64,000 bases of DNA from Halobacteriales archaeon YIM A00013 (GTDB lineage Archaea > Halobacteriota > Halobacteria > Halobacteriales > Haloarculaceae). The notes beneath the pieces were generated by a model, which was not told the origin of the DNA, ran no database searches, and saw only the letters and a program-made list of their open reading frames with translations. The first letter of the stretch is position 1. Every line of letters begins with the position of its first letter. A program made the translations under genes and the position numbers. Shown here in pieces: positions 1-64,000 of the stretch. The stretch is from NCBI GenBank assembly GCA_025041195.1, contig JAKCFM010000002.1, forward strand, positions 186,001 through 250,000, in the 5' to 3' direction.

Positions 1-656
1 TGCGTATCGTAATACTCGATAGCCTCCCGGGTGATGATGGCGACGCTCCGACCTGGTGCAGAGTCACGGCCCTTGCTGCCGCCGATAACGGGCGGCTTTC
101 CCGTCACAACGCCAGGTATCGTTTCACCCTCCTGCATTGAGTACGCATCCATTAGCCAGGCCATCGTTTGTGGGTCCGTCCCCATATCCGGCGCAGGAAT
201 GTCTTTTGTCGGTCCGATCACTGATCGGAGCTCGTCAGTGAATCGCCGCGTCAACTGTTCTTTCTCCGCAATGGTGAGATCCTTGGGATTCACCGCGATA
301 CCACCTTTCGCACCACCGAACGGAATGTCCATGACGGCACATTTCCAGGTCATCAACATTCCCAGACCAACGCACTCCTCACGTGTCACGTCAGGATGGT
401 ACCGAATTCCACCCTTGAACGGGCCACGAACGCTGTCGTGCTGGGCGCGATACCCGGTGTACACTTCCACGTCGCCATTCTCGCGCTCGATCGGAATGGT
501 GACCTCATGGACTTTTTTTGGGTGTTTGAGCCGCTCGACGATGTTCTGATCGATGTCATAATGGGTGGAAGAATGCTGGAGCTGGCGGCGTGCCGTTTCC
601 AGTGCAGACTCCGGTTCATCATGCTCGTCGTCGGTAGACGGTGATGGTGTAGCCAT
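1..656 (-). CDS. gdhB: Glu/Leu/Phe/Val dehydrogenase (glutamate dehydrogenase), 3' end cut by window
   Basis: NAD(P)-dependent oxidative deamination of glutamate, or its reverse, in the cytoplasm. I translated the minus strand from the ATG at 656 and it stays open to the window edge, giving 218 residues. It reads [19 protein letters not shown] at the start and contains the family motifs [11 protein letters not shown] (substrate-binding lysine) and [12 protein letters not shown] (catalytic lysine). The dimer-core half is present and the Rossmann NAD(P) domain lies outside the window. The start lies one base after the stop of the zinc-ribbon gene at 658-801, so the two are probably co-transcribed. 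Family assignment is secure. The exact substrate preference and the paralogue letter are inferred. Confidence 0.92.
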
Positions 657-657
657 G

Positions 658-801
658 TTATTCGATCGGTGTTCGGCGATTTCGCATTTCACCCGCACAA
701 CCTGGGCAGTTGCCAGGACGATTCTCCGCAAGCACAATGGTTCCACATTCGAAGCACTCATACGGCGATTCCTCGGCCGGATTTGTATCTACATCCCTCA
801 T
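658..801 (-). CDS. Small rubrerythrin-like zinc-ribbon protein (47 aa)
   Basis: A 47-residue protein starting [20 protein letters not shown] and ending NRRTPIE. It has two CxxC knuckles (CFEC at residues 16-19 and CPGC at 32-35) in the arrangement of a rubredoxin/rubrerythrin-like metal ribbon. Haloarchaea often encode such mini-proteins annotated as rubrerythrin-like domain proteins. The stop TAA is separated by a single base from the ATG of the glutamate dehydrogenase gene, so this is a two-gene unit. A TATA-like element lies 55-65 nt upstream. It could be an electron-transfer or zinc-binding accessory protein. No function is shown by the sequence. Confidence 0.8.
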
Positions 802-856
802 ACGTGATCGAGAGTCCCACTCTGGTGTGCGGGAATCTCTGTAAATACAATAATGA

Positions 857-866
857 GTATATAAGG
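857..866 (-). promoter_or_regulatory. TATA box for zinc-ribbon/gdh unit
   Basis: The minus-strand sequence CCTTATATAC lies 56-65 nt upstream of the ATG at 801, inside an AT-rich stretch (841-900). A start site about 27 nt downstream would give a leader of roughly 35 nt. Confidence 0.5.
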
Positions 867-997
867 GTATATTCAGGAGTTGATTATTAAATCACTATGA
901 GATATTGATGGTTTACTATGCAAGTCCGCACTCTTGCTGCAGTAGGAACTCTGGATCGTTATTGCACCGATGAGAACCAGCGAACACCTGTGCTGGG

Positions 998-3889
998 TCA
1001 CTCCGATGGTCGTGTGACCACGTGCGTGTGGTCGTCGATCAGTGCAACGAACAGCTTCCGTTGAGCGGTTCGAATATGTTGATAGAAGGCCTGTGGGGAG
1101 ATGTTTAATGAGTCCGAAACAGTTTCACCCGACGCCTTTCGCGGTGACTCGAAATAGCCGCTGTAATATGCCGTCTCCAACACTTCGAGCTGTCTGTCAG
1201 TCAATTGATCGAGGACTGATGTGTAGAACCCGTGTTCGGATGTCTGCTCACGCGTTTGCTTCGAAACCAGTTCGACGTCGCCAAAGCGCTCTCTGACGAA
1301 CTGTGTGATGGTTCTGACGTCGACACGCCCGGGAATGTCAACGACCAGTTCAGCGCTCGACTGCGATGCCGTCGCACTCTGGAGGACGGCACCGTGGTCT
1401 GCGAGCTCTGTCGCGAGAAACGCCGCTGACAGCTCGACTCGTAGCAACCCCCTGGAATCACTGCCGTGGATCCGTTGTACCCCCGTAACAACCGTACGAC
1501 GTTCAATTGCATCGACGACGTCCGCAAGCGGTGCATCCTCGATGCTGAGGAACACGTACGTGCCGGTGGTGGTCTGCTGAACACCGCCCTCGTAGGTGAT
1601 CGTACACGCAGCAGCGGTGGCAAGCTGTGTGAGTATAAAAGAACGGTCTGTGACCACGTAGTTGAGCCGCGTTACTGCTGTCGTGAGAAGCGCACGCTTT
1701 CGTTCGCAGGCGCTGATTGCTGCAGCGATCGTCTCACCAAGTTCTGCGAGCACCGTCTGGACCGTTTCATCGAAGGCGTTTGGCGTGTCCCCATACACAG
1801 TTAGCACACCGTATGAGAGATCGTTGTACACGAGCGGGACGCTCAGTACGGAAAGTAAATCACATGAGATTGCGTCCTTGCGCCACGGGGCCACACGAAG
1901 GTTTTCACCAACGTTTGCGACGAGCGTCACCGCTCCTGTTGTAGCCGTTCGTCCGGCCGGTTCCACGCCCGCTTTCCCCGCAGGAAACGACTGAGTATCG
2001 AGATATCCACGATCGACTCCCCCCCACGCTTGCGGGATCACTTCGTCTGTTGTGGCTTCGAGCCGTCCGATCCAGGCGAATCGAAAGCGTCCATCGTCCG
2101 AGAGCAGATCACAGACCGTGTGGACGATTTCATCGCGAGTTTCGGACTGTACGAGGGCCTGATCGATCACGCGAATGGTTTCGTTGATCTGATTGAGTGT
2201 GGTGAGCTGATCGTTCTGCCGCTGAAGCTCGCGGTCCTGTTCTCGAAGCCGTGACTCTCGATTGAGACGATCGAGTGCTGCCTCAGCAGTTGCAGCAAGC
2301 AGATCTGCGAGTTCCCGCGTGACGTCGTCAAAGGAGTCACTCTCAGTCGACCCAGCCATAAACACGCCGTGAGTTCCGAGCGGAATGTACGCCACACTCC
2401 GAAGGTCAGTTGCCCGATTCCTGAGGCGATCTGCATCGTGGACGTTGTTGAAAAAACAAGCCTCATTCTCGACGAAGCTGTGGCTAGTGAGATCACGACC
2501 ATCCGCGTGAATGGGGACGAGCGGCCCATGGGCAGCACGCATTCCTGGTGAGGACGCTGTAGCACGGAGTTGGTTTTCATCAGTGTCGAAGCGATACACT
2601 GCACTCGCATCGAGCTCAAGGACATCGGCGGTGTCAGCAACGACGTGCTGGGCGATCTCCTGATGGGTTTGGGCGTACAGAAAGTCCCGAGCGGTCTCCT
2701 GAAGGGTTGTCAGTGCTTGTTCGCGCTGCTTTCGCTTCGTGATATCTCGACAGCTGTACAATACCGTCCCATCCTGTATTGCAACTTCTCGTACATTCAC
2801 AAGCAACGTGTGCTCGTTGCCAGCCTTGTCCGTGGCTGTCGTCTCGATATTCTTCAGTACGCCTTCGGAGGCAAGTTCATCGCGGTCGAAAAGATTCTCG
2901 CCGAGCAGGGTTTCGATCGTGCCCAGTTCGCGGATTTCTTCGGCAGTGTATCCAAAGATGAAGTGGACGTTTGGACAGACATAGGTGTACTCGCCATTCT
3001 CGTCGGTGATGAGAACGGTATCTGTCATGTTGTTGAGCGTGACACGGTGGAGCTCCTCGGACTGTCGAAGCTCACGTTCGAGACCAACACGGTCGGTACT
3101 GTCGACACTGTTTACGATAATCGAAACCAGATCGCCGTATTCGTCGGTAACAGGCTGAACAGAAAGTTCGAGGACGCTTTCACCTGGCACGGCGTCTTGG
3201 ATCAGGACTGCGTTCCCGAACTCACCGTCGCTCGCCGTATCGACGAGGCTGCGGATATCGGCTCTCGCCTGACTGTCTCCGTGCCACCAGGGGAGCTCCC
3301 AGAACGGATCACCGATTACAGCCTCAACGTTTGCGTCTACCGCCTCGCGAGCTGCCTGATTGACGCGCGTGAGCATGCCGTCGGGATCAAGCACCCACGT
3401 TGCCGATCTGGCGTCGTGGAAAATAGCATCAAACTGCCGTGCACGCTCGCGCTGCGTGGTCAACCGCTGTGCGTCCCGGAGTGCATGTTCAGTTCGGTGT
3501 TTGATATCTTTGAGAGTTTCTTTGGACAGCTCTGTCACGGCGATGTAGTCGGTGACACCGGCTTCGATGGCTTTACTGGCGATCTGCTCACTGCCGTTTG
3601 CTGTTCCAAGCAGTATTGGCAATGTTGTGGTCGTGTTGCGAAGTTCACGAATGAGGTCGATACCGGTGGCTTCTGGAAGCAAAAAGTCAGTTATGATGCA
3701 GTCAATCTCGGACCGTCGAAGCGTCTGGTGTGTCTCTGTTACGGTCGAAACACTGTGGACCGTCGCCTCTGACTGCGCTCGAAGGATAGCGGCGAAAGAC
3801 GCAGTCCACTCTGTGTCACCGACAACGATGATGGCAGACGTATCAAGGATACTATTAGATTTGGGGCTCATGTGGAACGCATACCGCAC
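998..3889 (-). CDS. Response-regulator/PAS/GAF protein with HTH_10 output (bacterio-opsin activator type)
   Basis: Multidomain cytoplasmic sensor-regulator of 963 residues. In order: a receiver domain (about 15-130) with the phospho-acceptor Asp68 in IITDFLLPE; two PAS domains (about 145-265 and 275-385); a GAF domain (about 395-545); a short coiled coil (about 545-580); a second GAF domain (about 585-735); a Bat-type ligand/dimer module (about 745-875); and a C-terminal HTH_10 (about 888-945, LTDRQLEVLETAYYSGYFE). There is no histidine-kinase domain, so phosphorylation must come from a separate kinase and the output is transcriptional. Met7 (position 3871) is an alternative start. A TATA-like TGATATAACC at 3924-3933 would give a 13-nt leader to the Met1 start. 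Target genes are unknown. The nearest genes give no functional link. Confidence 0.88.
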   Translation of the reverse strand: MRYAFHMSPKSNSILDTSAIIVVGDTEWTASFAAILRAQSEATVHSVSTVTETHQTLRRSEIDCIITDFLLPEATGIDLIRELRNTTTTLPILLGTANGSEQIASKAIEAGVTDYIAVTELSKETLKDIKHRTEHALRDAQRLTTQRERARQFDAIFHDARSATWVLDPDGMLTRVNQAAREAVDANVEAVIGDPFWELPWWHGDSQARADIRSLVDTASDGEFGNAVLIQDAVPGESVLELSVQPVTDEYGDLVSIIVNSVDSTDRVGLERELRQSEELHRVTLNNMTDTVLITDENGEYTYVCPNVHFIFGYTAEEIRELGTIETLLGENLFDRDELASEGVLKNIETTATDKAGNEHTLLVNVREVAIQDGTVLYSCRDITKRKQREQALTTLQETARDFLYAQTHQEIAQHVVADTADVLELDASAVYRFDTDENQLRATASSPGMRAAHGPLVPIHADGRDLTSHSFVENEACFFNNVHDADRLRNRATDLRSVAYIPLGTHGVFMAGSTESDSFDDVTRELADLLAATAEAALDRLNRESRLREQDRELQRQNDQLTTLNQINETIRVIDQALVQSETRDEIVHTVCDLLSDDGRFRFAWIGRLEATTDEVIPQAWGGVDRGYLDTQSFPAGKAGVEPAGRTATTGAVTLVANVGENLRVAPWRKDAISCDLLSVLSVPLVYNDLSYGVLTVYGDTPNAFDETVQTVLAELGETIAAAISACERKRALLTTAVTRLNYVVTDRSFILTQLATAAACTITYEGGVQQTTTGTYVFLSIEDAPLADVVDAIERRTVVTGVQRIHGSDSRGLLRVELSAAFLATELADHGAVLQSATASQSSAELVVDIPGRVDVRTITQFVRERFGDVELVSKQTREQTSEHGFYTSVLDQLTDRQLEVLETAYYSGYFESPRKASGETVSDSLNISPQAFYQHIRTAQRKLFVALIDDHTHVVTRPSE

Positions 3890-4152
3890 TTGTCGTAAAC
3901 GAGGTCTACACGCTGGATGATGCGGTTATATCATCGGTTACCCACCGACCAGGCAAAAATTGTTTCCATTTACTAGCTAACCCATATCGGTACTGGAATG
4001 TCGATATGCGCCAGTATATCGCTGGAATTCGCGTTCGGTAAGTTCGTCATCACCACTGATCAATCACGTATCAGTTCGCTCTACCACACCGGTTTGGGGC
4101 GGTCGTCGTATTATTGCGAAACATCCTGTCGGTAACCAATTGGCAAAAGAAC

Positions 4153-4160
4153 ACTTAATA
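4153..4160 (+). promoter_or_regulatory. TATA box, leaderless start of NucS-like gene
   Basis: ACTTAATA is centred about 26 nt before the ATG at 4183, the spacing expected when the transcript begins at the start codon. The rest of the 3890-4182 gap shows no recognisable gene. Confidence 0.5.
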
Positions 4161-4182
4161 TGATTTAGCTAATTGGCACATT

Positions 4183-5235
4183 ATGCTCAGAATCGAAGGA
4201 CAGGAAACAACTGAACTTATTGCAACTGAATTAAGTACAGAACAACTTAACGAAGACGATTTGCGAGAATGGGTGATCGACAATCCAGCCGAGATTCTCG
4301 GCGAAGAACTCCTTATTATTGGTCGAGAGGTTGGAGTGGCAAATCTCGGTGATGGGATAGATATCTTGGCGATTGATACTGAAGGGACTGTCGTCGTTGT
4401 GGAACTCAAACGGGGGGCGCTCCGACGCTCCGTGGATTTTCAGGCGCTGAAATACGTTTCATACGTTTCTCGCTGGTCGTACGACGATATCAAACAACAG
4501 TTTGAAATGTTTCTACAGTCCGAATGGGGAGCGACGCTCCACGGTGACGATGCATCGTTTGCCGAAACCCTTGAGGCGTTTTGTGATGATGATTATGAGC
4601 TCAATGGAACACAGCGTATCTTCTTGGTTGGCAGCAAAGTCAGGGAACGAATCGGGAGTGTCGTTCTCTGGTTGCGAGAGCAGGGGATCGATACGAGCAT
4701 TGTCCAGTTTTCAATCTACAAGGACCGGTCCGATGACCTCTACCTCGATTCGAAGACGCTTGTACCAACCTCTGATCTAGAGAAGTTCGAAACGGGGGAT
4801 TCTCCGTCCGACAATCCGTGGAAGGTGAACGGAAAACGGTGGCATCTCGAAGAGCGGACGAACGAGAACACGCCTGCACTCGTCCAGCAGCTTGTCGATT
4901 CGATGACTGAAATCCCCGTCCTGGACGGTCCAAGTTGGACACAGAAAATCTACATTGCGTTTCGAGTGGATGGGACAAACCGGGTATTATTGCGGACCCG
5001 GGCAAACTCCGTCCAGGTTGATGTTCGTGATTTCCCTGTCGAAGACGAAGATGATCTGCTGACAACTGCCACAGCCCTCATCGATGATCGAGAGCGCGTA
5101 CGATTGGATACGGAGTTTCAGGGGAATCGAACCCGACTGCAGATTAAATGCATACCTGCTGATGAATTCGACCACGAAGAATGGGTAGAATTTATAAAAC
5201 ATCTTCTCCGCGAAGATCGAGAGGGCGCGAACTGA
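4183..5235 (+). CDS. NucS/DUF91-type nuclease-domain protein
   Basis: 350 residues. The N-terminal 110 residues match the catalytic core of the endonuclease NucS (DUF91) and RecB-like nuclease fold: Asp60 in GDGIDILAID, the Glu74-x-Lys76 pair in VVVVELKRG, and Gln87 in FQALKYVSYVS. These are the metal- and phosphate-binding positions of the family. In canonical archaeal NucS the nuclease domain is C-terminal after a beta-sandwich DNA-binding domain. Here the order is reversed and about 230 residues of unrecognised sequence follow, so this is probably not the mismatch-repair NucS. The C-terminal part may bind DNA or a partner. The gene is monocistronic and convergent with the large fusion gene. 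The nuclease call is from motifs, and the biological role (repair or defence) is open. Confidence 0.8.
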   Translation: MLRIEGQETTELIATELSTEQLNEDDLREWVIDNPAEILGEELLIIGREVGVANLGDGIDILAIDTEGTVVVVELKRGALRRSVDFQALKYVSYVSRWSYDDIKQQFEMFLQSEWGATLHGDDASFAETLEAFCDDDYELNGTQRIFLVGSKVRERIGSVVLWLREQGIDTSIVQFSIYKDRSDDLYLDSKTLVPTSDLEKFETGDSPSDNPWKVNGKRWHLEERTNENTPALVQQLVDSMTEIPVLDGPSWTQKIYIAFRVDGTNRVLLRTRANSVQVDVRDFPVEDEDDLLTTATALIDDRERVRLDTEFQGNRTRLQIKCIPADEFDHEEWVEFIKHLLREDREGAN

Positions 5236-5326
5236 AATCCCCGCGTCGTCAAGGGAGGACGAGCTGGTATCCAGCACTGCACTGGGAGCAATCCCCGTCG
5301 GTTCGGAAGGAATTGAGCACTCACAC

Positions 5327-8300
5327 CTAGTAGTCTCGAACGTCGACGACGAACCAGCTAAAGGCACGCAACATCATTTTCGCCTGTGACGCGTCAAGGA
5401 CGTCGTCCACTGGTTCCCAGGCATCATCGACTATCGCACGAGCGTAGTCGTAGCACCAATCGACAGCGCCACAGCCCTCTACGAGATCGATGATCCGATG
5501 GATATCCATTGCTTCGTCTTCGGCCTGCAGTTCCTGATACAACGTGGTTCGCTCTGGTTCATCGAGCACCTGCAAGGCTCGGACGATGGGTGCGGTGACT
5601 TTCCCTTCCATGAGGTCTTCGCCGTGTTCTTTCAGGTCGTGTTCGTACCCACGAAGATTGATCGCGTCATCGACAATCTGGAAGGCGAGCCCTAACGCAA
5701 AGAAGTATTCACCGATGATTGTTTCCGCTTCAGGACTTCCATTCCCGAGAACAACGCCCAGTCTGGCAGCAAACATCGCTGGTACGCCGCTCTTGAGCCG
5801 GTGCGTCGCACAGAGATTTTCCCACAGCGGTTCAAACTCTCCCGTTTCGAGACAGTCCGGCACCACATGTTCCCAGCCGCGAATATCCATTCCCTGACCT
5901 GCGTGGGTTGCCCGCATCGAAAAGTTGTGCAAGCGATAAAACCGGAGCCACTGTTCATCGGTTGGATCGACGGCTTCAAGCATGGGTTCGCACACAAAAT
6001 ATCCGGCTGTTCCGGCATTGATCGCGGTTGCATCACCGTAGATTGTGTGGGCTGCCGGTCCACCACGTCGCACGTCCGAGTTGTCCTCTACGTCATCGAC
6101 GATCAAACTCCCCGTATGAATGAGTTCGAACAATGCAAGCGCTGGCCGTAGCTCCTGTGGATCACCGCCGACGGCATCAGCACAGAGAAGGAGGCACATC
6201 GAGCGCCAGCCCTTCCCACCCCGGTCGATGATCGTTCGAAGCGGCTGTACGATTGCGTCGACGAATGCCTCCGTGTCAACCCCTCGCATTAACGTATCGT
6301 ACTCATCACGGGCAATGAGAGCCTGTATCCTGTCATCGGACATATCTTTGAGCGGCAGTTGCTCTCGCACAGATCGCTGGACTTCGCGGCTCACGTCGTC
6401 AAGGAACGTTCGGTAGTGTGATCGGTCACCGCCGTTTCCGTACTGTGCACACATCCCGACTCCTCCGATTTTGTTCCCATTGTGGTCACCCCTGACCACA
6501 ATCGGTCCGTTCCAGAACCCGGGCTGTGCAATGATCGTTCGGTATTCCTGATCGTCGTCAATCGCCCGGATATCGATATCGATATCTAACGCCGGTACCG
6601 TCAGCGTCCACTCGACCCCGTACTCGGTGTACGTCCGCATACTCGACCACCGACGCTGTTGTTCGAGCGTTCCCGTGTGTCGGCTGCGATCCCCATCTGG
6701 ACCGACGTACATGATGTCGGTATCGTGGAGCCGCTCGTCGTTCGTGAGATCGATTACTATCGCAGCATATAGCTCTGCCTCATTGTCGAGATGGATCCTG
6801 AACTGCGTTCTGGAGTGGAGGTTGTCGAGGGCCGCTCCGGCATCCGAATCCCCACCGAACTGATGATTGTACCATCCAGACCCAGCAACTGACTCGCGTT
6901 CACCGTCGAAAACGACGTGCCCCGTAACGTCCAGACGCGTATACGAGTAGGAAAACAGTGACGACCCGGCTGTAACGCCTCGCATGATGCCGTCTTCGAG
7001 CGGTAACACTGGTTCTTGTTGTGGATCGAATCGCAACGAGAATCCGAATCCATCGGTGCTGTTTTCGCTATCGAGTTCAATGTAATAGCTCTCATCCTCC
7101 TTGTCGATAGAGAGATCGCCTATCGAGTAGTCAAACTCCTCGCGTGGAATCTCTGGTTCGCTGGTGGCCATCGCATCTGGGTCTGGGAACACATCCGTTT
7201 CGTAGACCTCTCTGAGAGCACGGCTGAAGTAATCTGTTGTGGGGGCGCTAGACAGTTCTGGTACGAGATGTCCCGGGGTCCGAGGATCGCCGATCGAGCG
7301 TTCGTATTTCTCGCCGTTGGATCCTATATGGGCTCCAAGATTGGCATGGGCCAGTTTTTCATCATCAACCTCACGCTCGGAAAGCAACGAGAATACTGAA
7401 AGTCTGTCGCCAGCCTCGGTTTCGAGAGATGCCTGAAAGTTCCACCGCTCAATGCTTGCAGTCTCGTGTGGACAGTCGTGCGTTTCCACAGCAAGTGGTC
7501 TGTTCTTTGCTGGCCAGTCGGTGTTGAACGCCGGGAATGCTTGCGAGGTGGCGTTGATCGTTTCGAGAAATGTATCCCGTCGCTCGATCGTTTTACCGGC
7601 ATTAGTCTCTGGCTCATTGAGAAGCGCGACCCCCGCCAGCTTGCGTTTGTGCCAGTCGGCGATCGGTAGCGAATCGATAAACCGTATTGCCAGGTGGTCC
7701 CGCTGTCGATTGCTCTGCTGAGATTCGAAATGGTCTTCAAAGGCGTTGATAGCGGTTTCGACGCCGTTTTCCGCAGCAAGTGCCGTTCCAACTGCTTGTG
7801 CGCGTTGCTGAAATGACGAATCCATGATCCGTTCAAGATGATGGTCAAATCCATCCGCTGGATTTCGAACGTGAATTCCGGCACCCTCTCGTTCGATCCA
7901 CTCTGCCCACTGTGGCATGTCGGCCCAGGTGACGGAGGGGACAATGATCGCGGGAGTTCCGGCACGCATACACGCAGCCGTCGTGCCGGCTCCACCGTGG
8001 TGGATGACCGCGCGACAGTGTTCGAAGAGTGCCTCGTGTGGCACTGCATCAATCTGGTAGGCCCACGACCGTACTGACGTTGGAACGTTCGATCCAATTG
8101 CGATACACCGGTGCCCAGATCGTTGAATCGATCTGAGAAGATCCTCAGCCCACGGTGCTCCATCGTCATCGAAAATAGCGGCACTCCCGAAATTGAGACA
8201 GATCGGCGCTGGACCATCGGTCAGAAAATCACGTGTGGCTCTATCGAGCGATTGATCCGCCGTCACCGTGTCTTGAATCTGCCAGAAGCCTGTCGTTTCA

Positions 8301-9811
8301 TCGGGGAGCCCTGGAACCCCGCGATCACTTACCCGAGGACTGTATCCGCGCAACGTGAGCGTAGTATTAACTCGTGAGAATGTCTGCATCGCATCTTCAT
8401 CGTCGTAGCGATACGAGATTCCACACTCCTCATAGGCGTCATTCAGCGCCCGATCGATCCCAAAGCCGGTTGCAGCGTAGGCTATTTTTGTTAGATTTCC
8501 GAAAAAGTTGTGGATGCCAGGATGCTCGCCAACGTCGTCACCATCAACATACAGCGGTGCAAATCTGATATCCACGACGGGAATGTCGAAATGGTTGTAG
8601 AGGAGTCCCCAGCAGAATACGGCCGTTCCCAGTATCGCGCAATCGGCCCAGTCCGAACTCTCAGCGATCGTCTCGACGATATCGGTCCCATAGTGGTCAT
8701 AGAACGTGGACAGTTCGTCAAAGAACGCGTCCATCTGTTCTTTTTCCGTGGCAGCCGGATCGATCGGAACGTCGATGCGTGCCGCAGGATGCGGGCTGAC
8801 GAACGGAACGCCGTACTGTTCAACCAGTTCTCGGTGGGGTTCATTGGAACAGATCCGAACGTCATAGCCACGCTGTTGGAATCCGCGAGCGAGCGCGATA
8901 CACGGCTGTACGTCACCGCGCGTCCCGAATGAAACGAACAGAATCCGGTCGGTTGGTGTCTCTACGTCCTCGATCGTGGATCGAGATTGCGGGAGCACAT
9001 ACTGGTTGGGGCATAGATTCTGTTTCGACGTTGGGTCCGATACGATAGCTTCCGTCGCTGGAGATTCTACCGGTGCGGGTTCATCAAGGCGATACCCAAA
9101 CCGGCGAATTTCAGGCTCCAACTGTTCGATGGGGGCCCGCTTTGCGTCCGTGCTGTGCAGCCAGCCAGCCCATCCATCTCTGCCGATCGATCGTAGCGCC
9201 TGTGCGTCGATCTCGACGGGAGAGAGCCCCGCTGCCTCGAACACTGGAGCGAGAACTTCGGTTGGGTGTCGTCGGAGTTTATGAAACGATACGACATAGC
9301 AGTTTTCGAGCTCATCAACGTCCTGCAGTAGCCGTTCGTGAGAATACAGCCAGTGCCGAACGATCGAATCGAGTGGCTGTGTTCTGTCTTTGGTCCGCTC
9401 TTTCGTCGCAATTCCATCGAGCACTGGATGGCGGTGGATGTACAACTGAGTGCTATTCGGAAACGCACTAGCCAGCAGTCGGGCTCGGGTGATGTTTGCA
9501 GGAGAGTACTGGACCCCCACCGCAGTGTCAGAGTGCCACAGACCGTCGATACTCGATCGGAACTGTGCAAGGACGGTATCCATACAGTTCTCATCTGTTG
9601 GATCGATTTGGGCGTCTGGATGGAATGCGAATGCGCCTGCTCCACCGTAATACTCGATCGGCTCGAAGAAGGAGTGAAACTGATCATCTGCCTCGGGCAA
9701 GGAGTCGTCAGCACGTCCGGTCTCGATCGCTGGGTGTTGGGCTAACAATTGCGGAACAACAGCTGCTCCACTACCGTGTAGTCCCCCAACGAATATTACC
9801 TGATTATTCAT
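5327..9811 (-). CDS. Four-domain fusion: sulfotransferase-like / GT1 glycosyltransferase / CrtC-AttH-like / polyprenyl synthase-like
   Basis: 1494 residues in one frame. Residues 1-250 resemble PAPS sulfotransferases: a phosphosulfate loop-like VGGLHGSGAAVVPQLL at 8-23 and a 3'-phosphate motif YIHRHP at 124-129. Residues 288-700 are a GT1/sterol-glucosyltransferase-like enzyme starting ILFVSFGTRGDVQP with the nucleotide-sugar motif HHGGAGTT at 604-611. Residues about 780-1145 look like the CrtC/AttH lipocalin-like hydratase fold, with SGSGWYNHQFGG at 977-988. Residues about 1155-1494 are a trans-polyprenyl synthase-like domain with GGKGWR at 1198-1203, a first aspartate motif DDVED at 1239-1243 and a degenerate second motif DDAIN at 1381-1385. 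Together they suggest making, hydrating, glycosylating and possibly sulfating an isoprenoid. The loop lacks the usual Arg/Thr residues, so sulfotransfer is uncertain. AT-rich spacers flank the gene, consistent with transfer. The product is unknown. Confidence 0.85.
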   Translation of the reverse strand: MNNQVIFVGGLHGSGAAVVPQLLAQHPAIETGRADDSLPEADDQFHSFFEPIEYYGGAGAFAFHPDAQIDPTDENCMDTVLAQFRSSIDGLWHSDTAVGVQYSPANITRARLLASAFPNSTQLYIHRHPVLDGIATKERTKDRTQPLDSIVRHWLYSHERLLQDVDELENCYVVSFHKLRRHPTEVLAPVFEAAGLSPVEIDAQALRSIGRDGWAGWLHSTDAKRAPIEQLEPEIRRFGYRLDEPAPVESPATEAIVSDPTSKQNLCPNQYVLPQSRSTIEDVETPTDRILFVSFGTRGDVQPCIALARGFQQRGYDVRICSNEPHRELVEQYGVPFVSPHPAARIDVPIDPAATEKEQMDAFFDELSTFYDHYGTDIVETIAESSDWADCAILGTAVFCWGLLYNHFDIPVVDIRFAPLYVDGDDVGEHPGIHNFFGNLTKIAYAATGFGIDRALNDAYEECGISYRYDDEDAMQTFSRVNTTLTLRGYSPRVSDRGVPGLPDETTGFWQIQDTVTADQSLDRATRDFLTDGPAPICLNFGSAAIFDDDGAPWAEDLLRSIQRSGHRCIAIGSNVPTSVRSWAYQIDAVPHEALFEHCRAVIHHGGAGTTAACMRAGTPAIIVPSVTWADMPQWAEWIEREGAGIHVRNPADGFDHHLERIMDSSFQQRAQAVGTALAAENGVETAINAFEDHFESQQSNRQRDHLAIRFIDSLPIADWHKRKLAGVALLNEPETNAGKTIERRDTFLETINATSQAFPAFNTDWPAKNRPLAVETHDCPHETASIERWNFQASLETEAGDRLSVFSLLSEREVDDEKLAHANLGAHIGSNGEKYERSIGDPRTPGHLVPELSSAPTTDYFSRALREVYETDVFPDPDAMATSEPEIPREEFDYSIGDLSIDKEDESYYIELDSENSTDGFGFSLRFDPQQEPVLPLEDGIMRGVTAGSSLFSYSYTRLDVTGHVVFDGERESVAGSGWYNHQFGGDSDAGAALDNLHSRTQFRIHLDNEAELYAAIVIDLTNDERLHDTDIMYVGPDGDRSRHTGTLEQQRRWSSMRTYTEYGVEWTLTVPALDIDIDIRAIDDDQEYRTIIAQPGFWNGPIVVRGDHNGNKIGGVGMCAQYGNGGDRSHYRTFLDDVSREVQRSVREQLPLKDMSDDRIQALIARDEYDTLMRGVDTEAFVDAIVQPLRTIIDRGGKGWRSMCLLLCADAVGGDPQELRPALALFELIHTGSLIVDDVEDNSDVRRGGPAAHTIYGDATAINAGTAGYFVCEPMLEAVDPTDEQWLRFYRLHNFSMRATHAGQGMDIRGWEHVVPDCLETGEFEPLWENLCATHRLKSGVPAMFAARLGVVLGNGSPEAETIIGEYFFALGLAFQIVDDAINLRGYEHDLKEHGEDLMEGKVTAPIVRALQVLDEPERTTLYQELQAEDEAMDIHRIIDLVEGCGAVDWCYDYARAIVDDAWEPVDDVLDASQAKMMLRAFSWFVVDVRDY

Positions 9812-10185
9812 TATTGTTTCACAATTTCATTTCTACAAGAGTGATATTGTCACGAATACATGTTGCCGGTCATTTACCAGCTTACATAAGAAGAAAATAA
9901 TAGCACTACATCCGACAATAATTGCGATATAATATACGCTCCGCAGATAATATAAGAATATCTATATATAAATTCAAACTAATTATGGGGTATATCTGCT
10001 GTGTATCCGCTAACTACGCGAAAGCACGTCCATCAACTAGGAATAAACTATACGATGTTGGTCTCTTCTTGGAGGGTGGATCTGGTTAGCTATAGCTATT
10101 CAAAACTGATATGATTATGAATATATTTGAAATTGTAGAACTCTGGTCCTCGGTGAAGACATGAAATGCCGGTCAGTGCAACTGG
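9812..10185. other. AT-rich spacer upstream of the fusion gene
   Basis: 374 bases without a convincing gene. It is strongly AT-rich, with several minus-strand TATA-like runs between about 9930 and 9990 (for example TTATATATAG), which could drive the fusion gene at 9811. No tRNA, IS end or CRISPR repeat was seen. The composition contrasts with the adjacent coding regions. Confidence 0.5.
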
Positions 10186-11124
10186 CTAGAATGGCCACCA
10201 GTCATCGTCGCTTTCCTGGTTTCCAGGGGGAAAGTTCGCAACAATCCGTGGGACACAGCCCTTATCAGGTTTGTAATAGATGCAGTGGCCCTTGACGCTC
10301 TCTGCGACGTTGTGGTCGTAGTAGTTCGACGGCGTTTCTCCAAACAACGGTGCCCCGTACGCACCAACCGCCTCCGGACCGAACTGGCCGAGCTGGAAGA
10401 TTTCGTTGAGAATGTTGTCGTGTTTGCTGTAGTAGTTGTTGACCTCGTCGGCGCCGCTGGCTATTGTCGCGCCAAACTCACCGTCAGTCGTGACTGCACT
10501 CTGGTTAATCGCGCCGCCAATCATGCCGAACGATCGAATGGGCGAGTGACCGTTTTCATTCACTAGTTCATCGAGACAGCCAAGGCCTGTCCGTGCGCCG
10601 AGTGAGTGACCAATCATTCGAATGGTGGTGTTCGGATTTTGCGTTCGGTAATCTTGCAACCACGACGAAAACGCTCGTCCGTCTTCTTCGGCGGCGTCTT
10701 GCACACCCCACCAGTTCGGGTTGTTCGACGGGTATTTGAATGTGATCGTTGGATGGTCGTAGCCGTTCTGTCGGAGTGCCGTCTGGAGCGTATACCCCTG
10801 ATCCCCTGCTCCACCCGTAAAGAGTTCGAGCCACCCATGCACGTAGATGAGGACTTCATCGGCACCCTCCGGGAACGTCCCGTGCTCAACGAATTCTGAT
10901 CCGCCGAAAATGCCCTCCTGTTTCTCGATAACGGGGTAGTCATCCGGAGCGGACATGGCAGTGAGACACTGGGCCTCGGCAATTGTCGCAGTTGCACTCC
11001 CGCTCAAGAGTGGCACTCCGGAAATAATGGCTGCCCCACCAGCCATCCGCCGGAGGATCGTTCGGCGATTAACTGTTCGCCGCGTCGAGTCGTCTGATTT
11101 CGTCGTTGGGCTATCGCGAAGCAC
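10186..11124 (-). CDS. Tat-exported alpha/beta hydrolase (lipase/esterase-like)
   Basis: 312 residues with a GTG start. The N-terminus holds a twin-arginine signal (NRRTILRRMAGG, residues 19-30) and a hydrophobic stretch ending SGSATA, so export as a folded protein is expected. The hydrolase domain has an oxyanion HG motif in LIYVHGWLELF (about 92-102) and the nucleophile elbow GHSLG at 172-176 (Ser174). A likely acid (Asp236 in YSKHDNIL) and a base His (SVKGHCIYY, His270) follow. It lies upstream of the fusion gene on the same strand, separated by the 374-base AT-rich spacer, so co-transcription is unlikely. Substrate is not readable from the sequence; lipid esters are plausible. Confidence 0.85.
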   Translation of the reverse strand: MLRDSPTTKSDDSTRRTVNRRTILRRMAGGAAIISGVPLLSGSATATIAEAQCLTAMSAPDDYPVIEKQEGIFGGSEFVEHGTFPEGADEVLIYVHGWLELFTGGAGDQGYTLQTALRQNGYDHPTITFKYPSNNPNWWGVQDAAEEDGRAFSSWLQDYRTQNPNTTIRMIGHSLGARTGLGCLDELVNENGHSPIRSFGMIGGAINQSAVTTDGEFGATIASGADEVNNYYSKHDNILNEIFQLGQFGPEAVGAYGAPLFGETPSNYYDHNVAESVKGHCIYYKPDKGCVPRIVANFPPGNQESDDDWWPF

Positions 11125-11379
11125 AGAGGACGATACTGCTACTATAACTTATTCATATCTCAGGACATGTATGGCCATTTAAGATATAGACTATGATATA
11201 TAACTATTGTTAGTAATAGTATTCGCCAGATTGGATGTTGTCCGTTGATATTGTTGTTTTCGCCGTATTATTTAGTAATAATATATCAGTTAACCACGTC
11301 TTTGCGGCTGGCAGTTACGCTGCTGTGGGATGATAGCCTGTTGGAGCTGACGGTGTAGATAGCCTCCGTGACGGCCGAC
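11125..11379. other. AT-rich promoter region of Tat hydrolase
   Basis: No gene seen. The minus-strand element TATGAATAA at 11149-11157 lies 25-33 nt upstream of the GTG start at 11124 and fits a leaderless promoter. The rest of the spacer (to about 11300) is AT-rich like the one downstream of the hydrolase. Confidence 0.4.
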
Positions 11380-12315
11380 TCAGTTCGCAGTGGCGTCCTC
11401 GATTGTGACGAGTTCCTCAACCGGGGGGAGTTCGGCATCTTCCTCAGTTAGAATTTCGATACGTCGGGTGATTTTTTCCTGTGCGTATTCTACAAGCGGG
11501 GCCGTATCGATCGGCATATTTCCACCCTGGACAGCGCCCGCAACGTGACCCATCAACGCTTGTAGCGTTTGCTGGACGACTTCCGACGCGACCTCGTCGT
11601 TTTGAATCAGTTTGCGAACTTTTTGCATCCCGAAGCCGACGTGACGGCCTTCGTCGCTACGGACGTACGTGATGCCTTCAATGAGTCCTTCGAGATGGAG
11701 GGTTTCGTCACCATCGAACAGTTCTGGTCCATCCGGGCTGAACGCAGCTTGGAGCCCGTAGTAGCCGGTCTGGGCAAGCACGCTTTCAATCGTGAGATGA
11801 TAATGGCAGAACGCCTTAGCGCGGGTTTCTGCACTGTCCTCGGTCAACAATCGCTTCATCGCAGCTTCGTTTTTCTCGAACAGGGCAACGTACTCCTCGT
11901 TTACGTATCGCTGATCAGTTGGGAGGGTCAACTCGAAGTCGCGCGCACGTGCAACTGGATCAATGACTACACGCCAGTACCGATCAAAGAACTGCGTGTG
12001 TTTGGCCTCTTCGTAGAGCTGTGATGTGATAAACATCTGATCGTCGATGTCATCGAGAACGACTGCAAGGGGTGCGAGATCTTCGGTCACAGCCTCCTCT
12101 CCAGCGCCAAACAGCGCAATAGTGCCCCGTAGGCCGTCAAACTCCGCTTCAGTCATTTCACTCGCAATCAATTTCTGTCGGTCGGATTCGAGTTGCTCCT
12201 GTGAGACGTCTTCATACGGATCCCAGTGGCGGTAGACGGCATTTCGGAAGTAGCCACCAGCAAACGAGTCGGGAGTAATGCGCATGTCGCGGCTCGTGTC
12301 TTCTACCTGTGTCAT
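11380..12315 (-). CDS. R2-like ferritin-fold diiron protein (RNR beta subunit-like / R2lox-like)
   Basis: 311 residues with the six-ligand pattern of class I ribonucleotide reductase R2 and R2-like ligand-binding oxidases: a Glu in GAGEEAVTED (73-78), Glu103-x-x-His106 (YEEAKH), Glu177 (HLTIESV) and Glu222-x-x-His225 (DEGRHVGFGM). Such proteins are often annotated as ribonucleoside-diphosphate reductase beta chains in haloarchaea. No large subunit (NrdA) is in the window, and the length and motif context fit R2lox, which binds a long-chain ligand and carries out oxidations. It is divergent from a small HTH_10 regulator that may control it. The fold is certain. RNR versus oxidase function is undecided, with R2lox favoured. 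Confidence 0.8.
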   Translation of the reverse strand: MTQVEDTSRDMRITPDSFAGGYFRNAVYRHWDPYEDVSQEQLESDRQKLIASEMTEAEFDGLRGTIALFGAGEEAVTEDLAPLAVVLDDIDDQMFITSQLYEEAKHTQFFDRYWRVVIDPVARARDFELTLPTDQRYVNEEYVALFEKNEAAMKRLLTEDSAETRAKAFCHYHLTIESVLAQTGYYGLQAAFSPDGPELFDGDETLHLEGLIEGITYVRSDEGRHVGFGMQKVRKLIQNDEVASEVVQQTLQALMGHVAGAVQGGNMPIDTAPLVEYAQEKITRRIEILTEEDAELPPVEELVTIEDATAN

Positions 12316-12476
12316 GAGACGCCCAGTGGTTAGGGGGAATACATCCTAACGCTATCTCCGTGTATCCCAGGAGGATTTAAGATCCGACGCTGTTCGAATT
12401 CGAGACGCATTCGTACTGGACGGTACTGTTCTATCCGCAGAATTGTTTTCTCTCTGCAGATATTCTCTGCTGGGTA

Positions 12477-13133
12477 ATGCGATATACGGTCGTCAGACTC
12501 ACACCGGTGGACGGTTGTTTCGGTCCGACCGATCGGCTGGCCAGTGATGATCCGAAAATCCATCGACAGCGGCTCAATCAGATTCAGTTACTAAATGATG
12601 AAACTGCTGTACTGCTCTGTGAGGTTGGCGGTGATAGTCACACAATCGAACGAGCACTTGAACACAGTACTGCAACGCTTGCCTATCAGATCTCGAAAAC
12701 CGAGTGTGGATTTCTCATCTATCTTCACTATCGGCCAGGTGAGCTCACTATCGAGGTGCTCACACTGCTAGATGCGCACGAAATCATCATCGATACGCCG
12801 CTTGATTTCACCGCCGATGGCGGACTCCGTCTCACGATTTTCGGCGAGAATCAAGCGGTTCAATCAGCCGTGGCGGCGCTCCCTGATTCAATCAGGATGA
12901 CCGTAGAACGAACTGGCGAGTACGAGCCTCAACGTGAGACACCGTTTTCGATGTTGACGGAAAACCAACAAGAAACGCTCAAAATCGCCATGGAACAGGG
13001 GTACTACGACGTGCCACGACGGTCAACCCATCGCGCGATCGCGCAACAACGCAACCGCACGGCAGGGACGATTGGCGAGCAACTCCAGCGAATTGAGCGG
13101 AAAATCTTCGAGGAAGTCGTCCCGAGATTTTGA
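12477..13133 (+). CDS. HTH_10 (Bat-type) transcriptional regulator
   Basis: 218 residues. The N-terminal about 150 residues form the ligand/dimer module usual for this haloarchaeal family. The C-terminus (about 160-215) is HTH_10, recognised by LTENQQETLKIAMEQGYYDVP followed by a helix-turn-helix ending KIFEEVVPRF. It lacks PAS, GAF or receiver domains. It is divergently transcribed from the R2-like gene across a 161-bp shared promoter region, so autoregulation and control of that neighbour are reasonable guesses. Confidence 0.87.
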   Translation: MRYTVVRLTPVDGCFGPTDRLASDDPKIHRQRLNQIQLLNDETAVLLCEVGGDSHTIERALEHSTATLAYQISKTECGFLIYLHYRPGELTIEVLTLLDAHEIIIDTPLDFTADGGLRLTIFGENQAVQSAVAALPDSIRMTVERTGEYEPQRETPFSMLTENQQETLKIAMEQGYYDVPRRSTHRAIAQQRNRTAGTIGEQLQRIERKIFEEVVPRF

Positions 13134-13201
13134 ATGGCCTCGATCAATTTTCATTCACGACGAATTAGAATGGGTGTTGCTCACGACGAACCGAGCGTCA
13201 C

Positions 13202-15217
13202 TCAGTCACCGTAGATCCGATCGATATACGACTCGAAGCCGTCGTGAATGGTGCGGCGCTTTTTCTTCATCGAGGGGGTAAGATAGTCGTTTTCTGCGGT
13301 CCACTCGACCGGCACGAGTTCAAACTGTTTGATCCGTTCGTGTTTTGAGAAATCAGCACACACACGGTCGACTTCGTCGCCAATATACGCGTTGACGCGC
13401 TCATCAGCACAGATGGCCCCCTGGTCATCGGGGAGGTCGATTGCTTGATTCTCGGCCCAGGAACGAATCTGGTCGAAATTTGGCACGATAAGCGCACCGA
13501 TGAACTTCTCGTTGTCACCAACGACCTGGATCTGCTCGATGCGCTCAGAGGTGGCGAAGGCGTCCTCAATTGGCTGAGGGGCGATATTTTTCCCGGTGTC
13601 GAGCACGATCAGGGTTTTCAGCCGATCGGTGTAGATGAGATAGCCATCCTCGTCGATAGTGACGATATCACCGGTGCGGAACCACGGTTCCCCGCCGTCA
13701 GACGCTTCAGTGAATGCGTCCTCGGTCGCCACGGAATCGTTCCAGTAGCCCTGGGTGACATTTGGCCCCCGAACGAGTAGCTCACCGACCGCTCCGTCGG
13801 CGTCCTCGCGTCGCTGCTTGCTAACGACGGACGCATCAACCGTCACCTCACAGTCAACGACCGGTGGCCCAAGCGTGCCGTGTTTTGGCGCTTCGGGTGG
13901 ATTGGAGGAGACGACAGGTGCCGTTTCAGTCAGCCCGTAGCCCTCATTGATTGGAATTCCCATCCCGTCGAACAGCCGAGCGAGATCTTTCGACAACGAT
14001 CCGCCACCCGAGATGAACAACTCGATGTTGCCACCAACCCCCTCGCGGACACTGCTGTAGACGAGCGTGTCCGCAATCGCGTGTTTTAGCCGCAACGCTA
14101 GATCCGGACTCGCTTCTGGATCGCGTTTGATAGTGCTGTACTCGCGAGCCACCGCAAGCGACCAGTGGAAGATTCGTTCGGAGACGTCCGATCCAGCCGC
14201 CTGTGAGCGCATTTGTTCGAAGACGCGTTCATACACACGTGGAACACTCGTTGCACCGGAGGGTTTGACGATCTCAAGATCCTCGCTCACGGTGTCTGGA
14301 GACTCTGCGTACGCGACAGTCCCACCGGCAGCAAACATCGAAAAGTGTCCGGCCAGCCGCTCGAAAACGTGCGCCAGCGGCAAGAACGACAGCGTTTGAG
14401 CGTTCTCGTCGATAACTGGAATCTCCGCGTCCTTATCCGGTCGCGGACCGACCCGTTTCCGGACCTGATTAACGTTCGCTCGGAAGTTCCTGTGCGTCAG
14501 CATGACGCCCTTTGGATCTCCGGTCGTTCCGGAGGTGTAGACGAGCGATGCGAGATCACTGGGGTCACACTCATCAAGACGCTCGGTAAACGCATCCGCC
14601 TCAAACGCAGCCGTCCCGCGTTCATAGATATCCGCCAGCGAGTAGATATCGATTGGCGCGTCGGGTGTCTCGACTGCGTCCATCACGACGGCGAACGATA
14701 GATCCAGTTCGGCCTCAACTGAGAGGACACGGTCGAGCAACGCTTCGTTCTCGCAGATGACGCCCGATGCGCCCGAATCGTCCAGCAGATACTCCACCTG
14801 ATCCGCGTTCGACTCCGTGTAGACGGTCGTCACGATGGCGCCCATCGAGAGGAGCGCAAAGTCACACTGGGCCCACTCCATTCGAGTGTTCGCGAACAGT
14901 CCGATGCGATCACCGCGTTCAACCCCGAGATCGATGAACCCAGCACTCAGCCGCTGGACAACCGTCAGCATTTCACCGTACGTCAGCGATGCGAACTCGT
15001 TGCGTGGCGCGCTGGGGTAGGCAACGCCAGCCAGTGTGCGGTCATAGATACCACCTTTATAGTTCTGGGCGGGCCGGTCACTGTTCCGTCGCGCACTCGC
15101 GACGAACATCTCGCCCAGCGTATTCTCACCTATCACGTCGTCATCGTACTCCCGTTCTGCACGGAGCCAATCCGGTGTGGCTCGTCCGTGCGCATCAACC
15201 TCATCGGTTTGTTGCAT
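13202..15217 (-). CDS. AMP-forming long-chain acyl-CoA ligase (FadD/ACSL type)
   Basis: Activates a fatty acid with ATP and CoA in the cytoplasm. 671 residues with the AMP-binding P-loop-like YTSGTTGDPKGVMLTH (about 228-243), the adenylate-binding EGYGLTET (about 420-427) and WFRTGDIVTIDEDGY (about 515-529). The length matches eukaryotic-type long-chain acyl-CoA synthetases. It is unusual in this window in having a strong Shine-Dalgarno sequence (GGAGGT) 7 nt before the ATG. It is convergent with the HTH_10 gene and stands alone, so its pathway partner is not visible. Confidence 0.9.
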   Translation of the reverse strand: MQQTDEVDAHGRATPDWLRAEREYDDDVIGENTLGEMFVASARRNSDRPAQNYKGGIYDRTLAGVAYPSAPRNEFASLTYGEMLTVVQRLSAGFIDLGVERGDRIGLFANTRMEWAQCDFALLSMGAIVTTVYTESNADQVEYLLDDSGASGVICENEALLDRVLSVEAELDLSFAVVMDAVETPDAPIDIYSLADIYERGTAAFEADAFTERLDECDPSDLASLVYTSGTTGDPKGVMLTHRNFRANVNQVRKRVGPRPDKDAEIPVIDENAQTLSFLPLAHVFERLAGHFSMFAAGGTVAYAESPDTVSEDLEIVKPSGATSVPRVYERVFEQMRSQAAGSDVSERIFHWSLAVAREYSTIKRDPEASPDLALRLKHAIADTLVYSSVREGVGGNIELFISGGGSLSKDLARLFDGMGIPINEGYGLTETAPVVSSNPPEAPKHGTLGPPVVDCEVTVDASVVSKQRREDADGAVGELLVRGPNVTQGYWNDSVATEDAFTEASDGGEPWFRTGDIVTIDEDGYLIYTDRLKTLIVLDTGKNIAPQPIEDAFATSERIEQIQVVGDNEKFIGALIVPNFDQIRSWAENQAIDLPDDQGAICADERVNAYIGDEVDRVCADFSKHERIKQFELVPVEWTAENDYLTPSMKKKRRTIHDGFESYIDRIYGD

Positions 15218-15224
15218 CTATACG

Positions 15225-15233
15225 ACCTCCTTT
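15225..15233 (-). promoter_or_regulatory. Shine-Dalgarno sequence of acyl-CoA ligase
   Basis: Minus-strand AAAGGAGGT ends 7 nt before the ATG at 15217. A TATA-like CATATAGGG about 18 nt further upstream indicates a short leader. Most genes here lack such a site. Confidence 0.6.
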
Positions 15234-15369
15234 CCGACTATAGAACCCTATATGCTTTGGTGAGCTAGCATATCTGGAATGGAAACTACACCATCTGATA
15301 CAGTTGCCCTCGGAGCTGCGCTGGTACGAACGGCACGCGAAGAACAGTAGTTCTGGCCGAGACGGCTCG

Positions 15370-15555
15370 TCACTGGACCACTCTGATATCCGTACTGTTA
15401 CATTCTGGGCAGTGCTCGGAGGGGCCTCCAAACTGCGTTTCACAGTGGGTACAGTAGTACGTGGGTTCGTCTGAATCGGTCGTTTCTTCTGCCGCAGATT
15501 TCATATCACGTTTGAACTGTTCGGCCTGCCGTCCGAGCTTTTTAAATAGTCCCAT
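15370..15555 (-). CDS. Small zinc-ribbon protein (61 aa)
   Basis: Starts MGLFKKLGRQAEQFKRDMKS and ends NSTDIRVVQ. The C-terminal half has two CxxC knuckles (YYCTHCETQFG and EHCPECNSTD), a typical single zinc ribbon, preceded by a charged helix. I placed the start at the ATG at 15555 because the in-frame sequence further upstream is low in family-like character and the helix begins naturally there. Function is unknown. Such proteins often act as adaptors or regulators. Confidence 0.75.
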   Translation of the reverse strand: MGLFKKLGRQAEQFKRDMKSAAEETTDSDEPTYYCTHCETQFGGPSEHCPECNSTDIRVVQ

Positions 15556-15958
15556 TATGGTCACAACCAACGTCCCACAACCCAATAAGCGTTCGCCAGA
15601 TCCGTGCTCTGTCGCCGATCTGCGGATGGTGATTACTCCCATAAATCATCGCCACGTCACGTGCTCTACGGACCGAGAAATAGATGAAATTATAGGCACG
15701 GCAGTTTGCAATTCCACGTATCTCCAACACTCACGGATGGATGCTGTCGAGCTGAACGCATTAGCCAGGGGAAGGGAGATGAAAGTTCCAGAATGATGAG
15801 TAGTATTACTGAATGTATCCAATTACTACTGATAGACTCTCATCTGTCGCCGTCGGTATCAACCCACGTCACGATGCATTCGTTATTGTTGAGATAGCCG
15901 ATGACGTCCAACAATCAGATCGGAGTCCCAACTGGTCGACGGATTCGTTTTGCACGGG
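15556..15958. other. Spacer without a convincing gene
   Basis: About 400 bases between the zinc-ribbon and winged-helix genes. The only candidate is a short plus-strand frame at 15813-15965 listed separately. No RNA gene or repeat was recognised. Confidence 0.4.
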
Positions 15959-15965
15959 TCACTGA
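15813..15965 (+). CDS. Possible small protein (50 aa), low confidence
   Basis: ATG to TGA, reading MYPITTDRLSSVAVGINPRH at the start and SFCTGH at the end. The centre (DAFVIVEIADDVQQ) has protein-like alternation and acidic character. A stop codon lies directly before the ATG. It overlaps the 3' end of the winged-helix gene by 7 bases on the opposite strand. No family is recognised, and it may be chance. Confidence 0.22.
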   Translation: MYPITTDRLSSVAVGINPRHDAFVIVEIADDVQQSDRSPNWSTDSFCTGH

Positions 15966-16261
15966 TCGTCTGGCACTGCTTCCAGTAGCTGTCGCAGTTC
16001 TCCAAGATACTGTTTGAACGTCGAGATCCCGTGGGTGGTGATTCGATACCGGGTTTCGAAACCATTCTGTGCCCAGGCGTCGCGTGATTCGAGACAGTTC
16101 GCTGCTTCGAGCGTCTCGGTGTGCGTGGCGAGATTCCCATCGGTGAGTTCCAACGTATCACGGAGTTCCGAATACGACACGTCCCGATGGCGATACAGCA
16201 CGCGCATGATTCGAAGGCGGGTGGGCTGGTGAATGAGTTCGAGTTCTTCGTCGAGATCCAT
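15959..16261 (-). CDS. Winged-helix transcriptional regulator (MarR/ArsR-like, HTH_34)
   Basis: 100 residues starting MDLDEELELIHQPTRLRIMR. It has the classic order of helix-turn-helix (SYSELRDTLELTDGNLATH, about 29-47) and a wing (FETRYRITTHGI). These compact regulators usually sit beside the membrane protein they control. The ATG lies 3 bases after the stop of the upstream membrane-protein gene, so the two form an operon. The effector is unknown. Confidence 0.85.
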   Translation of the reverse strand: MDLDEELELIHQPTRLRIMRVLYRHRDVSYSELRDTLELTDGNLATHTETLEAANCLESRDAWAQNGFETRYRITTHGISTFKQYLGELRQLLEAVPDDQ

Positions 16262-16264
16262 CCC

Positions 16265-16894
16265 TTATCCTCGCATGGAGATCGCAAGCCCAGTAAGAAA
16301 GTACACACCACCCTGCAAAAAGCCAGTGGCAAAGCCCGCCTGGACTGTCTGCAGCGCGATCGTGCTCAACAGCAGATTCCCGAGCAGGATCACTGCGCCC
16401 GCCACAATGAGCGGGATGAGTGCCCAGCGTTTTCGGTACAGATAGTAGTACCAGCCACCAAGAAGCGCTGTAAATAGCCCTGCAGTGATTCCCCAGGTGA
16501 TGTAGACGTTCATACTGGCGCCGACAACGATCTGTACGCCAATCGCCATGAGAAAGAACACAGCCGTAAACAAAACACCCAGACAGTTGTAGACCGGCTC
16601 GTTCGGCTCGCCCAGCGAAATCGAGTGTGTGTTCCAGAGCACAGAAGTAATTGTCACTGCGCCGCCGATCCATGGCGCCCAGAGCAGGGCCTCGATCACG
16701 CCACCATATGCGTGGCCGATGAGCCATGACTCCGAAGCCGCATACGAAATTGGAATTGCTCCAATCGCGAGTGCGAACACCATTAGCGTCAGCCCAAACG
16801 TCCGAACCGTCAGGGTTTCGTCGTAGCCCTCGATTTCTGTCAGTGTCTCTATCGCCTCCGATGGGGACAGGTCGTCGGGTAGTTCGTTTTCCAT
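16265..16894 (-). CDS. Integral membrane protein, partner of winged-helix regulator
   Basis: 209 residues from the chosen ATG at 16894 (MENELPDDLSPSEAIETL). An in-frame ATG at 16957 would add 21 residues of poor character. After an acidic cytoplasmic N-terminus there are about five to six hydrophobic segments (for example FGLTLMVFALAIGAIPISYA and GVLFTAVFFLMAIGVQIVVG). No transporter signature is visible. Pairing with the downstream regulator resembles the haloarchaeal two-gene regulator/membrane-protein modules, whose role is unclear. Confidence 0.72.
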   Translation of the reverse strand: MENELPDDLSPSEAIETLTEIEGYDETLTVRTFGLTLMVFALAIGAIPISYAASESWLIGHAYGGVIEALLWAPWIGGAVTITSVLWNTHSISLGEPNEPVYNCLGVLFTAVFFLMAIGVQIVVGASMNVYITWGITAGLFTALLGGWYYYLYRKRWALIPLIVAGAVILLGNLLLSTIALQTVQAGFATGFLQGGVYFLTGLAISMRG

Positions 16895-17437
16895 CAAGAT
16901 AGCGGACGCCCCACAGGGATAAATCATGAGCGAGCCTTTTTTGGACAAAGCACCCACAGAGTTTTACCGATCATATTCTATTTGCTACGACTCGTTGAGG
17001 CCAGGGTGATATCTCACTGGGAACGCACCTGATTCGTAAGTGATGGAAATTGAATCGAGTCTACAACGTCCAGTGCAATAGCTGATGAAAGAGCAGAGTT
17101 ACCATAATTCATATATTCAAATCATCAGCACTCCTATGTGCGTCCTTGTCACGGCTGATCGCTGTCTTCGATATCTCCAACTGTAACGGTTGTACGATGG
17201 ATTGTTCCAGTTTGTCGAGTCAGCCGTAGATGGAGCCAGTATATTTTTATAAAATTTGATGGTAATTATATCGTGAGGTACTAATTATCAAGTAACGATA
17301 CTATTCCATCTCTGCACAGGCGATTATCTGTACTGTAAATGGTCAGTACTGTTGCTGAGCTGTACAGAAACCGATCAAGAGAATTGCTGATCAGTAGCGA
17401 ATTCAGAGCGTGCATACGCTGTGATCGTTGGTTCCAT
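16895..17437. other. Spacer without recognised gene
   Basis: About 540 bases. It includes AT-rich runs near 17100-17130 and 17240-17290 (with ATATTTTTATAAAATTT). The latter could terminate transcription of the rhamnose-mutarotase operon arriving from the right on the minus strand. Short frames here lack coding character. Confidence 0.35.
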
Positions 17438-17740
17438 TCAGCACAGCCGATACACTTCATCAAGCCAGACCGGTTCATCGTCGGTCAGTATCGACGCCAT
17501 TTTCCCATCCCAGCGCGATTGGGCCACACTCTCATTCATAACCCCGCGAAACGCCTCCGGATCCTCGAGTTCAAGCACGCCGAACACCGTTCCATCGGCC
17601 TCAAACACGCTGTACCGTTCGATTTGGGCATCTGAATCAAGATACGCAGTTTCTAACCACTCTGGGACGGCTTCGTGGGCCTCTCGATAGTCGTCTCGCT
17701 TTCCCTCCGCTATCTGTAACTGGAATGCAATACGCTCCAT
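17438..17740 (-). CDS. rhaM: L-rhamnose mutarotase
   Basis: Interconverts alpha and beta anomers of L-rhamnose in the cytoplasm. 100 residues, the normal length of RhaM (about 104). It starts MERIAFQLQIAEGKRDDYRE with the catalytic-type His22 in AHEAVPEWL and the conserved FEADGTVFGVLEL strand. It is the last gene of a minus-strand run GH42 - lutC - lutBA - rhaM, 26 bases after the stop of lutBA. That links rhamnose released from rhamnogalacturonan with lactate oxidation. Confidence 0.86.
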   Translation of the reverse strand: MERIAFQLQIAEGKRDDYREAHEAVPEWLETAYLDSDAQIERYSVFEADGTVFGVLELEDPEAFRGVMNESVAQSRWDGKMASILTDDEPVWLDEVYRLC

Positions 17741-17766
17741 ACTGATAGATGTGTAAACGAATCGGC

Positions 17767-19983
17767 TTAGCTGTTTTGGGTGTGTGGATCGAGCAGTTCG
17801 ATCGGATGGCGAGGCGTTCGTTCGAGCAGATCGTCGAGCTGGTCGGTACAGGACGTCCCACTCGCGACAACCGTTCGGTCGGTCGTCGCTGGAGTCCGGA
17901 ACTGCTCGGCAAGCGCTGTGCCGACATCGATGCTGAGATCGTAATACTCGCTCTTATAGCCGAACGAGCCGGCCATGCCACAGCATTCGACATCGCTCTC
18001 AATTACATCGAAGCCGAGCCGTTCGAGAACGGCAGTCGTGTACGATTCGAGCCCGAGCGTTCGTTGTTGACAGTGCGCGTGATACGCCACAGGCTCAGCA
18101 GGCCCCGCAAGCGCTGTCGAGTCACCGCCGTTCTCAAGCAGTCCGTAGATATACTCGAACAGATCGTAACTGGCCGTGGCAATCGATTCAGCTCGCTCTT
18201 CATCGAGTAGTTTTGCATACTCCGAACGGAACATGGCCAGTTCGCCGGGTTCGATGACGACCACATCACGCCCATCCTCGATCAGCGGAATGCAATCCGC
18301 AGCCACTGCGTTTGCATGCTGTCGAGCGGTATCGATCATTCCCTGTGAGAGCGGAGCGCGACCAGACGACCGAATCGCCGGCATTTCGACGGCAACGCCG
18401 AGTGCTTCGAGCACTCGGACCGCCGCCTTGCCACGGTCGACGTGAACGGTATTGGTGTAACAATCCGGATAGAGCACGGCCGTCCGACGGACGGTATCAA
18501 GGGCTGGCCCATCACGGGCGTGAAACCACGATCGCAGGGTTTCTCGTTTGAACTGTGGGAGCTCCCGACGGCGATCGATCCCCAGCGTTCGTTCGAGAAT
18601 GCTCCGGGCTCCCGGCAGTTTCGGGAGCCAGTTCGAGACCGGTGCGGTTTTGCTTGCCAGCGTCGCTATCCACTCAAACGACCCAAAGAACCGTTTCTGT
18701 GGATCAAGGCCGTCGGGCTGTGTGTCGGGGACGAGCGGATCGACCAGAAAGGAGAACGCATCGGCGTCGCCAGAGCGATTGATTCGATCGCGAACAACCG
18801 TGTTGATCCACGGAATATCAATTTCCACCGGACACTGGTTCACACACCGCGAACAGCCGGTACAGAGATCGTTGAACGATGCGGCGCTACCAATGCCATT
18901 GACAGTCGTCTCCCAGCCAGTGGCAATCCCACCAGAGTACGTCTCTCCGCCAAATGCATGGCCACCGACGTGCTGGAAATTTGCACAGGAGTTGAGACAC
19001 GCGGAACACCGGATGCAGTAGAGTGTCTCACGCAGCTGTGGATCATCACGAACGTCGAGTCGTCCGTTGTCAATGAGGACGAGATGGAACGACCGTTCTC
19101 GGTCGTCGTCTGCGATCGGCGTCTCGGGCCCGTCGAAATTCACGGGTGGCGTCGCCACCGGTGGTGTGAACAGCGACACGTACGACGTGATGTCCTGGCC
19201 AGTCCCCGACCGGCCGATGAGCTCGACAAACGGCTGCAGATCCGAAAGCGTCGGGAGCAGCTTTTCAACGCCAGCAACAGTGATCTGCGTGTCCGGTACA
19301 GCCACGGTTTTTCTCGCATTGCCTTCGCTCGTGACGAGCGCGATCGTTCCGGTGTCAGCTGCGATGAAGTTCGCGCCCGTAATTCCAACGTCCGCCGAGC
19401 GAATTTTGGCGCCGAGATGGTCTCGTGCGAAGGCAGTGAGCTCTGCGGGCGTTTCGAGCGGTTCGTCGGGCTCGAAGGCCTCGTTGAACAACTCGGCGAT
19501 TGCTTCTCGTGATTTGTGAATCGCCGGCACGACGATGTGTGATGGCGACTCATCTGCCACCTGGAGAACGAACTCTCCCAGATCAGTCTCCCAGACGGAG
19601 ACCCCCGCCGCAGAGAGCGCTTCGTTGCATTCGATTTCCTCCGTCGTCATCGACTTGCTCTTGACGACAGTGTCAGCGTTTTCGTCCTGGACGACCTCGC
19701 GAATGTATCGATTCGCATCATCGGCGTCGTCTGCGAGATAGACGGCTCCACCATTGTCCTCGACGGCCGTTCTGACGGTCTCGATCAGTTCGGGGAGTCG
19801 CTCGATTGCGTCCGCTTTGATCGACCGAGCCCGGGATTTGTACGCATCGTACTCATCGAGCCGGGCAACCGATTCGTATCGGCCCTGGTTGAGATCGGTG
19901 AGATTTTCAGCAACTGTTTCACCCTCGGTTTCGAGCAGCCGTTCGATCTGTGCTGCCGTTTCGGCCCTGGATCCGTCCATCAT
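17767..19983 (-). CDS. LutB-LutA fusion: LUD domain, two 4Fe-4S clusters and CCG domain (lactate utilisation)
   Basis: 738 residues. The N-terminal half (about 70-320) is a LUD domain (GTIALVTSEGNAR). It is followed by two ferredoxin-type cluster motifs (CIRCSACLNSCANF and CTGCSRCVNQCPVE, about 320-390). The C-terminal half (about 460-735) is a cysteine-rich CCG domain as in LutA/GlpC (HAHCQQRT and ECCGMAGSFGY). In bacteria LutA, LutB and LutC are separate and together oxidise L-lactate to pyruvate. Here A and B are joined. The start ATG overlaps the lutC stop by 4 bases (ATGA), indicating coupling. Because rhamnose degradation can end in L-lactate, placement between GH42 and rhaM is meaningful. 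Confidence 0.88.
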   Translation of the reverse strand: MMDGSRAETAAQIERLLETEGETVAENLTDLNQGRYESVARLDEYDAYKSRARSIKADAIERLPELIETVRTAVEDNGGAVYLADDADDANRYIREVVQDENADTVVKSKSMTTEEIECNEALSAAGVSVWETDLGEFVLQVADESPSHIVVPAIHKSREAIAELFNEAFEPDEPLETPAELTAFARDHLGAKIRSADVGITGANFIAADTGTIALVTSEGNARKTVAVPDTQITVAGVEKLLPTLSDLQPFVELIGRSGTGQDITSYVSLFTPPVATPPVNFDGPETPIADDDRERSFHLVLIDNGRLDVRDDPQLRETLYCIRCSACLNSCANFQHVGGHAFGGETYSGGIATGWETTVNGIGSAASFNDLCTGCSRCVNQCPVEIDIPWINTVVRDRINRSGDADAFSFLVDPLVPDTQPDGLDPQKRFFGSFEWIATLASKTAPVSNWLPKLPGARSILERTLGIDRRRELPQFKRETLRSWFHARDGPALDTVRRTAVLYPDCYTNTVHVDRGKAAVRVLEALGVAVEMPAIRSSGRAPLSQGMIDTARQHANAVAADCIPLIEDGRDVVVIEPGELAMFRSEYAKLLDEERAESIATASYDLFEYIYGLLENGGDSTALAGPAEPVAYHAHCQQRTLGLESYTTAVLERLGFDVIESDVECCGMAGSFGYKSEYYDLSIDVGTALAEQFRTPATTDRTVVASGTSCTDQLDDLLERTPRHPIELLDPHTQNS

Positions 19984-20483
19984 TCCTCCACGAGAACGAC
20001 AGTTACTTCGCGTGGACCGTGCGCACCGTACACCAGCGATCCCATATCTGCCGTTGCACTCGGGCCAGTCGCGAGAACGTGGTCGCCGCGACCGGCAGCC
20101 ACGAGCTCCGAGAGGTGCTCGAAAGCCGTCTCCATGTCCGGAACCACGTCCGCCGCTCGAAGGACCGCGACATGGTGGTCTGGAAAGAGACTCGATAGCT
20201 CCGATCCGGTCGGCGTGGCCTCAAGCACCAGCGTGCCGTACGTGGCAATCCCGAGCACTGCGGTGGTGATGCCACACACAGCCGACTGGAGCGTTCGCGG
20301 CGTTGGATGGAGATTCACATCCAAATCGGCCAGCGAACACGTATCAAACGGCAACTGCACGCCGACAGCTGGCCGTTCGATCACCGCTTGCAGTGTGGCT
20401 TCGAGTGATTGTGGTGTCGTTCGCGTGACCGACGATTCGACCTCCTGTAGTGACGATTCAAACGTCGCGAGCGGTGTTGGCAT
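19980..20483 (-). CDS. lutC: LutC-type LUD-domain protein
   Basis: 167 residues, slightly shorter than bacterial LutC. It contains the LUD core: ATYGTLVLEATPTGSELSSL (about 100-119), a strand with HHVAVLRAADVV, and ATGPSATADMGSLVYGAHGP near the C-terminus. It is expected to work with the downstream LutB-LutA fusion in lactate oxidation. 115 bases separate it from the GH42 stop. No strong promoter is obvious there, so it may be read through from the GH42 gene. Confidence 0.85.
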   Translation of the reverse strand: MPTPLATFESSLQEVESSVTRTTPQSLEATLQAVIERPAVGVQLPFDTCSLADLDVNLHPTPRTLQSAVCGITTAVLGIATYGTLVLEATPTGSELSSLFPDHHVAVLRAADVVPDMETAFEHLSELVAAGRGDHVLATGPSATADMGSLVYGAHGPREVTVVLVEE

Positions 20484-20598
20484 GGGTCGTCTCTAGGTGA
20501 AGATGACTCCGAACGTTTTGGTGTTACGGTGCAGGCGAACGCGTAGAGCGCAGAAGCTCACCCAATCAAGTCGCTCAAACAGGTGGCCGTCACCATCG

Positions 20599-22584
20599 TC
20601 AGTGGATTTCGAGTAAATCAATCGACCCAGTGGTCACCGCATACGCATACGCCTCAAGCGTGGCGGAGCCGATCGTGACGTCACCAGCAATCGTGACGGA
20701 ATCTGTGCCAAAGTTGAACACCCAGGTGTATTGCCCACGCGAAGCCACGCGAACGGTATCGGGAAGTCGGTCGTCCAACTGATCGATGCCAGCCTCCGAC
20801 AGCACCCTACTGATGAGTTTGTCAGCAAGCGCAGGCGTCGGCCAGACACCGACATAGTAACACGAGCCGTCACCAACGTCGTTACGCGTGATTGCTGGAC
20901 GATGCTGGTGGACGCCGGCCGCATGCGTCCCAATACAAGTTGCAGTCGTCGGAGCGAGCGCTTCGGCCCAGGTGTGATACTCGAACGTCGATCCGTCGAT
21001 CGTTACGCGCGTCTCGAACTGGTCGGGAACCGTCTCGTGTTCTGCCACGGTTGCACCAACGGTGGCAGTGAGTGGACCGGGTGCCATCCCCGCCACGAGA
21101 CGATTCGTTCGTGTTTTTTCACCAGTTCGAAGCGTTGTGAGCAGGGTGCCACCCGATTCGACGTACTGCGTGAGATGTTCTGCGCGCACCGCATCCAGCA
21201 GATGCAACGACGGTGCGACGACGAACGGATACGATTCGAGTGGATCGGTCGGTGAGACCACAGCAACGGTGATCCCACGCCCACGAATCGCGGTGTAGTA
21301 CGTTTTGATCTGTTCCCATGGATCGAACGACGGAGCCATCGGCTGTGATGACAGTGCCCAGAGACTCGGTGGATCGATAACGAGCGCGACAGAAGCATCG
21401 ATCTCACCGTCCGCTAGCCCGTCCAGTTCGGCTGCGACACGGGAAGCGTCGTGATAGCCACGATCGGGCGTGCCATCTCCTCGACGCAATCCGGCGTGGT
21501 ACTGTTCCTGTCCCGAGCGACACCGCCGCCACCGGAAGTATGAAACAACGTCAGCACCGTGAGCTACGGCGTGGTGTGCCCAGAACGCCATTGCACCGTC
21601 TGCGGGTGTCGGCGAATACGGGGGCCAGTTGATCGTGCCTGGCTGTTGTTCGAGCACCCAGAACCGATCGGACGCAACCCCACGATACCAGGCGTGGTTC
21701 AGTCCCAACTGGTCCGCATTGCCGATTCGAAGCGCTTCACGGCTTGGTTGTTTCCCCGGCACCGTCTGTGGTGCCCCTGTCGGATAGACGTCCCAGGAGG
21801 CAAAATCGAGCGCATCGCGGAACGCGAACGGATCCAGCTCCGTGTGTGAACACATGAAGTTGTGGGTTACGAACCAGTCGTCGTTCGCCGCTTGCAGGAT
21901 GCGTGCCTGCAGACGATTGTACGCCACGACCCCTGCGTTGGTGAATCGGTGATAGTCCAGCAGATGGCTCGGATGATGGTCGGCCGGCGTCGATCGAGGG
22001 GGATCGATCTCGTCGAACGATCGGTATCGCTGGCTCCAGAACGCGGTTCCCCACGCCGTGTTCAGCCGATCAATCGTTTCGTATCGATCCCGGAGCCAGT
22101 CACGAAACGCCATCGCACAGTTCGAACAGTAACAGAACAACGTCCCGTGACAGCCGTACTCGTTGTCGATCTGCCAGCCGGAAACGGGATCCGCACCGGA
22201 AAATCGGTCAGCGAGTGCGGTAACCACCCGTTGGGTGTGTTCACGGTAGACCGGACTGTTGTAACAGTAATGCCGTCGGCTCCCAAACCCGTTCACAGTG
22301 CCATCCGACGCTTGCTGATGAATCTCGGGGTGTTGATCGACGAGCCATTTCGGTGGCGCGGCGGTCGGGGTACAGAGCACAGCCTGGAGACCGTGTTCAT
22401 CGAGCAACGCTAGCACGGTCTCGATCCAGCTGAAATTGTGTGTTCCTGGCTCCGGTTCAATTGCACTCCAGGCGAACTCACCAATTCGAACGTATGTGAT
22501 CCCTGCAGCCGCCATCTGCTCGATGTCGGTTGCCCAGCGCTCACGCGGCCAGTGCTCCGGAAAGTAACAGACGCCGATGTCCAT
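20599..22584 (-). CDS. bgaH: Beta-galactosidase, glycoside hydrolase family 42
   Basis: Removes terminal beta-galactose, probably from galactan side chains of rhamnogalacturonan oligosaccharides. 661 residues starting MDIGVCYFPEHWPRERWATD. The catalytic acid Glu142 sits in WQIDNEYG and the nucleophile Glu312 in WVLEQQPG. The zinc-site cysteines are Cys107, Cys151, Cys153 and Cys156. A trimerisation-type domain and a C-terminal beta domain follow. There is no signal peptide, so it acts in the cytoplasm. It heads the operon with lutC, lutBA and rhaM. A 12-bp palindrome and the TCCG-N7-CGGA element lie upstream. In the Bacillus subtilis yes locus a GH42 enzyme (YesZ) likewise accompanies PL11 lyases. 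Confidence 0.93.
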   Translation of the reverse strand: MDIGVCYFPEHWPRERWATDIEQMAAAGITYVRIGEFAWSAIEPEPGTHNFSWIETVLALLDEHGLQAVLCTPTAAPPKWLVDQHPEIHQQASDGTVNGFGSRRHYCYNSPVYREHTQRVVTALADRFSGADPVSGWQIDNEYGCHGTLFCYCSNCAMAFRDWLRDRYETIDRLNTAWGTAFWSQRYRSFDEIDPPRSTPADHHPSHLLDYHRFTNAGVVAYNRLQARILQAANDDWFVTHNFMCSHTELDPFAFRDALDFASWDVYPTGAPQTVPGKQPSREALRIGNADQLGLNHAWYRGVASDRFWVLEQQPGTINWPPYSPTPADGAMAFWAHHAVAHGADVVSYFRWRRCRSGQEQYHAGLRRGDGTPDRGYHDASRVAAELDGLADGEIDASVALVIDPPSLWALSSQPMAPSFDPWEQIKTYYTAIRGRGITVAVVSPTDPLESYPFVVAPSLHLLDAVRAEHLTQYVESGGTLLTTLRTGEKTRTNRLVAGMAPGPLTATVGATVAEHETVPDQFETRVTIDGSTFEYHTWAEALAPTTATCIGTHAAGVHQHRPAITRNDVGDGSCYYVGVWPTPALADKLISRVLSEAGIDQLDDRLPDTVRVASRGQYTWVFNFGTDSVTIAGDVTIGSATLEAYAYAVTTGSIDLLEIH

Positions 22585-22613
22585 GTACTCCCGTTTGTGA
22601 GAACGGATGTATG

Positions 22614-22625
22614 GACACCGGTGTC
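22614..22625. promoter_or_regulatory. 12-bp perfect palindrome in GH42 promoter
   Basis: GACACCGGTGTC lies about 30-41 nt upstream of the GH42 ATG, between a weak minus-strand TATA-like element (22630-22639) and the gene. It could be a repressor site. The half-site CGGTGT also occurs as an inverted pair at 31653-31666 upstream of the alcohol dehydrogenase. Confidence 0.4.
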
Positions 22626-22648
22626 GGCAGATTTTTACATTCGGTTAG

Positions 22649-22663
22649 TCCGGCATTTCCGGA
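22649..22663. promoter_or_regulatory. Putative operator TCCG-N7-CGGA (GH42)
   Basis: TCCGGCATTTCCGGA, a perfect inverted repeat, centred about 21 bp upstream of the probable GH42 TATA element, the usual place for an archaeal activator. It is one of seven exact copies of TCCG-N7-CGGA found in the promoters of this pectin locus. Confidence 0.6.
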
Positions 22664-22800
22664 TGGGTACGGCCGCGATATCGGCCCATACAACTATCAC
22701 GAGGCGGTTACTGCGCGCTTTTCTGCAATCGATCGTCGGAGTCGTGGTGCTGTCCCGCACCGTTACTCGCGTACCGGTGTAATGGGTGTTTGCCAGGCCG

Positions 22801-22851
22801 GATCACGTCCGTGATCGAATCTGGGAGCTAACCATCCGCCGTTGACGGATG
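22801..22851. repeat. Two adjacent palindromes, possible IS200/IS605 right-end relic
   Basis: GATCACG-TC-CGTGATC (22801-22816) and a hairpin CATCCG-CCGTTGA-CGGATG (22833-22851) followed by TGAACTTC. Between them the frame GTG ATC GAA TCT GGG AGC TAA reads VIESGS-stop, similar to the C-termini of some haloarchaeal TnpB proteins. No TnpB body remains. The rest of 22664-23166 shows no gene, and its end (23030-23110) is AT-rich. Confidence 0.3.
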
Positions 22852-23166
22852 TGAACTTCTGAATGCGGACAAACGTCTGCGTCGTCACCCGATCGCAGCT
22901 CCCGTTTGAAGAAATTTCCATCGCAGAGGTGGGTGGTCCGGATAATTGCTGCTATCAATTTCAACTGGGGTTGATCTCCGGGCAAACGTTCTATTTCATT
23001 GGCGTGATTATCATCACACATAGTGGATATACTATTACTAATTATAAGTTATTAAAATAACAGACCAAAAGAATTTTAATCCCACAACCTGCTGATTACT
23101 ATACTCATCGTTATGAACTACCGATCACCGGTCGATTACCGTCGGCGAGATTACTGACACTTCACC

Positions 23167-23235
23167 ATGAGGGAGTTACTCCGATCATCGAACGCGACAC
23201 CACTGACCGAAAATGGTGGACAGGCCGATGACTGA
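23167..23235 (+). CDS. Possible 22-aa upstream ORF coupled to nitrate reductase gene
   Basis: ATG to TGA reading MRELLRSSNATPLTENGGQ and ending ADD. Its stop overlaps the likely nasA ATG at 23228 (ATGACTGA), so it could couple or tune translation. Another tiny frame (MNYRSPVDYRRRDY) begins at about 23113. Neither has recognised homologues. They may simply be leader sequence. Confidence 0.25.
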   Translation: MRELLRSSNATPLTENGGQADD

Positions 23236-25291
23236 GTTCGTCCGGACCACGTGCATGCGCTGTGCAGTCGGATGTGGACACGTCCAAGAGCCCACTGATG
23301 ACTGCCACGACACACTACCTGTCCGTGGAGATAGGGACCATCCTGTCAGCGAAGGACAGGCGTGTTCGAGAGGGCTCCGTGAGAGTCGCCCACCCGGGCG
23401 AGCTGCGCTGACACAACCGCTCGTCAGACAGAATGGTACACTGACATCTTCAACATGGCCGGAGGCGCTTACTCGGATCGTCAGGAAGTTCGAGGCGATC
23501 CAAGCGAACAATCGAGACGGTATCGCCGTGCTTGCCAGCGGCCAGCAGACCAACGAAGCTGCCTACGCACTTGGGAAGCTCGTACGCGGAGGATTCGGGA
23601 CGCGATACTACGACGCAAACACGACGCTGTGTATGGCAAGCGCTGTCGCCGCATACGACGGTGCGTTCGGGAGCGACGCTCCGCCCTGTACCTACGACGA
23701 CATCCCCGCCGCACAGACACATCTCGTGTGGGGAGCCAACCCAGCCGTCGCACATCCGGTGTTGTTTCGGTGGATACACCAGAGTGCACAGCAGTCAGAT
23801 AGTACGCTCGTCGTCGTCGATCCAGTAGCCACGAAGACTGCCGAGCACGCGACCGTTCATTGCCGGCCAGATCCTGGTTGTGATCTCGCACTGGCGCGGG
23901 CTATCCTCGCAAGAGCCATCGAACGAAACGCGATCGATCGAGAATGTATCGAGTCAGCTACCGGTGGCTTTGACGAACTACGTGGTCGTCTTTCGTCGCC
24001 GAACCGTTCGGCAGCCACAGCTGGCGTCTCGATCGCCGAAGTCGATGCTCTCGTGGACGCATTCGTCGATCCCACGCTCCTGTACTGGGGGATGGGAATC
24101 AATCAAGGCACACAGGGCACCGCAACAGCCAGGGCGCTCATTGACTGCTGTTTGGCGACCGGCAATATCAAGCCAGCCAGCGGCCCGTTCTCACTGACCG
24201 GGCAGGCGAACTCAATGGGCGCGCGGGTCTGTGCCTCGAAGGGTACCTGGCCAGGCTACCGGGAGTTTGCTGACGTAGACGAACGGCGTACCGTCGCCGA
24301 CACATGGGATATTCCGGTCGAACGACTCCCGGATGATCCGGGACCGGGGCCAGTCGGGATCGTTGAGTCAATCGAGACGGGGCCGATAGAGGCGCTCTGG
24401 ACCGTTGGAACGAACCCAGCCACCGGGCTTCCAGACAGTACAACAGTTCGTGACCGCCTCGAAACCACATTTCTCGTGGTCCAGGACGCGTTTTTGTCCG
24501 AGACGGCAGCGCTAGCCGATGTCGTTTTACCCGCTGCGACCTGGGGAGAATCTTCCGGAACAGCCATGAACATGGATCGGACCGTCTCACGGGTCCGTCC
24601 AGTGACTGCACCTCCGGCTGGTCATCGGAGTGATCTTGATATCATTACCGCGCTTGGAAATCGAATTGTACCCGGACTGCTCAAATCGTCTGCTCCCAGC
24701 TGCATCTTCGATGAGTTTGCTGGTCTGACGGCAGGCACAACTGCGGACTGCTCCGGAATAACGTACGAGCGCCTCGAACGCGAGCTCGCGATTCGTTGGC
24801 CCGCTCCGGATGAACAAAAAGCAGGTGGGTATCGGTACTACAATCCCGATGCTGGAAGCGATCCCTGGCGGTTTCCAACACCTACCGGTCGAGCCAGATT
24901 TTCGACCGGTTTACACAATGGTGTCCCCGAACCAACTGATGAGTCGTATCCGTTGACGCTCACCACCGCACGCTGTTTCGATCGCTACAACACTGGCGTC
25001 CGAACGCGCGTCACTGCTGGCCAGACGGCACACCCGGTGGCCAGAATCAACCCAGCAACCCGTTCTGCGTTCGAACGAGCTGAGCCGACAGCAGCCGAGC
25101 GGACGCTTGTGACGCTCGAAACCCGTCGAGCGTCGATTACCGCACAGATAGAGCAGGACGAAGCAATTCCCGAAGCCATGGTCTGGCTACCGATCCATCA
25201 TCCGGAGACGAACCACCTCACAATCGCAGCGACTGACCCCGACTCGAACGAGCCAAACTACAAACAGTGTGCGGTACGTCTCGTCCAATGA
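23228..25291 (+). CDS. nasA: Molybdopterin oxidoreductase, assimilatory nitrate reductase type
   Basis: 687 residues from the ATG at 23228. An in-frame ATG at 23213 would add five residues. The N-terminal 4Fe-4S site is TTCMRCAVGC with a fourth Cys in QACSRG. NTTLCMASAVAAYDGAFG carries the cysteine expected to coordinate molybdenum in NapA/NasA-type enzymes. The C-terminal molybdopterin-dinucleotide domain (about 540-687) ends NYKQCAVRLVQ. It would reduce nitrate to nitrite for assimilation. Nitrite reductase, ferredoxin and nitrate transporter genes are not nearby, which is odd for an assimilation gene. Another molybdopterin reductase with similar motifs cannot be excluded. Confidence 0.82.
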   Translation: MTEFVRTTCMRCAVGCGHVQEPTDDCHDTLPVRGDRDHPVSEGQACSRGLRESRPPGRAALTQPLVRQNGTLTSSTWPEALTRIVRKFEAIQANNRDGIAVLASGQQTNEAAYALGKLVRGGFGTRYYDANTTLCMASAVAAYDGAFGSDAPPCTYDDIPAAQTHLVWGANPAVAHPVLFRWIHQSAQQSDSTLVVVDPVATKTAEHATVHCRPDPGCDLALARAILARAIERNAIDRECIESATGGFDELRGRLSSPNRSAATAGVSIAEVDALVDAFVDPTLLYWGMGINQGTQGTATARALIDCCLATGNIKPASGPFSLTGQANSMGARVCASKGTWPGYREFADVDERRTVADTWDIPVERLPDDPGPGPVGIVESIETGPIEALWTVGTNPATGLPDSTTVRDRLETTFLVVQDAFLSETAALADVVLPAATWGESSGTAMNMDRTVSRVRPVTAPPAGHRSDLDIITALGNRIVPGLLKSSAPSCIFDEFAGLTAGTTADCSGITYERLERELAIRWPAPDEQKAGGYRYYNPDAGSDPWRFPTPTGRARFSTGLHNGVPEPTDESYPLTLTTARCFDRYNTGVRTRVTAGQTAHPVARINPATRSAFERAEPTAAERTLVTLETRRASITAQIEQDEAIPEAMVWLPIHHPETNHLTIAATDPDSNEPNYKQCAVRLVQ

Positions 25292-25359
25292 GATCGATTC
25301 GGGTGGTGGGAACTAGCTGGTTTGGCTTCGAGTTGATATTTTTGGCTCTCACCCCTTCG

Positions 25360-25369
25360 AATTATATCG
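25360..25369 (+). promoter_or_regulatory. TATA box, leaderless PPOX-like gene
   Basis: AATTATATCG is centred 26 nt before the ATG at 25390. This supports that ATG over an in-frame ATG at 25267 that lies upstream of the promoter. Confidence 0.6.
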
Positions 25370-25389
25370 AGGGGCGAGAAACACTGGTT

Positions 25390-25812
25390 ATGGGCGTTCC
25401 AACTGACGTTGAACACCTCATCACGGATGCAAAGCTCATGGCTCACATCGCAACCGCTGTGGACGGACGACCACACGTTGCTCCCGTCTGGTATGGCTAC
25501 GACGATGGCGTTCTTTCTATTCTCACAGCCGGAAAGAAACTCGAAAATATCCGCCAGAATCCGAAGGTTGCGGTTTCGATCGAACAACAGACGAATGGCA
25601 ACGCAGAGTGGATGGTTTCACTGTTGGGGACTGCGTCGGTGTTCGATGGTGATCCGGTGCGAATCAACGAGGCTGCGCGCGATATCTTCCCGAAATATCT
25701 GGGTCCAGACGAAGACAGCTGGCCAGAGTACATCCAGCAGTCGCTCAGCGACGATCCCCCTGAACCGCTGGTAATCATCGAAATCGCCTCGGCAACCGTA
25801 TCCTGGTTCTAG
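25390..25812 (+). CDS. Pyridoxamine 5'-phosphate oxidase-family flavin/F420-binding protein
   Basis: 140 residues starting MGVPTDVEHLITDAKLMAHI. The split-barrel fold is indicated by GRPHVAPVWYGYDDGVLSIL, TAGKKLENIRQNPKVAVSIE and a strand MVSLLGTASVF. Proteins of this size in haloarchaea bind FMN or F420 and reduce small substrates. The start was chosen from the TATA spacing. It is convergent with the PL11 gene and has no evident pathway link to it. Confidence 0.8.
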   Translation: MGVPTDVEHLITDAKLMAHIATAVDGRPHVAPVWYGYDDGVLSILTAGKKLENIRQNPKVAVSIEQQTNGNAEWMVSLLGTASVFDGDPVRINEAARDIFPKYLGPDEDSWPEYIQQSLSDDPPEPLVIIEIASATVSWF

Positions 25813-25903
25813 CACCCTGTTTCGCGGGCATCGCCACCGTTCTCTTCGTACTGGCACCGCTCCGTGTCACGAGGATGGTCCGTGTGGGTCGGATGTGATA
25901 GCC

Positions 25904-27898
25904 TCACTCCTCATGTGGAACGAGCTCAATTGCGGGTGGGTCAGGGGGTGTCATCCCGTGGCCGAGGAAAAAGCTCGGCCAGGGTGGCTGGTTGTAGCCG
26001 GCGTTCTGTCGTGCAAGCCCCGTCCGATAGTGTGGATCGTGCAACAGCGTCCGAAGCCGATGATCCGTCTCGTGTGGCGTCGCGTACAGCCGCAACGCCT
26101 CGCTATCAGCACGCCGCCAGATCACTTCCTCGCGCCAATCACCGAGAATATCACCGGAAATACACGGATTACCCTTCGTCCAGTTGTTCGATCGCGTGCC
26201 GTCAAACGAGCGCAACAGCTCAAGCGTTTCCGTCTCCGGATCGTACGTTCTGAGCCGGCCAACGCCGTAGCCGTCATCGCCGTGCCACTCGTGATCAAGC
26301 AGCTCCCGGTGGAGATCGCCACTCCACCAGAGCGCAGAGTTCACCGAATCGATCGGTTCGTCAGCGAGCTTCGTCCCCGATGCACTCCAGGTTCCGACGC
26401 CGCCGGTTGCCCACGCCTCGGCACCGCGATGGGTCGGATCGATGTCAGCAACCATCGCACGGCCAACGTCATCACCGTCAGCCGCCCAGATATACTCCCC
26501 ACTGTGGGCGTCTCGCATCGATGCGCTTGGTGCACCGGCCGGTGGATACTCCGACGGAACGAAGATCTCAAGCCCTTCTCGATCCGGGATAAAGTTGCCA
26601 CAGTGGAGTGCGTCGGGATTCACCATCGATGTGGTGTGGAGCGGACTGCCATCATGGTCGATAACCGCACCACCGAAGACGATTTCGTCGTGACCATCGC
26701 CATCAACGTCGGCCGTCGCAAGGGTATGCGCACCCTTGCCCTCGTATTCGGAGTGGCCATCCGTGGAGTCGAAGATCCACCGAACGGAGAGCGATCCGTC
26801 GCGGAAGTCCCAGGCGGCGAGCACCGTCTTCTCGTAGTAGCCACGCGTCATCACGATGCTGGGTCGTTCGCCGTCCAGATACGCCGTTCCCGCGAGGAAC
26901 CGATCCACGCGATTTCCGTAACAGTCTCCCCACGAGCAGACAGCTCCGCGATCCGGCTCGAACGACTCGGTTGCGAGCGCTTCGCCGGTCGACCCGTCAA
27001 ACACTGTGAGATACTCCGGTCCGTCGAGCACGTATCCAGCGTCGTTCGAGTGATCGGCGTCCGGATCGCCGATCACAGTTCCTGCCGCATCGGTCGTCCC
27101 GTCGGCGGTTCGGACTGCAACTTCTGCCACCCCGTCGCCGTCGTAATCGTACGCCTGAAACGGAGTGTAATGCGCACCTGCTCGGATGTTCTGTCCGAGA
27201 TTGATTCGCCAGAGCTGCTCGCCATCAAGCGTATAGCCGTCGAGCAGCACGTCGCTGGTGTGTCCAGTCTGTGAGTTGTCTTTTGCGTTTGATGGCGTCC
27301 ACTTCACCACGATATCGAGCGAGCCGTCGCCCGTGAGATCGGCGACAGCCCCATCGTTGGCGTGATAGGTGACGGTCTCGCCATCCTCACCCGCTACCGG
27401 ATCGGGTTTCTCAAGGGGGATCTCCAGATACTGCTGGTCCCACACGTCGACCGGCTCCGACTGTCCCCATCGCGCACCGTTCGATTGGCCACGATCGCTG
27501 GTGTCAGGTCGTCGACCGGCACCGTTTCCGACCGGCCGTACCGAGTATCTCGACTCGGTGGTGCCTGCAGCGTCCAGATAGTTCGTGCTGTCAGTGATCG
27601 GTGCGTCGGTCACTTTCGTTCCATCTCGATACACGTGAAAGCCGAGCGTAGCCGGTTCGGTCCCAAGCAGCCGCCAGCGAACCAGCACGCCATCCTCGAC
27701 TGGAATCGCAACAACCCCTCGATCAAGCGTCTCCATTCGGTTTGCTGTTCGTGATTCACGCTGGTCGGCCGACGGTTCCCCACCAACCGGTCCAACGGCG
27801 CCTGTGATGAGCGCCCCCGTTCCGAACCCAAGTCCCTTGAGAACGGTCCGCCGGGACGGTGATACGATCGACTCGTGTGCAGTGCTATCTTCCAACAT
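25904..27898 (-). CDS. Rhamnogalacturonan lyase, polysaccharide lyase family 11, Tat-exported
   Basis: Cleaves the alternating rhamnose-galacturonate backbone of rhamnogalacturonan I by beta-elimination outside the cell. 664 residues. A twin-arginine signal (SPSRRTVLKGLGFGTGALI) starts near residue 13. A beta domain (about 60-140, LGFHVYRDGTKVTDAPI) comes next, then an eight-bladed propeller rich in calcium-type DxDGDG motifs (YDYDGDGVAE, ADVDGDGHDE). The C-terminus LARQNAGYNQPPWPSFFLG matches the family signature. Length and domain order match Bacillus YesW. A TATA-like AACATATATG lies about 38 nt upstream. The gene follows a five-gene minus-strand series that begins with the alcohol dehydrogenase. 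Confidence 0.93.
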   Translation of the reverse strand: MLEDSTAHESIVSPSRRTVLKGLGFGTGALITGAVGPVGGEPSADQRESRTANRMETLDRGVVAIPVEDGVLVRWRLLGTEPATLGFHVYRDGTKVTDAPITDSTNYLDAAGTTESRYSVRPVGNGAGRRPDTSDRGQSNGARWGQSEPVDVWDQQYLEIPLEKPDPVAGEDGETVTYHANDGAVADLTGDGSLDIVVKWTPSNAKDNSQTGHTSDVLLDGYTLDGEQLWRINLGQNIRAGAHYTPFQAYDYDGDGVAEVAVRTADGTTDAAGTVIGDPDADHSNDAGYVLDGPEYLTVFDGSTGEALATESFEPDRGAVCSWGDCYGNRVDRFLAGTAYLDGERPSIVMTRGYYEKTVLAAWDFRDGSLSVRWIFDSTDGHSEYEGKGAHTLATADVDGDGHDEIVFGGAVIDHDGSPLHTTSMVNPDALHCGNFIPDREGLEIFVPSEYPPAGAPSASMRDAHSGEYIWAADGDDVGRAMVADIDPTHRGAEAWATGGVGTWSASGTKLADEPIDSVNSALWWSGDLHRELLDHEWHGDDGYGVGRLRTYDPETETLELLRSFDGTRSNNWTKGNPCISGDILGDWREEVIWRRADSEALRLYATPHETDHRLRTLLHDPHYRTGLARQNAGYNQPPWPSFFLGHGMTPPDPPAIELVPHEE

Positions 27899-28031
27899 TT
27901 TCCGTTGCGGTCACCCCTTTCGATTAAGATGACATATATGTTTGGGCTAGTTGGTACGCAAACGAGTGAAACCTATGGTGGTGGCTACTCGGGAAGTGCG
28001 ATCGGATCCACCCGGAGCGATCGCTCGTTCA

Positions 28032-28046
28032 TCCGGCCGTGTCGGA
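28032..28046. promoter_or_regulatory. Putative operator TCCG-N7-CGGA (PL11)
   Basis: TCCGGCCGTGTCGGA, 134-148 nt upstream of the PL11 ATG. A related element with one extra spacer base, TCCGGACAGGATCGGA, lies at 28069-28084. They sit roughly 100 bp upstream of the apparent TATA box. Confidence 0.5.
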
Positions 28047-28051
28047 TCGGT

Positions 28052-28228
28052 TCACTCGGGAACATCGATCCGGACAGGATCGGAGACTGTTCTGCCACCC
28101 TGGTCTACTGTGCGAACGAGCGTATTCCGTATCGCCCATTCTGCAACCGTCCGTTCGTACGACGCATTGGTGAACGATTCGTACGCTGGATCTGCGATCA
28201 CAATCGCTTGGGCCAGTGTGAGCCACAT
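28052..28228 (-). CDS. Small protein of unknown function (58 aa), coupled to LLM gene
   Basis: Starts MWLTLAQAIVIADPAYESF and ends SDPVRIDVPE. Its ATG shares one base with the stop of the preceding luciferase-like monooxygenase gene (TAATG), a typical translational-coupling junction. The sequence has ordinary haloarchaeal composition and a hydrophobic N-terminal helix. No family is recognised. The putative operator variant at 28069-28084 lies inside it, which weakens either this call or that site. Confidence 0.42.
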   Translation of the reverse strand: MWLTLAQAIVIADPAYESFTNASYERTVAEWAIRNTLVRTVDQGGRTVSDPVRIDVPE

Positions 28229-29259
28229 TAGCTGACCTCGCCCATCACCTCGTCTGCAAACAGTTCCATCCCACTGGTGTCAGGGATGTCCAGAAACCAG
28301 CACTGAAACTTCGTCACGCCAACGTCAATCCGGCGTTCAATCGCATCGGCACACTCCTCGGGCGTCCCCATGATGAAATACTCACGGGCATCTGCCTCGG
28401 TTTCGATCGGTGCCCGATCCTGGTAGCTCTCCTCGAACTGAATGGGTGTCATCAGCTCGAGCAGCCGATCAAGCGTCGCGTCATCCCGTGTGCAGATGAC
28501 GTGGCCATCCCAGGAGTACTCGATCGCGTCTGGATCGCGACCAACCGTCTCACAGTGCGATTCGATGACGTCGATCTTCCGTTTGAGCGTTGGAACGTCG
28601 CCATTAAACACGTCGGTGTTCCAGATGTCAGCGTGTTTTGCGACGAGCTTTAGCGTCACTTGCTCACCCTGCCCACCGACGAGAATCGGTGGATGCGGAT
28701 CTTGCACCGGTGCGGGTGCACACGGTGCGTCCTCGATCTGATAGTACTCACCGTCGAAGCACGCACCCGCACTACCAGCCGACCACAGTCGTTTGATGAG
28801 TCGAATCGACTCATCGAGTCGCATCAGTCGGTCGAACCCGTCTCGATACTCCCAGTCATAGGCGTTGTACTCGTGTTCGTGCCAGCCAGCGCCGAGTCCG
28901 AGCTGCAACCGCCCGTCTGAGATTACATCCAGCGTGGCCGCCATCTTCGCCACCAGCGCTGGATTCCGATAATCGTTGCAGAGCACGAGCGAGCCAATGT
29001 CGATTTCGTCGGTGAACCCAGCCATCGCCGACAGCAGCGTCCAGCACTCGAACTCGGCGCGATTGCGGCCGAGCAGCAGGTGATCGGGCGCCCATGCCGC
29101 ATCGAAACCCAGAGTGGCTGCGATTTCGATCGTCTCTCGTGTCGTCGACCAGTCGAGCTGGTCATAGCATGGCGTATCCCGATGCTGTGGCTCATCGCTT
29201 CCCGCTTCGGGGGCACCAGCGAACACCGGAACGTTGAACTCGAAGCTGATATCGCTCAT
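28228..29259 (-). CDS. LLM-class flavin/F420-dependent oxidoreductase
   Basis: 343 residues of luciferase-like TIM-barrel fold: FEFNVPVFAGAPEA at the start, GFDAAWAPDHLLLGR (about 51-65), LQLGLGAGWHEHEYNAY (about 117-133) and PPILVGGQGEQVTLKLVAKHAD (about 190-211). Such proteins use F420 or reduced FMN to oxidise alcohols, aldehydes or other substrates. The ATG overlaps the rhamnonate-dehydratase stop by 4 bases and its own stop overlaps the next small gene, so it belongs to the rhamnose operon. A role in that pathway, for example oxidising a sugar or aldehyde, is inferred from context only. Confidence 0.85.
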   Translation of the reverse strand: MSDISFEFNVPVFAGAPEAGSDEPQHRDTPCYDQLDWSTTRETIEIAATLGFDAAWAPDHLLLGRNRAEFECWTLLSAMAGFTDEIDIGSLVLCNDYRNPALVAKMAATLDVISDGRLQLGLGAGWHEHEYNAYDWEYRDGFDRLMRLDESIRLIKRLWSAGSAGACFDGEYYQIEDAPCAPAPVQDPHPPILVGGQGEQVTLKLVAKHADIWNTDVFNGDVPTLKRKIDVIESHCETVGRDPDAIEYSWDGHVICTRDDATLDRLLELMTPIQFEESYQDRAPIETEADAREYFIMGTPEECADAIERRIDVGVTKFQCWFLDIPDTSGMELFADEVMGEVS

Positions 29260-30467
29260 TGGTCGTCAACGGCGTACGATTCGAGCGCACTGTGGTTGAG
29301 TTGAGAGCTCAGACCAACGCCGTCGGGGAGTTCGAGCACGCCGTCAGTCGCATCCGGGGGATTGGCATAAATCGCATCGGCGTATGTCGAGTCCTTTTCG
29401 TCCTGCTGGTCCTGATACCACTGCGGAATCGGGAAATACTCTGCCATCGGCGCGTTTGTCGATGCAGCGATGAAATGGAGATGCGGATTCGTCCCCGAGT
29501 GGGGGATTACTGGCACGTTGTGTGCGCTGGCCAGCGCATCGATTCGGAGCAGTTCCGTGAGTCCACCACAGCGGTGCACGTCCGGCTGGAGAATGTCAAC
29601 AGCACCCCGTTCGAGGAGCTCCTCGTGCCCCCAGCGGGTGAACTCGTGTTCACCACCGGAGATCGGCACGTCGGTTGCATCCCGAATTTCGGCGTAGCCA
29701 TCGATGTTGTCGGGAATGACGGGCTCTTCGACCCACGCAAGATCAAATTTCTCCAGGCGCTTGCACATTTTTTTGGCATACCGAACTGACCAGCCCATAT
29801 AGGCGTCGCCAGCGATCGCAATATCATGCCCAACCGCATCCCTGACGGTCTCGACGACCGCCTCGTTCTTTCGCATTCCTGCACGCCCAGCCTCTGGTCC
29901 GTACTGAAATCTGAGCTTCACAGCGTCGAATCCGTTTTCAACGTACTCAATGGCCTCGCGTTCAAGGGTTTCGAGATCAACCGGATGCAGATTGCTCGCA
30001 TAACAGGGAATTTCGTCGGAAACCGGTCCGCCAAGCAGTTCGTACACCGGTTTGTCGGCTGCCTTCCCCGCGATATCCCAGAGTGCGAGATCCACGGCAC
30101 TGATCGCCTCGATCGCCGCTCCTTTTCGGCCAAACGGGATCGTCGCTCGGTACATGATATCCCAGAGCCGTTCCCGTTCGGTTGGATCGCGCCCGACGAC
30201 GAGTTTCGAGAGCGTCTCATCAACGATCGTTTTGATGGCACCAGTCGCCCAGTTGCCGTGACCGACACCAGTGATCCCGGCATCCGTCTCGATTTCGACG
30301 ACGACATCGCCGACCGGCCCCATCCATTTCCGTCTCGCCTGTGGATTGTCTCCCGCAGCGTTGTTGTACTCGTCATACCCACTCATCACCGTTACGAGCG
30401 GGAACTCGACGAACTCGCCCCAGGATTCAGTGCTCACATTCGTCGCAGAGATATCGGTGATTTCCAT
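29256..30467 (-). CDS. Enolase-superfamily sugar-acid dehydratase, probably L-rhamnonate dehydratase
   Basis: 403 residues of the mandelate-racemase/muconate-lactonizing group. Metal ligands are Asp221 (AGDAYMGW), Glu247 (WVEEP) and Glu273 (GGEHE). A K-x-R pair (VKLRF, 184-186), Asp296 and His323 (IPHSGTN) provide the acid/base residues expected of acid-sugar dehydratases. Length and motifs fit L-rhamnonate dehydratase, which forms 2-keto-3-deoxy-L-rhamnonate. The neighbouring rhamnose mutarotase, GH78 and PL11 genes support that substrate. It lies downstream of the alcohol dehydrogenase and overlaps the LLM gene. Another sugar acid such as galactonate remains possible. Confidence 0.85.
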   Translation of the reverse strand: MEITDISATNVSTESWGEFVEFPLVTVMSGYDEYNNAAGDNPQARRKWMGPVGDVVVEIETDAGITGVGHGNWATGAIKTIVDETLSKLVVGRDPTERERLWDIMYRATIPFGRKGAAIEAISAVDLALWDIAGKAADKPVYELLGGPVSDEIPCYASNLHPVDLETLEREAIEYVENGFDAVKLRFQYGPEAGRAGMRKNEAVVETVRDAVGHDIAIAGDAYMGWSVRYAKKMCKRLEKFDLAWVEEPVIPDNIDGYAEIRDATDVPISGGEHEFTRWGHEELLERGAVDILQPDVHRCGGLTELLRIDALASAHNVPVIPHSGTNPHLHFIAASTNAPMAEYFPIPQWYQDQQDEKDSTYADAIYANPPDATDGVLELPDGVGLSSQLNHSALESYAVDDQ

Positions 30468-30550
30468 CGTTCAGTATCCAAACGTATTATCCAGAAACCA
30501 AAAGCGTTACTGTTAGGTCACCACCGCCGTCCGTCGGTCGTGCTCTATCG

Positions 30551-31576
30551 TTAGGTCCCGAATTCAAACACCGGTTTGCAGGTTTCTGCGGCGAGAAACG
30601 CCTCGAACGCCTCCTCCGGGGCCGATACGGTGAATGACCGATCCAGAAGTGTATCGACGGCAATCTCACCACGCTCCATGAGTCTGAGTGCCTGCTCGAA
30701 GTTCCGCCACGTCGAGCCGTACGATGTATTGAGTTCGACCTCACCACGTACGGTGTCCGTAAACGTGAGCTCGCTGCTTTCGTTAGGAATGCCAACCACG
30801 ACAACCTGCCCACCCTTGCGAACCACCTGGAGGGCACTGTTAATCCCGGAATGGTGACCGGTCGTATCGAACACCACATCGAAGCCCAGCCCATCAGTAA
30901 CCGACGCGGTTATCTCATCGAGATTCGGTGCGCGAACTGTCGTAATGTCCATTGATTCGAGCAGCGGGAGTCGGTAGGTCGTATCCTGGTCGAGTCCGGA
31001 GACGACCACAGAAGCACCGAGCGAATCCGCCACGGCCGCCACCAGGACGCCAATCGGACCTGGGCCCTGTATCAGGACCGTATCACCAGGGGTGGTGTTC
31101 GACTGCTCAAAAACCGCGCGTGTAGCGATGCTCGTTGGTTCGGTTATTGCAGCATGATCGAGCCCAACTCCATTCGGCACGGCATGAAGATATGCGGGAT
31201 CGACGGCGACGTACTCTGCGTACGCCCCATCGCGGTGCATTCCGGTGATCGAGAAGTTCTGACATACGTTCGACTGTCCGTTCTTACACTGAAAACAGTC
31301 ACCACAGTCGTGAATTGGCTCCTCAATGACCGCATCCCCCTCATGAACGCCAACAACGTCGTCACCAACCGCTACCACTTCGCCTGAGTATTCGTGGCCC
31401 ATAATCCTCGGCAGTTGAATCCATTCGTATCCGCCGTCGTATTGATACGCGTGCGCGTCACTCCCACAGATACCCGCCGTATCGACCGCTACGAGCACTT
31501 CGTGGGCGCCAATCGTCGGTGGTTCGCGCTCGGCTATCGCTATCTCCTGCGGGCCTGTCTGAACAATTGCTTTCAT
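30551..31576 (-). CDS. Zinc-dependent medium-chain alcohol/polyol dehydrogenase
   Basis: 341 residues. Catalytic zinc ligands are Cys37 (GICGSD), His61 and Glu62 (GHEYSGE). Structural zinc cysteines are Cys91, Cys94, Cys97 and Cys105 (CGDCFQCKNG...). The nucleotide fold is IQGPGPIGVLVAAVADSLGA. Placement as the first gene before the rhamnonate dehydratase suggests a sugar or 2-keto-3-deoxy-sugar-acid dehydrogenase of rhamnose breakdown. The diketo-hydrolase route has an oxidation step at 2-keto-3-deoxy-L-rhamnonate. The sequence alone does not fix the substrate. The promoter region is rich in palindromes and holds TCCG-N7-CGGA sites. Confidence 0.87.
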   Translation of the reverse strand: MKAIVQTGPQEIAIAEREPPTIGAHEVLVAVDTAGICGSDAHAYQYDGGYEWIQLPRIMGHEYSGEVVAVGDDVVGVHEGDAVIEEPIHDCGDCFQCKNGQSNVCQNFSITGMHRDGAYAEYVAVDPAYLHAVPNGVGLDHAAITEPTSIATRAVFEQSNTTPGDTVLIQGPGPIGVLVAAVADSLGASVVVSGLDQDTTYRLPLLESMDITTVRAPNLDEITASVTDGLGFDVVFDTTGHHSGINSALQVVRKGGQVVVVGIPNESSELTFTDTVRGEVELNTSYGSTWRNFEQALRLMERGEIAVDTLLDRSFTVSAPEEAFEAFLAAETCKPVFEFGT

Positions 31577-31652
31577 GATTTGTCGTTTCCTGCCATCTGA
31601 TTTCGTTCACGCCACAGCCACAACTGCAGACGCAGTCATCCCGACTGGCTGC

Positions 31653-31713
31653 CGGTGTAAACACCGCACAAGTGTGCTGTCAAGGTATGTGGGTACTGTT
31701 GTAGTGCCACTAC
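31653..31713. promoter_or_regulatory. Cluster of three short palindromes upstream of the dehydrogenase
   Basis: CGGTGT-AA-ACACCG (31653-31666), GCACA-AG-TGTGC (31666-31677) and GTAGTG-C-CACTAC (31701-31713). The last is enclosed by the inverted pair GGGTACT (31691-31697) and AGTACCC (31739-31745). The nearest minus-strand TATA-like element is CCTTTATGGG at about 31757-31766, so these would fall in a roughly 150-nt leader. They could be operators or a structured 5' untranslated region. Confidence 0.4.
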
Positions 31714-31875
31714 TGACAGCCTGGCGTGTCATTACCCAGTAGTACCCGTCACAATCCCATAAAGGTAGCGTCCGAATCAACCGCTTTCATGGCGATATGC
31801 TGTCGAAAATTTCCGGTATCGAGTCTCACTCACCCGCTTCCATCCCCTCAGTCCACTGCGTTGAACACATTGGTG

Positions 31876-31890
31876 TCCGTCATCGCCGGA
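31876..31890. promoter_or_regulatory. Putative operator TCCG-N7-CGGA (dehydrogenase/IclR region, site 1)
   Basis: TCCGTCATCGCCGGA in the 671-bp divergent region between the alcohol dehydrogenase and the IclR gene. It lies about 115 bp upstream of the TATA-like element that could serve the dehydrogenase. No protein-coding gene is evident elsewhere in 31577-32247. Confidence 0.5.
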
Positions 31891-32067
31891 TATCGTTTCG
31901 GTTGCTGTCGGTCGATTCTACCACGGACTCCAGCTGGGGCATTGCTGGCCCCTTAACTATTACAAAAGTACGTCTGTAATGGTCTGGCCACTCTCGGTTT
32001 CACATCGCCGATCTCGCCACCCACCGCAACCGCCGTGGGATACTCACAACTCGATTATATGGTTTAC

Positions 32068-32082
32068 TCCGGTATCGTCGGA
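32068..32082. promoter_or_regulatory. Putative operator TCCG-N7-CGGA (IclR region, site 2)
   Basis: TCCGGTATCGTCGGA, overlapped by a second inverted repeat GGTATC-GTCG-GATACC (32071-32086). Confidence 0.55.
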
Positions 32083-32190
32083 TACCTGGATGCACGTCGC
32101 GAACAATCGCCACCCAACTCCCCGATCACTCCAGCCGAACCGTCTCGTTGCCCTAACAACCATGGCTGCGGTTTCGCTGGCTGGTAATAG

Positions 32191-32205
32191 TCCGGTGATA
32201 TCGGA
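32191..32205. promoter_or_regulatory. Putative operator TCCG-N7-CGGA next to IclR core promoter (site 3)
   Basis: TCCGGTGATATCGGA directly abuts the TATA-like ACTTTTAAGT (32207-32216) of the IclR gene and covers the BRE position. Binding there would be expected to interfere with or assist the IclR gene's own transcription. Confidence 0.6.
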
Positions 32206-32247
32206 TACTTTTAAGTGTTCGGAGCCGATTCATGTTGGCATAGCACA

Positions 32248-33009
32248 ATGACGGAGACGACATCGGTTCCGGTTAATGCAACCAAGATGAGTTTTACGGT
32301 CGTATCGGCCTTGCAAGAGCTCGGCGAAACCGGCGCAGCAGAGCTCTCTTCGCACCTCGACATCCCGAAAAGCACGGTCCATGACCACCTCAAGACGCTC
32401 GAAGCGCTTGAGCTGGTGATCAACGAGAACGGGCAGTATCGAATTGGGACTCGGTTTCTGGAGTTCGGAGGCCACGCTCGCCAGCAGATGAAGATCTACT
32501 CGGTTGCCCGCCCCGAAATCAGATCGCTGGCCGAACAGACGGGGGAACACTCGAATCTCATGATCGAAGAGCACGGTCGCGGCGTGTTTCTCTACAAGGC
32601 CGAGGGACCAAACGCCGTCCGTCTGGACACGTACAACGGCTACCGTGTTCCCTTACAGACAACCGCCCTTGGAAAGGCCATACTGGCGCATCTCTCCGAA
32701 GACCGTGTCCGTGCCATCATCGACCGACACGGAATGTCTCAGGTGACTGATTCGACGATCGTTGGGGAGAACGAGCTCTTTACGGAGCTGGACCAGATTC
32801 GCGAACAGGGCTATGCGATCGATCACGAAGAGCGAGTCCGTGGCATGCGCTGTGTGGCTGCCCCAATTCTGCACGACGGTGACGCCCTAGGAGCAATCAG
32901 CGTCTCCGGACCCACCAGTCGAATGCAGGGTGATCGACTGAACGAGGAGATTCCCAACCATGTGCTCAGCACGGCCAACGTCATCGAGGTGAATATGACC
33001 TACTCCTGA
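32248..33009 (+). CDS. IclR-family transcriptional regulator of the rhamnose/pectin locus
   Basis: 253 residues from the ATG at 32248 (MTETTSVPVNATKMSFTVVS). It has an N-terminal winged helix (about 14-75, ELSSHLDIPKSTVHDHLKTL) and a C-terminal IclR effector domain (about 85-250) with LQTTALGKAILAHLSE and EERVRGMRCVAAPI. Haloarchaeal sugar operons are commonly governed by IclR proteins acting as activators, including L-rhamnose catabolism. Its promoter carries the TCCG-N7-CGGA element that recurs across the locus, making this the best candidate for the protein that binds it. A further in-frame ATG 33 bases upstream is less likely because it would fall at or before the expected transcription start. 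Confidence 0.9.
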   Translation: MTETTSVPVNATKMSFTVVSALQELGETGAAELSSHLDIPKSTVHDHLKTLEALELVINENGQYRIGTRFLEFGGHARQQMKIYSVARPEIRSLAEQTGEHSNLMIEEHGRGVFLYKAEGPNAVRLDTYNGYRVPLQTTALGKAILAHLSEDRVRAIIDRHGMSQVTDSTIVGENELFTELDQIREQGYAIDHEERVRGMRCVAAPILHDGDALGAISVSGPTSRMQGDRLNEEIPNHVLSTANVIEVNMTYS

Positions 33010-33059
33010 CCGTCGCTACTCGAAGCGATCGTTGCGCTCTCGCGTTCGGGAGCTGGGAA

Positions 33060-33107
33060 CGATCGATCGAGAGGGACCCACACCATGGAACTGTCCTCGA
33101 TCGATCG
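33060..33107. terminator. 12-bp inverted repeat after IclR gene
   Basis: CGATCGATCGAG (33060-33071) and CTCGATCGATCG (33096-33107) form a perfect 12-bp stem with a 24-nt loop, 50 bases after the IclR stop. It could aid termination or be a protein site. There is no following T-run. Confidence 0.35.
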
Positions 33108-33177
33108 CTGGGAGCCATGTGGTCACGGTGAGCACAACAGCTAAGTATACGATGGTACGAATCTACTGACGTACTAC

Positions 33178-34164
33178 ATGAAGTTTGGAATTTTTCCCAT
33201 CGAGGGAGGAGACCGCTGGAGCGGCGTCGTTGAGCAGTGCCAGTTGGCAGAAGACGTCGGCTTTGCAACCTGCTGGGTCAACGACCACCAGGCAACCGAG
33301 GGCGACAACTACTGGCCATCGCCGTTGACACGGCTGACAAGCATCGCAACGGGGACGGAGTCACTAGAGCTCGTCACGAGCGTGCTCATTCTGCCGCTGT
33401 ATCACCCGTTACACGTCGCACAGCGGGCAGCCATGCTCGATAACATCTCCGATGGCCGATTGACGCTCGGCGTCGGCCTGGGCTACGTCGAAAAGGAGTT
33501 CGAGGCGTTCGACGTGTCGATGGATGACCGGGCCGGCCGGTTCATTGAGGGGCTCCGATTTCTCGATCTGTTTCTCTCGGCCGACGAGCCGATTTCGTTT
33601 GAGTGTCCGTTTTTCTCCGTCGAGGACTGGGAGCCCCTTCCCGACACGGTCCAACAGCCACGCCCACCGCTCTGGGTGGGTGGCTGGGGTGACAAACAGA
33701 TCGCCCGCTCGGTGAAATTCAGCGACGCGTGGGTCCCGGGTGTGGTCGCCGATCTGTCCATCGTAGAAGACCGCAAGGAACTCCAGCGCGAACACATCCA
33801 GCAGAGCGACCAGTCGTTTGACGAGATTGAGCATCCGTTGATGCGTGAGTGTGTCATCGCAGAGACTGAGGCCGAGCTCGAATCCCGGCGGGAGTATCTC
33901 CACCGGACGTATCTCGATGAGTATGGTGGTGAGTTCTCACATCCGCTGATGACGGCAGACTCCGTCGAGGAGTTCGACGAGTTGGCTGCGGACCGATTCA
34001 TCTACGGGACGCCCGAGCAGATCATCGAACAGATCGAAGCAATCAAAACACGCTTCCCGCTGGATCAGCTGACGCTCAGATTCCATCATTCGGGCATGCC
34101 TGACGAGCTCGTTGCCGAACAGATCGAGCTGTTTGGCGAGCAGGTCATTCCCGCGTTCGAGTAG
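33178..34164 (+). CDS. LLM-class flavin/F420-dependent oxidoreductase (second copy)
   Basis: 328 residues starting MKFGIFPIEGGDRWSGVVEQ. Luciferase-like barrel motifs are GFATCWVNDHQATEG (about 29-43), LTLGVGLGYVEKEFEAFDV (about 95-113) and PPLWVGGWGDKQIARSVKFSDAW (about 162-184). A TATA-like GCTAAGTATAC lies about 27 nt upstream, so it probably has its own promoter. It is only distantly similar to the LLM gene at 28228-29259. It lies between the IclR regulator and the aldolase, and its substrate is unknown. Confidence 0.84.
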   Translation: MKFGIFPIEGGDRWSGVVEQCQLAEDVGFATCWVNDHQATEGDNYWPSPLTRLTSIATGTESLELVTSVLILPLYHPLHVAQRAAMLDNISDGRLTLGVGLGYVEKEFEAFDVSMDDRAGRFIEGLRFLDLFLSADEPISFECPFFSVEDWEPLPDTVQQPRPPLWVGGWGDKQIARSVKFSDAWVPGVVADLSIVEDRKELQREHIQQSDQSFDEIEHPLMRECVIAETEAELESRREYLHRTYLDEYGGEFSHPLMTADSVEEFDELAADRFIYGTPEQIIEQIEAIKTRFPLDQLTLRFHHSGMPDELVAEQIELFGEQVIPAFE

Positions 34165-34189
34165 TCGTTCGGTCGTTCCGAACGACGCC

Positions 34190-35131
34190 TCAGAGTTCGT
34201 CGAGCTCGTCCAGAATTTCTCGAAGCGCCTGTCGTTCTTCCATGTCGATCTGCTGTTGGGGTGGGAGGAGCGTGTCGTACTCGAAGATGCCCTGCATTTT
34301 GAGCGCGGCTTTCACTCGCGCTCGGTAGCGGCCTTCTGGCGCACCGAACACGTGGTTGGTCAACGCGAGCAAGCGCTCACGGATCTCTTTTGCCCGCTCC
34401 ATGTCGCCGTCGTGCACCGCACGAATCTTCTCAACGTGGAGTTCGGGGACCAGATTCGCATAGCCGATCAGCCCGGTTTCGGCCCCCAGCTGGTAGGCGT
34501 GCATGAGAAACGTGTCGTTGCCCGTCAGCATGGTGAAATCGTCGCGACAGTGATCGAGGGCGCGGACGGTCTCTTCATACCGAAGCGGATCGAACGATGC
34601 CTCCTTGAACCCGATCACTTCTGGAAGCTGGCAGATTTCGACGTGAGCACTGATCGGAAGGCCGGCACTGCCCCAGGTGGGGAACTGAAAGTTGAGCAGT
34701 GGAATGTCGACTGCCGCACCCACCCGTCGGAAATGTTCGACGGGTGCTTCTGGATCCTGATTTGCGTAGATGTCGAGCGGTAACAGCATGAGGCCGTCGG
34801 CACCAGCCGCCTCTGCCTCTTGTGCCATTTCAATCGCCTGATGGGAGCTCTCTCCGTACACGCCCGAAAACACCGGCGTGTCACCAGCCGCCCGTTTGTG
34901 AACGCGGATGATCCGCTGTTTCATCTCCCGGGAGAGCATTTTACACTCGCCGGTGTGGGCGTTGGCAACGAGTCCAACAACTCCGTCGACGCTTGCTAGC
35001 AGCTCTACGAGCGACGCAAGATCCGACTCAACGAGTTCGTATTCGGGCTCTGGCGTCCACGGGACTGCGGTTGCCGGCATGATACCGCCGGCTATCTGTT
35101 CTTTTAGCGGCCGATAGGCGTCTTTCAGCAT
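34190..35131 (-). CDS. DapA/N-acetylneuraminate-lyase-family aldolase
   Basis: 313 residues from the chosen ATG at 35131 (MLKDAYRPLKEQIAGGIMPA). An in-frame ATG at 35275 would add 48 untypical residues. The Schiff-base lysine is Lys176 in EVIGFKEASFD. The usual catalytic Tyr position of the family (IPVxxYNxP) reads IPLLNFQFP, so Phe148 replaces Tyr. The family cleaves or condenses 2-keto-3-deoxy acids with pyruvate. In this locus it may act on 2-keto-3-deoxy-L-rhamnonate or a uronate-derived keto acid, but the Tyr loss warns that chemistry could differ. It is the last gene after the ABC importer. Confidence 0.82.
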   Translation of the reverse strand: MLKDAYRPLKEQIAGGIMPATAVPWTPEPEYELVESDLASLVELLASVDGVVGLVANAHTGECKMLSREMKQRIIRVHKRAAGDTPVFSGVYGESSHQAIEMAQEAEAAGADGLMLLPLDIYANQDPEAPVEHFRRVGAAVDIPLLNFQFPTWGSAGLPISAHVEICQLPEVIGFKEASFDPLRYEETVRALDHCRDDFTMLTGNDTFLMHAYQLGAETGLIGYANLVPELHVEKIRAVHDGDMERAKEIRERLLALTNHVFGAPEGRYRARVKAALKMQGIFEYDTLLPPQQQIDMEERQALREILDELDEL

Positions 35132-35305
35132 AACCGTCTGATGCTTTAGTGGCCACGATTGAAACTGTTTCGTTACCAGTGATAGGTTCAATAGACGGAC
35201 GACCGGCTCGATGACAAAATATGAGACCACACCGTTCGCCTCTGCCAAACAGCACTCCATAGCCCCCCGATCCACCGTATATGGGAGCCGGTAGCAATCG
35301 CCTGC

Positions 35306-35524
35306 TCAGGATTCGATCATATACCAGAGCCGGTACCCACCGTAGCCAACAATGGCCGTCAGTACGCAGGAGATCCCCAACACGCCGAGAATACCGGCCA
35401 GAGGACCAACCCAGAGGATCCAGCCGAGCGCCCACAACAGCCCACCAAGGAGGAACCACCCCCAAAAGAGTCGGCCGTTCGGAAGCCAGTTGCTGATCGT
35501 ACGCAGTACCGCAATCGGCGTCAC
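35306..35524 (-). CDS. Small two-helix membrane protein
   Basis: 72 residues, GTG start overlapping the OppF-type ATPase stop (GTGA). Two hydrophobic segments (WGWFLLGGLLWALGWILW and LGISCVLTAIVGYGGY) with a short N-terminal polar part. It belongs to the ABC transporter operon by overlap. No family is recognised. It might be a transporter accessory or a membrane anchor. Confidence 0.65.
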   Translation of the reverse strand: MTPIAVLRTISNWLPNGRLFWGWFLLGGLLWALGWILWVGPLAGILGVLGISCVLTAIVGYGGYRLWYMIES

Positions 35525-36615
35525 TGATGGTCACCTCCAGCTGAGAGTGTGTCATCACTGTCGCTACTCACCGGCGGGCTGTCCCAGTACTCGTGATCCT
35601 CGTCCGCCCTGAAACACCGGCACGGATGGCCATCGTCGTTGGCTTCGATCTCTGGTGGTGATTGGTTTACACAGAACTCCCGAGCGTTCGGACACCGAGG
35701 ATGGAAGTTACACCCCGTCGGGAGCGCTGTCGGATCCGGCACGTCAATCGTTCGTATTGGTGGCTGTTCCTCGTCATCACCGTAGAGGTTGGGCGTCGCC
35801 CATCTGAGTGCCTTCGTGTACGGGTGTTGTGGATTGTTGATGATCTCATCGACCGTTCCCACCTCAACGATCCTGCCGAGATACATGACCGCAATCCGAC
35901 CGCCGGATTTCTCCGCTATGTATCTGGCATTCGAGAGGTCATGGCTGATGAACAGATACGACGTGTCGAACAGCGCCTGGAGTTCGAGCATGAGATCCAT
36001 CATCTCGACGCGCAAAGAGACATCAAGCGCGCTGATCGCCTCATCAGCCAGAATGAGATCCGGATTCAACAACAGTGATCGAACCAGCACGGCGCGCTGT
36101 TTCTCTCCGCCGGAGAGCTGATGTGGATAGCGGTTCAAAAAATCCGCCGCGGGTTGCATGCCGACGCGTTCGAACAGGGCGTGGATCCGTTCCATCCGCT
36201 CAGGCCGGCTCAGCTCCGGTTGCCACCGGCGCAGCGGGAGCGACAGCGAGGTCACGATTCGCTGGTTGGGATTCAGGGCGCTGCCGGGATCCTGGTGGAT
36301 CATCTGGAGTGCTGGCCGAATCTCAGAGTAGGAGATCTCCGTCCCACCGCCCGACCGTGCGGCCCAGATGTCCTGTCCACGGTAGGAGACGCTCCCCGAA
36401 CTGGGTTGTTGCACGCCAATTGCCGTTCGTCCAAGCGTAGACTTTCCACAGCCGCTCTCGCCGATGAGCGTAACGATCTCTCGATCCCCAATTTCGAGCG
36501 AAACGTCGTTGACTGCCCGAACCACGTCGGGATCGCCGAACGGATTCAGGAGACTGCCTTCAGTTTTGAATTCGACGGTCGCGTTCTTGAGCGCAACCAC
36601 GGGCTCGTTGCTCAT
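35521..36615 (-). CDS. Oligopeptide/oligosaccharide ABC transporter ATP-binding protein (OppF type)
   Basis: 364 residues. Walker A is GESGCGKST (about 53-61), the signature LSGGEKQRAVLVRSLLL (about 166-182), Walker B LILADEA, and the switch SHD. The C-terminal cysteine motif CNFHPRCPNAREFC marks the Opp/Dpp oligopeptide extension, which can carry an iron-sulfur cluster. It pairs with the OppD-type ATPase upstream (ATGA overlap). Although the family is named for peptides, Opp-type systems import oligosaccharides in several archaea. The surrounding pectin genes make rhamnogalacturonan fragments the probable cargo. Confidence 0.92.
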   Translation of the reverse strand: MSNEPVVALKNATVEFKTEGSLLNPFGDPDVVRAVNDVSLEIGDREIVTLIGESGCGKSTLGRTAIGVQQPSSGSVSYRGQDIWAARSGGGTEISYSEIRPALQMIHQDPGSALNPNQRIVTSLSLPLRRWQPELSRPERMERIHALFERVGMQPAADFLNRYPHQLSGGEKQRAVLVRSLLLNPDLILADEAISALDVSLRVEMMDLMLELQALFDTSYLFISHDLSNARYIAEKSGGRIAVMYLGRIVEVGTVDEIINNPQHPYTKALRWATPNLYGDDEEQPPIRTIDVPDPTALPTGCNFHPRCPNAREFCVNQSPPEIEANDDGHPCRCFRADEDHEYWDSPPVSSDSDDTLSAGGDHQ

Positions 36616-37637
36616 CGGTCTGCCTCCGCAAGGTCGTCACCGCGGATTGGAACTGCCGCTGGGGCCTGTTCGTAATGGAAACACGACGCCGTGTGCTGCT
36701 CTGAATGACTCGTCGATGGTGGGTCGGTGCGAACACACTGTTCATTCGCCAGCGGACACCGAGGATGATACGAACAGCCATCAATTTCCGCAACTGGGTC
36801 GGGTTTCGTCCCGTCGATCGCGTGCATTTCATCGACAGCGACGTCGAGATCGGGCGTCGCGCTCAACAACGCACGCGTGTATGGATGTGCGGCGTCGTAC
36901 AGAATCGCATCAACAGGAGCCGTCTCGATCAGCTGAAACGCATACATCACGGTGAGACGGTCGGCCAGCTTCGTCAACAACGGCAGATCATGCGTGATGA
37001 ACACGATCGTCAGATCGTGTGTTGCCTGGAGCTCTTCGAGCAACGAAACGATCGAGCGCTGCATCAACAGATCCAGCGCGGCCGTCGGTTCGTCCATCAC
37101 GATCACCTGCGGTTCGAGCAACAGACTCAGCGCGATCAGCGCTCGCTGTTTCATGCCGCCAGAGAGTTCGTGCGGATACGCATCGAGCACGCGATCAGGG
37201 TCGAGATAGACGCTCTCAAGCAAGGATTCGGCGCGTTCGAGACCGGCCTCGATGTTTCGGTTGTGATCTTGGAGCGTCTCTCTGAAATGGCGACGAATCC
37301 GCATCACCGGATTGAACGAGCTCATCGCTCCCTGAAACACCATCGCTATTTCTTCCCATCGAAACCGACGGAGCTCCTGTTCGGAGAGTTCGAGCACGGA
37401 GACAGCTGGTCCGTCCGGTGGTCGATACGTGACTGTTCCGGTCGTCGTTCCCGGCTCAACAACCGCATTCAACAGCGCGGATGCCAGCATTGACTTCCCG
37501 CTGCCGGACTCGCCAACAATTCCCAGCGTCTCCTCACGATACACGTCGAGATCAACGTCGCGAACGACACGAGACGTGCCACGGCTGCCTGCAAACGATA
37601 CGTTGAGATTTCGAACTTCGAAGATTGGATCACTCAT
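36612..37637 (-). CDS. Oligopeptide/oligosaccharide ABC transporter ATP-binding protein (OppD type)
   Basis: 341 residues. Walker A is GESGSGKSM (about 40-48), the signature LSGGMKQRALIALSLLL (about 158-174), Walker B VIVMDEP, and the switch ITHDL. The C-terminal CSYHPRCPLANEQC is the Opp/Dpp extension. Walker A has Met where Thr/Ser is common, which is usual for OppD-like subunits. It overlaps the permease gene upstream by 8 bases and OppF by 4, showing tight co-translation. Confidence 0.92.
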   Translation of the reverse strand: MSDPIFEVRNLNVSFAGSRGTSRVVRDVDLDVYREETLGIVGESGSGKSMLASALLNAVVEPGTTTGTVTYRPPDGPAVSVLELSEQELRRFRWEEIAMVFQGAMSSFNPVMRIRRHFRETLQDHNRNIEAGLERAESLLESVYLDPDRVLDAYPHELSGGMKQRALIALSLLLEPQVIVMDEPTAALDLLMQRSIVSLLEELQATHDLTIVFITHDLPLLTKLADRLTVMYAFQLIETAPVDAILYDAAHPYTRALLSATPDLDVAVDEMHAIDGTKPDPVAEIDGCSYHPRCPLANEQCVRTDPPSTSHSEQHTASCFHYEQAPAAVPIRGDDLAEADR

Positions 37638-38625
37638 CGGCTGTCACCTCGCCATCAGTTGTGCTGGCGTGTCGTGCCTGCAACCGAACGTTAAACACAC
37701 TGTCCATTCCCTGTGAAAATAAGACGAGTCCGAACGACATCAGAAATATTGTCACCATCGGAAACAGCAGGTAGTGCAGTCGATCGGGTCGTGTAAGCGC
37801 GTGGTTCTGATAGGCCATATTCATCATCACGCCCCAGTTGAACGTCGTAAACGGGAGCACGCCAATGAAATACAACCCCACCGACTCGAAGATGATTCGA
37901 CGCGAGGAGAGCGCCGAATTGATCGTGATATACGGCATTAGCTGGCCGAGCAGATCACGACGGAGAATCGTCAGCGTGGACAGCCCCATGATCTTCGAGG
38001 CCTCCACGTAGGCCTCCTCACGAATGCTCAACACCTGGGATCTGACGGTCCGGGCAAGCCCCGGCCAGTTGTCGAGGCCGAGCAACACGCCAACCATATA
38101 CGGGTTTTCCGGCGCAAAGATCGCGAGCAACACGATCACGAGTGGCAATCCCGGAATCGTGATGATGACATCGGTGATCGACATCAACACCGTATCCACT
38201 ACCGTGTCCCGCATGAAACCCGAGAGCAGCCCGACGAGCGCCGCAAGTCCGACGCTCACCATCGCTCCAGCAAAGATCATCTTCAGCATGGCTGGCGTTG
38301 CGTGGACGAGCAGTGCGCCGATCGGCTGACCGACGGTGTCAGTTCCCAAGATGTAGTCGAGATTCTGAAACGGCGGTGCGTTCCGCGGCGCAACGTCGCT
38401 GTACGGTCGTTCGACGACAATAACGCCCACCGTGCCAACCACCAGATAGCATCCCAGTATGATAGTGCCGATCAGCGCTCGCCAGTCGTTGATCGCAACA
38501 CGTGCCGGCGCCAGGACGGAGAGATCAAACCACCGACGCAGGCGCTCGCCTCGCGGAACGGGATCGTACTCATCCGACGATTCGAACAGTTCCTCTAGAT
38601 CGACCGCATCGTCTCGGCTACTCAT
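37630..38625 (-). CDS. ABC transporter permease (OppC type)
   Basis: 331 residues. After an acidic cytoplasmic N-terminus (about 1-45) come six membrane segments. The first is LIGTIILGCYLVVGTVGVIV. The EAA coupling loop is EEAYVEASKIMGLSTLTILRRDLLG (about 196-220). It carries a normal OppC N-terminal domain and forms the membrane channel with the OppB-type protein. Start and stop both overlap neighbouring genes by 8 bases. Confidence 0.91.
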   Translation of the reverse strand: MSSRDDAVDLEELFESSDEYDPVPRGERLRRWFDLSVLAPARVAINDWRALIGTIILGCYLVVGTVGVIVVERPYSDVAPRNAPPFQNLDYILGTDTVGQPIGALLVHATPAMLKMIFAGAMVSVGLAALVGLLSGFMRDTVVDTVLMSITDVIITIPGLPLVIVLLAIFAPENPYMVGVLLGLDNWPGLARTVRSQVLSIREEAYVEASKIMGLSTLTILRRDLLGQLMPYITINSALSSRRIIFESVGLYFIGVLPFTTFNWGVMMNMAYQNHALTRPDRLHYLLFPMVTIFLMSFGLVLFSQGMDSVFNVRLQARHASTTDGEVTADE

Positions 38626-39640
38626 CGGTCCCTCCAGCAGAGATTCGCGGATCGACGAATCCGTAGGTCACATCCGCGATGAAGATGCCGACCACGGTTA
38701 CCGATGTGAAGATGATGAGCGAGCCCATCAATAACGGATAATCCTGTGTCTGTATCGCATTGTACATCAGCAGTCCTACGCCGGGATATGTGAAGATCTG
38801 CTCGACGATCACCGCACTGCTGAACACGCCCGCAATGCCGATCATGAACTGCGTGTACATCGGCAGGATGGCGTTTCGACCCACGTACTGCGTCGCAATC
38901 CGTGAGCGACGGAGCCCACGGAGCGAGGCAACGCGGAGATAATCCTCGCCGAGCACGCGAACCGCGTTGCCACGCATCGTCAGCGCACCGCCTAAACCAA
39001 GCATACTCATCGAAATGACGGGCAAGGTTGCATGCCAGACGATACTCTGCATGAACGTGACGTTAAAGCCCGCCGCAACGTTGGAACCGACGCGGCCACC
39101 GTAGGGGAACAGCTCGTTCTGAATCGCGAGCACGTAGATCAACAACAGCCCAACGATGTAGTACGGCACCGAGTTCAGGCCAATAATGAGACTCGAACTG
39201 ACCGAATCAAACCGCGATTTTTCCGTATACGCCATCACCGATCCGATCAGGATGCTCAACGAATAGCCGATCGTGAGCGCGTACACGCTGATGAACATCG
39301 ACCACGGCACCCGCTCGAAGATCAGCGCTGTCACCGGCTTGTTCTCGTATATCGACGTTCCCAGACTACCCTCAATGACGATTTGATGAATATACTGGTA
39401 GTACTGGACGTGTAGGGGCTCATCCGGCTGGATGTTCGTGTACATCGACACCATCCGATTCAATCGCTCCAGATCGACCGTCCCGCTCCCAGAAGCGGCC
39501 TGCTGTGAGAGTATCACGTTCTTGAGTGATTCTGCAGGGCTCCCCGGCATTGCATGATAGAGCACAAACGAGAGTGTTATCGTCGTCGCCAGAGTGAGCA
39601 GGGCCTGGCCGAATCGTTTGCTGAAGTAGTTCCAGTTCAT
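38618..39640 (-). CDS. ABC transporter permease (OppB type)
   Basis: 340 residues from the ATG at 39640 (MNWNYFSKRFGQALLTLATT). The frame is open upstream to 39814, but that part lies over the binding-protein gene and is arginine-rich, so it was excluded. The first helix at 10-30 and HAMPGSPAESLK are classic for OppB, followed by about five more helices. The EAA loop is EDYLRVASLRGLRRSRIATQY. It is 58 bases downstream of the first binding-protein gene. Confidence 0.91.
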   Translation of the reverse strand: MNWNYFSKRFGQALLTLATTITLSFVLYHAMPGSPAESLKNVILSQQAASGSGTVDLERLNRMVSMYTNIQPDEPLHVQYYQYIHQIVIEGSLGTSIYENKPVTALIFERVPWSMFISVYALTIGYSLSILIGSVMAYTEKSRFDSVSSSLIIGLNSVPYYIVGLLLIYVLAIQNELFPYGGRVGSNVAAGFNVTFMQSIVWHATLPVISMSMLGLGGALTMRGNAVRVLGEDYLRVASLRGLRRSRIATQYVGRNAILPMYTQFMIGIAGVFSSAVIVEQIFTYPGVGLLMYNAIQTQDYPLLMGSLIIFTSVTVVGIFIADVTYGFVDPRISAGGTDE

Positions 39641-39698
39641 GGGTGTGCAATGATCTCCATTCGGGGGCAGTCCGGCCACCGTGGCGAACGCTCGCGTG

Positions 39699-41495
39699 CT
39701 ACTGTGTGATCCATCCTCGCATCCACGCGTGTTGACCGGGATTGTTGGCGTCCATCTTCTTCTCGCCCGATCCGTCCGGGAAGCTGAAGTTCTCCACGTC
39801 GCCCCAGTAGCCACTGTTTTCTTGCATGTAGACGATCGCTGGCAGATCGTAGTTGAACCACTGGACGAGCGTTTTCGTCCGCTCTGCTACCTGCTCGCTT
39901 GACGTCGAAACCGGAAGCTGGTTCATGAGCTCGGCTGGCTTGATCGTGGTCCCGTCTCCAGAGACCTGCTCATCGCCAACAGTGTTCGGAATGGTGGTTT
40001 CGAAGGGCACGCCGGTTGGGCCGGTGTCGTTCCCACTGGCTGGATCCCCAGCCAGCACACCGTAGAAGTCGTTCGAGAAGTAGGCGGTCGGATGCCACAA
40101 CGCCTTGGCAACGTGCCACACCCAGCCCAGATCGAACTCGTACTCCTGGAGCTTCGTGTAGTAGTTGTCGCCAACAGCGTTGACCTCGGTTTCGATGCCA
40201 AACTGCTGGAGCTGATCACGAAGCACCTTCGAGGGCTCTGCCTGTCCGGCGTTGTCCCGTGTGAGAATGGTCAGGCTCACAGTCGTTCCGTCGGGACTCG
40301 TCCACGTCCCGTTCTCTTTGGCGTAATCTGCCTGCTCCATATACTCCGTGGCAGTTTTTGTATCGCCAGCCACTGGATAGGAGATGAGCGAATCGACGAA
40401 CTCCTCGCCGAGATAGGTGTCGTGAATCGACGATCGCAGTCCCGTCTGAACCTGTGTCGGCTCAGCGGTGTAGGCTGCGTCCACGGCCGACTGCGTGATT
40501 GCCGCAAGATCGAGTGCGCTGACCAGGGCTCGGCGAACCGGCCGCTTTGCGAGGTGCTCGTTGGTCCAGTTGAGGATGAACTTCTGTGTGCGAAACCACT
40601 GTAACTCCATCAAATTCTCGATGGAGCGTGGATACTGGGTCGGCTCTTTGATGTACCCAAACAGCGTCATGTCGAGCTTGTCGTTGGTGGCGAGCTGTTC
40701 GGTGGTGTCGCCAACAGGAACGATTCGACAGCGCTCCACGTCAGTTCGGTCGGCATAGGGGTGGTCCTCGAACTTCGAGACGATCGTTTCTGAGGCGCTA
40801 AACGATTCAATCTCATACAGCCCGTTGCCGAGCCCCTCCTCGACGAACTGTTCGATCGAAATCGTCATCTTCAGCAGCTCCTCGGTGATCGATTCGCGTT
40901 CGTCAGCTCCAGAGGCGTCCTGATACCTGGTCAGATACTCTTTGAAGATCCACCGCGGCGTGTTGACACCCTTGTCGATGAGACTCGCACGCATCAGCGT
41001 GGGCGTCACGGCCTCTTTGAAGCTGTGTGTGACGGTATACGTATCGACCAGCTCGTGACGCTCGTAGACTGATGCCTCCGGATCCTGGAGGCGGTCGATT
41101 TCCATCCCAATGTAGTAATCCTCTGCCGTGAGGTCCTTGCCGTTCCAGTAGGTCCAGTCCTCCGGAAACGACACCGTGAGCTGGTTGTCCGCAACCGAAA
41201 TATCCGCAAGAAAATCCGATGTAATCGTGCCATCCGAGTACGCCGTCGCAAGTCCCGTCCAGAACAGCGTACTGTAGGTGTGCCCGAAGTTCGACTGATT
41301 CCAACGATTGAACTGTATCTCCGTCGGAGCCCGCCCCCCGACGAAATCCAGTTGGGTTTCACCGTCACCAGTTCCACCGGAGGAGGTGCCCTGGTTTTGC
41401 TGGTTGTTCATACATCCTGCAAACCCAGTGACAACTAATCCGGCACTCGTCCCCAAAAACGCACGCCGATCCCAGAGTGTACTGTCGTTGTTCAT
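39699..41495 (-). CDS. ABC transporter substrate-binding Tat lipoprotein (OppA type), copy 1
   Basis: 598 residues. A Tat signal (DRRAFLGTSAGLVV, residues 9-22) runs into a lipobox TGFAGC with the lipidation Cys28. The SBP family 5 fold follows, with WTYWNGKDLTAEDYYIGMEI and the conserved LRSSIHDTYLGEEF and YEFDLGWVWHVAKALWHPTA. It would capture rhamnogalacturonan fragments at the outer membrane surface and deliver them to the permeases. A TATA-like AGATATATATAC lies about 37 nt upstream. The paralogue at 46436-48238 shares long identical stretches, so the locus has two receptors for one transporter core. Confidence 0.91.
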   Translation of the reverse strand: MNNDSTLWDRRAFLGTSAGLVVTGFAGCMNNQQNQGTSSGGTGDGETQLDFVGGRAPTEIQFNRWNQSNFGHTYSTLFWTGLATAYSDGTITSDFLADISVADNQLTVSFPEDWTYWNGKDLTAEDYYIGMEIDRLQDPEASVYERHELVDTYTVTHSFKEAVTPTLMRASLIDKGVNTPRWIFKEYLTRYQDASGADERESITEELLKMTISIEQFVEEGLGNGLYEIESFSASETIVSKFEDHPYADRTDVERCRIVPVGDTTEQLATNDKLDMTLFGYIKEPTQYPRSIENLMELQWFRTQKFILNWTNEHLAKRPVRRALVSALDLAAITQSAVDAAYTAEPTQVQTGLRSSIHDTYLGEEFVDSLISYPVAGDTKTATEYMEQADYAKENGTWTSPDGTTVSLTILTRDNAGQAEPSKVLRDQLQQFGIETEVNAVGDNYYTKLQEYEFDLGWVWHVAKALWHPTAYFSNDFYGVLAGDPASGNDTGPTGVPFETTIPNTVGDEQVSGDGTTIKPAELMNQLPVSTSSEQVAERTKTLVQWFNYDLPAIVYMQENSGYWGDVENFSFPDGSGEKKMDANNPGQHAWMRGWITQ

Positions 41496-41618
41496 ACCGC
41501 TATGGCATATGGTATCACTGACTGTATATATATCTATTGTTCAGTTCTAGCCAGCTACTATTCATCTGGACCACGGATATCGGCCGCATCGATTGCATAA
41601 ACGGGCGGGTGGATGGTG

Positions 41619-41846
41619 TCACTGATTTTCAATTCGTGCACATCGGAGGATCAACCAGCTCGTCACACAGAGCACGCCACCGAACGTGACGAGCTGGACC
41701 ACAGCAACGACGTACGTTCCACTGGATGGCGACACGTAGCGCAACGAAACGGCCAACAGAATGATCGAGAGCACCGCAATCATGGCCAGCACTCGAAACT
41801 GCGTTCGGTAGACACACACCACGTCGAGAAACCCCTCATCTGTCAT
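41619..41846 (-). CDS. Small membrane protein (75 aa)
   Basis: From the ATG at 41846 (MTDEGFLDVVCVYRTQFRVL). Two transmembrane helices (VLAMIAVLSIILLAVSL and YVVAVVQLVTFGGVLCVTSW) and a short basic C-terminus. It starts 52 bases after the stop of the beta-helix gene and probably shares its transcript. The frame continues upstream but only over the beta-helix gene. No known family is recognised. Confidence 0.6.
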   Translation of the reverse strand: MTDEGFLDVVCVYRTQFRVLAMIAVLSIILLAVSLRYVSPSSGTYVVAVVQLVTFGGVLCVTSWLILRCARIENQ

Positions 41847-41898
41847 GGTACGAGGTATCGAGCCCATCCACATCAACCGTTCGGCCACAGCGCGTCTT

Positions 41899-43590
41899 TC
41901 AGCCCTCCATTCTGGCGAATTCGTCCCAGTTGTCTTCGAATTCACGTGTGTCCAGCGTTGCCTGTGGTCGATCAACGATGTAGTCGATGGTGAGTGTCTC
42001 ACCCGGGTCGGTTCGCCACTCGAAGACGAGATCCCACATTTCGGCCGAAGGCTCCCACTCGAAATACGCATCCCAGGCGAAGGCCGCGTTCGGTCCATCA
42101 GTCACCGACTCACGTAGGGTGAGCGTGGCCCTCTTGTGTGGGGAGACACCGGGCACTCGCGCCGGAAACTCGGTGTTCGGAGTGAGCGTTACTGTCCCTC
42201 GGTCTTCACCATCTCCGACGTTGTCAGTGATAACCGAGCTCGCAGAGCTAACAGCGATCGGTTTGACAGAGCCACCAGTACGAACATCGTTGTGGACGTA
42301 CTGATTCGAAAATGCGGTTGGTCCCGTCTCCCGAATCGCGTACGTCTGTGTTCGATCGTCTCCAGTTCGGTCGTCGAGCATACGGACGTTGGCGACAGTA
42401 ATGTTGGCAGTCGGAAGCGTATAGTCGAACTGATGGGTGGGATAGCCATGTATTCTGATGGCCTCTCCGTTGCAGTTTTTGATCACGCCACCATTGATGA
42501 CGACGTTGAACGATGTCGAGACGAATATCCCGGAGTCTTCAGCACCGACAATGTTGACGTCGCCGATCGACGTGTTTCTCGCAGTGAGCAACATCACACC
42601 CTTCATGCCGCCACGGCTCACAATCTGTCCGACGGAGACGTTGGTACAGAAATTCGCCAGTCGGAACGTTGGATAGCCTGCGGGGCCACCCGGATTTCGT
42701 CCGATCACGCTGTTGACGGTCGCATCAGTCGTCTGGTTCAATAAGACGGCACAGCCACCGATCTCGTTTGCGGTGACAGCTCCGATCTGGAGCCGATCGA
42801 CGCCATACGTCTCGACAGCGTGGTGGCCACCGTGTTCGAGATACACCGTCGACAGCTGGACGTCAGTACAGCGCCGTGGCGTACCAATATCGTAGCCATT
42901 GTCGATACGAATCCCGTCGTTGGTGTCGGCTTCGGGATCGTACAGTACGGTCAGCTCTCCGAGTCGAACGTTCGAGCACCGCTGGATTCGGACTGCCATC
43001 CACGGTCCACCAGTAACGGTGAGCCGAGGAATCTCGACGTGTTCGGCGTCCGTTGCGGTTGCGACGATCACATTCGAATGGTCGCCGTCTTCGAACTCGC
43101 AGCTGATCGGTGCTGCACCGTCGAGTCGAGTGTAACTCGGCAGCTCAATGCTTCGGAACGAGCCATCCCTGTACGGGACCGTTCCGGGGGAAACGATCGA
43201 AACGGTCTCCATCCACGTCCGATCAGGCGTGAGGCTGTCGACTGCAGCCTGTGTGACCGACAGAACGTCCGAGCCGCTCGTGACGTGTTCGTCTCGACCA
43301 TCGGCGTGAAAGACACCATCTGCGTCCTTCCAGACGACGACATCGGTTGCACGAGCCGGCGTATGAACGTGCGCAACGTCGATCGAGCCGAGATTCGCCA
43401 GTCTGTGGTGCTGTGCATCCACGTCCTGATTCCACGGACGCACAGCCCCAGTTTGCTGTGACGTGCCCGCACCAGCTCCCGTTCGACTCGCAAGCAGCGA
43501 TGTGCCACCAGCGAGAGCGAACAGTTCCAGTGCCGTCCGACGTGTGAGACCCGACCGCTCGCCCTCAGTATGGCTGTCAGAATCTGCCAT
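41899..43590 (-). CDS. Tat-exported right-handed beta-helix protein, probable pectin-active lyase or hydrolase
   Basis: 563 residues from the ATG at 43590 (MADSDSHTEGERSGLTRRTA). The Tat signal is LTRRTALELFALAGGTSLLA. Beyond about residue 150 many short beta-strand coils (VRIQRCSNVRLGELTVLYD, AVETYGVDRLQIGAVTAN, GVMLLTARNTSIGDVNIVG) fit a pectate-lyase-like beta-helix. The GH28 catalytic signatures (NxD, GHG, RIK) are not seen, so the enzymatic class is open; a polysaccharide lyase or a binding protein is possible. A palindromic TATA element lies about 30 nt upstream. It is divergent from the GH78 gene. Confidence 0.78.
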   Translation of the reverse strand: MADSDSHTEGERSGLTRRTALELFALAGGTSLLASRTGAGAGTSQQTGAVRPWNQDVDAQHHRLANLGSIDVAHVHTPARATDVVVWKDADGVFHADGRDEHVTSGSDVLSVTQAAVDSLTPDRTWMETVSIVSPGTVPYRDGSFRSIELPSYTRLDGAAPISCEFEDGDHSNVIVATATDAEHVEIPRLTVTGGPWMAVRIQRCSNVRLGELTVLYDPEADTNDGIRIDNGYDIGTPRRCTDVQLSTVYLEHGGHHAVETYGVDRLQIGAVTANEIGGCAVLLNQTTDATVNSVIGRNPGGPAGYPTFRLANFCTNVSVGQIVSRGGMKGVMLLTARNTSIGDVNIVGAEDSGIFVSTSFNVVINGGVIKNCNGEAIRIHGYPTHQFDYTLPTANITVANVRMLDDRTGDDRTQTYAIRETGPTAFSNQYVHNDVRTGGSVKPIAVSSASSVITDNVGDGEDRGTVTLTPNTEFPARVPGVSPHKRATLTLRESVTDGPNAAFAWDAYFEWEPSAEMWDLVFEWRTDPGETLTIDYIVDRPQATLDTREFEDNWDEFARMEG

Positions 43591-43613
43591 ACCACTCTCT
43601 GCTCGTACCCAGA

Positions 43614-43625
43614 GAAATATATTTC
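43614..43625 (-). promoter_or_regulatory. Palindromic TATA element of beta-helix gene
   Basis: GAAATATATTTC, a perfect 12-bp palindrome, is centred about 30 nt before the ATG at 43590, giving a near-leaderless start. On the other side, CATTTAAG at 43713-43720 fits the GH78 start at 43747. Confidence 0.5.
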
Positions 43626-43746
43626 GTTTGTGTCCTTTCGAACCAGCAGATCTGTCGTCCGTGCGTCTCATCAGCTGTGCGAACCCCAAAGGCAGATTCC
43701 ATCCATGGGTCACATTTAAGGAACTCCGCTCGAACTCACGATACCG

Positions 43747-46449
43747 ATGACCGCACCCACTGGACTCACCTCAGATTTTTCCCGCAATCCGATCGGTGTC
43801 GACGCCACACAGCTCACGTTTCGGTGGCGAATGGACACCGACAGACGCGGTGCAAGACAGGTGGCTGCCCGCGTGCGCCTTGACCGGTCAGTCGGCAAGC
43901 TGACCGACGACGAGACCGTTCTCTGGGACACTGGAAACGTATCGACCGATCGACCGGCGGTGAACTATGATGGCCCCACACTCGATCCGGGCGAACGATA
44001 CCACTGGACCGTTCGCATCTGGGATGAAACCGGTGCTGAAAGCGCGTGGAGCGAGCCAGCGTCGCTCGAACCAGGTCCGTCGTCGCCGGCTGACTGGAAC
44101 GCCACCTGGATACACCGTCCGTCAGCAGAGAAAACCGACGATGGACAGTTTTCGTATTTCCGTCGATCGTTCAGCATCGAGGAGCCGGTCGACCGAGCTC
44201 GTGCGTACATCACCGCCTGCCACCAGTACGAGCTCTCAATCAACGGAGCGGAGATCGATCGCGGGCCGGCCTACTCCTATCCCGACCATCAGTACTACCG
44301 GACCGTCGATATCACGGAATCACTCACGCCCGGCGAAAACGTCATCGGCATCCGTCACACCTGGAACGGTGCCGGACAGGGCAGACCGGCAGGCGAGCCT
44401 GGTGTTCTCTGCCAGCTCAAGATCCAGTGTGTTGACGACAGCGAACACCAGCTCGTGACCGACAGCGATTGGGCAACGCTCGTGGCGCCATGGCGTGGGG
44501 CGCCGGAGCGCAACGGGGAGATCGCCGAGCCGGTCGAACTGATCGACGGTCGTGACGTACCGGTGGGCTGGAACGAGCCGGGATTCGACGCCACAGCGTG
44601 GGCTGGCGCAGAACCGATTGGGCGCCACCCACAGCCGCCATGGACGAGTCTCCACCCACAACAAACTGAAATTGAGCACTCCACCGTAGCGCCAACGAAA
44701 TTGCAATGGCTCGATGATGAAACGCTCGTCGTCGATTTCGGAAAACTATACGCCGCCGTTCCGGTGGTGGCGTTCGAAGACGGGACAGTCGGCCATCGGG
44801 TGGAAATGCGTGCCGGCAATCGCCTCGACGCCGACGGCGCTGTCGCAACGGTGGCGGGAACGCAGTGGACCGACATGAGCTATGGCTACATTCAGCGCGA
44901 CGGGACCCAGCAATTCCAACCATTCAACTACCTTGGGTTTCGCTACCTGCAGATCGACGAACCTGGAGAGCACCTGACGCGTGACCAGCTCTGGATTCGT
45001 GCGCGACACACCCAGGTTCCTGACGAGCAAGCCGGCTGGATTGAAACGTCAAACGAGACCATCAACGAGATCGTCGACCTGGCCAGACACTCGGCGCTGT
45101 ACGCGAGCCAGGAAGGGTTTATTGACACGCCAACCAGGGAGAAAGGCCAGTTCTTGCAGGATGGAGCCAACATCTCTTCGGTGACGACGCGTGCGTTCAA
45201 CGAACGCCAGCTGACCCGGCGCGCAATCGAGGAGTTCGTCCGGTCACACTATCGATACTGGGAGCCAGAGGGTCGCGTGAACGCGATCTATCCGAACGGC
45301 GACGGCAAGCGGGATATCCCAGAGTTCACGGTTGAATTTCCGGCGTGGCTCTGGGCGTTCTATCGCGTGAGCGACGACAGGGAGCTACTTGAGCTGGCCT
45401 ATCCCGTCGTACGGGCGATCTCCAGCTACATCACCAGACACATCGATTCCGAAACGGGACTCATCATGGAGCTGTCCGGAGGTGCGGGCGGTCCCTACGA
45501 GAACGGCATCGTCGATTGGCCACCTGAGATGCGCTATGGCTACGACCGCGACTGGCCAGCCCGGACGACGGTGAATCTGCTCTGTGTGGCTGCCCTCCGG
45601 CGGGTCGAATCGATCGCAGCTGCGCTGGATCGGCCAGCATACGAACGGCGATCGGTTCGTACTCGGCGCCACCACCTGGAGACGGCGATCGTCAATCAAC
45701 TGTTCGATGGCAAACTCTTCGTCGACGGCGGTGATGGCGAAACCAGCAGTGCACACCACTCTCAACACGCAAACGCGATCGCGCTCGCAGTCGACCTCGT
45801 TCCAGCGGCGAACACCGACGCCGTCGCTGACTACGTGGAATCGCAAGCCATTCGGATGGGGCCAATGATGGTCCACTGGTTGCTCGATGCGCTCGGGAAT
45901 CGACCAGACGCGCTCGTTGATCTGCTTACCGATCGATCGAACGACGGCTGGGCGGCCATCATCGAGGAAGGCGGAACGTTCACCTGGGAGAGCTGGCACT
46001 GCTATGACGACGCCCTACCCACAAATGAGCGAACGAATCGGAGTGAATCGCATGCCATGGGTGCGACGATCTACACGGCGATTCAACAGCAGTTGCTCGG
46101 CGTTCAAATCACGGCACCCAGGACGTTGCAATATACGGTCCCAGCTGGTGGTCTCAAACGAGCGAGTGGTCGAGTGCCAACCGGCTGCGGTCCGCTCACC
46201 TGTGCCTACGACCGCCACTCTGGCGGGATTACCGTTACGGTGACCGTTCCATGGAACAGCACTACCACCCTGACGATCCCAGCCGCAGGCAAGACGCCGC
46301 TGACGATCGATACTCATCGCTTCGAAACAGCCGACACCGCCACGTCGGTCGATGGTGTCATTGCGAGCCAACACACTGACGACCGGGTCGAGCTCGAGCT
46401 CCGTACTGGGACGTACACGATTTCGGTCGATAGCATTATGTCGGATTGA
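43747..46449 (+). CDS. Alpha-L-rhamnosidase, glycoside hydrolase family 78
   Basis: Releases L-rhamnose from oligosaccharide ends. 900 residues. N-terminal beta domains (1-400) start with a fibronectin-like fold (YHWTVRIWDETGAESAW). A catalytic (alpha/alpha)6 barrel (about 430-780) carries Asp460, Glu465 and Asp472 in IDTPTREKGQFLQDG, and Glu748 in FTWESWHCYDD. This spacing equals that of Bacillus sp. GL1 RhaB (Asp567, Glu572, Asp579, Glu841). A C-terminal beta domain follows. There is no signal peptide, so it acts inside the cell on imported fragments. Its 3' end overlaps the convergent binding-protein gene by 14 bases. Confidence 0.93.
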   Translation: MTAPTGLTSDFSRNPIGVDATQLTFRWRMDTDRRGARQVAARVRLDRSVGKLTDDETVLWDTGNVSTDRPAVNYDGPTLDPGERYHWTVRIWDETGAESAWSEPASLEPGPSSPADWNATWIHRPSAEKTDDGQFSYFRRSFSIEEPVDRARAYITACHQYELSINGAEIDRGPAYSYPDHQYYRTVDITESLTPGENVIGIRHTWNGAGQGRPAGEPGVLCQLKIQCVDDSEHQLVTDSDWATLVAPWRGAPERNGEIAEPVELIDGRDVPVGWNEPGFDATAWAGAEPIGRHPQPPWTSLHPQQTEIEHSTVAPTKLQWLDDETLVVDFGKLYAAVPVVAFEDGTVGHRVEMRAGNRLDADGAVATVAGTQWTDMSYGYIQRDGTQQFQPFNYLGFRYLQIDEPGEHLTRDQLWIRARHTQVPDEQAGWIETSNETINEIVDLARHSALYASQEGFIDTPTREKGQFLQDGANISSVTTRAFNERQLTRRAIEEFVRSHYRYWEPEGRVNAIYPNGDGKRDIPEFTVEFPAWLWAFYRVSDDRELLELAYPVVRAISSYITRHIDSETGLIMELSGGAGGPYENGIVDWPPEMRYGYDRDWPARTTVNLLCVAALRRVESIAAALDRPAYERRSVRTRRHHLETAIVNQLFDGKLFVDGGDGETSSAHHSQHANAIALAVDLVPAANTDAVADYVESQAIRMGPMMVHWLLDALGNRPDALVDLLTDRSNDGWAAIIEEGGTFTWESWHCYDDALPTNERTNRSESHAMGATIYTAIQQQLLGVQITAPRTLQYTVPAGGLKRASGRVPTGCGPLTCAYDRHSGGITVTVTVPWNSTTTLTIPAAGKTPLTIDTHRFETADTATSVDGVIASQHTDDRVELELRTGTYTISVDSIMSD

Positions 46450-48238
46450 GCCAGCCGTGGAGCCAGGCCACCCGACCAGGCTTCGTTCGGGCGATCTTTT
46501 TCTCCGGATCGGGCATCGAAAACGAATACTGGTCGGTGTCCAACCAGAAGCCACTGTTCTCCTGGACATACACCAGCCCCGGTAGATCGAAGTTGAACCA
46601 CTGAACCAGCGTCCGCGTGATCTCCGTTACCTCCTCCGTGGAACTGGCCACCGGCAGAGCCTCCATCAGCGCCGCTGGCTGGATCGTTCGTCCAGCACCG
46701 GTGATGGTCGCATCGCCGACGGTTTCTGGAATCGATGTTTCGTACGGAATGCCCGTTGGCCCGGTGTCGTCATCACTGTCGGTTGGCCCAACCTCGACGC
46801 CGTAGAAATCGTTCGAGAAGTACGCCGTCGGATGCCATAGCGCCTGGGCAACGTGCCAGATCCACGCGATGTCGAACTCGTACTCCTGGAGCTTCGTGTA
46901 GTAGTCCTGCCCAATCGATGTGACGTCCGTTCCGATGCCAAAGGCGTTGAGCTGGTCGGAAAACACCTTGGTCACGCTGGTCTGTGCTGGTTTTGCGTCG
47001 GTGATGATCTGAAAGGTAAGCTGTGAGCCACTCTCATCTACCCAGGCGTCGTCGGAACGCGAATACCCCGCTTGCTTCATATACTCATTCGCACGATCGA
47101 GGGCAGTCTCGATCGGATACTGGATCAGGTTCTCCGTCCAGCCATCGCCAAGATACCGGTCATGAATCGACGATCGGAGTCCCGTCTGCACTTGTGTTGG
47201 CGTCCCGATGATCCCCGCTTCGTTCGCCGACGACACCAGTGCGGTCAGATCCGTCGCACACGCGATCGCACGACGAACGTTGCGCTTTGCGAGATGATCA
47301 TTTTTATAGTTAAAGGTGAATTTTTGCGTTCTGAACCAGTCGAGCTCGTACTGGTTTTGCAGATTGTCAGGATACTGCTGTCGTTTGGACTCAGTGATGT
47401 AATCACTGTACGTGAGATCGATCTCGTTGTTGATGATGAACGACTCCGGATCTGCAGCGTCCCACGGTAGGACGCGACACCGTTCGACAGCAGTTCGCCC
47501 AGCGTATGGGTGGTCGTCGAACCGTTCGAGAAGGCCTTCGGAGGCGTTGAACTCCGTGAGTTCGAACAATGCATTGCCCAACCCTTCATCAACGAGCTGC
47601 TGGGTGTCGATTGACTCCTGTGTGAGCTCCTCAGTTATTGCATCGCGTTCGGACTGCGTGGTGGCGTCCTGATACCGTTCGAGATACTCGCCGAATATCC
47701 AGCGCGGCGTTTCGACGACGAATCCAGCGACGCTCGCACGCATCAACTCGTCAGTCGGTTGCTGTTTGAACGTCCGTTGGACCGTGTAGCTATCGAGCAG
47801 CTCGTGACTTTCGTACGCCGACGCCCCTGGATCCTGTAGCCGGGTGATCTCAACTCCTGTATAGAAGTCTTCTGCGGTTAGCTCACGACCGTTCCACCAG
47901 GTGCGATCCTCCGGGAACGTAATGGTCAGCGTATTGCCATCCACGCTGAGCTCCTCAGCGAGATCCGGTCGCGTGACACCGTCGGAGTGGCCTGCTGCGA
48001 CGAGATCTCGAATCATTACGTTCCACGAATTCGCAAACTCGGCGGCTTTGAACGGGTTGAACTGGATTTTCGTCAGCTGTCGGGCATCCATCATGGTGAG
48101 CGCCGCCGTCGAGTCACCACTGCCAGTTTGTGTTCCGTCCTGTCCACCACCCATACAGCCAGCGATCCCCGTCAGTACCGCCGTCGCACCTGCTCCCAAC
48201 AGCTGCCGACGACTGATCACTCTGTTATCACGTGTCAT
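46436..48238 (-). CDS. ABC transporter substrate-binding Tat lipoprotein (OppA type), copy 2
   Basis: 600 residues from the ATG at 48238 (MTRDNRVISRRQLLGAGATA). The Tat motif at residues 10-11 and the lipobox LTGIAGC with Cys28 sit at the same positions as in copy 1. The body has the same blocks, such as WNGRELTAEDFYTGVEITRL and EFDIAWIWHVAQALWHPTA. It is not adjacent to permease or ATPase genes and probably uses the Opp core encoded at 35521-39640. A minus-strand TTTTGTACTA centred 27 nt upstream may be its TATA box. Confidence 0.9.
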   Translation of the reverse strand: MTRDNRVISRRQLLGAGATAVLTGIAGCMGGGQDGTQTGSGDSTAALTMMDARQLTKIQFNPFKAAEFANSWNVMIRDLVAAGHSDGVTRPDLAEELSVDGNTLTITFPEDRTWWNGRELTAEDFYTGVEITRLQDPGASAYESHELLDSYTVQRTFKQQPTDELMRASVAGFVVETPRWIFGEYLERYQDATTQSERDAITEELTQESIDTQQLVDEGLGNALFELTEFNASEGLLERFDDHPYAGRTAVERCRVLPWDAADPESFIINNEIDLTYSDYITESKRQQYPDNLQNQYELDWFRTQKFTFNYKNDHLAKRNVRRAIACATDLTALVSSANEAGIIGTPTQVQTGLRSSIHDRYLGDGWTENLIQYPIETALDRANEYMKQAGYSRSDDAWVDESGSQLTFQIITDAKPAQTSVTKVFSDQLNAFGIGTDVTSIGQDYYTKLQEYEFDIAWIWHVAQALWHPTAYFSNDFYGVEVGPTDSDDDTGPTGIPYETSIPETVGDATITGAGRTIQPAALMEALPVASSTEEVTEITRTLVQWFNFDLPGLVYVQENSGFWLDTDQYSFSMPDPEKKIARTKPGRVAWLHGWLNPT

Positions 48239-48330
48239 TCGATCAGGTGTAGGTATCACATAGTACAAAAATGTTGTGTGCATATGCGATAATTATACAA
48301 CAAATAAATCCAGCAGGTGCTTTTCGCGGG

Positions 48331-49374
48331 CTACAGGAGGGGTTCAAGTTCACCAGCGAGCGATTCGCCAATCCGAATCATGGCATCATCGCCGGGGTGA
48401 ACCAGATCCGTGGTGAGTCCGCCGATATTATCCAGGAGATCTGGTCCTTCGATGAGTGTGACGTTTTCGTGCTCACACGCATCGACGACTGACCGCAACG
48501 CTTCCCGGAACTGTTCACAGAGCTCGGCTTCTTCGTGATCAACACAGACGTCCCTGGCGTTCGGGAAGATGGTGATCGGTGCGATCTGGCAGTCTGGATT
48601 CGCGCTGGCGATCGTCTCGATCATGGCAGCGGCCCGCTCGCGAAACGTTCCAACAGAAAACGTTCCCACCATGTTGATCGACAGTGAGAGTGTTGCCACG
48701 TCCCAGTCATCCCTGGTGGCGATGTGCTCGGCCATGGCCTGGTCGCAGTAGGCAGTACCACACGAGCCAAGATTGATCGGATCCGCACCGATCCGGCGGG
48801 CGGTCTGGTTCACGTAGGTGAGCTGTTCTGCGGCCGGTGACTCGCCCTCAGTAATCGAGGTTCCGTACGCGAGATACCGGGTTTCGGGTAGTTCGTCATC
48901 GGTTGGTGGTCGGCGGTCACCACGACTGCCGTGATACCGAACGTGACCCCCCCGGTGTTCACCCGGCAACAACAGCCGACAGACCCGGGGATGATAATCC
49001 AGCGCCTGGATCGCACCGTCATCGAGTTGCTGAATTTTCTCGGGGGTGGAGATCGCAATCGTGGTTGGTTCGGGGCCAATTTCGACCGTCGTATATCCCT
49101 GAATCGGGCCCCAGAACACCCGCACCAGGCTCGTCCCGGCGGGTTCCTGTGGATCGACCGACAGCGTCACCTCAACCTCCTCGTTTGGGACAAATCTAAG
49201 CTCTGTGCCGGCGGGGTGGCGCATTCGTCCCTGTGCGCCCGTGTTTAGCTCCGTTCTGACGCCCTCGGGAACGCGCTGAAGCAGTCGGCCGTCGTCGCCG
49301 TCATCGTACAGTTGCCCAACGTTGTGAAACTGAATCCGATCGTCGTACACGAACGCCAGTAATTCGACTATCAT
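48331..49374 (-). CDS. SGNH/GDSL carbohydrate esterase, possible rhamnogalacturonan acetylesterase
   Basis: 347 residues. The N-terminal 150 residues are beta-rich. The SGNH domain has block I YGTSITEG (Ser173), Gly around 203-206 (NLGSCGTAY), Asn234 (LSINMVG) and block V Asp323-x-x-His326 (TTDLVHPGDD). No signal peptide, so acetyl groups would be removed inside the cell. B. subtilis rhamnogalacturonan loci carry SGNH esterases beside PL11 and GH42 genes, which supports this role. It lies 50 bases after the isomerase-like gene and is probably the last gene of the isomerase/oxidoreductase run. Confidence 0.84.
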   Translation of the reverse strand: MIVELLAFVYDDRIQFHNVGQLYDDGDDGRLLQRVPEGVRTELNTGAQGRMRHPAGTELRFVPNEEVEVTLSVDPQEPAGTSLVRVFWGPIQGYTTVEIGPEPTTIAISTPEKIQQLDDGAIQALDYHPRVCRLLLPGEHRGGHVRYHGSRGDRRPPTDDELPETRYLAYGTSITEGESPAAEQLTYVNQTARRIGADPINLGSCGTAYCDQAMAEHIATRDDWDVATLSLSINMVGTFSVGTFRERAAAMIETIASANPDCQIAPITIFPNARDVCVDHEEAELCEQFREALRSVVDACEHENVTLIEGPDLLDNIGGLTTDLVHPGDDAMIRIGESLAGELEPLL

Positions 49375-49424
49375 AATAAAACCAGGCGACCATCACAACA
49401 GTGGCCGACGCCAACTGCCGGCTT

Positions 49425-50213
49425 CTAGTAGTTCAGTTCGCGGACGGTCTCAATCGACGCCGCCGGATCGGTAGTTGGCGCGAATTCGAGGCCGACGTAG
49501 CCATCGTACCCCGCCGTAGCCAGCGCCCCAAGTATGCGGTTGTAGGCGAGCTCGCCGGTGCCCGGCTGGTGTCTCCCAGGAACGTCCGCAATGTGGACGT
49601 AGCCAACGTACTCCAGATGGTTTGTGAGATTCTGAATGATGTTCCCCTCCGTGATCTGCTGGTGATACACGTCGAAGAGCACGGAGACGGCCGGGCTGTT
49701 CACGGCCTCGACGATCTCGTAGGCTTCGTACGAGCGATTCAGATAGTAGCCCTGGTGGTCGACGCGGCGATTCAGCGGTTCGATGACGAGATCGATGTCG
49801 TGGGCCTCTGCGATCGGTGCACCCGCTCGCAAGACGTCGACAATCGCTCGGTGTTCGGTCCCTGGATGAGTCTCCGGACGGTCGGGACCAACCGTGACAA
49901 CGAGCGTGTCGATGTTGCGCTCGGTGGCGAGCGCGACCGACCGTTCGATGTCCTCAAGTGCTGATGCATAACAGGATGGATCCGTGAGACCCGGGCCGCT
50001 GTCCTGAGTGTTCGCGGCGACGCCAATACAGGTCGAAGCCGAGATGGAAACGCCGGTCGATTCACAGGCCGCCCTGAGTTCGGCTGGATCCCCCACGTCA
50101 AGTCCCCAGTACTCGATTGCCCCCAGTTTGAGCGTAGACGCACGAGTGACGGCTGCAACGGGATCGTCAAGTCCGAACAACAGATTCGCGTTCGCACTGA
50201 GCGTGAAACTCAC
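49425..50213 (-). CDS. Sugar isomerase/epimerase-like TIM-barrel protein (hydroxypyruvate isomerase type)
   Basis: 262 residues of the xylose-isomerase-like AP-endonuclease 2 fold: LKLGAIEYWGLDVGDPAEL, DIDLVIEPLNRRVDHQGYYL (metal Glu), VSVLFDVYHQQITEGNII (metal Asp/His) and YDGYVGLEFAPTTDP (metal Glu). This resembles Hyi/OtnI-type isomerases. It overlaps the upstream Gfo/Idh/MocA gene by 4 bases (ATGA), a pairing common in sugar and sugar-acid catabolism. The substrate may be a uronate or keto-sugar from pectin, by context only. Confidence 0.83.
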   Translation of the reverse strand: MSFTLSANANLLFGLDDPVAAVTRASTLKLGAIEYWGLDVGDPAELRAACESTGVSISASTCIGVAANTQDSGPGLTDPSCYASALEDIERSVALATERNIDTLVVTVGPDRPETHPGTEHRAIVDVLRAGAPIAEAHDIDLVIEPLNRRVDHQGYYLNRSYEAYEIVEAVNSPAVSVLFDVYHQQITEGNIIQNLTNHLEYVGYVHIADVPGRHQPGTGELAYNRILGALATAGYDGYVGLEFAPTTDPAASIETVRELNY

Positions 50214-51181
50214 TGGACGACCTCCTGTGATTTGCCCGTCTGGAGTGCTCGATCAACGGCAATTGTGGTCTCGAACGTTGCCAGCGCGTCATCGTACGGT
50301 GACCGACAGAGCGACTGGTCGCGGGTGTCGACGGCTTCAACGAATGCGTCCAGCTCTTTTGCGTACATCTCCCCGTTTCCCTGAAAGGAGACTGATTCGC
50401 CATCGATCGTTCCGTCGAGTCTATCCTCGCCCAGATCGAGCGTGAGCGCGAATCCATCGCCGGCCAGTCGAACGGTGTGGCTGAACGCGGCTGCGGTAGA
50501 CGTGGCAGACACCTGGCTGATCGTTCCAGTCTCGTGTTCTAACACGGCAGCAGTGCTGTCCTCGAAATCCAACGCTGCGGTGTTGACCAACTCCCCACCA
50601 ACGGCTGCCACCGACGTGACGTCGCCTGCGAACTGTCTGACCACATCGTACGTGTGCGTGGCTTGCTCGATCACCTGCCCACCCGAGTGGTCTTTTGATC
50701 GCCACCAGTGGTCTGTGTCGCCAGGCACGCCACACCACCAGTGTGCATCCACCAGCGACACCGTTCGTTCGCCGATCAGTGCTCTGGCCCGCTCAATGGA
50801 ATCAGCATACCGTGTCATGTGACCGACTTGCGTGATCACGTCCGCTCTTTCGAGCGTTCGGGCGCGCTCTCGCACCGCTGCCGTGTCAAGGCCGAGTGGC
50901 TTTTCGACGAAACAATCCACGTTCGCTGCTCCAGCGAGTTGTTCCTGGTCGGTGTGTGCGAACGGCGGGACGGCGATCACGACTGCGTCGAACGAACACT
51001 GCTCGTACATCGCTCGGTGGTCGGTGAACACCGCCGCGTCGTGTGGCTGGGCTGCGGTCCGTGCAACGGTTTCGTCGATATCACAGACGGCGACGACAGT
51101 TGCCCCGTCGTGTGAACGGAGGTGTTCAAGATGTGTCGAGGCGATGCCACCGGCACCGATGAAGGCTATGGTAACGGCCAT
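50210..51181 (-). CDS. Gfo/Idh/MocA-family sugar dehydrogenase
   Basis: 323 residues from the ATG at 51181 (MAVTIAFIGAGGIASTHLEH). An ATG 21 bases upstream is also possible. The Rossmann nucleotide motif is GAGGIASTHL, and the family motif EKPLGLD (about 95-101) carries the conserved lysine. The H-x-x-D-like site is in QATHTYDVVRQF. It probably oxidises or reduces a sugar or cyclitol with NAD(P). It is coupled to the isomerase-like gene downstream. Confidence 0.86.
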   Translation of the reverse strand: MAVTIAFIGAGGIASTHLEHLRSHDGATVVAVCDIDETVARTAAQPHDAAVFTDHRAMYEQCSFDAVVIAVPPFAHTDQEQLAGAANVDCFVEKPLGLDTAAVRERARTLERADVITQVGHMTRYADSIERARALIGERTVSLVDAHWWCGVPGDTDHWWRSKDHSGGQVIEQATHTYDVVRQFAGDVTSVAAVGGELVNTAALDFEDSTAAVLEHETGTISQVSATSTAAAFSHTVRLAGDGFALTLDLGEDRLDGTIDGESVSFQGNGEMYAKELDAFVEAVDTRDQSLCRSPYDDALATFETTIAVDRALQTGKSQEVVQ

Positions 51182-51274
51182 CAGTGCTGTGTTTGTTCTC
51201 ATTTGGCATCAACGTACTGGCGATCCACCGATCGACATCGGCTAGCACTGGCAATCGCTGCTCGGCGACGGCCG

Positions 51275-52423
51275 CTATAGCCGCGCAAGCGTATCGAACG
51301 ATGGGCATTCAACCAGATAGATGTCACAGCCGCCCGTGGGATCGCCGTCGAACGCGATGGTCGAGCCGTCGGGACTCAGTCGTGCGTGTGGATGCGGACT
51401 GGACGGCTCCCAGGAATGTGTCGCCAGCCGACGCGGGCCCCGATAGCGGCCTTTGTTCTCGTCGTATTCGTACAGTAACACACCCTGGATGTCCGTGCTC
51501 CCATCGCAGACGAACCGGTCTCTGGTGATGGCGTGACAATGCGTTTCTCGCACTGGGATAGGTGACTCTCGCCGGTCAGTGTCGTCGTATCGGATCGTTC
51601 CGAAGAACCGTTCACCATCGGTCCGACTCCCTCGCCAGCCGTGATAGCCGACGTGCTCACCGTCCCGAAGCCAGAATTCGTGACCAACGGCCTCGTCATC
51701 GTTCGTTTCTCGCAATCGGTAGGTGCTGTCCGTTTCGAGATTGCGGACGTGGATCCGATTGTCCACGTGATCCCACGGCCCCTCGTGACAGAAGGTAAAA
51801 ACCGACGGCTGTGTGGGTGAGGCGTTCACGTGGCTGATCCAACGGTTCGCCTCGTGAACAAGGATCGGTTCCACGTCGCCATCGATCGGGACGGTGAACA
51901 GTTCGGTGTGGGGCTTGAACGCGCGTCGCTCATCGAACCCCGTAACGTCCATGGGCTCGCTGGCTTTGAGCAGCAGTCGGTCGTCGTCTGCGAGCACGTC
52001 ATCAACAACGAGGTGGTAGGAGTCTGGACAGCGGTCCGGTCGAGTAGCGACCGTTCGAACGGAAAGTGTCGATAGATCGAGGGCAACCACCGTATTCTCC
52101 TGGGTGAAATACACCTCGTTCGTGGTTTCGTTGACCCGCGTCAGGTTGGACACGGGGGCCCGAAGATCCGTGAGCTGCGTGAGTTCGTCTGTGCGGAGAT
52201 CAATCGTGAACAGTTCCCGCTTGCCGGTGCGGTCCGACCGACAGAGCAGCCGGTTTCCGTCGTCGTACCAGCCGTTGGTCGTGAAGTAGAGATGTCGGTC
52301 AACTGTTGCTGGATGGGTGGTGAGCTGTCTGACGGTGGCGCCGGTGTTCGGATCGGTGAAGCTGTTGGACTCGGATGGTGAGACGGTCCCAGCACGTGGA
52401 CCCTGGTGGTGGTCGTCTGTCAC
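51275..52423 (-). CDS. Oligogalacturonate lyase, polysaccharide lyase family 22
   Basis: Splits short galacturonate oligomers by beta-elimination in the cytoplasm. I place the start at a GTG at 52423 (VTDDHHQGPRAGTVSPSES), giving 382 residues, the usual PL22 length. A TATA box sits 27 nt upstream of this codon. An in-frame ATG at 52624 lies upstream of that promoter and would add 67 untypical residues. Seven-bladed propeller motifs are HLYFTTNGWYDDGNRLL, TFCHEGPWDHVDNRIHV, GHEFWLRDGEHVGYHGW and SPHPHARLSPDGSTIAFDGD, with the histidines expected of the metal site. Three putative operators lie in its promoter region. Confidence 0.88.
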   Translation of the reverse strand: MTDDHHQGPRAGTVSPSESNSFTDPNTGATVRQLTTHPATVDRHLYFTTNGWYDDGNRLLCRSDRTGKRELFTIDLRTDELTQLTDLRAPVSNLTRVNETTNEVYFTQENTVVALDLSTLSVRTVATRPDRCPDSYHLVVDDVLADDDRLLLKASEPMDVTGFDERRAFKPHTELFTVPIDGDVEPILVHEANRWISHVNASPTQPSVFTFCHEGPWDHVDNRIHVRNLETDSTYRLRETNDDEAVGHEFWLRDGEHVGYHGWRGSRTDGERFFGTIRYDDTDRRESPIPVRETHCHAITRDRFVCDGSTDIQGVLLYEYDENKGRYRGPRRLATHSWEPSSPHPHARLSPDGSTIAFDGDPTGGCDIYLVECPSFDTLARL

Positions 52424-52445
52424 GACAGGCGATCGGTTCCGGAGT

Positions 52446-52455
52446 GGTATATAGG
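52446..52455 (-). promoter_or_regulatory. TATA box of PL22 gene (leaderless GTG start)
   Basis: Minus-strand CCTATATACC, centred 27 nt before the GTG at 52423. This is the strongest support for the GTG start. Confidence 0.65.
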
Positions 52456-52591
52456 TTCTCCCAGGTGTGAGAGTCGGTTTGTGGATTATCGACCACCGTG
52501 GGAGCGCCATGCTCCGTAACACACGGTCGCGGAGCGCCATCGGCCACTGTTTGTGGCCCCATACTCCTTCGACGAACGGCCCGAACGATCG

Positions 52592-52606
52592 TCCGACCAT
52601 GACGGA
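52592..52606. promoter_or_regulatory. Putative operator TCCG-N7-CGGA (PL22, site 1)
   Basis: TCCGACCATGACGGA, about 142 bp upstream of the PL22 TATA box. A weaker relative TCCGTAACACACGGT lies nearer the promoter at 52513-52527. Confidence 0.5.
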
Positions 52607-52679
52607 CGGCAACCACTGATTCAACCCCGTAGATACGAACTAGCGTGGGGGGTACTAATCCATCGTTGTGATCTGACTG

Positions 52680-52694
52680 TCCGACAGTATCGGA
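52680..52694. promoter_or_regulatory. Putative operator TCCG-N7-CGGA (PL22, site 2)
   Basis: TCCGACAGTATCGGA, arms of five complementary bases. A further palindrome GTATCG-C-CGATAC follows at about 52709-52721. Confidence 0.55.
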
Positions 52695-52756
52695 GCAGAT
52701 TCGCCGTTGTATCGCCGATACGCAGTCCATTGAATCAAGCCCGTCTCCCGAGTGTA

Positions 52757-52771
52757 TCCGGAAATACCGGC
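52757..52771. promoter_or_regulatory. Variant operator TCCG-N7-CGGC (PL22, site 3)
   Basis: TCCGGAAATACCGGC, one base off the repeat. It is near-identical to the reverse complement of the GH42 site (TCCGGAAATGCCGGA). Confidence 0.45.
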
Positions 52772-52799
52772 GCCGTTATGAGCTCCGTGTCCATAACCA

Positions 52800-53158
52800 T
52801 TACAATTGTACTCCTGTCACGGCTATAGCGACTCACTGCTCAGGTGGTTCCCATGTAGGTCCGAAAATATGGGAACGATACATCGAATCGTAGTGTGGGC
52901 GTGTAGCTTGAATCCGCCACTCAAAATAATTCCAAAAATATAAAGAAAGATAGTATAGGCCAAATTCTATAGATTTCAGATATAAATTTTTTCTTAAAGA
53001 TATCCTTTGGTTTAATAAATGGCTTGCACAGTATTCGGTTGATAACCGTGTATAAACCCCAAAAACTTGATCTAGAGATCCAAGGCGTTTGTTTTGGGAT
53101 GAGTGATTGTTGGTAAATCCACAATATATCAGTACTTCATCTATGAAAGAGCGTAGAG
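52800..53158. other. AT-rich island between PL22 promoter and esterase
   Basis: About 360 bases, strongly AT-rich between 52915 and 53115. A minus-strand frame 52833-53240 stays open through it (contains TRPHYDSMYRSHIFGPTWEP near its end) but its 5' part overlaps the esterase gene and no family is recognised. It could be a decayed gene or mobile-element remnant. Confidence 0.35.
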
Positions 53159-54190
53159 CTATTGGAGTGAGTTCGCTATTTCGGGCCAGACCTGCTTCGG
53201 GTAGAATCGATGGCCACCGGAGCAAACCCGGAGCCTGCATGCCTGTGCAGCACCCACATTCTGATACAGGGACTGAACGTTCTCGAACGCGTGTCTAGTC
53301 CCACGAACTGGGAATATTGGATCATCATCGCCCGTTACAATGGTGAGTGGTCGTGGAGCAATCGCCCCGGCAATGTCCCACATCTCGCCCAATCGGAGGA
53401 TGCCCGGCACGTAGTTACAGGCACAGTGATCAATGGCAACGATGGAGTCCTCGAACGTACAAAAGTACGCGTTGAGCACGACGGCGGCTATCCGATCATC
53501 AAGCGCCGCTCCAAACAGTGCCACTGCCGCGCCACCGGAATGGCCAGTGATCGCGATCGCTTCGGAATCAAGATGTGACTGGGTGTCGATCCAATCAACC
53601 AGTCGAAGCAGATCCCAACACCGATCACCGGCGAGCGTTCGGCCGAACAGCTGGGATCTCTTTTGCAGCGTCGTACACGCCCGTCCGCCATCGGAATCGG
53701 TGGCTGGCCCACTGAGCGCACCGAACGCCCGCATATCCGGCGCCACTGCTGCATATCCTCGTTTGACAGCCTGTCTGGCAATATCACGCCGCTCGGAAGC
53801 GATCTCCTTCCGTTGATCGTCAACGGCACCGACCGTCAGCGCTTTTCCATCGGCACAGTGGCCATGCACCGCGATAACGGTAGGAAACGGCGGCGATCTG
53901 TCGGTGGGCACCAGCAGATAGAACGGGACGAAAAAATCTTCCTCCGTTCGAATGTGCCACAACTGACGCTCATATCCATCCAACTGAACGCATTCGCGTT
54001 GTGTCGCCGCTCGTGGAGGTGGTCCATGCGCTCGAATTGCAGAAAACCCGAGCCGTTTTTCTACCTGGTCTCGCATCGTCGACTGCCAGTCCTCAAACGC
54101 ATCGCCAATCTGTCCCTCGTAGCCATGCTCACGCGCCGTACGCTCGAATTCCCGTGCAATCTGGCGCTGATACCAGTGCTCTGTACGCAT
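53159..54190 (-). CDS. Alpha/beta hydrolase, acetyl-esterase/dienelactone-hydrolase-like
   Basis: 343 residues. A helical N-terminal region (1-80) precedes the hydrolase core: oxyanion HGHCADGK (about 109-116), nucleophile elbow GHSGGAAVALFG (Ser about 219), acid in TGDDDPIFPVRGT and base His in SGGHRFYPK. It resembles the prolyl-oligopeptidase/acetylxylan-esterase group that removes acyl groups from plant polysaccharides. No signal peptide. It lies at the end of the pectin locus and could deacetylate imported fragments alongside the SGNH enzyme. The substrate is inferred. Confidence 0.82.
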   Translation of the reverse strand: MRTEHWYQRQIAREFERTAREHGYEGQIGDAFEDWQSTMRDQVEKRLGFSAIRAHGPPPRAATQRECVQLDGYERQLWHIRTEEDFFVPFYLLVPTDRSPPFPTVIAVHGHCADGKALTVGAVDDQRKEIASERRDIARQAVKRGYAAVAPDMRAFGALSGPATDSDGGRACTTLQKRSQLFGRTLAGDRCWDLLRLVDWIDTQSHLDSEAIAITGHSGGAAVALFGAALDDRIAAVVLNAYFCTFEDSIVAIDHCACNYVPGILRLGEMWDIAGAIAPRPLTIVTGDDDPIFPVRGTRHAFENVQSLYQNVGAAQACRLRVCSGGHRFYPKQVWPEIANSLQ

Positions 54191-54362
54191 TCGTATCCAG
54201 GCAATGAACTATCAGGCAGATAGTTTCATCGTACTCACACCGGTTCCGTGATCTTTCCGACCGCCGACGCCCATGGCATGCGCAGTAAACCTATTCCGCA
54301 AACAGATCAACGCACACCAGGTCGCCCACAGGCTTACTATCATAGCACCTAATTCCATCAGT

Positions 54363-55670
54363 ATGGGAGATGAAAAAATAGGCCTCTGGGAATCGATCTC
54401 AATGGCAATCGGAGGGATGGTTGGCGGTGGGATATTCGCTGCGCTGGGGATCGTTGCCGTAACAGCCCGCACGCTCGCCTGGCTCGCATTCATCGTTGCA
54501 GGCGTGATTGCCCTCTGTGCTGGCTACTCATTCATTCGACTCAATGACTGTATCGATGGCCACGCCGGCCCAATCGCCTACGTGGATCGGTTCACTGGCA
54601 ACACGACGCTCGCGGGGATGCTCGGCTGGACGTTCATTATCGGCTATATCGGAACGATGGCGCTGTACTCCTACGCGTTTGGGGGCTATTTCACGGATCT
54701 TATTGGCGTGCAGTCGGTTGGTCCCATCCCGCTCCGTCCGGTGATAACGGCGATCGCGGTGCTCGTATTCGTTGGGTTGAACACCGCAGGCGCACACGCG
54801 TCTGGTCGTTCGGAAGACGTGCTCGTCGGGCTCAAAATTGCGATTCTGCTCGTGTTCGGCATTGGCGGAATCTCCTTCGGACTGCAAACTGGACAACTTT
54901 CGAGTGGGCTTTCAAACGTTGGCGGTGGGCCAGTAATCGCTGCTGGGGTCGCATTCGTCGCGTTCGAGGGGTGGGAACTGCTGCTGTTCGACCAGGACAG
55001 CATCAAAAATCCGCACGAGACGGTCAAAAAAGCGATTTATGTCGCTATCGTTGGGGCAACACTCCTGTACGTACTCGTAGCCGTGGTAACGACGAACCTC
55101 GTTTCGCCGATGACGATTCAACAACAGCCAGATACGGCGCTTGCAATCGCGGCACAGCCATTTCTCGGCAGCGCGGGCTTCGTACTGATCTCGGTCGCAG
55201 CGCTATTTTCGACGGGAAGCGCACTCAATGCGACGCTTTTCAGTGGCGCACGCCTCTCAAAAACAATGGTTCACGAGGAGTACCTCCCAAACGAACTCAG
55301 CTCAAAATCCCACACTGAGCCAGTACGAGCACTCATCGTCATCGGTTTTCTGACGGCTGCCCTGGCAGTGCTGGGCAGTTTAAACGCCATTAGCTCGTTT
55401 GCCTCGCTCTCATTCATTATCATTTTTGGATCGATCAGTGCGCTGGCCGTCACACAACGCGACTCGGTAGTGAACACGGTCGTTCCAGCCATTGGCGTGA
55501 TCGGTGCGCTTGCCGCTGCTGTCGCACTGTTGTATCACCTTGCTACGAGTGCATTTGGGACGTTTGTTCTCGTCCTCGTCCTTGGGCTGACGGTACTGCT
55601 CGTCGAACTGTTCTACTTCGAGCGCAAATCGATCTACTCGGAGGGAAAACGCCTCAAACACGAGCTTTGA
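54363..55670 (+). CDS. APC-family amino acid/amine permease
   Basis: 435 residues from the ATG at 54363 (MGDEKIGLWESISMAIGGMV). A TATA-like CTTACTATCAT is centred about 26 nt upstream. The upstream in-frame ATG at 54273 was rejected for that reason. About twelve transmembrane helices. The first carries the substrate-binding GGMVGGGIFAALG, typical for the APC superfamily. Uptake or exchange of an amino acid or amine at the cell membrane. Its neighbours (amidase, acetyltransferase, glutamine-synthetase-like ligase) suggest nitrogen-compound metabolism. Confidence 0.88.
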   Translation: MGDEKIGLWESISMAIGGMVGGGIFAALGIVAVTARTLAWLAFIVAGVIALCAGYSFIRLNDCIDGHAGPIAYVDRFTGNTTLAGMLGWTFIIGYIGTMALYSYAFGGYFTDLIGVQSVGPIPLRPVITAIAVLVFVGLNTAGAHASGRSEDVLVGLKIAILLVFGIGGISFGLQTGQLSSGLSNVGGGPVIAAGVAFVAFEGWELLLFDQDSIKNPHETVKKAIYVAIVGATLLYVLVAVVTTNLVSPMTIQQQPDTALAIAAQPFLGSAGFVLISVAALFSTGSALNATLFSGARLSKTMVHEEYLPNELSSKSHTEPVRALIVIGFLTAALAVLGSLNAISSFASLSFIIIFGSISALAVTQRDSVVNTVVPAIGVIGALAAAVALLYHLATSAFGTFVLVLVLGLTVLLVELFYFERKSIYSEGKRLKHEL

Positions 55671-55729
55671 ATTCGCCCACCGAAGCGGTTGCCACGGTCC
55701 CATACCACCACTAGCGGTGGAGCCCCCAC

Positions 55730-57181
55730 TCACGGTGTTGGCCACGATAGCTGGCGTTCGATGGCTCCGCTGGCTGAGAACACTCCAGCGTCGTCAAATC
55801 GCTGGCCAATGAGCTGCAGTCCGACCGGCAGCCCATCCGTATCTATCCCCGCAGGTATCGATGCCGCCGGATGGCCAGTGAAATTGCAGAGGAACGTCTG
55901 ACACCACCCAATTCTGGGATCAACGGCAACGCCATCGACAGTTTTCGGACCGCTCGTGGATTCGTCCGTTGCGTTCTCAACAGGCGAGCAACAGACGGTT
56001 GGTGAAACCAGGAGGTCGTGCGTTTCGAACACGTCTTCGAATGCGTCGTGAACGGCGGTTCGAACGACGTGCTGGTGACAATACTCCGTCGCACTCATCG
56101 CCTGTCCGGATTCGATGAGTGAAATGATCCCATCGGAGAGCGTCTCTCGATGGTCGCCGAGGAGATCGATGCCGTCGTGTTCGGCGAGCCATTCCGCGAA
56201 CGCAGCGAGATTCGCGCCCACCAGCGCTAGCCATGCGTCGGTTAGCTCCGAATGGCTGTAGCCAATCTCCATTTCGACGCGCTCGACAGTGGCTCCGGCC
56301 CGAGTGAACGCGTCGAGCGCATCGTCGACGACAGATCGGACGGCTGTTTCGACCGGAAATGTCCCGAAATCAGGCGTATACGCGATCGAATATCCATCGA
56401 TCGGCTGGGTTACCGCGTCGCGGAACGACTCTGATTCGACTGGAACACTCGCCGGGTCGCGAGGATGGTGGCCACCGATCACGTCGAGGACGAGCGCCGC
56501 GTCTTCGACAGAGCGGGTGATCGGGCCGTGACTCGATCGAATGCCGAGTTCGTCAGCAAATCCATCCGGCCGGGTGACGTTCGGCACCCGCCGAAACGTG
56601 GGCTTGAACGCGTAGACGCCCGACCAGGCCGCAGGAATGCGAAGCGATCCACCAGCGTCTTTGCCGTGGGCTATTGGGACGAGCCCGTCGGCAACAGCGG
56701 CTGCGCTGCCGCCAGATGAGCCACCAGCGTTTCGAGAGCGATCGAACGGATTCAGCGTTGGACCAACGAGTGGGTTGTCGGTCGTCCCTTTGTGGTCCAT
56801 CTCTGGGGTGTTGGTCGTGCCTACGACCACCGCTCCCGCCGATTCCAGTCGGGAGACGAACGTCGAATCAGTCTCTGAAACTGACCCACGGAACGGAATC
56901 GACCCCATGGTCCGTTGCATCCCACGCTTTGCACTAGCCGATTCTTTCAGGGCGACCGGAACACCCGCCAATGGACCAACCGACCGGCCCGCTGTGAGCT
57001 CGCTCTCGATGAATCGCGCACGCGCTCGCGCGTCATCCGTCGCTATCTCCACGAACGCATTGGTCCGCTCGTTTCGTCTGGTTATTCGATCAAGCACCGC
57101 ATCAATGAGCGCAGTGGGAGCGATATTCCCACGACGAATCCGCGTCGCGAGCCCTGTGGCCGACTGTACGGAATACTCCAT
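55730..57181 (-). CDS. Amidase-signature hydrolase
   Basis: 483 residues with the Ser-cisSer-Lys triad: Lys79 (VPVALKES), cis-Ser155 (NAGGSSGGSAAAV) and nucleophile Ser179 (GKDAGGSLRIPA). Amidases of this family hydrolyse amides or, as GatA, act in tRNA amidation. No GatB or GatC is nearby and the length fits a free-standing amidase. It is convergent with the permease and divergent from the acetyltransferase. The shared promoter region holds a DtxR-like iron box about 126 bp upstream. The substrate is unknown. Confidence 0.87.
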   Translation of the reverse strand: MEYSVQSATGLATRIRRGNIAPTALIDAVLDRITRRNERTNAFVEIATDDARARARFIESELTAGRSVGPLAGVPVALKESASAKRGMQRTMGSIPFRGSVSETDSTFVSRLESAGAVVVGTTNTPEMDHKGTTDNPLVGPTLNPFDRSRNAGGSSGGSAAAVADGLVPIAHGKDAGGSLRIPAAWSGVYAFKPTFRRVPNVTRPDGFADELGIRSSHGPITRSVEDAALVLDVIGGHHPRDPASVPVESESFRDAVTQPIDGYSIAYTPDFGTFPVETAVRSVVDDALDAFTRAGATVERVEMEIGYSHSELTDAWLALVGANLAAFAEWLAEHDGIDLLGDHRETLSDGIISLIESGQAMSATEYCHQHVVRTAVHDAFEDVFETHDLLVSPTVCCSPVENATDESTSGPKTVDGVAVDPRIGWCQTFLCNFTGHPAASIPAGIDTDGLPVGLQLIGQRFDDAGVFSASGAIERQLSWPTP

Positions 57182-57306
57182 TATCAGTCCTCTTGTAGCG
57201 AGCCGTGTAGCTCTATCGTTCGCCTCGATACACCATCGTCGTCACCGGACTGCGTGGATGGTAACGGTCCGCGCTGGCCAGAATATGATCGATGTGTTTA
57301 TCATGG

Positions 57307-57322
57307 TTTAGGTGTACCTAAA
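57307..57322. promoter_or_regulatory. DtxR/SirR-type iron box in divergent promoter
   Basis: TTTAGGTGTACCTAAA, a perfect 16-bp palindrome with 7-bp arms and a GT centre. With one mismatch it extends to 57303-57326 (ATGG...TCAT). It resembles the TTAGGT/ACCTAA half-sites of DtxR-family iron regulators. Core-promoter-like ATGATAAA (minus) and ATCATAATG (plus) flank it. A second palindrome GTGTG-AAAAA-CACAC lies at 57419-57433. No gene lies in 57182-57470. Confidence 0.62.
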
Positions 57323-57470
57323 TCATAATGACAGCACGAACGTGGTATTCGACTGAGAACCGAGGCCGCTGCGACGAGCGGTTCCGTCAGTTCAACTCAT
57401 CCAGTTACACATCAGTGAGTGTGAAAAACACACAGCCCACGTTTGGACCAGCCACCGCACCACACAACAG

Positions 57471-58151
57471 ATGACAGATTCGAATGCTTACCATGCGTCG
57501 GATGCTGACGGGCGAACGCTTGATCCCGACGCGATCGTCAGAACGAACTACGCCTTCCAGCACCACGACGAATCATTCGACCGAACGGTTTCGTTTCGGC
57601 CAGCATCGATCGATCGCGATCTTGGAAGAGTCCACACCTGGCTCAACTACGAGCACGTTGTGGCGTTCTGGGATCTCGATCGGTCACTACCTGCAGTGTA
57701 CGACCATCTTACGGAGAAGCTTGCGACCGAGCATCTGACGCCGTATATCGGGTATATTGACCACGTCCCGATGAGTTACTGGGAACTGTACTGGCCAAGC
57801 GAATTCGAACTTTCGGCCTACTACGACGCCAGACCGACGGATCGGGCAGCACACCTTCTCGTTGGGCCACCGGAGTACGTCCAGCAGGGCTACTCTCGTG
57901 CGCTGCTTCGGGCAATGGGGCAGATGATTTTTTCCAATCCAGAAACGACACGCGCCGTGGTCGAACCCGACGTCGACAACGATGTCGTCATCCATGTGCT
58001 GGAGCAGTGTGGCTTCGAGGCCCGCAAGGAATTCTACTTCGAGGAAGCCGACAAAGACGCCCTGTTGATGGTCTGTGACCGGGAGTCGTTCGAATCGGCG
58101 CTCCTTTCGGAAACAACCGCGACAGCGACGAACGGATCGACAAATGAGTAA
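57471..58151 (+). CDS. GNAT acetyltransferase of IucB/AlcB siderophore type
   Basis: 226 residues. The C-terminal about 160 residues match the acyltransferase family of aerobactin/alcaligin synthesis: YEHVVAFWDLDRSLPAVYDH, PYIGYIDHVPMSYWELYW, ARPTDRAAHLLVGPPEYVQQ (acetyl-CoA loop region) and VEPDVDNDVVIHVLEQCGF. Known members acetylate N-hydroxylated lysine or diamines to form hydroxamates that bind iron. No NIS synthetase (IucA/IucC) or hydroxylase is in the window, so this is an orphan or part of another pathway. An iron-box palindrome 149 bases upstream supports iron control. The GS-like ligase follows 42 bases later. Confidence 0.85.
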   Translation: MTDSNAYHASDADGRTLDPDAIVRTNYAFQHHDESFDRTVSFRPASIDRDLGRVHTWLNYEHVVAFWDLDRSLPAVYDHLTEKLATEHLTPYIGYIDHVPMSYWELYWPSEFELSAYYDARPTDRAAHLLVGPPEYVQQGYSRALLRAMGQMIFSNPETTRAVVEPDVDNDVVIHVLEQCGFEARKEFYFEEADKDALLMVCDRESFESALLSETTATATNGSTNE

Positions 58152-58193
58152 CGACTGGTCGGCACTGCTGGCCCACGATGGTGATTTCAAGCG

Positions 58194-59537
58194 ATGAGCG
58201 CCGCGATACGCGAGCAGTGTGACGCAGCAAACGTCGAATTCGTCCGCTTTCTCTGTGTCACCAGCGATGGAATGATCCGTGGGCAGGCGATTCACACGGA
58301 CCACCTAGAGGAGGCACTCGCGGAGGGGATCCCGTTTGCGAAGATGACACAGTCGTTCACCGCGATCGGTCATCGGGTGAAAGACGCCACCTTCGATGCG
58401 GTTGGTGAGGTACGGTTACAGCCGGATCCGTCCACGTTCCGCGTGCTCCCCCACGAGGATCGAACTGCGGCAGTGCTCTGTAAACTACGCGAGCGCACTG
58501 GAAACTCGCCGTGGGCTGGTGATCCCCGCGCTGCAGTCACCCGACAGCTCGCCAACTGTGACGCGATGGGGATGTCGCCGAAACTCGCACTCGAACAGGA
58601 GTTTCATCTGTATACGGAAACCGCTGCTGGCACCGCCACACCGCTGGACACTCGCGGCGCGTACGCGTCGGCCAGCATGCGCGCGAGCAATGGACTCATC
58701 CTCGATATTGTCGATGCGCTCACTGAGCAGGGAATCGACATCCAAAAGCACCATCCGGAGTACACGGCGGGAAAACACGAGATTGTCGTCGGTCACGGCG
58801 ACGGACGCACTCCGATCGACACTGCCATATTCTGTCGAGAGACGGTGGCCGGCGTCGCCGAGAATGCGGGAGTAAGTGCGACGTTTTCACCGTATCCCTT
58901 CGACGGCGCGACGAACGGATGTCACATTCATTGCTCGCTCTGGGATGGCGACGAGAACGTGTTCGCTCCGCCGTCGTCGGACGCCGCGTTGAGCCAACGT
59001 GGCCGATGGTTTGTCGGCGGGCTCCTTGATCATATGCCGGCGCTGCTCGCACTCACGGCACCGACGGTCAACTCTTACGCACGCCTCCAGCCGGCTAAAA
59101 GCGTCTGTGCGTTCAACTGCTGGGGGATTGGCAACCGGGAGGCAGCGGTTCGCATCCCCGAGGTACGGCCATCGAATCGTGACACTCGAACGCGGATCGA
59201 GTTCAGACCGGCAGATAATGCAGCAAATCCGTATCTCGCGGTCTGTGGCGTTCTCGCGGCTGGAATTGATGGGATTGAGCGCCAACTGGACTGTGGAAGG
59301 TCCCTCGAACAGGACCCAGGGAATCTCGATCTGCCGGCGCGGCGCGACCGAGCGATTCCCCGGCTTCCACGGTCACTCGGTGAAGCCATCCGCAGCCTCG
59401 AAACCGACGCCGTGCTCAGGGAGGCCCTCAGCGACCCCCTTTGGGAGTCGTATCTGGAGATCAAACGAAACGAGTGGGAGGCGTTTCTCACACACGCCGA
59501 GACGTGGAAGCGAGAGACGTACCGGAATCGGTACTGA
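58194..59537 (+). CDS. Glutamine-synthetase-family ligase (gamma-glutamyl ligase-like)
   Basis: 447 residues. The N-terminal beta-grasp (1-105) starts VEFVRFLCVTSDGMIRGQAI. The catalytic domain has metal-binding LEQEFHLY, HHPEYTAGKHEIVVGHGD, NGCHIHCSLWDGDENVF and NSYARLQPAKSVCAFNCWG, and the arginine motif RTRIEFRPADNAANPYLA. This is GS fold, but divergent from housekeeping GlnA and similar to enzymes that glutamylate amines. With a permease, an amidase and an acetyltransferase nearby, it may conjugate an amine or hydroxamate precursor with glutamate. The acceptor is unknown. Confidence 0.83.
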   Translation: MSAAIREQCDAANVEFVRFLCVTSDGMIRGQAIHTDHLEEALAEGIPFAKMTQSFTAIGHRVKDATFDAVGEVRLQPDPSTFRVLPHEDRTAAVLCKLRERTGNSPWAGDPRAAVTRQLANCDAMGMSPKLALEQEFHLYTETAAGTATPLDTRGAYASASMRASNGLILDIVDALTEQGIDIQKHHPEYTAGKHEIVVGHGDGRTPIDTAIFCRETVAGVAENAGVSATFSPYPFDGATNGCHIHCSLWDGDENVFAPPSSDAALSQRGRWFVGGLLDHMPALLALTAPTVNSYARLQPAKSVCAFNCWGIGNREAAVRIPEVRPSNRDTRTRIEFRPADNAANPYLAVCGVLAAGIDGIERQLDCGRSLEQDPGNLDLPARRDRAIPRLPRSLGEAIRSLETDAVLREALSDPLWESYLEIKRNEWEAFLTHAETWKRETYRNRY

Positions 59538-59620
59538 GATCCGCTATCGGGGTAGGGCACTCGATATCTCGATTTCCCACCACGATCCGAGGTCGCATTG
59601 TGGTTCGCTCACCCTGAACG

Positions 59621-60221
59621 CTACTCGCTGAGGAGTGACGTCACAGCTATCGTCTCGGCCGTTCGTTCCCCGGCGACAGTGAATGAATGAATCCACGGCT
59701 CAGCACCCGCTTCGAGGTGAAGTGTGGGTATCGTTCCGAACACCGCCTGCAGTTGATCTCGAACGGCCTCTGGATTCTGAACGCGGAGAATGACATCTTC
59801 AAGTCGTGCAGTGCTCGATTGTCCGAGTTCGACAGCACGCCCTCCCGATTTGGGATGGAGCTCAACCCGGAATCCCCAGGGCGTCATCACGAAGGTGCGC
59901 CGTTCGTTCGAGCGGACAGACCACCCCCCGAGACCGGGCACGAGTGATGACGTCGTCGATATCCGCAACGAACAATCCAATATGGTCAAACTGTGGCTGT
60001 TGGCCCGGCGCGAGCGAGATGTTCACCGCACCGATTCGGTGGACCTGTAGCTTCAATCGGAATTCGTCAGGTGATTGCGTTTCAGGAGCAACAGAAACAC
60101 CCGCTCCACGAACGGTTCCGAATCGCTGTTGCAATGGAACACCGTATTCATTGAGTCGTGCGGTCGCTGTCTCAAGGACGGGACTGTTGAAATGGAGATG
60201 AAAGAGGGTCTGTTGGACCAT
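59621..60221 (-). pseudogene. VOC/glyoxalase-family protein with a frameshift in a C6/G6 run
   Basis: Read from the ATG at 60221, the first part (MVQQTLFHLHFNSPVLETAT... DHIGLFVADIDDVITRARSRG) shifts frame at the homopolymer 59924-59929 (C6 on the plus strand). Removing one base restores SRGWSVRSNERRTFVMTPWG followed by FRVELHPKSGG and an end ETIAVTSLLSE, a continuous protein of 199 residues. The motif FVMTPWGFRVELHP is typical of vicinal-oxygen-chelate (VOC) enzymes. As written, the first half stops at 59862. It is either a recent null mutation, a homopolymer sequencing error or, less likely, phase variation. Confidence 0.75.
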
Positions 60222-60365
60222 ACAAATCAAGTACTACGGCCAGAAATAAATACACTTGCTGAAATTATTTTGACTGTCGAGGTGTGGGCAGTTCCAACCG
60301 CAGTGGATGGAGCCGGTGATCGCCGGCAGTTGACTCACTACGCTCGAACCCGGAGTGTGACCCAT

Positions 60366-61280
60366 ATGACCGACCGACCGCCGGTGAGTGTGCTCCTGCC
60401 GACGAGAGAATGGACGGATTCGTGTGCGGAGTTGGCTGCCCAGCTCGACGATCGCGACGAACTGTTGCTCATCCACGACACGCCTGCAGATCCGATTACC
60501 GACACCGAAATAGGGACGCCAGGCGTCAGACGGCTTGAAGCCGGTGAGCCAAATGGCTGTTCCGGGAAGGCAAACGCCATTCGCGTCGGGATCGAAACGT
60601 CACGCCACGATCGCCTCGTCTGGACCGATGATGATTTCCACCACCCGCCTGACTGGCTGGAAACCATGGCAACCGACTACGACGCGCACGGACCGGTCTC
60701 TGAGGTGCCGTACTTTCTGGGACAGGATCCGCTGTCAACGGTACTGGAGCCGTTGTACGCGTCAGCAGCCTCACTCCCATTGCATCTTGGCAACCAGATC
60801 TGGGGTGGGTCGGTAGTGTTCGAGCGCGACGACATCGAGATGGCTGCGTTTCTCGACGAACTCACCACCACGGTCAGCGACGACGGACTGCTCATGGAGT
60901 ATCTGTCGGTGACGTCAATGGATCGAACGCGGATCGTTCCAATCGGTGGGTCCATCCGAGACGCTCTTAATCGGCCGATTCGGTGGGCACAGATTCTCCG
61001 ATGGCATTTTCCGGGTGCGATCCTCGCCACTGCGGTGCTCGCCGTGCTCGTACTCGTTGCGGGAGTGCTGTTTCCGCTCCCCGTCGCTCTGTTTCTGACG
61101 GGTTCTCATCTGCTTGTCAATGAGTATCTCGGTGTTCGGCGGTGGACAGCGATCCTCGCGTATCCGTCACTGTTCGTGTTCGTTCCCATCTTGCTCTACG
61201 GACTCACGCAACGGACGTTCGTCTGGGGTGGGCGACGATACAGCTGGCGCGGGAAATACGACGTGAGCGTTATCGAGTAG
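60366..61280 (+). CDS. Membrane glycosyltransferase, GT2/GT21-like
   Basis: 304 residues from the ATG at 60366 (MTDRPPVSVLLPTREWTDSC). GT-A fold with the metal motif DDD at 88-90 (WTDDDFHHP), a further acidic pair SDDG (171-174), and R-x-x-R-W (RPIRW, 203-207) as in ceramide glucosyltransferases. Two to three transmembrane helices (about 217-285) anchor it at the C-terminus. It probably transfers a sugar from a nucleotide donor to a membrane lipid on the cytoplasmic face. No gene cluster context clarifies the acceptor. Confidence 0.83.
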   Translation: MTDRPPVSVLLPTREWTDSCAELAAQLDDRDELLLIHDTPADPITDTEIGTPGVRRLEAGEPNGCSGKANAIRVGIETSRHDRLVWTDDDFHHPPDWLETMATDYDAHGPVSEVPYFLGQDPLSTVLEPLYASAASLPLHLGNQIWGGSVVFERDDIEMAAFLDELTTTVSDDGLLMEYLSVTSMDRTRIVPIGGSIRDALNRPIRWAQILRWHFPGAILATAVLAVLVLVAGVLFPLPVALFLTGSHLLVNEYLGVRRWTAILAYPSLFVFVPILLYGLTQRTFVWGGRRYSWRGKYDVSVIE

Positions 61281-61300
61281 CGCCCTCAGTTCAGCGTCAT

Positions 61301-62359
61301 CTATGCACTGTCACGCCACGCGAACCCGCGGGGATTCGACGGTGGATCGAGCGGACTTGAGGGAAGCTCACCGCTGGGTTCGGGACGGTTGTATCCTTTT
61401 GGAGCCACGTCGTTGGGTGACTCCGGATAGAACAGCGAAGCAATGGCGTGAAGCTGTTCGCGGCCAACGTCGAGTTCGAACTGTCCACCGCCGTACAGCT
61501 GTATCGAGCGTTCCTCACAGTAGGCCAGCGTCTCAAGCAGCGATCGCACTGAGCCGAATCTGGAGGGTTTGATGTTCAGCACGTCCGGCTCCCACGGCAG
61601 GGCTTCGATCGTGTCGATACCCCGTATCGGATAGTCCCAGCTCACCCGCGATTCGTGGCCGTCGAACAGCGATCGCGTCGATTCGGTCAACGCCGGGTCC
61701 TCAATGATCGCCGACGGAAAACCGTCGATGACGCGTTCGTACAGCTCGGGATCGGCCGGTTGGTCCACCTCGGTGCCGTGGTACTGTCCCTTGAGATCGA
61801 CCGTTCGAACCGCGCCGGTTGCATGCAGTCGTTCAACAAGCGCGTCGGTCCACGCAGAGGTTGGATCGAGTTTAAATTTGAGTGTGGGATCCCGATCCAG
61901 CCACTCGGTAACCCGATCTCCAGTTGGCGGGTCCTGAAGCCGTGTGCTCACCACAAAGCGGACCGGTTCGTACGACCGACCAAGCTGGGTCCCAAGATCC
62001 GTCTCGGCCTGTTTCAGCGCGAGATCGAGCGCTGCACTCTCAAACCCCCACTGGCGATAGTTTCGGAAGACCGACTGCGATGGCGTCGATTCCTCGAACA
62101 GATCGATCGACGAAACGTGCTCAGAGAACGTTTCGATCGTCCACGTTCCAATAAGCGAGTCCGGTGGGCCAGCGGCGAGAAACGCCACGTGATCGTCCGT
62201 TTCGTAGGTTACATCCTCACCCGAACCGATCTCGCCGTCGCCGAACAACGAAATGACGGTCGTTGTTCGAGGAAAGCCACTCGAAGTGGCTCGTTTGCGT
62301 TGGGTTAGCTCAGCCTCCTCGATCCGGAGTTCGAGATCGGCTACCTGTTCGAAGGACAT
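61301..62359 (-). CDS. Enolase-superfamily protein (muconate cycloisomerase/OSBS-like)
   Basis: 352 residues from the ATG at 62359 (MSFEQVADLELRIEEAELTQ); a start 69 bases upstream is less family-like. Barrel-end residues are K-x-K in TLKFKLDP, Asp in VDLKGQYHG, Glu in IIEDPAL, Asp in SWDYPIRG and Lys in LNIKPSRFGS. This is the muconate-lactonizing arrangement of metal ligands and catalytic lysines. Cycloisomerase, o-succinylbenzoate synthase or epimerase activity are all possible. No menaquinone genes are adjacent. It ends 20 bases from the convergent glycosyltransferase. Confidence 0.78.
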   Translation of the reverse strand: MSFEQVADLELRIEEAELTQRKRATSSGFPRTTTVISLFGDGEIGSGEDVTYETDDHVAFLAAGPPDSLIGTWTIETFSEHVSSIDLFEESTPSQSVFRNYRQWGFESAALDLALKQAETDLGTQLGRSYEPVRFVVSTRLQDPPTGDRVTEWLDRDPTLKFKLDPTSAWTDALVERLHATGAVRTVDLKGQYHGTEVDQPADPELYERVIDGFPSAIIEDPALTESTRSLFDGHESRVSWDYPIRGIDTIEALPWEPDVLNIKPSRFGSVRSLLETLAYCEERSIQLYGGGQFELDVGREQLHAIASLFYPESPNDVAPKGYNRPEPSGELPSSPLDPPSNPRGFAWRDSA

Positions 62360-62463
62360 TGCTGTCCACTTCGGTAGCCTGACTGATAAAGATGGGAGCG
62401 AAACGGGAGCTGCCACGTGTGCCGTCAAATGCTCCTCCCACAGCCATCGATAATTGCTATCAG

Positions 62464-63621
62464 TTACTGTGTGCGGTGTTTGGGACGCACCGGTGAGTGA
62501 ACTGTCTCGGCAACCACAAGTCCAATAAATAATACCGTCAGCACAGTGAGTGCCACGATAGAAAGAATGTAGAGCGTTACCGGAAGCAGCCCAATGGTAA
62601 GGGCTGTAACGACCAGTCGGCGTCGGTCGACGGTCCCGTGATCCCGATATCGGAACGCGTTGTGTCCGATGAGATAGAGTGCACCGCCACCGTAGAGGGC
62701 GACGGCGGCGACCGCCGGCAGCGGCGTGTCGATGTGGGCGAGGGTCTGCTCAATGCCGAGTGCAATGTAGATAATGCTGCCAACAATCAGCAGATGAATG
62801 TAGCTGTACGAATCGCGTGCGAGCGCCGACCGTTCAGGACCGCGAGCGCTGGCCAGTCGTTGTTCGGCAGCGAGCACGACGTAATCGAAGTAGAGCCACC
62901 ATAACGCAATGACGAGAATGATCCCGAGAACCGCTCCAACGACGATGGTGAGCGTGAGTGAAATGCCGCTGGCCCCAACCCCGATGGCGATGAGCGATTC
63001 GCCAAGCGCGATGATGACGACAAGTCGATGGCGCTCAACAAAGTGTGAAACCGAGACGTGAAATCCCTCGACGCCGCGGAACCACACGACGCCGTAATCG
63101 AGGGCGAGCGCAACGATCCAGAGGAGGCTTTCGAGCGTGCCGGTGACGAATCCAGCAAGCACGAGAACCAACGGACCACCAAGAAATCCGGGCGCCGACC
63201 GGAGCACCGCATCGTGCGTCTCGGGCGACGTCGCCGTTGCGTACAACGACACGTGCAACAGACGGACGACGAAATAGGCACTCCCGAACAAGACAGCGTC
63301 GTCACCGAACGCGTTGGGAACAGCGAGTGCAACGATGGCCATGGCTGTCATCGCAGTCAAGATGACCACACGAGCGCGTAGTTCCGCTTCAGCAGGAATC
63401 ACACCAGTGAGCCAGGAGTAGGTGACCCAGGCCCACCACAACGCTGCGAACAGTGCCCCGCCGCGGAGCATCCCCACCCACGTCAGATGAGTTATGAGAA
63501 ACCCCGTAACCTGCGTGAATGCGAACACAAATACGAGGTCGAAAAAAAGCTCAAGGGGTGTTACGTCCTGTTCCTGTTCGATTGTGGACCCACCATCGTC
63601 CGGAACGGTTGCGTCTGTCAC
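62464..63621 (-). CDS. LtrA-family (low temperature requirement) membrane protein
   Basis: 385 residues with about eleven transmembrane helices and the family signature TPLELFFDLVFVFAFTQVT at the start, followed by GGALFAALWWAWVTYSWLTG. The conserved ERHRLVVIIALGESLIAIG lies near the middle. Members were first linked to cold growth in Listeria. The biochemical role is unknown. It is monocistronic, 58 bases after the upstream esterase gene. Confidence 0.9.
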   Translation of the reverse strand: MTDATVPDDGGSTIEQEQDVTPLELFFDLVFVFAFTQVTGFLITHLTWVGMLRGGALFAALWWAWVTYSWLTGVIPAEAELRARVVILTAMTAMAIVALAVPNAFGDDAVLFGSAYFVVRLLHVSLYATATSPETHDAVLRSAPGFLGGPLVLVLAGFVTGTLESLLWIVALALDYGVVWFRGVEGFHVSVSHFVERHRLVVIIALGESLIAIGVGASGISLTLTIVVGAVLGIILVIALWWLYFDYVVLAAEQRLASARGPERSALARDSYSYIHLLIVGSIIYIALGIEQTLAHIDTPLPAVAAVALYGGGALYLIGHNAFRYRDHGTVDRRRLVVTALTIGLLPVTLYILSIVALTVLTVLFIGLVVAETVHSPVRPKHRTQ

Positions 63622-63679
63622 CTGTTACGTGAGTTGTGTGCGACCACAGTTGTTTGTTCCGGTATAAACGACTACGAAA

Positions 63680-64000
63680 TCAAGTTGAAGCGAGACTGTT
63701 GATCATTTCGGAGACGAACGCAAGTTCGTCCTGATTGATTCCGTGACCCATCCCCTGGTACAGTCGTTTGGTCACGTCAGCGTTGAGACGTTCGAAAACC
63801 GTCGCAGATTCGTCTACGCGTTGGCGAGGGATGTGCGGGTCGGCGTCGCTACAGCCCAGAAACACCGGTGTTCGTTCGAGTGAGCCCGAATACTCCTCAG
63901 GAGACACACGTTCACCAATGAGGCCACCACTCAAGACCGCCAGTCCGCCATACCGAGCTGGATTGCGAGCGACGTATTCGCTCGCCAGACACGCGCCCTG
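63680..64000 (-). CDS. Alpha/beta hydrolase (carboxylesterase/phospholipase type), 5' end cut by window
   Basis: 106 residues visible, entering the window at QGACLASEYVARNPARYGGL. This is the helix after the nucleophile elbow of the GFSQGA type, so the serine lies just outside. The acid is in FLGCSDADPHIP and the catalytic His in YQGMGHGINQDE. Family members hydrolyse short carboxylic esters or lysophospholipids. The frame is continuous to the edge, so the gene is partial rather than starting inside. Confidence 0.85.
   Translation of the reverse strand, partial: QGACLASEYVARNPARYGGLAVLSGGLIGERVSPEEYSGSLERTPVFLGCSDADPHIPRQRVDESATVFERLNADVTKRLYQGMGHGINQDELAFVSEMINSLAST

Follow-up and report, generated by a model that had tools for sequence, protein, structure and literature searches.

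One polypeptide of 1494 residues, encoded on the minus strand of a haloarchaeal replicon, joins a Sulfotransfer_3-like domain, a glycosyltransferase (GT) of the sterol/macrolide type, a CrtC/AttH-like double lipocalin and a trans-polyprenyl synthetase (PPS). The window, i.e., the whole stretch of 64,000 nucleotides that was analysed, comprises bases 186001-250000 of the 745,770-base second replicon in a genome of 3.73 Mb. The four-domain layout is real and old, because a cyanobacterial plasmid encodes a full-length relative in which the domains are arranged alike. The single domains are all of known families, and the four-domain chain is, as far as paper searches go, apparently undescribed. 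Our tentative view, to which, judging from the sequence, we give slightly less than an even chance, is that this single chain assembles a polar prenyl glycoside (a terpenoid or polyprenyl glycolipid). In prokaryotes, the enzymes of an isoprenoid pathway are normally separate proteins; one conserved chain that combines chain synthesis with a CrtC-type domain and glycosylation, and that occurs in two domains of life, would point to a class of polar isoprenoids that has yet to be described, for which there is now one gene to express and delete.

A four-domain chain and its relatives

Inspection of the open reading frames of the window revealed no internal stops across the 1494 codons (Table 1). 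The initial annotation had described one uninterrupted frame at this place, which stands, with its strand corrected to minus. It had also assigned the four parts to sulfotransferase-like, glycosyltransferase, CrtC/AttH-like and prenyl-synthase-like families, and all four assignments lie above the curated Pfam cut-offs, which we used as the domain criterion. AlphaFold, run on the N-terminal half with two input sequences, gave a pLDDT of 34, too low for the model to be of use.

The same uninterrupted frame of 1494 aa, 88% identical over its full length and without stops between the domains, is found on the minor chromosome of Actinarchaeum halophilum YIM 93972, and the neighboring genes are in the same order there (full synteny). 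A colinear homologue of 1509 aa (34% identity, 100% of the length covered), in which the Pfam domains follow in the same order, is located on plasmids of Tolypothrix sp. PCC 7601 and 7712. An assembly artefact is ruled out by the frame in the complete, independent A. halophilum genome together with the colinear Tolypothrix homologue. The claim that the architecture had not been described is upheld by a search of the open-access literature, in which neither a description of the four-domain architecture nor one of the CrtC-PPS pair was found; gromomycin biosynthesis, as far as its account was consulted, involves no such fusion.

Among 391 genomes of the class, full-length matches are confined to the genus of the window, and two of its seven genomes carry the fusion gene. 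A Lipocalin_9 search of 146 genomes of the family revealed a GT-CrtC-PPS protein (53% identity) in a haloarchaeon of another genus, G734. Both ends of this fusion lie in 20-N scaffold gaps, and its N-terminal and last parts are missing from the assembly; no sulfotransferase part turned up elsewhere in G734, a negative of little weight, because the assembly is 72% complete and the gene is cut by the two gaps. With CrtC as the query, two-domain CrtC-PPS proteins were detected in four methanogen-type genomes among 393 genomes of the phylum, all four falling outside the class Halobacteria. A search of plasmids added a CrtC-PPS fusion of 747 aa in Streptomyces canus and a protein of 649 aa in N. 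stercoris, in which the PPS follows ~300 residues that score below the CrtC cut-off. Judged by these domain matches, the CrtC-PPS pair is a recurrent fusion (methanogens, Streptomyces). Cyanobacterial relatives were sought in the plasmid collection, and their spread among cyanobacteria may exceed it; one scan of viral contigs gave no relatives.

Several observations stand beside this distribution. The CrtC-PPS genes of two genomes (G632 and G542) have neighbors that resemble chemotaxis-type signaling genes by their N-terminal sequence (by eye). Other archaea of the phylum have a separate family of CrtC plus Lipocalin_9 proteins of ~550-565 aa without PPS (L069, L070, and L071). Members of the fusion clade that consist of PPS only are encoded on Streptomyces plasmids (L072, Table 1, and L073), and no split CrtC was recognized beside the PPS-only gene of Streptomyces NBC_01431. 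In G277 and G391, which are listed as two "species" genomes of the genus, prenyl-synthase matches fall at identical coordinates of contig 1; with its contamination of 9%, G391 may be a mixture or a duplicate.

Table 1. Features of the fusion gene, its neighbors and related loci (window coordinates unless a locus is named)
Feature	Position	Strand	Residues	Remarks
Whole fusion gene	5327..9811	-		1494 aa; ATG 9811; stop 5327-5329
Domain 1, Sulfotransfer_3 family	9032..9811	-	~1-260	PAPS loop degenerate
Sulfotransfer_3 match			6-197	8e-15; 56.1 bits vs cut-off 27
5'-PAPS loop position, GGLHGSGA	9764..9787	-	9-16	Alignment with standalone sulfotransferases
Domain 2, GT28-N/EryCIII-like_C glycosyltransferase, sterol/macrolide-GT type	7721..8947	-	~289-697	
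Glyco_transf_28 N match			290-339	2e-9; 38.0 bits, above cut-off
EryCIII-like_C match			574-657	4e-13; 50.0 bits, above cut-off
Domain 3, CrtC + Lipocalin_9 (AttH/CrtC-like double lipocalin)	6422..7441	-	~791-1130	
CrtC (PF07143) match			890-986	5e-10; 40.7 bits, above cut-off
CrtC catalytic Asp motif position, WYNH	6863..6874	-	980-983	
Lipocalin_9 (PF17186) match			1003-1112	2e-11; 44.8 bits, above cut-off
Domain 4, trans-polyprenyl synthetase	5330..6301	-	~1171-1494	
polyprenyl_synt (PF00348) match			1186-1437	1e-46; 159.6 bits vs cut-off 27
First Asp-rich motif, DDVED	6083..6097	-	1239-1243	Intact; Gly five residues before
Second Asp-rich motif, DDAIN	5657..5671	-	1381-1385	Third Asp replaced by Asn
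Alpha/beta hydrolase, Tat-like N-terminus	10186..11124	-		312 aa; DUF726/DUF900; upstream of fusion gene
R2-like ferritin-fold protein	11380-12315	-		311 aa; sub-threshold match
NucS-C-like protein	4183-5235	+		Converges on 3' end of fusion gene
CrtC-PPS two-domain protein	L065 6072-8348	-		Methanogen-type archaeal genome
CrtC-PPS two-domain protein	L066 6586-8874	-		Methanogen-type archaeal genome
CrtC-PPS two-domain protein	L067 8317-10485	+		Methanogen-type archaeal genome
CrtC-PPS two-domain protein	L068 8031-10280	+		Methanogen-type archaeal genome
PPS-only member of fusion clade	L072 4977-6002			Streptomyces plasmid

Origin of the fusion and selection on it

In a maximum-likelihood tree of PPS domains, those of all these proteins, N. 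stercoris included, and the two PPS-only Streptomyces sequences form one clade (99/96), in which Tolypothrix is the sister of the haloarchaeal fusions (100/97); the two groupings recurred at 97/95 and 99/99 when the tree was re-run with G734 added. The fusion clade spans methanogen-type archaea, Streptomyces, cyanobacteria, and haloarchaea. The other three prenyl synthases of the window's genome are placed outside this clade, and therefore, the fused PPS is not derived from the genome's own genes; for this domain, the tree rules out a local fusion. The simplest reading would be a transfer between bacteria and haloarchaea in either direction: inter-domain transfer may have brought the gene into the haloarchaea or out of them, and cyanobacterial plasmids carry its nearest known relative.

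Acquisition had originally been deduced from AT-rich spacers on the upstream side. It is borne out by phylogeny and distribution but not by base composition: the fusion gene has a GC content of 55.4%, compared to 54.7% for the related minor chromosome of A. halophilum (PMC10067837), its GC3 is 58%, only slightly below the window mean of 65% (sd 5), and the low-GC flanks are intergenic or part of the neighboring NucS-like gene. There is no strong compositional sign that the gene arrived recently.

Between the two haloarchaeal copies, dN/dS is 0.22 overall and 0.14-0.29 in every segment, with 0.29 for the sulfotransferase, 0.24 for the GT, 0.23 for the CrtC and 0.145 for the PPS domain and 0.14-0.22 for the inter-domain stretches. 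Hence, the whole chain is maintained by purifying selection. These values bear on the view that the protein is a partly degenerate multi-enzyme relic in which one or two domains (PPS and GT) still function and the sulfotransferase-like and lipocalin domains have a structural or binding role. In favor of this view, the alignments show motif changes in each of the four domains, and the sulfotransferase part is the fastest-evolving (82% identity) and the PPS the slowest of the four domains (92%). However, purifying selection is seen in all segments and the frame is intact in both species; moreover, the changes in the sulfotransferase loop and the PPS are shared with Tolypothrix and are therefore old and maintained. 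We consider a relic unlikely.

Proposed reactions and the motifs that bear on them

An isoprenoid-glycoside assembly protein, as proposed in the initial annotation, remains the best reading, with the sulfate and hydratase steps being doubtful. The order of the domains, from which an assembly role had been argued, is uninformative on the order of the reactions, and some of the steps that were deduced from the names of the domains, sulfation most of all, probably differ from expectation. In our model, the C-terminal PPS would make an allylic (prenyl) diphosphate, and the lipocalin domain would bind the hydrophobic intermediate and then either transform it or hand it over. The GT would glycosylate a hydroxyl of the prenyl product. 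The N-terminal domain may add the last polar group or may be a non-sulfating binding domain in these haloarchaea.

The first DDxxD motif of the PPS is intact in every member of the fusion PPS clade. The residue at position -5 of this motif is a small one, Gly, which would allow chains longer than C20. The second motif departs from DDxxD, with DDAIN in the window and A. halophilum and DDVIN in Tolypothrix; its third Asp is lost in all fusions except that of S. canus (Asn, Ser or other). The three other synthases of the genome have DDLLD, DDILD, and DDVLD at this place. NCBIfam equivalog scores for the fused PPS are far under the cut-off.

The GT signatures GTRGDVQP and HHGGAGTT are both present in the aligned window protein. 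The DQ donor motif is absent, with D631-M632 in the window and DM in haloarchaea, but is kept in Tolypothrix and in a standalone cyanobacterial GT.

In the CrtC of Rubrivivax, H239, W241, Y266, and D268 are essential (PMC4717167). Mapped by motif position to the Rubrivivax numbering, the counterpart of Asp268 is Asn982 both in the window protein and in the relative with 88% identity, and the positions of His239, Trp241, and Tyr266 appear, by motif distance, to hold Phe953, Tyr955, and Trp980. The motif reads WYN in the window, WYD in Tolypothrix and G734, WFD in most methanogen fusions and WFE in S. canus. Of the former label "hydratase-like," the family match holds, but catalysis is doubtful with Asn982 at the position of the essential Asp.

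An alternative use of the same domains is a terpene-cyclase machine, in which an oligoprenyl diphosphate from the PPS would be cyclized by the CrtC-like domain or an altered PPS site and the cyclic alcohol then glycosylated by the GT to yield a cyclic terpenoid glycoside. The chemistry of CrtC is the protonation of an isolated alkene and has been likened to that of squalene-hopene cyclase (PMC4717167), the loss of the third Asp from the second PPS motif hints at an altered use of that site, and GTs of the sterol/macrolide type act on cyclic aglycones. The expected catalytic acid of CrtC is, however, the very residue replaced by Asn982, and we regard cyclization as rather unlikely, albeit worth bearing in mind.

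Sulfation had been proposed as part of the pathway, and an enzyme that makes sulfated isoprenoid glycosides, with a PAPS-dependent sulfation as its final reaction, would agree with the Sulfotransfer_3 match and with the conserved Arg127 of the RHP motif, which is shared with standalone sulfotransferases. Nevertheless, the PAPS loop lacks the RSGT(T/S) signature: standalone relatives have GLHRSGTS or GLYRSGTS, whereas Arg and Thr of the loop are replaced in the window (GLHGSGAA) and in Tolypothrix (GLHNSGAS). A sequence search gave no solved structures related to this part.

The supply of activated sulfate also argues against this step. Neither of the two full-fusion carriers, the window's genome (G000) and G183, has a true match to the APS kinase family PF01583; the sole match in the window's genome is an FtsY-type GTPase (by eye), and that in A. 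halophilum is equally weak, whereas two members of the genus without the fusion, G338 and G361, carry clear APS kinases (1e-43). ATP sulfurylase PF01747 had no match in the window's genome, the heterodimeric CysDN type being outside this search. An APS kinase gene does lie ~11 kb from the fusion on the Tolypothrix plasmid, but transposases separate the two. The major polar lipids described for A. halophilum include PG, PGP-Me, and five unidentified glycolipids, and a sulfated glycolipid is present in its relative Halocatena pleomorpha (PMC10067837). Given the degenerate PAPS loop, the failure to find an APS kinase and the lipid description of A. halophilum, sulfation by the fusion protein is unlikely in these haloarchaea, and a synthase of sulfated glycosides is, in our estimation, improbable.

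The five glycolipids fit a polar prenyl glycoside, as a correlation only, and the fusion may explain unidentified glycolipids of spore-forming haloarchaea.

Gene neighborhood, export and comparison with known systems

The fusion gene of the window is flanked by genes for a hydrolase, an R2-like ferritin-fold protein, an AMP ligase, and a regulator. Co-operonic terpene genes were not found in the 64-kb window, nor is a terpene or transporter gene adjacent to the fusion. The Tat-exported esterase that had been noted upstream on the same strand is confirmed as an alpha/beta hydrolase, with the twin-arginine signal (RRTILRRMAGG) judged by eye; it is separated from the fusion gene by 375 bp and is its neighbor in A. 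halophilum as well, a functional link being putative. The R2-like protein has its sub-threshold match to the small chain of ribonucleotide reductase, is syntenic in A. halophilum and could be an oxidase. On the other side, the NucS-C-like protein matches the PADLOC candidate defence family PDC-S11 (4e-38) and has a homologue (79%) in an unrelated context in the genus member G391.

Relatives of the fusion adjoin ABC exporters, and therefore, by analogy, its product is probably exported. In Tolypothrix, the gene sits between genes for an HlyD-like ABC-exporter fusion protein and a DevC-type FtsX permease and ATPase, with transposase-like remnants (by eye) between the fusion and the exporter genes. 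The copies of S. canus and Streptomyces NBC_01431 adjoin an ABC permease and ATPase pair, and AttH-like genes of rhizobia also adjoin ABC/FtsX permeases.

The position between Dev-type exporter genes recalls the export of heterocyst glycolipids by DevBCA, but the haloarchaeal fusion genes differ in that an exporter is not adjacent. Heterocyst glycolipids themselves come from a different pathway, which is of the polyketide type. It is imaginable, although we hold it to be very improbable, that an isoprenoid-glycolipid assembly protein is common to filamentous cyanobacteria and a hypha- and spore-forming lineage of haloarchaea and provides an exported envelope lipid of differentiated cells, in a role like that of heterocyst glycolipids.

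The single domains resemble well-known enzymes. Standalone Sulfotransfer_3 enzymes (e.g., of Rhodobacterales) share ~25% identity, the GGLH..SG start and the RHP motif with the N-terminal domain, which differs by the replaced Arg and Thr of the loop and by a host in which a PAPS supply was not detected. The GT domain resembles sterol/macrolide glycosyltransferases (yeast-type sterol GT and GtfB) in its GT28-N and EryCIII-like C domains and signatures, the best solved relatives being GtfB (1iir) and the sterol 3-beta-glucosyltransferases 5xvm/5gl5, and differs by DM in place of DQ and by being embedded in a fusion. With CrtC hydratases and AttH-like double lipocalins, the third domain has in common a two-part lipocalin above the cut-off and a motif of the type G-x-x-W-x-x-H-x-x-G; unlike the hydratases, it appears by motif position not to match the essential Rubrivivax residues and is fused to a PPS. 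The PPS, in turn, resembles trans-isoprenyl diphosphate synthases (IdsA/GGPP/octaprenyl) in its PF00348 match, DDxxD first motif, and GQ motif, and GGPP synthases such as 5jfq come nearest to it among solved structures, but it is fused behind three domains, falls into a separate clade, and has a DDxxN second motif. A comparison for the C-terminal half is offered by the CrtC-PPS two-domain fusions of methanogen-type archaea and S. canus, which, although they are without sulfotransferase and GT (~720-760 aa), have the same pair of domains in the same order and belong to the same PPS clade.
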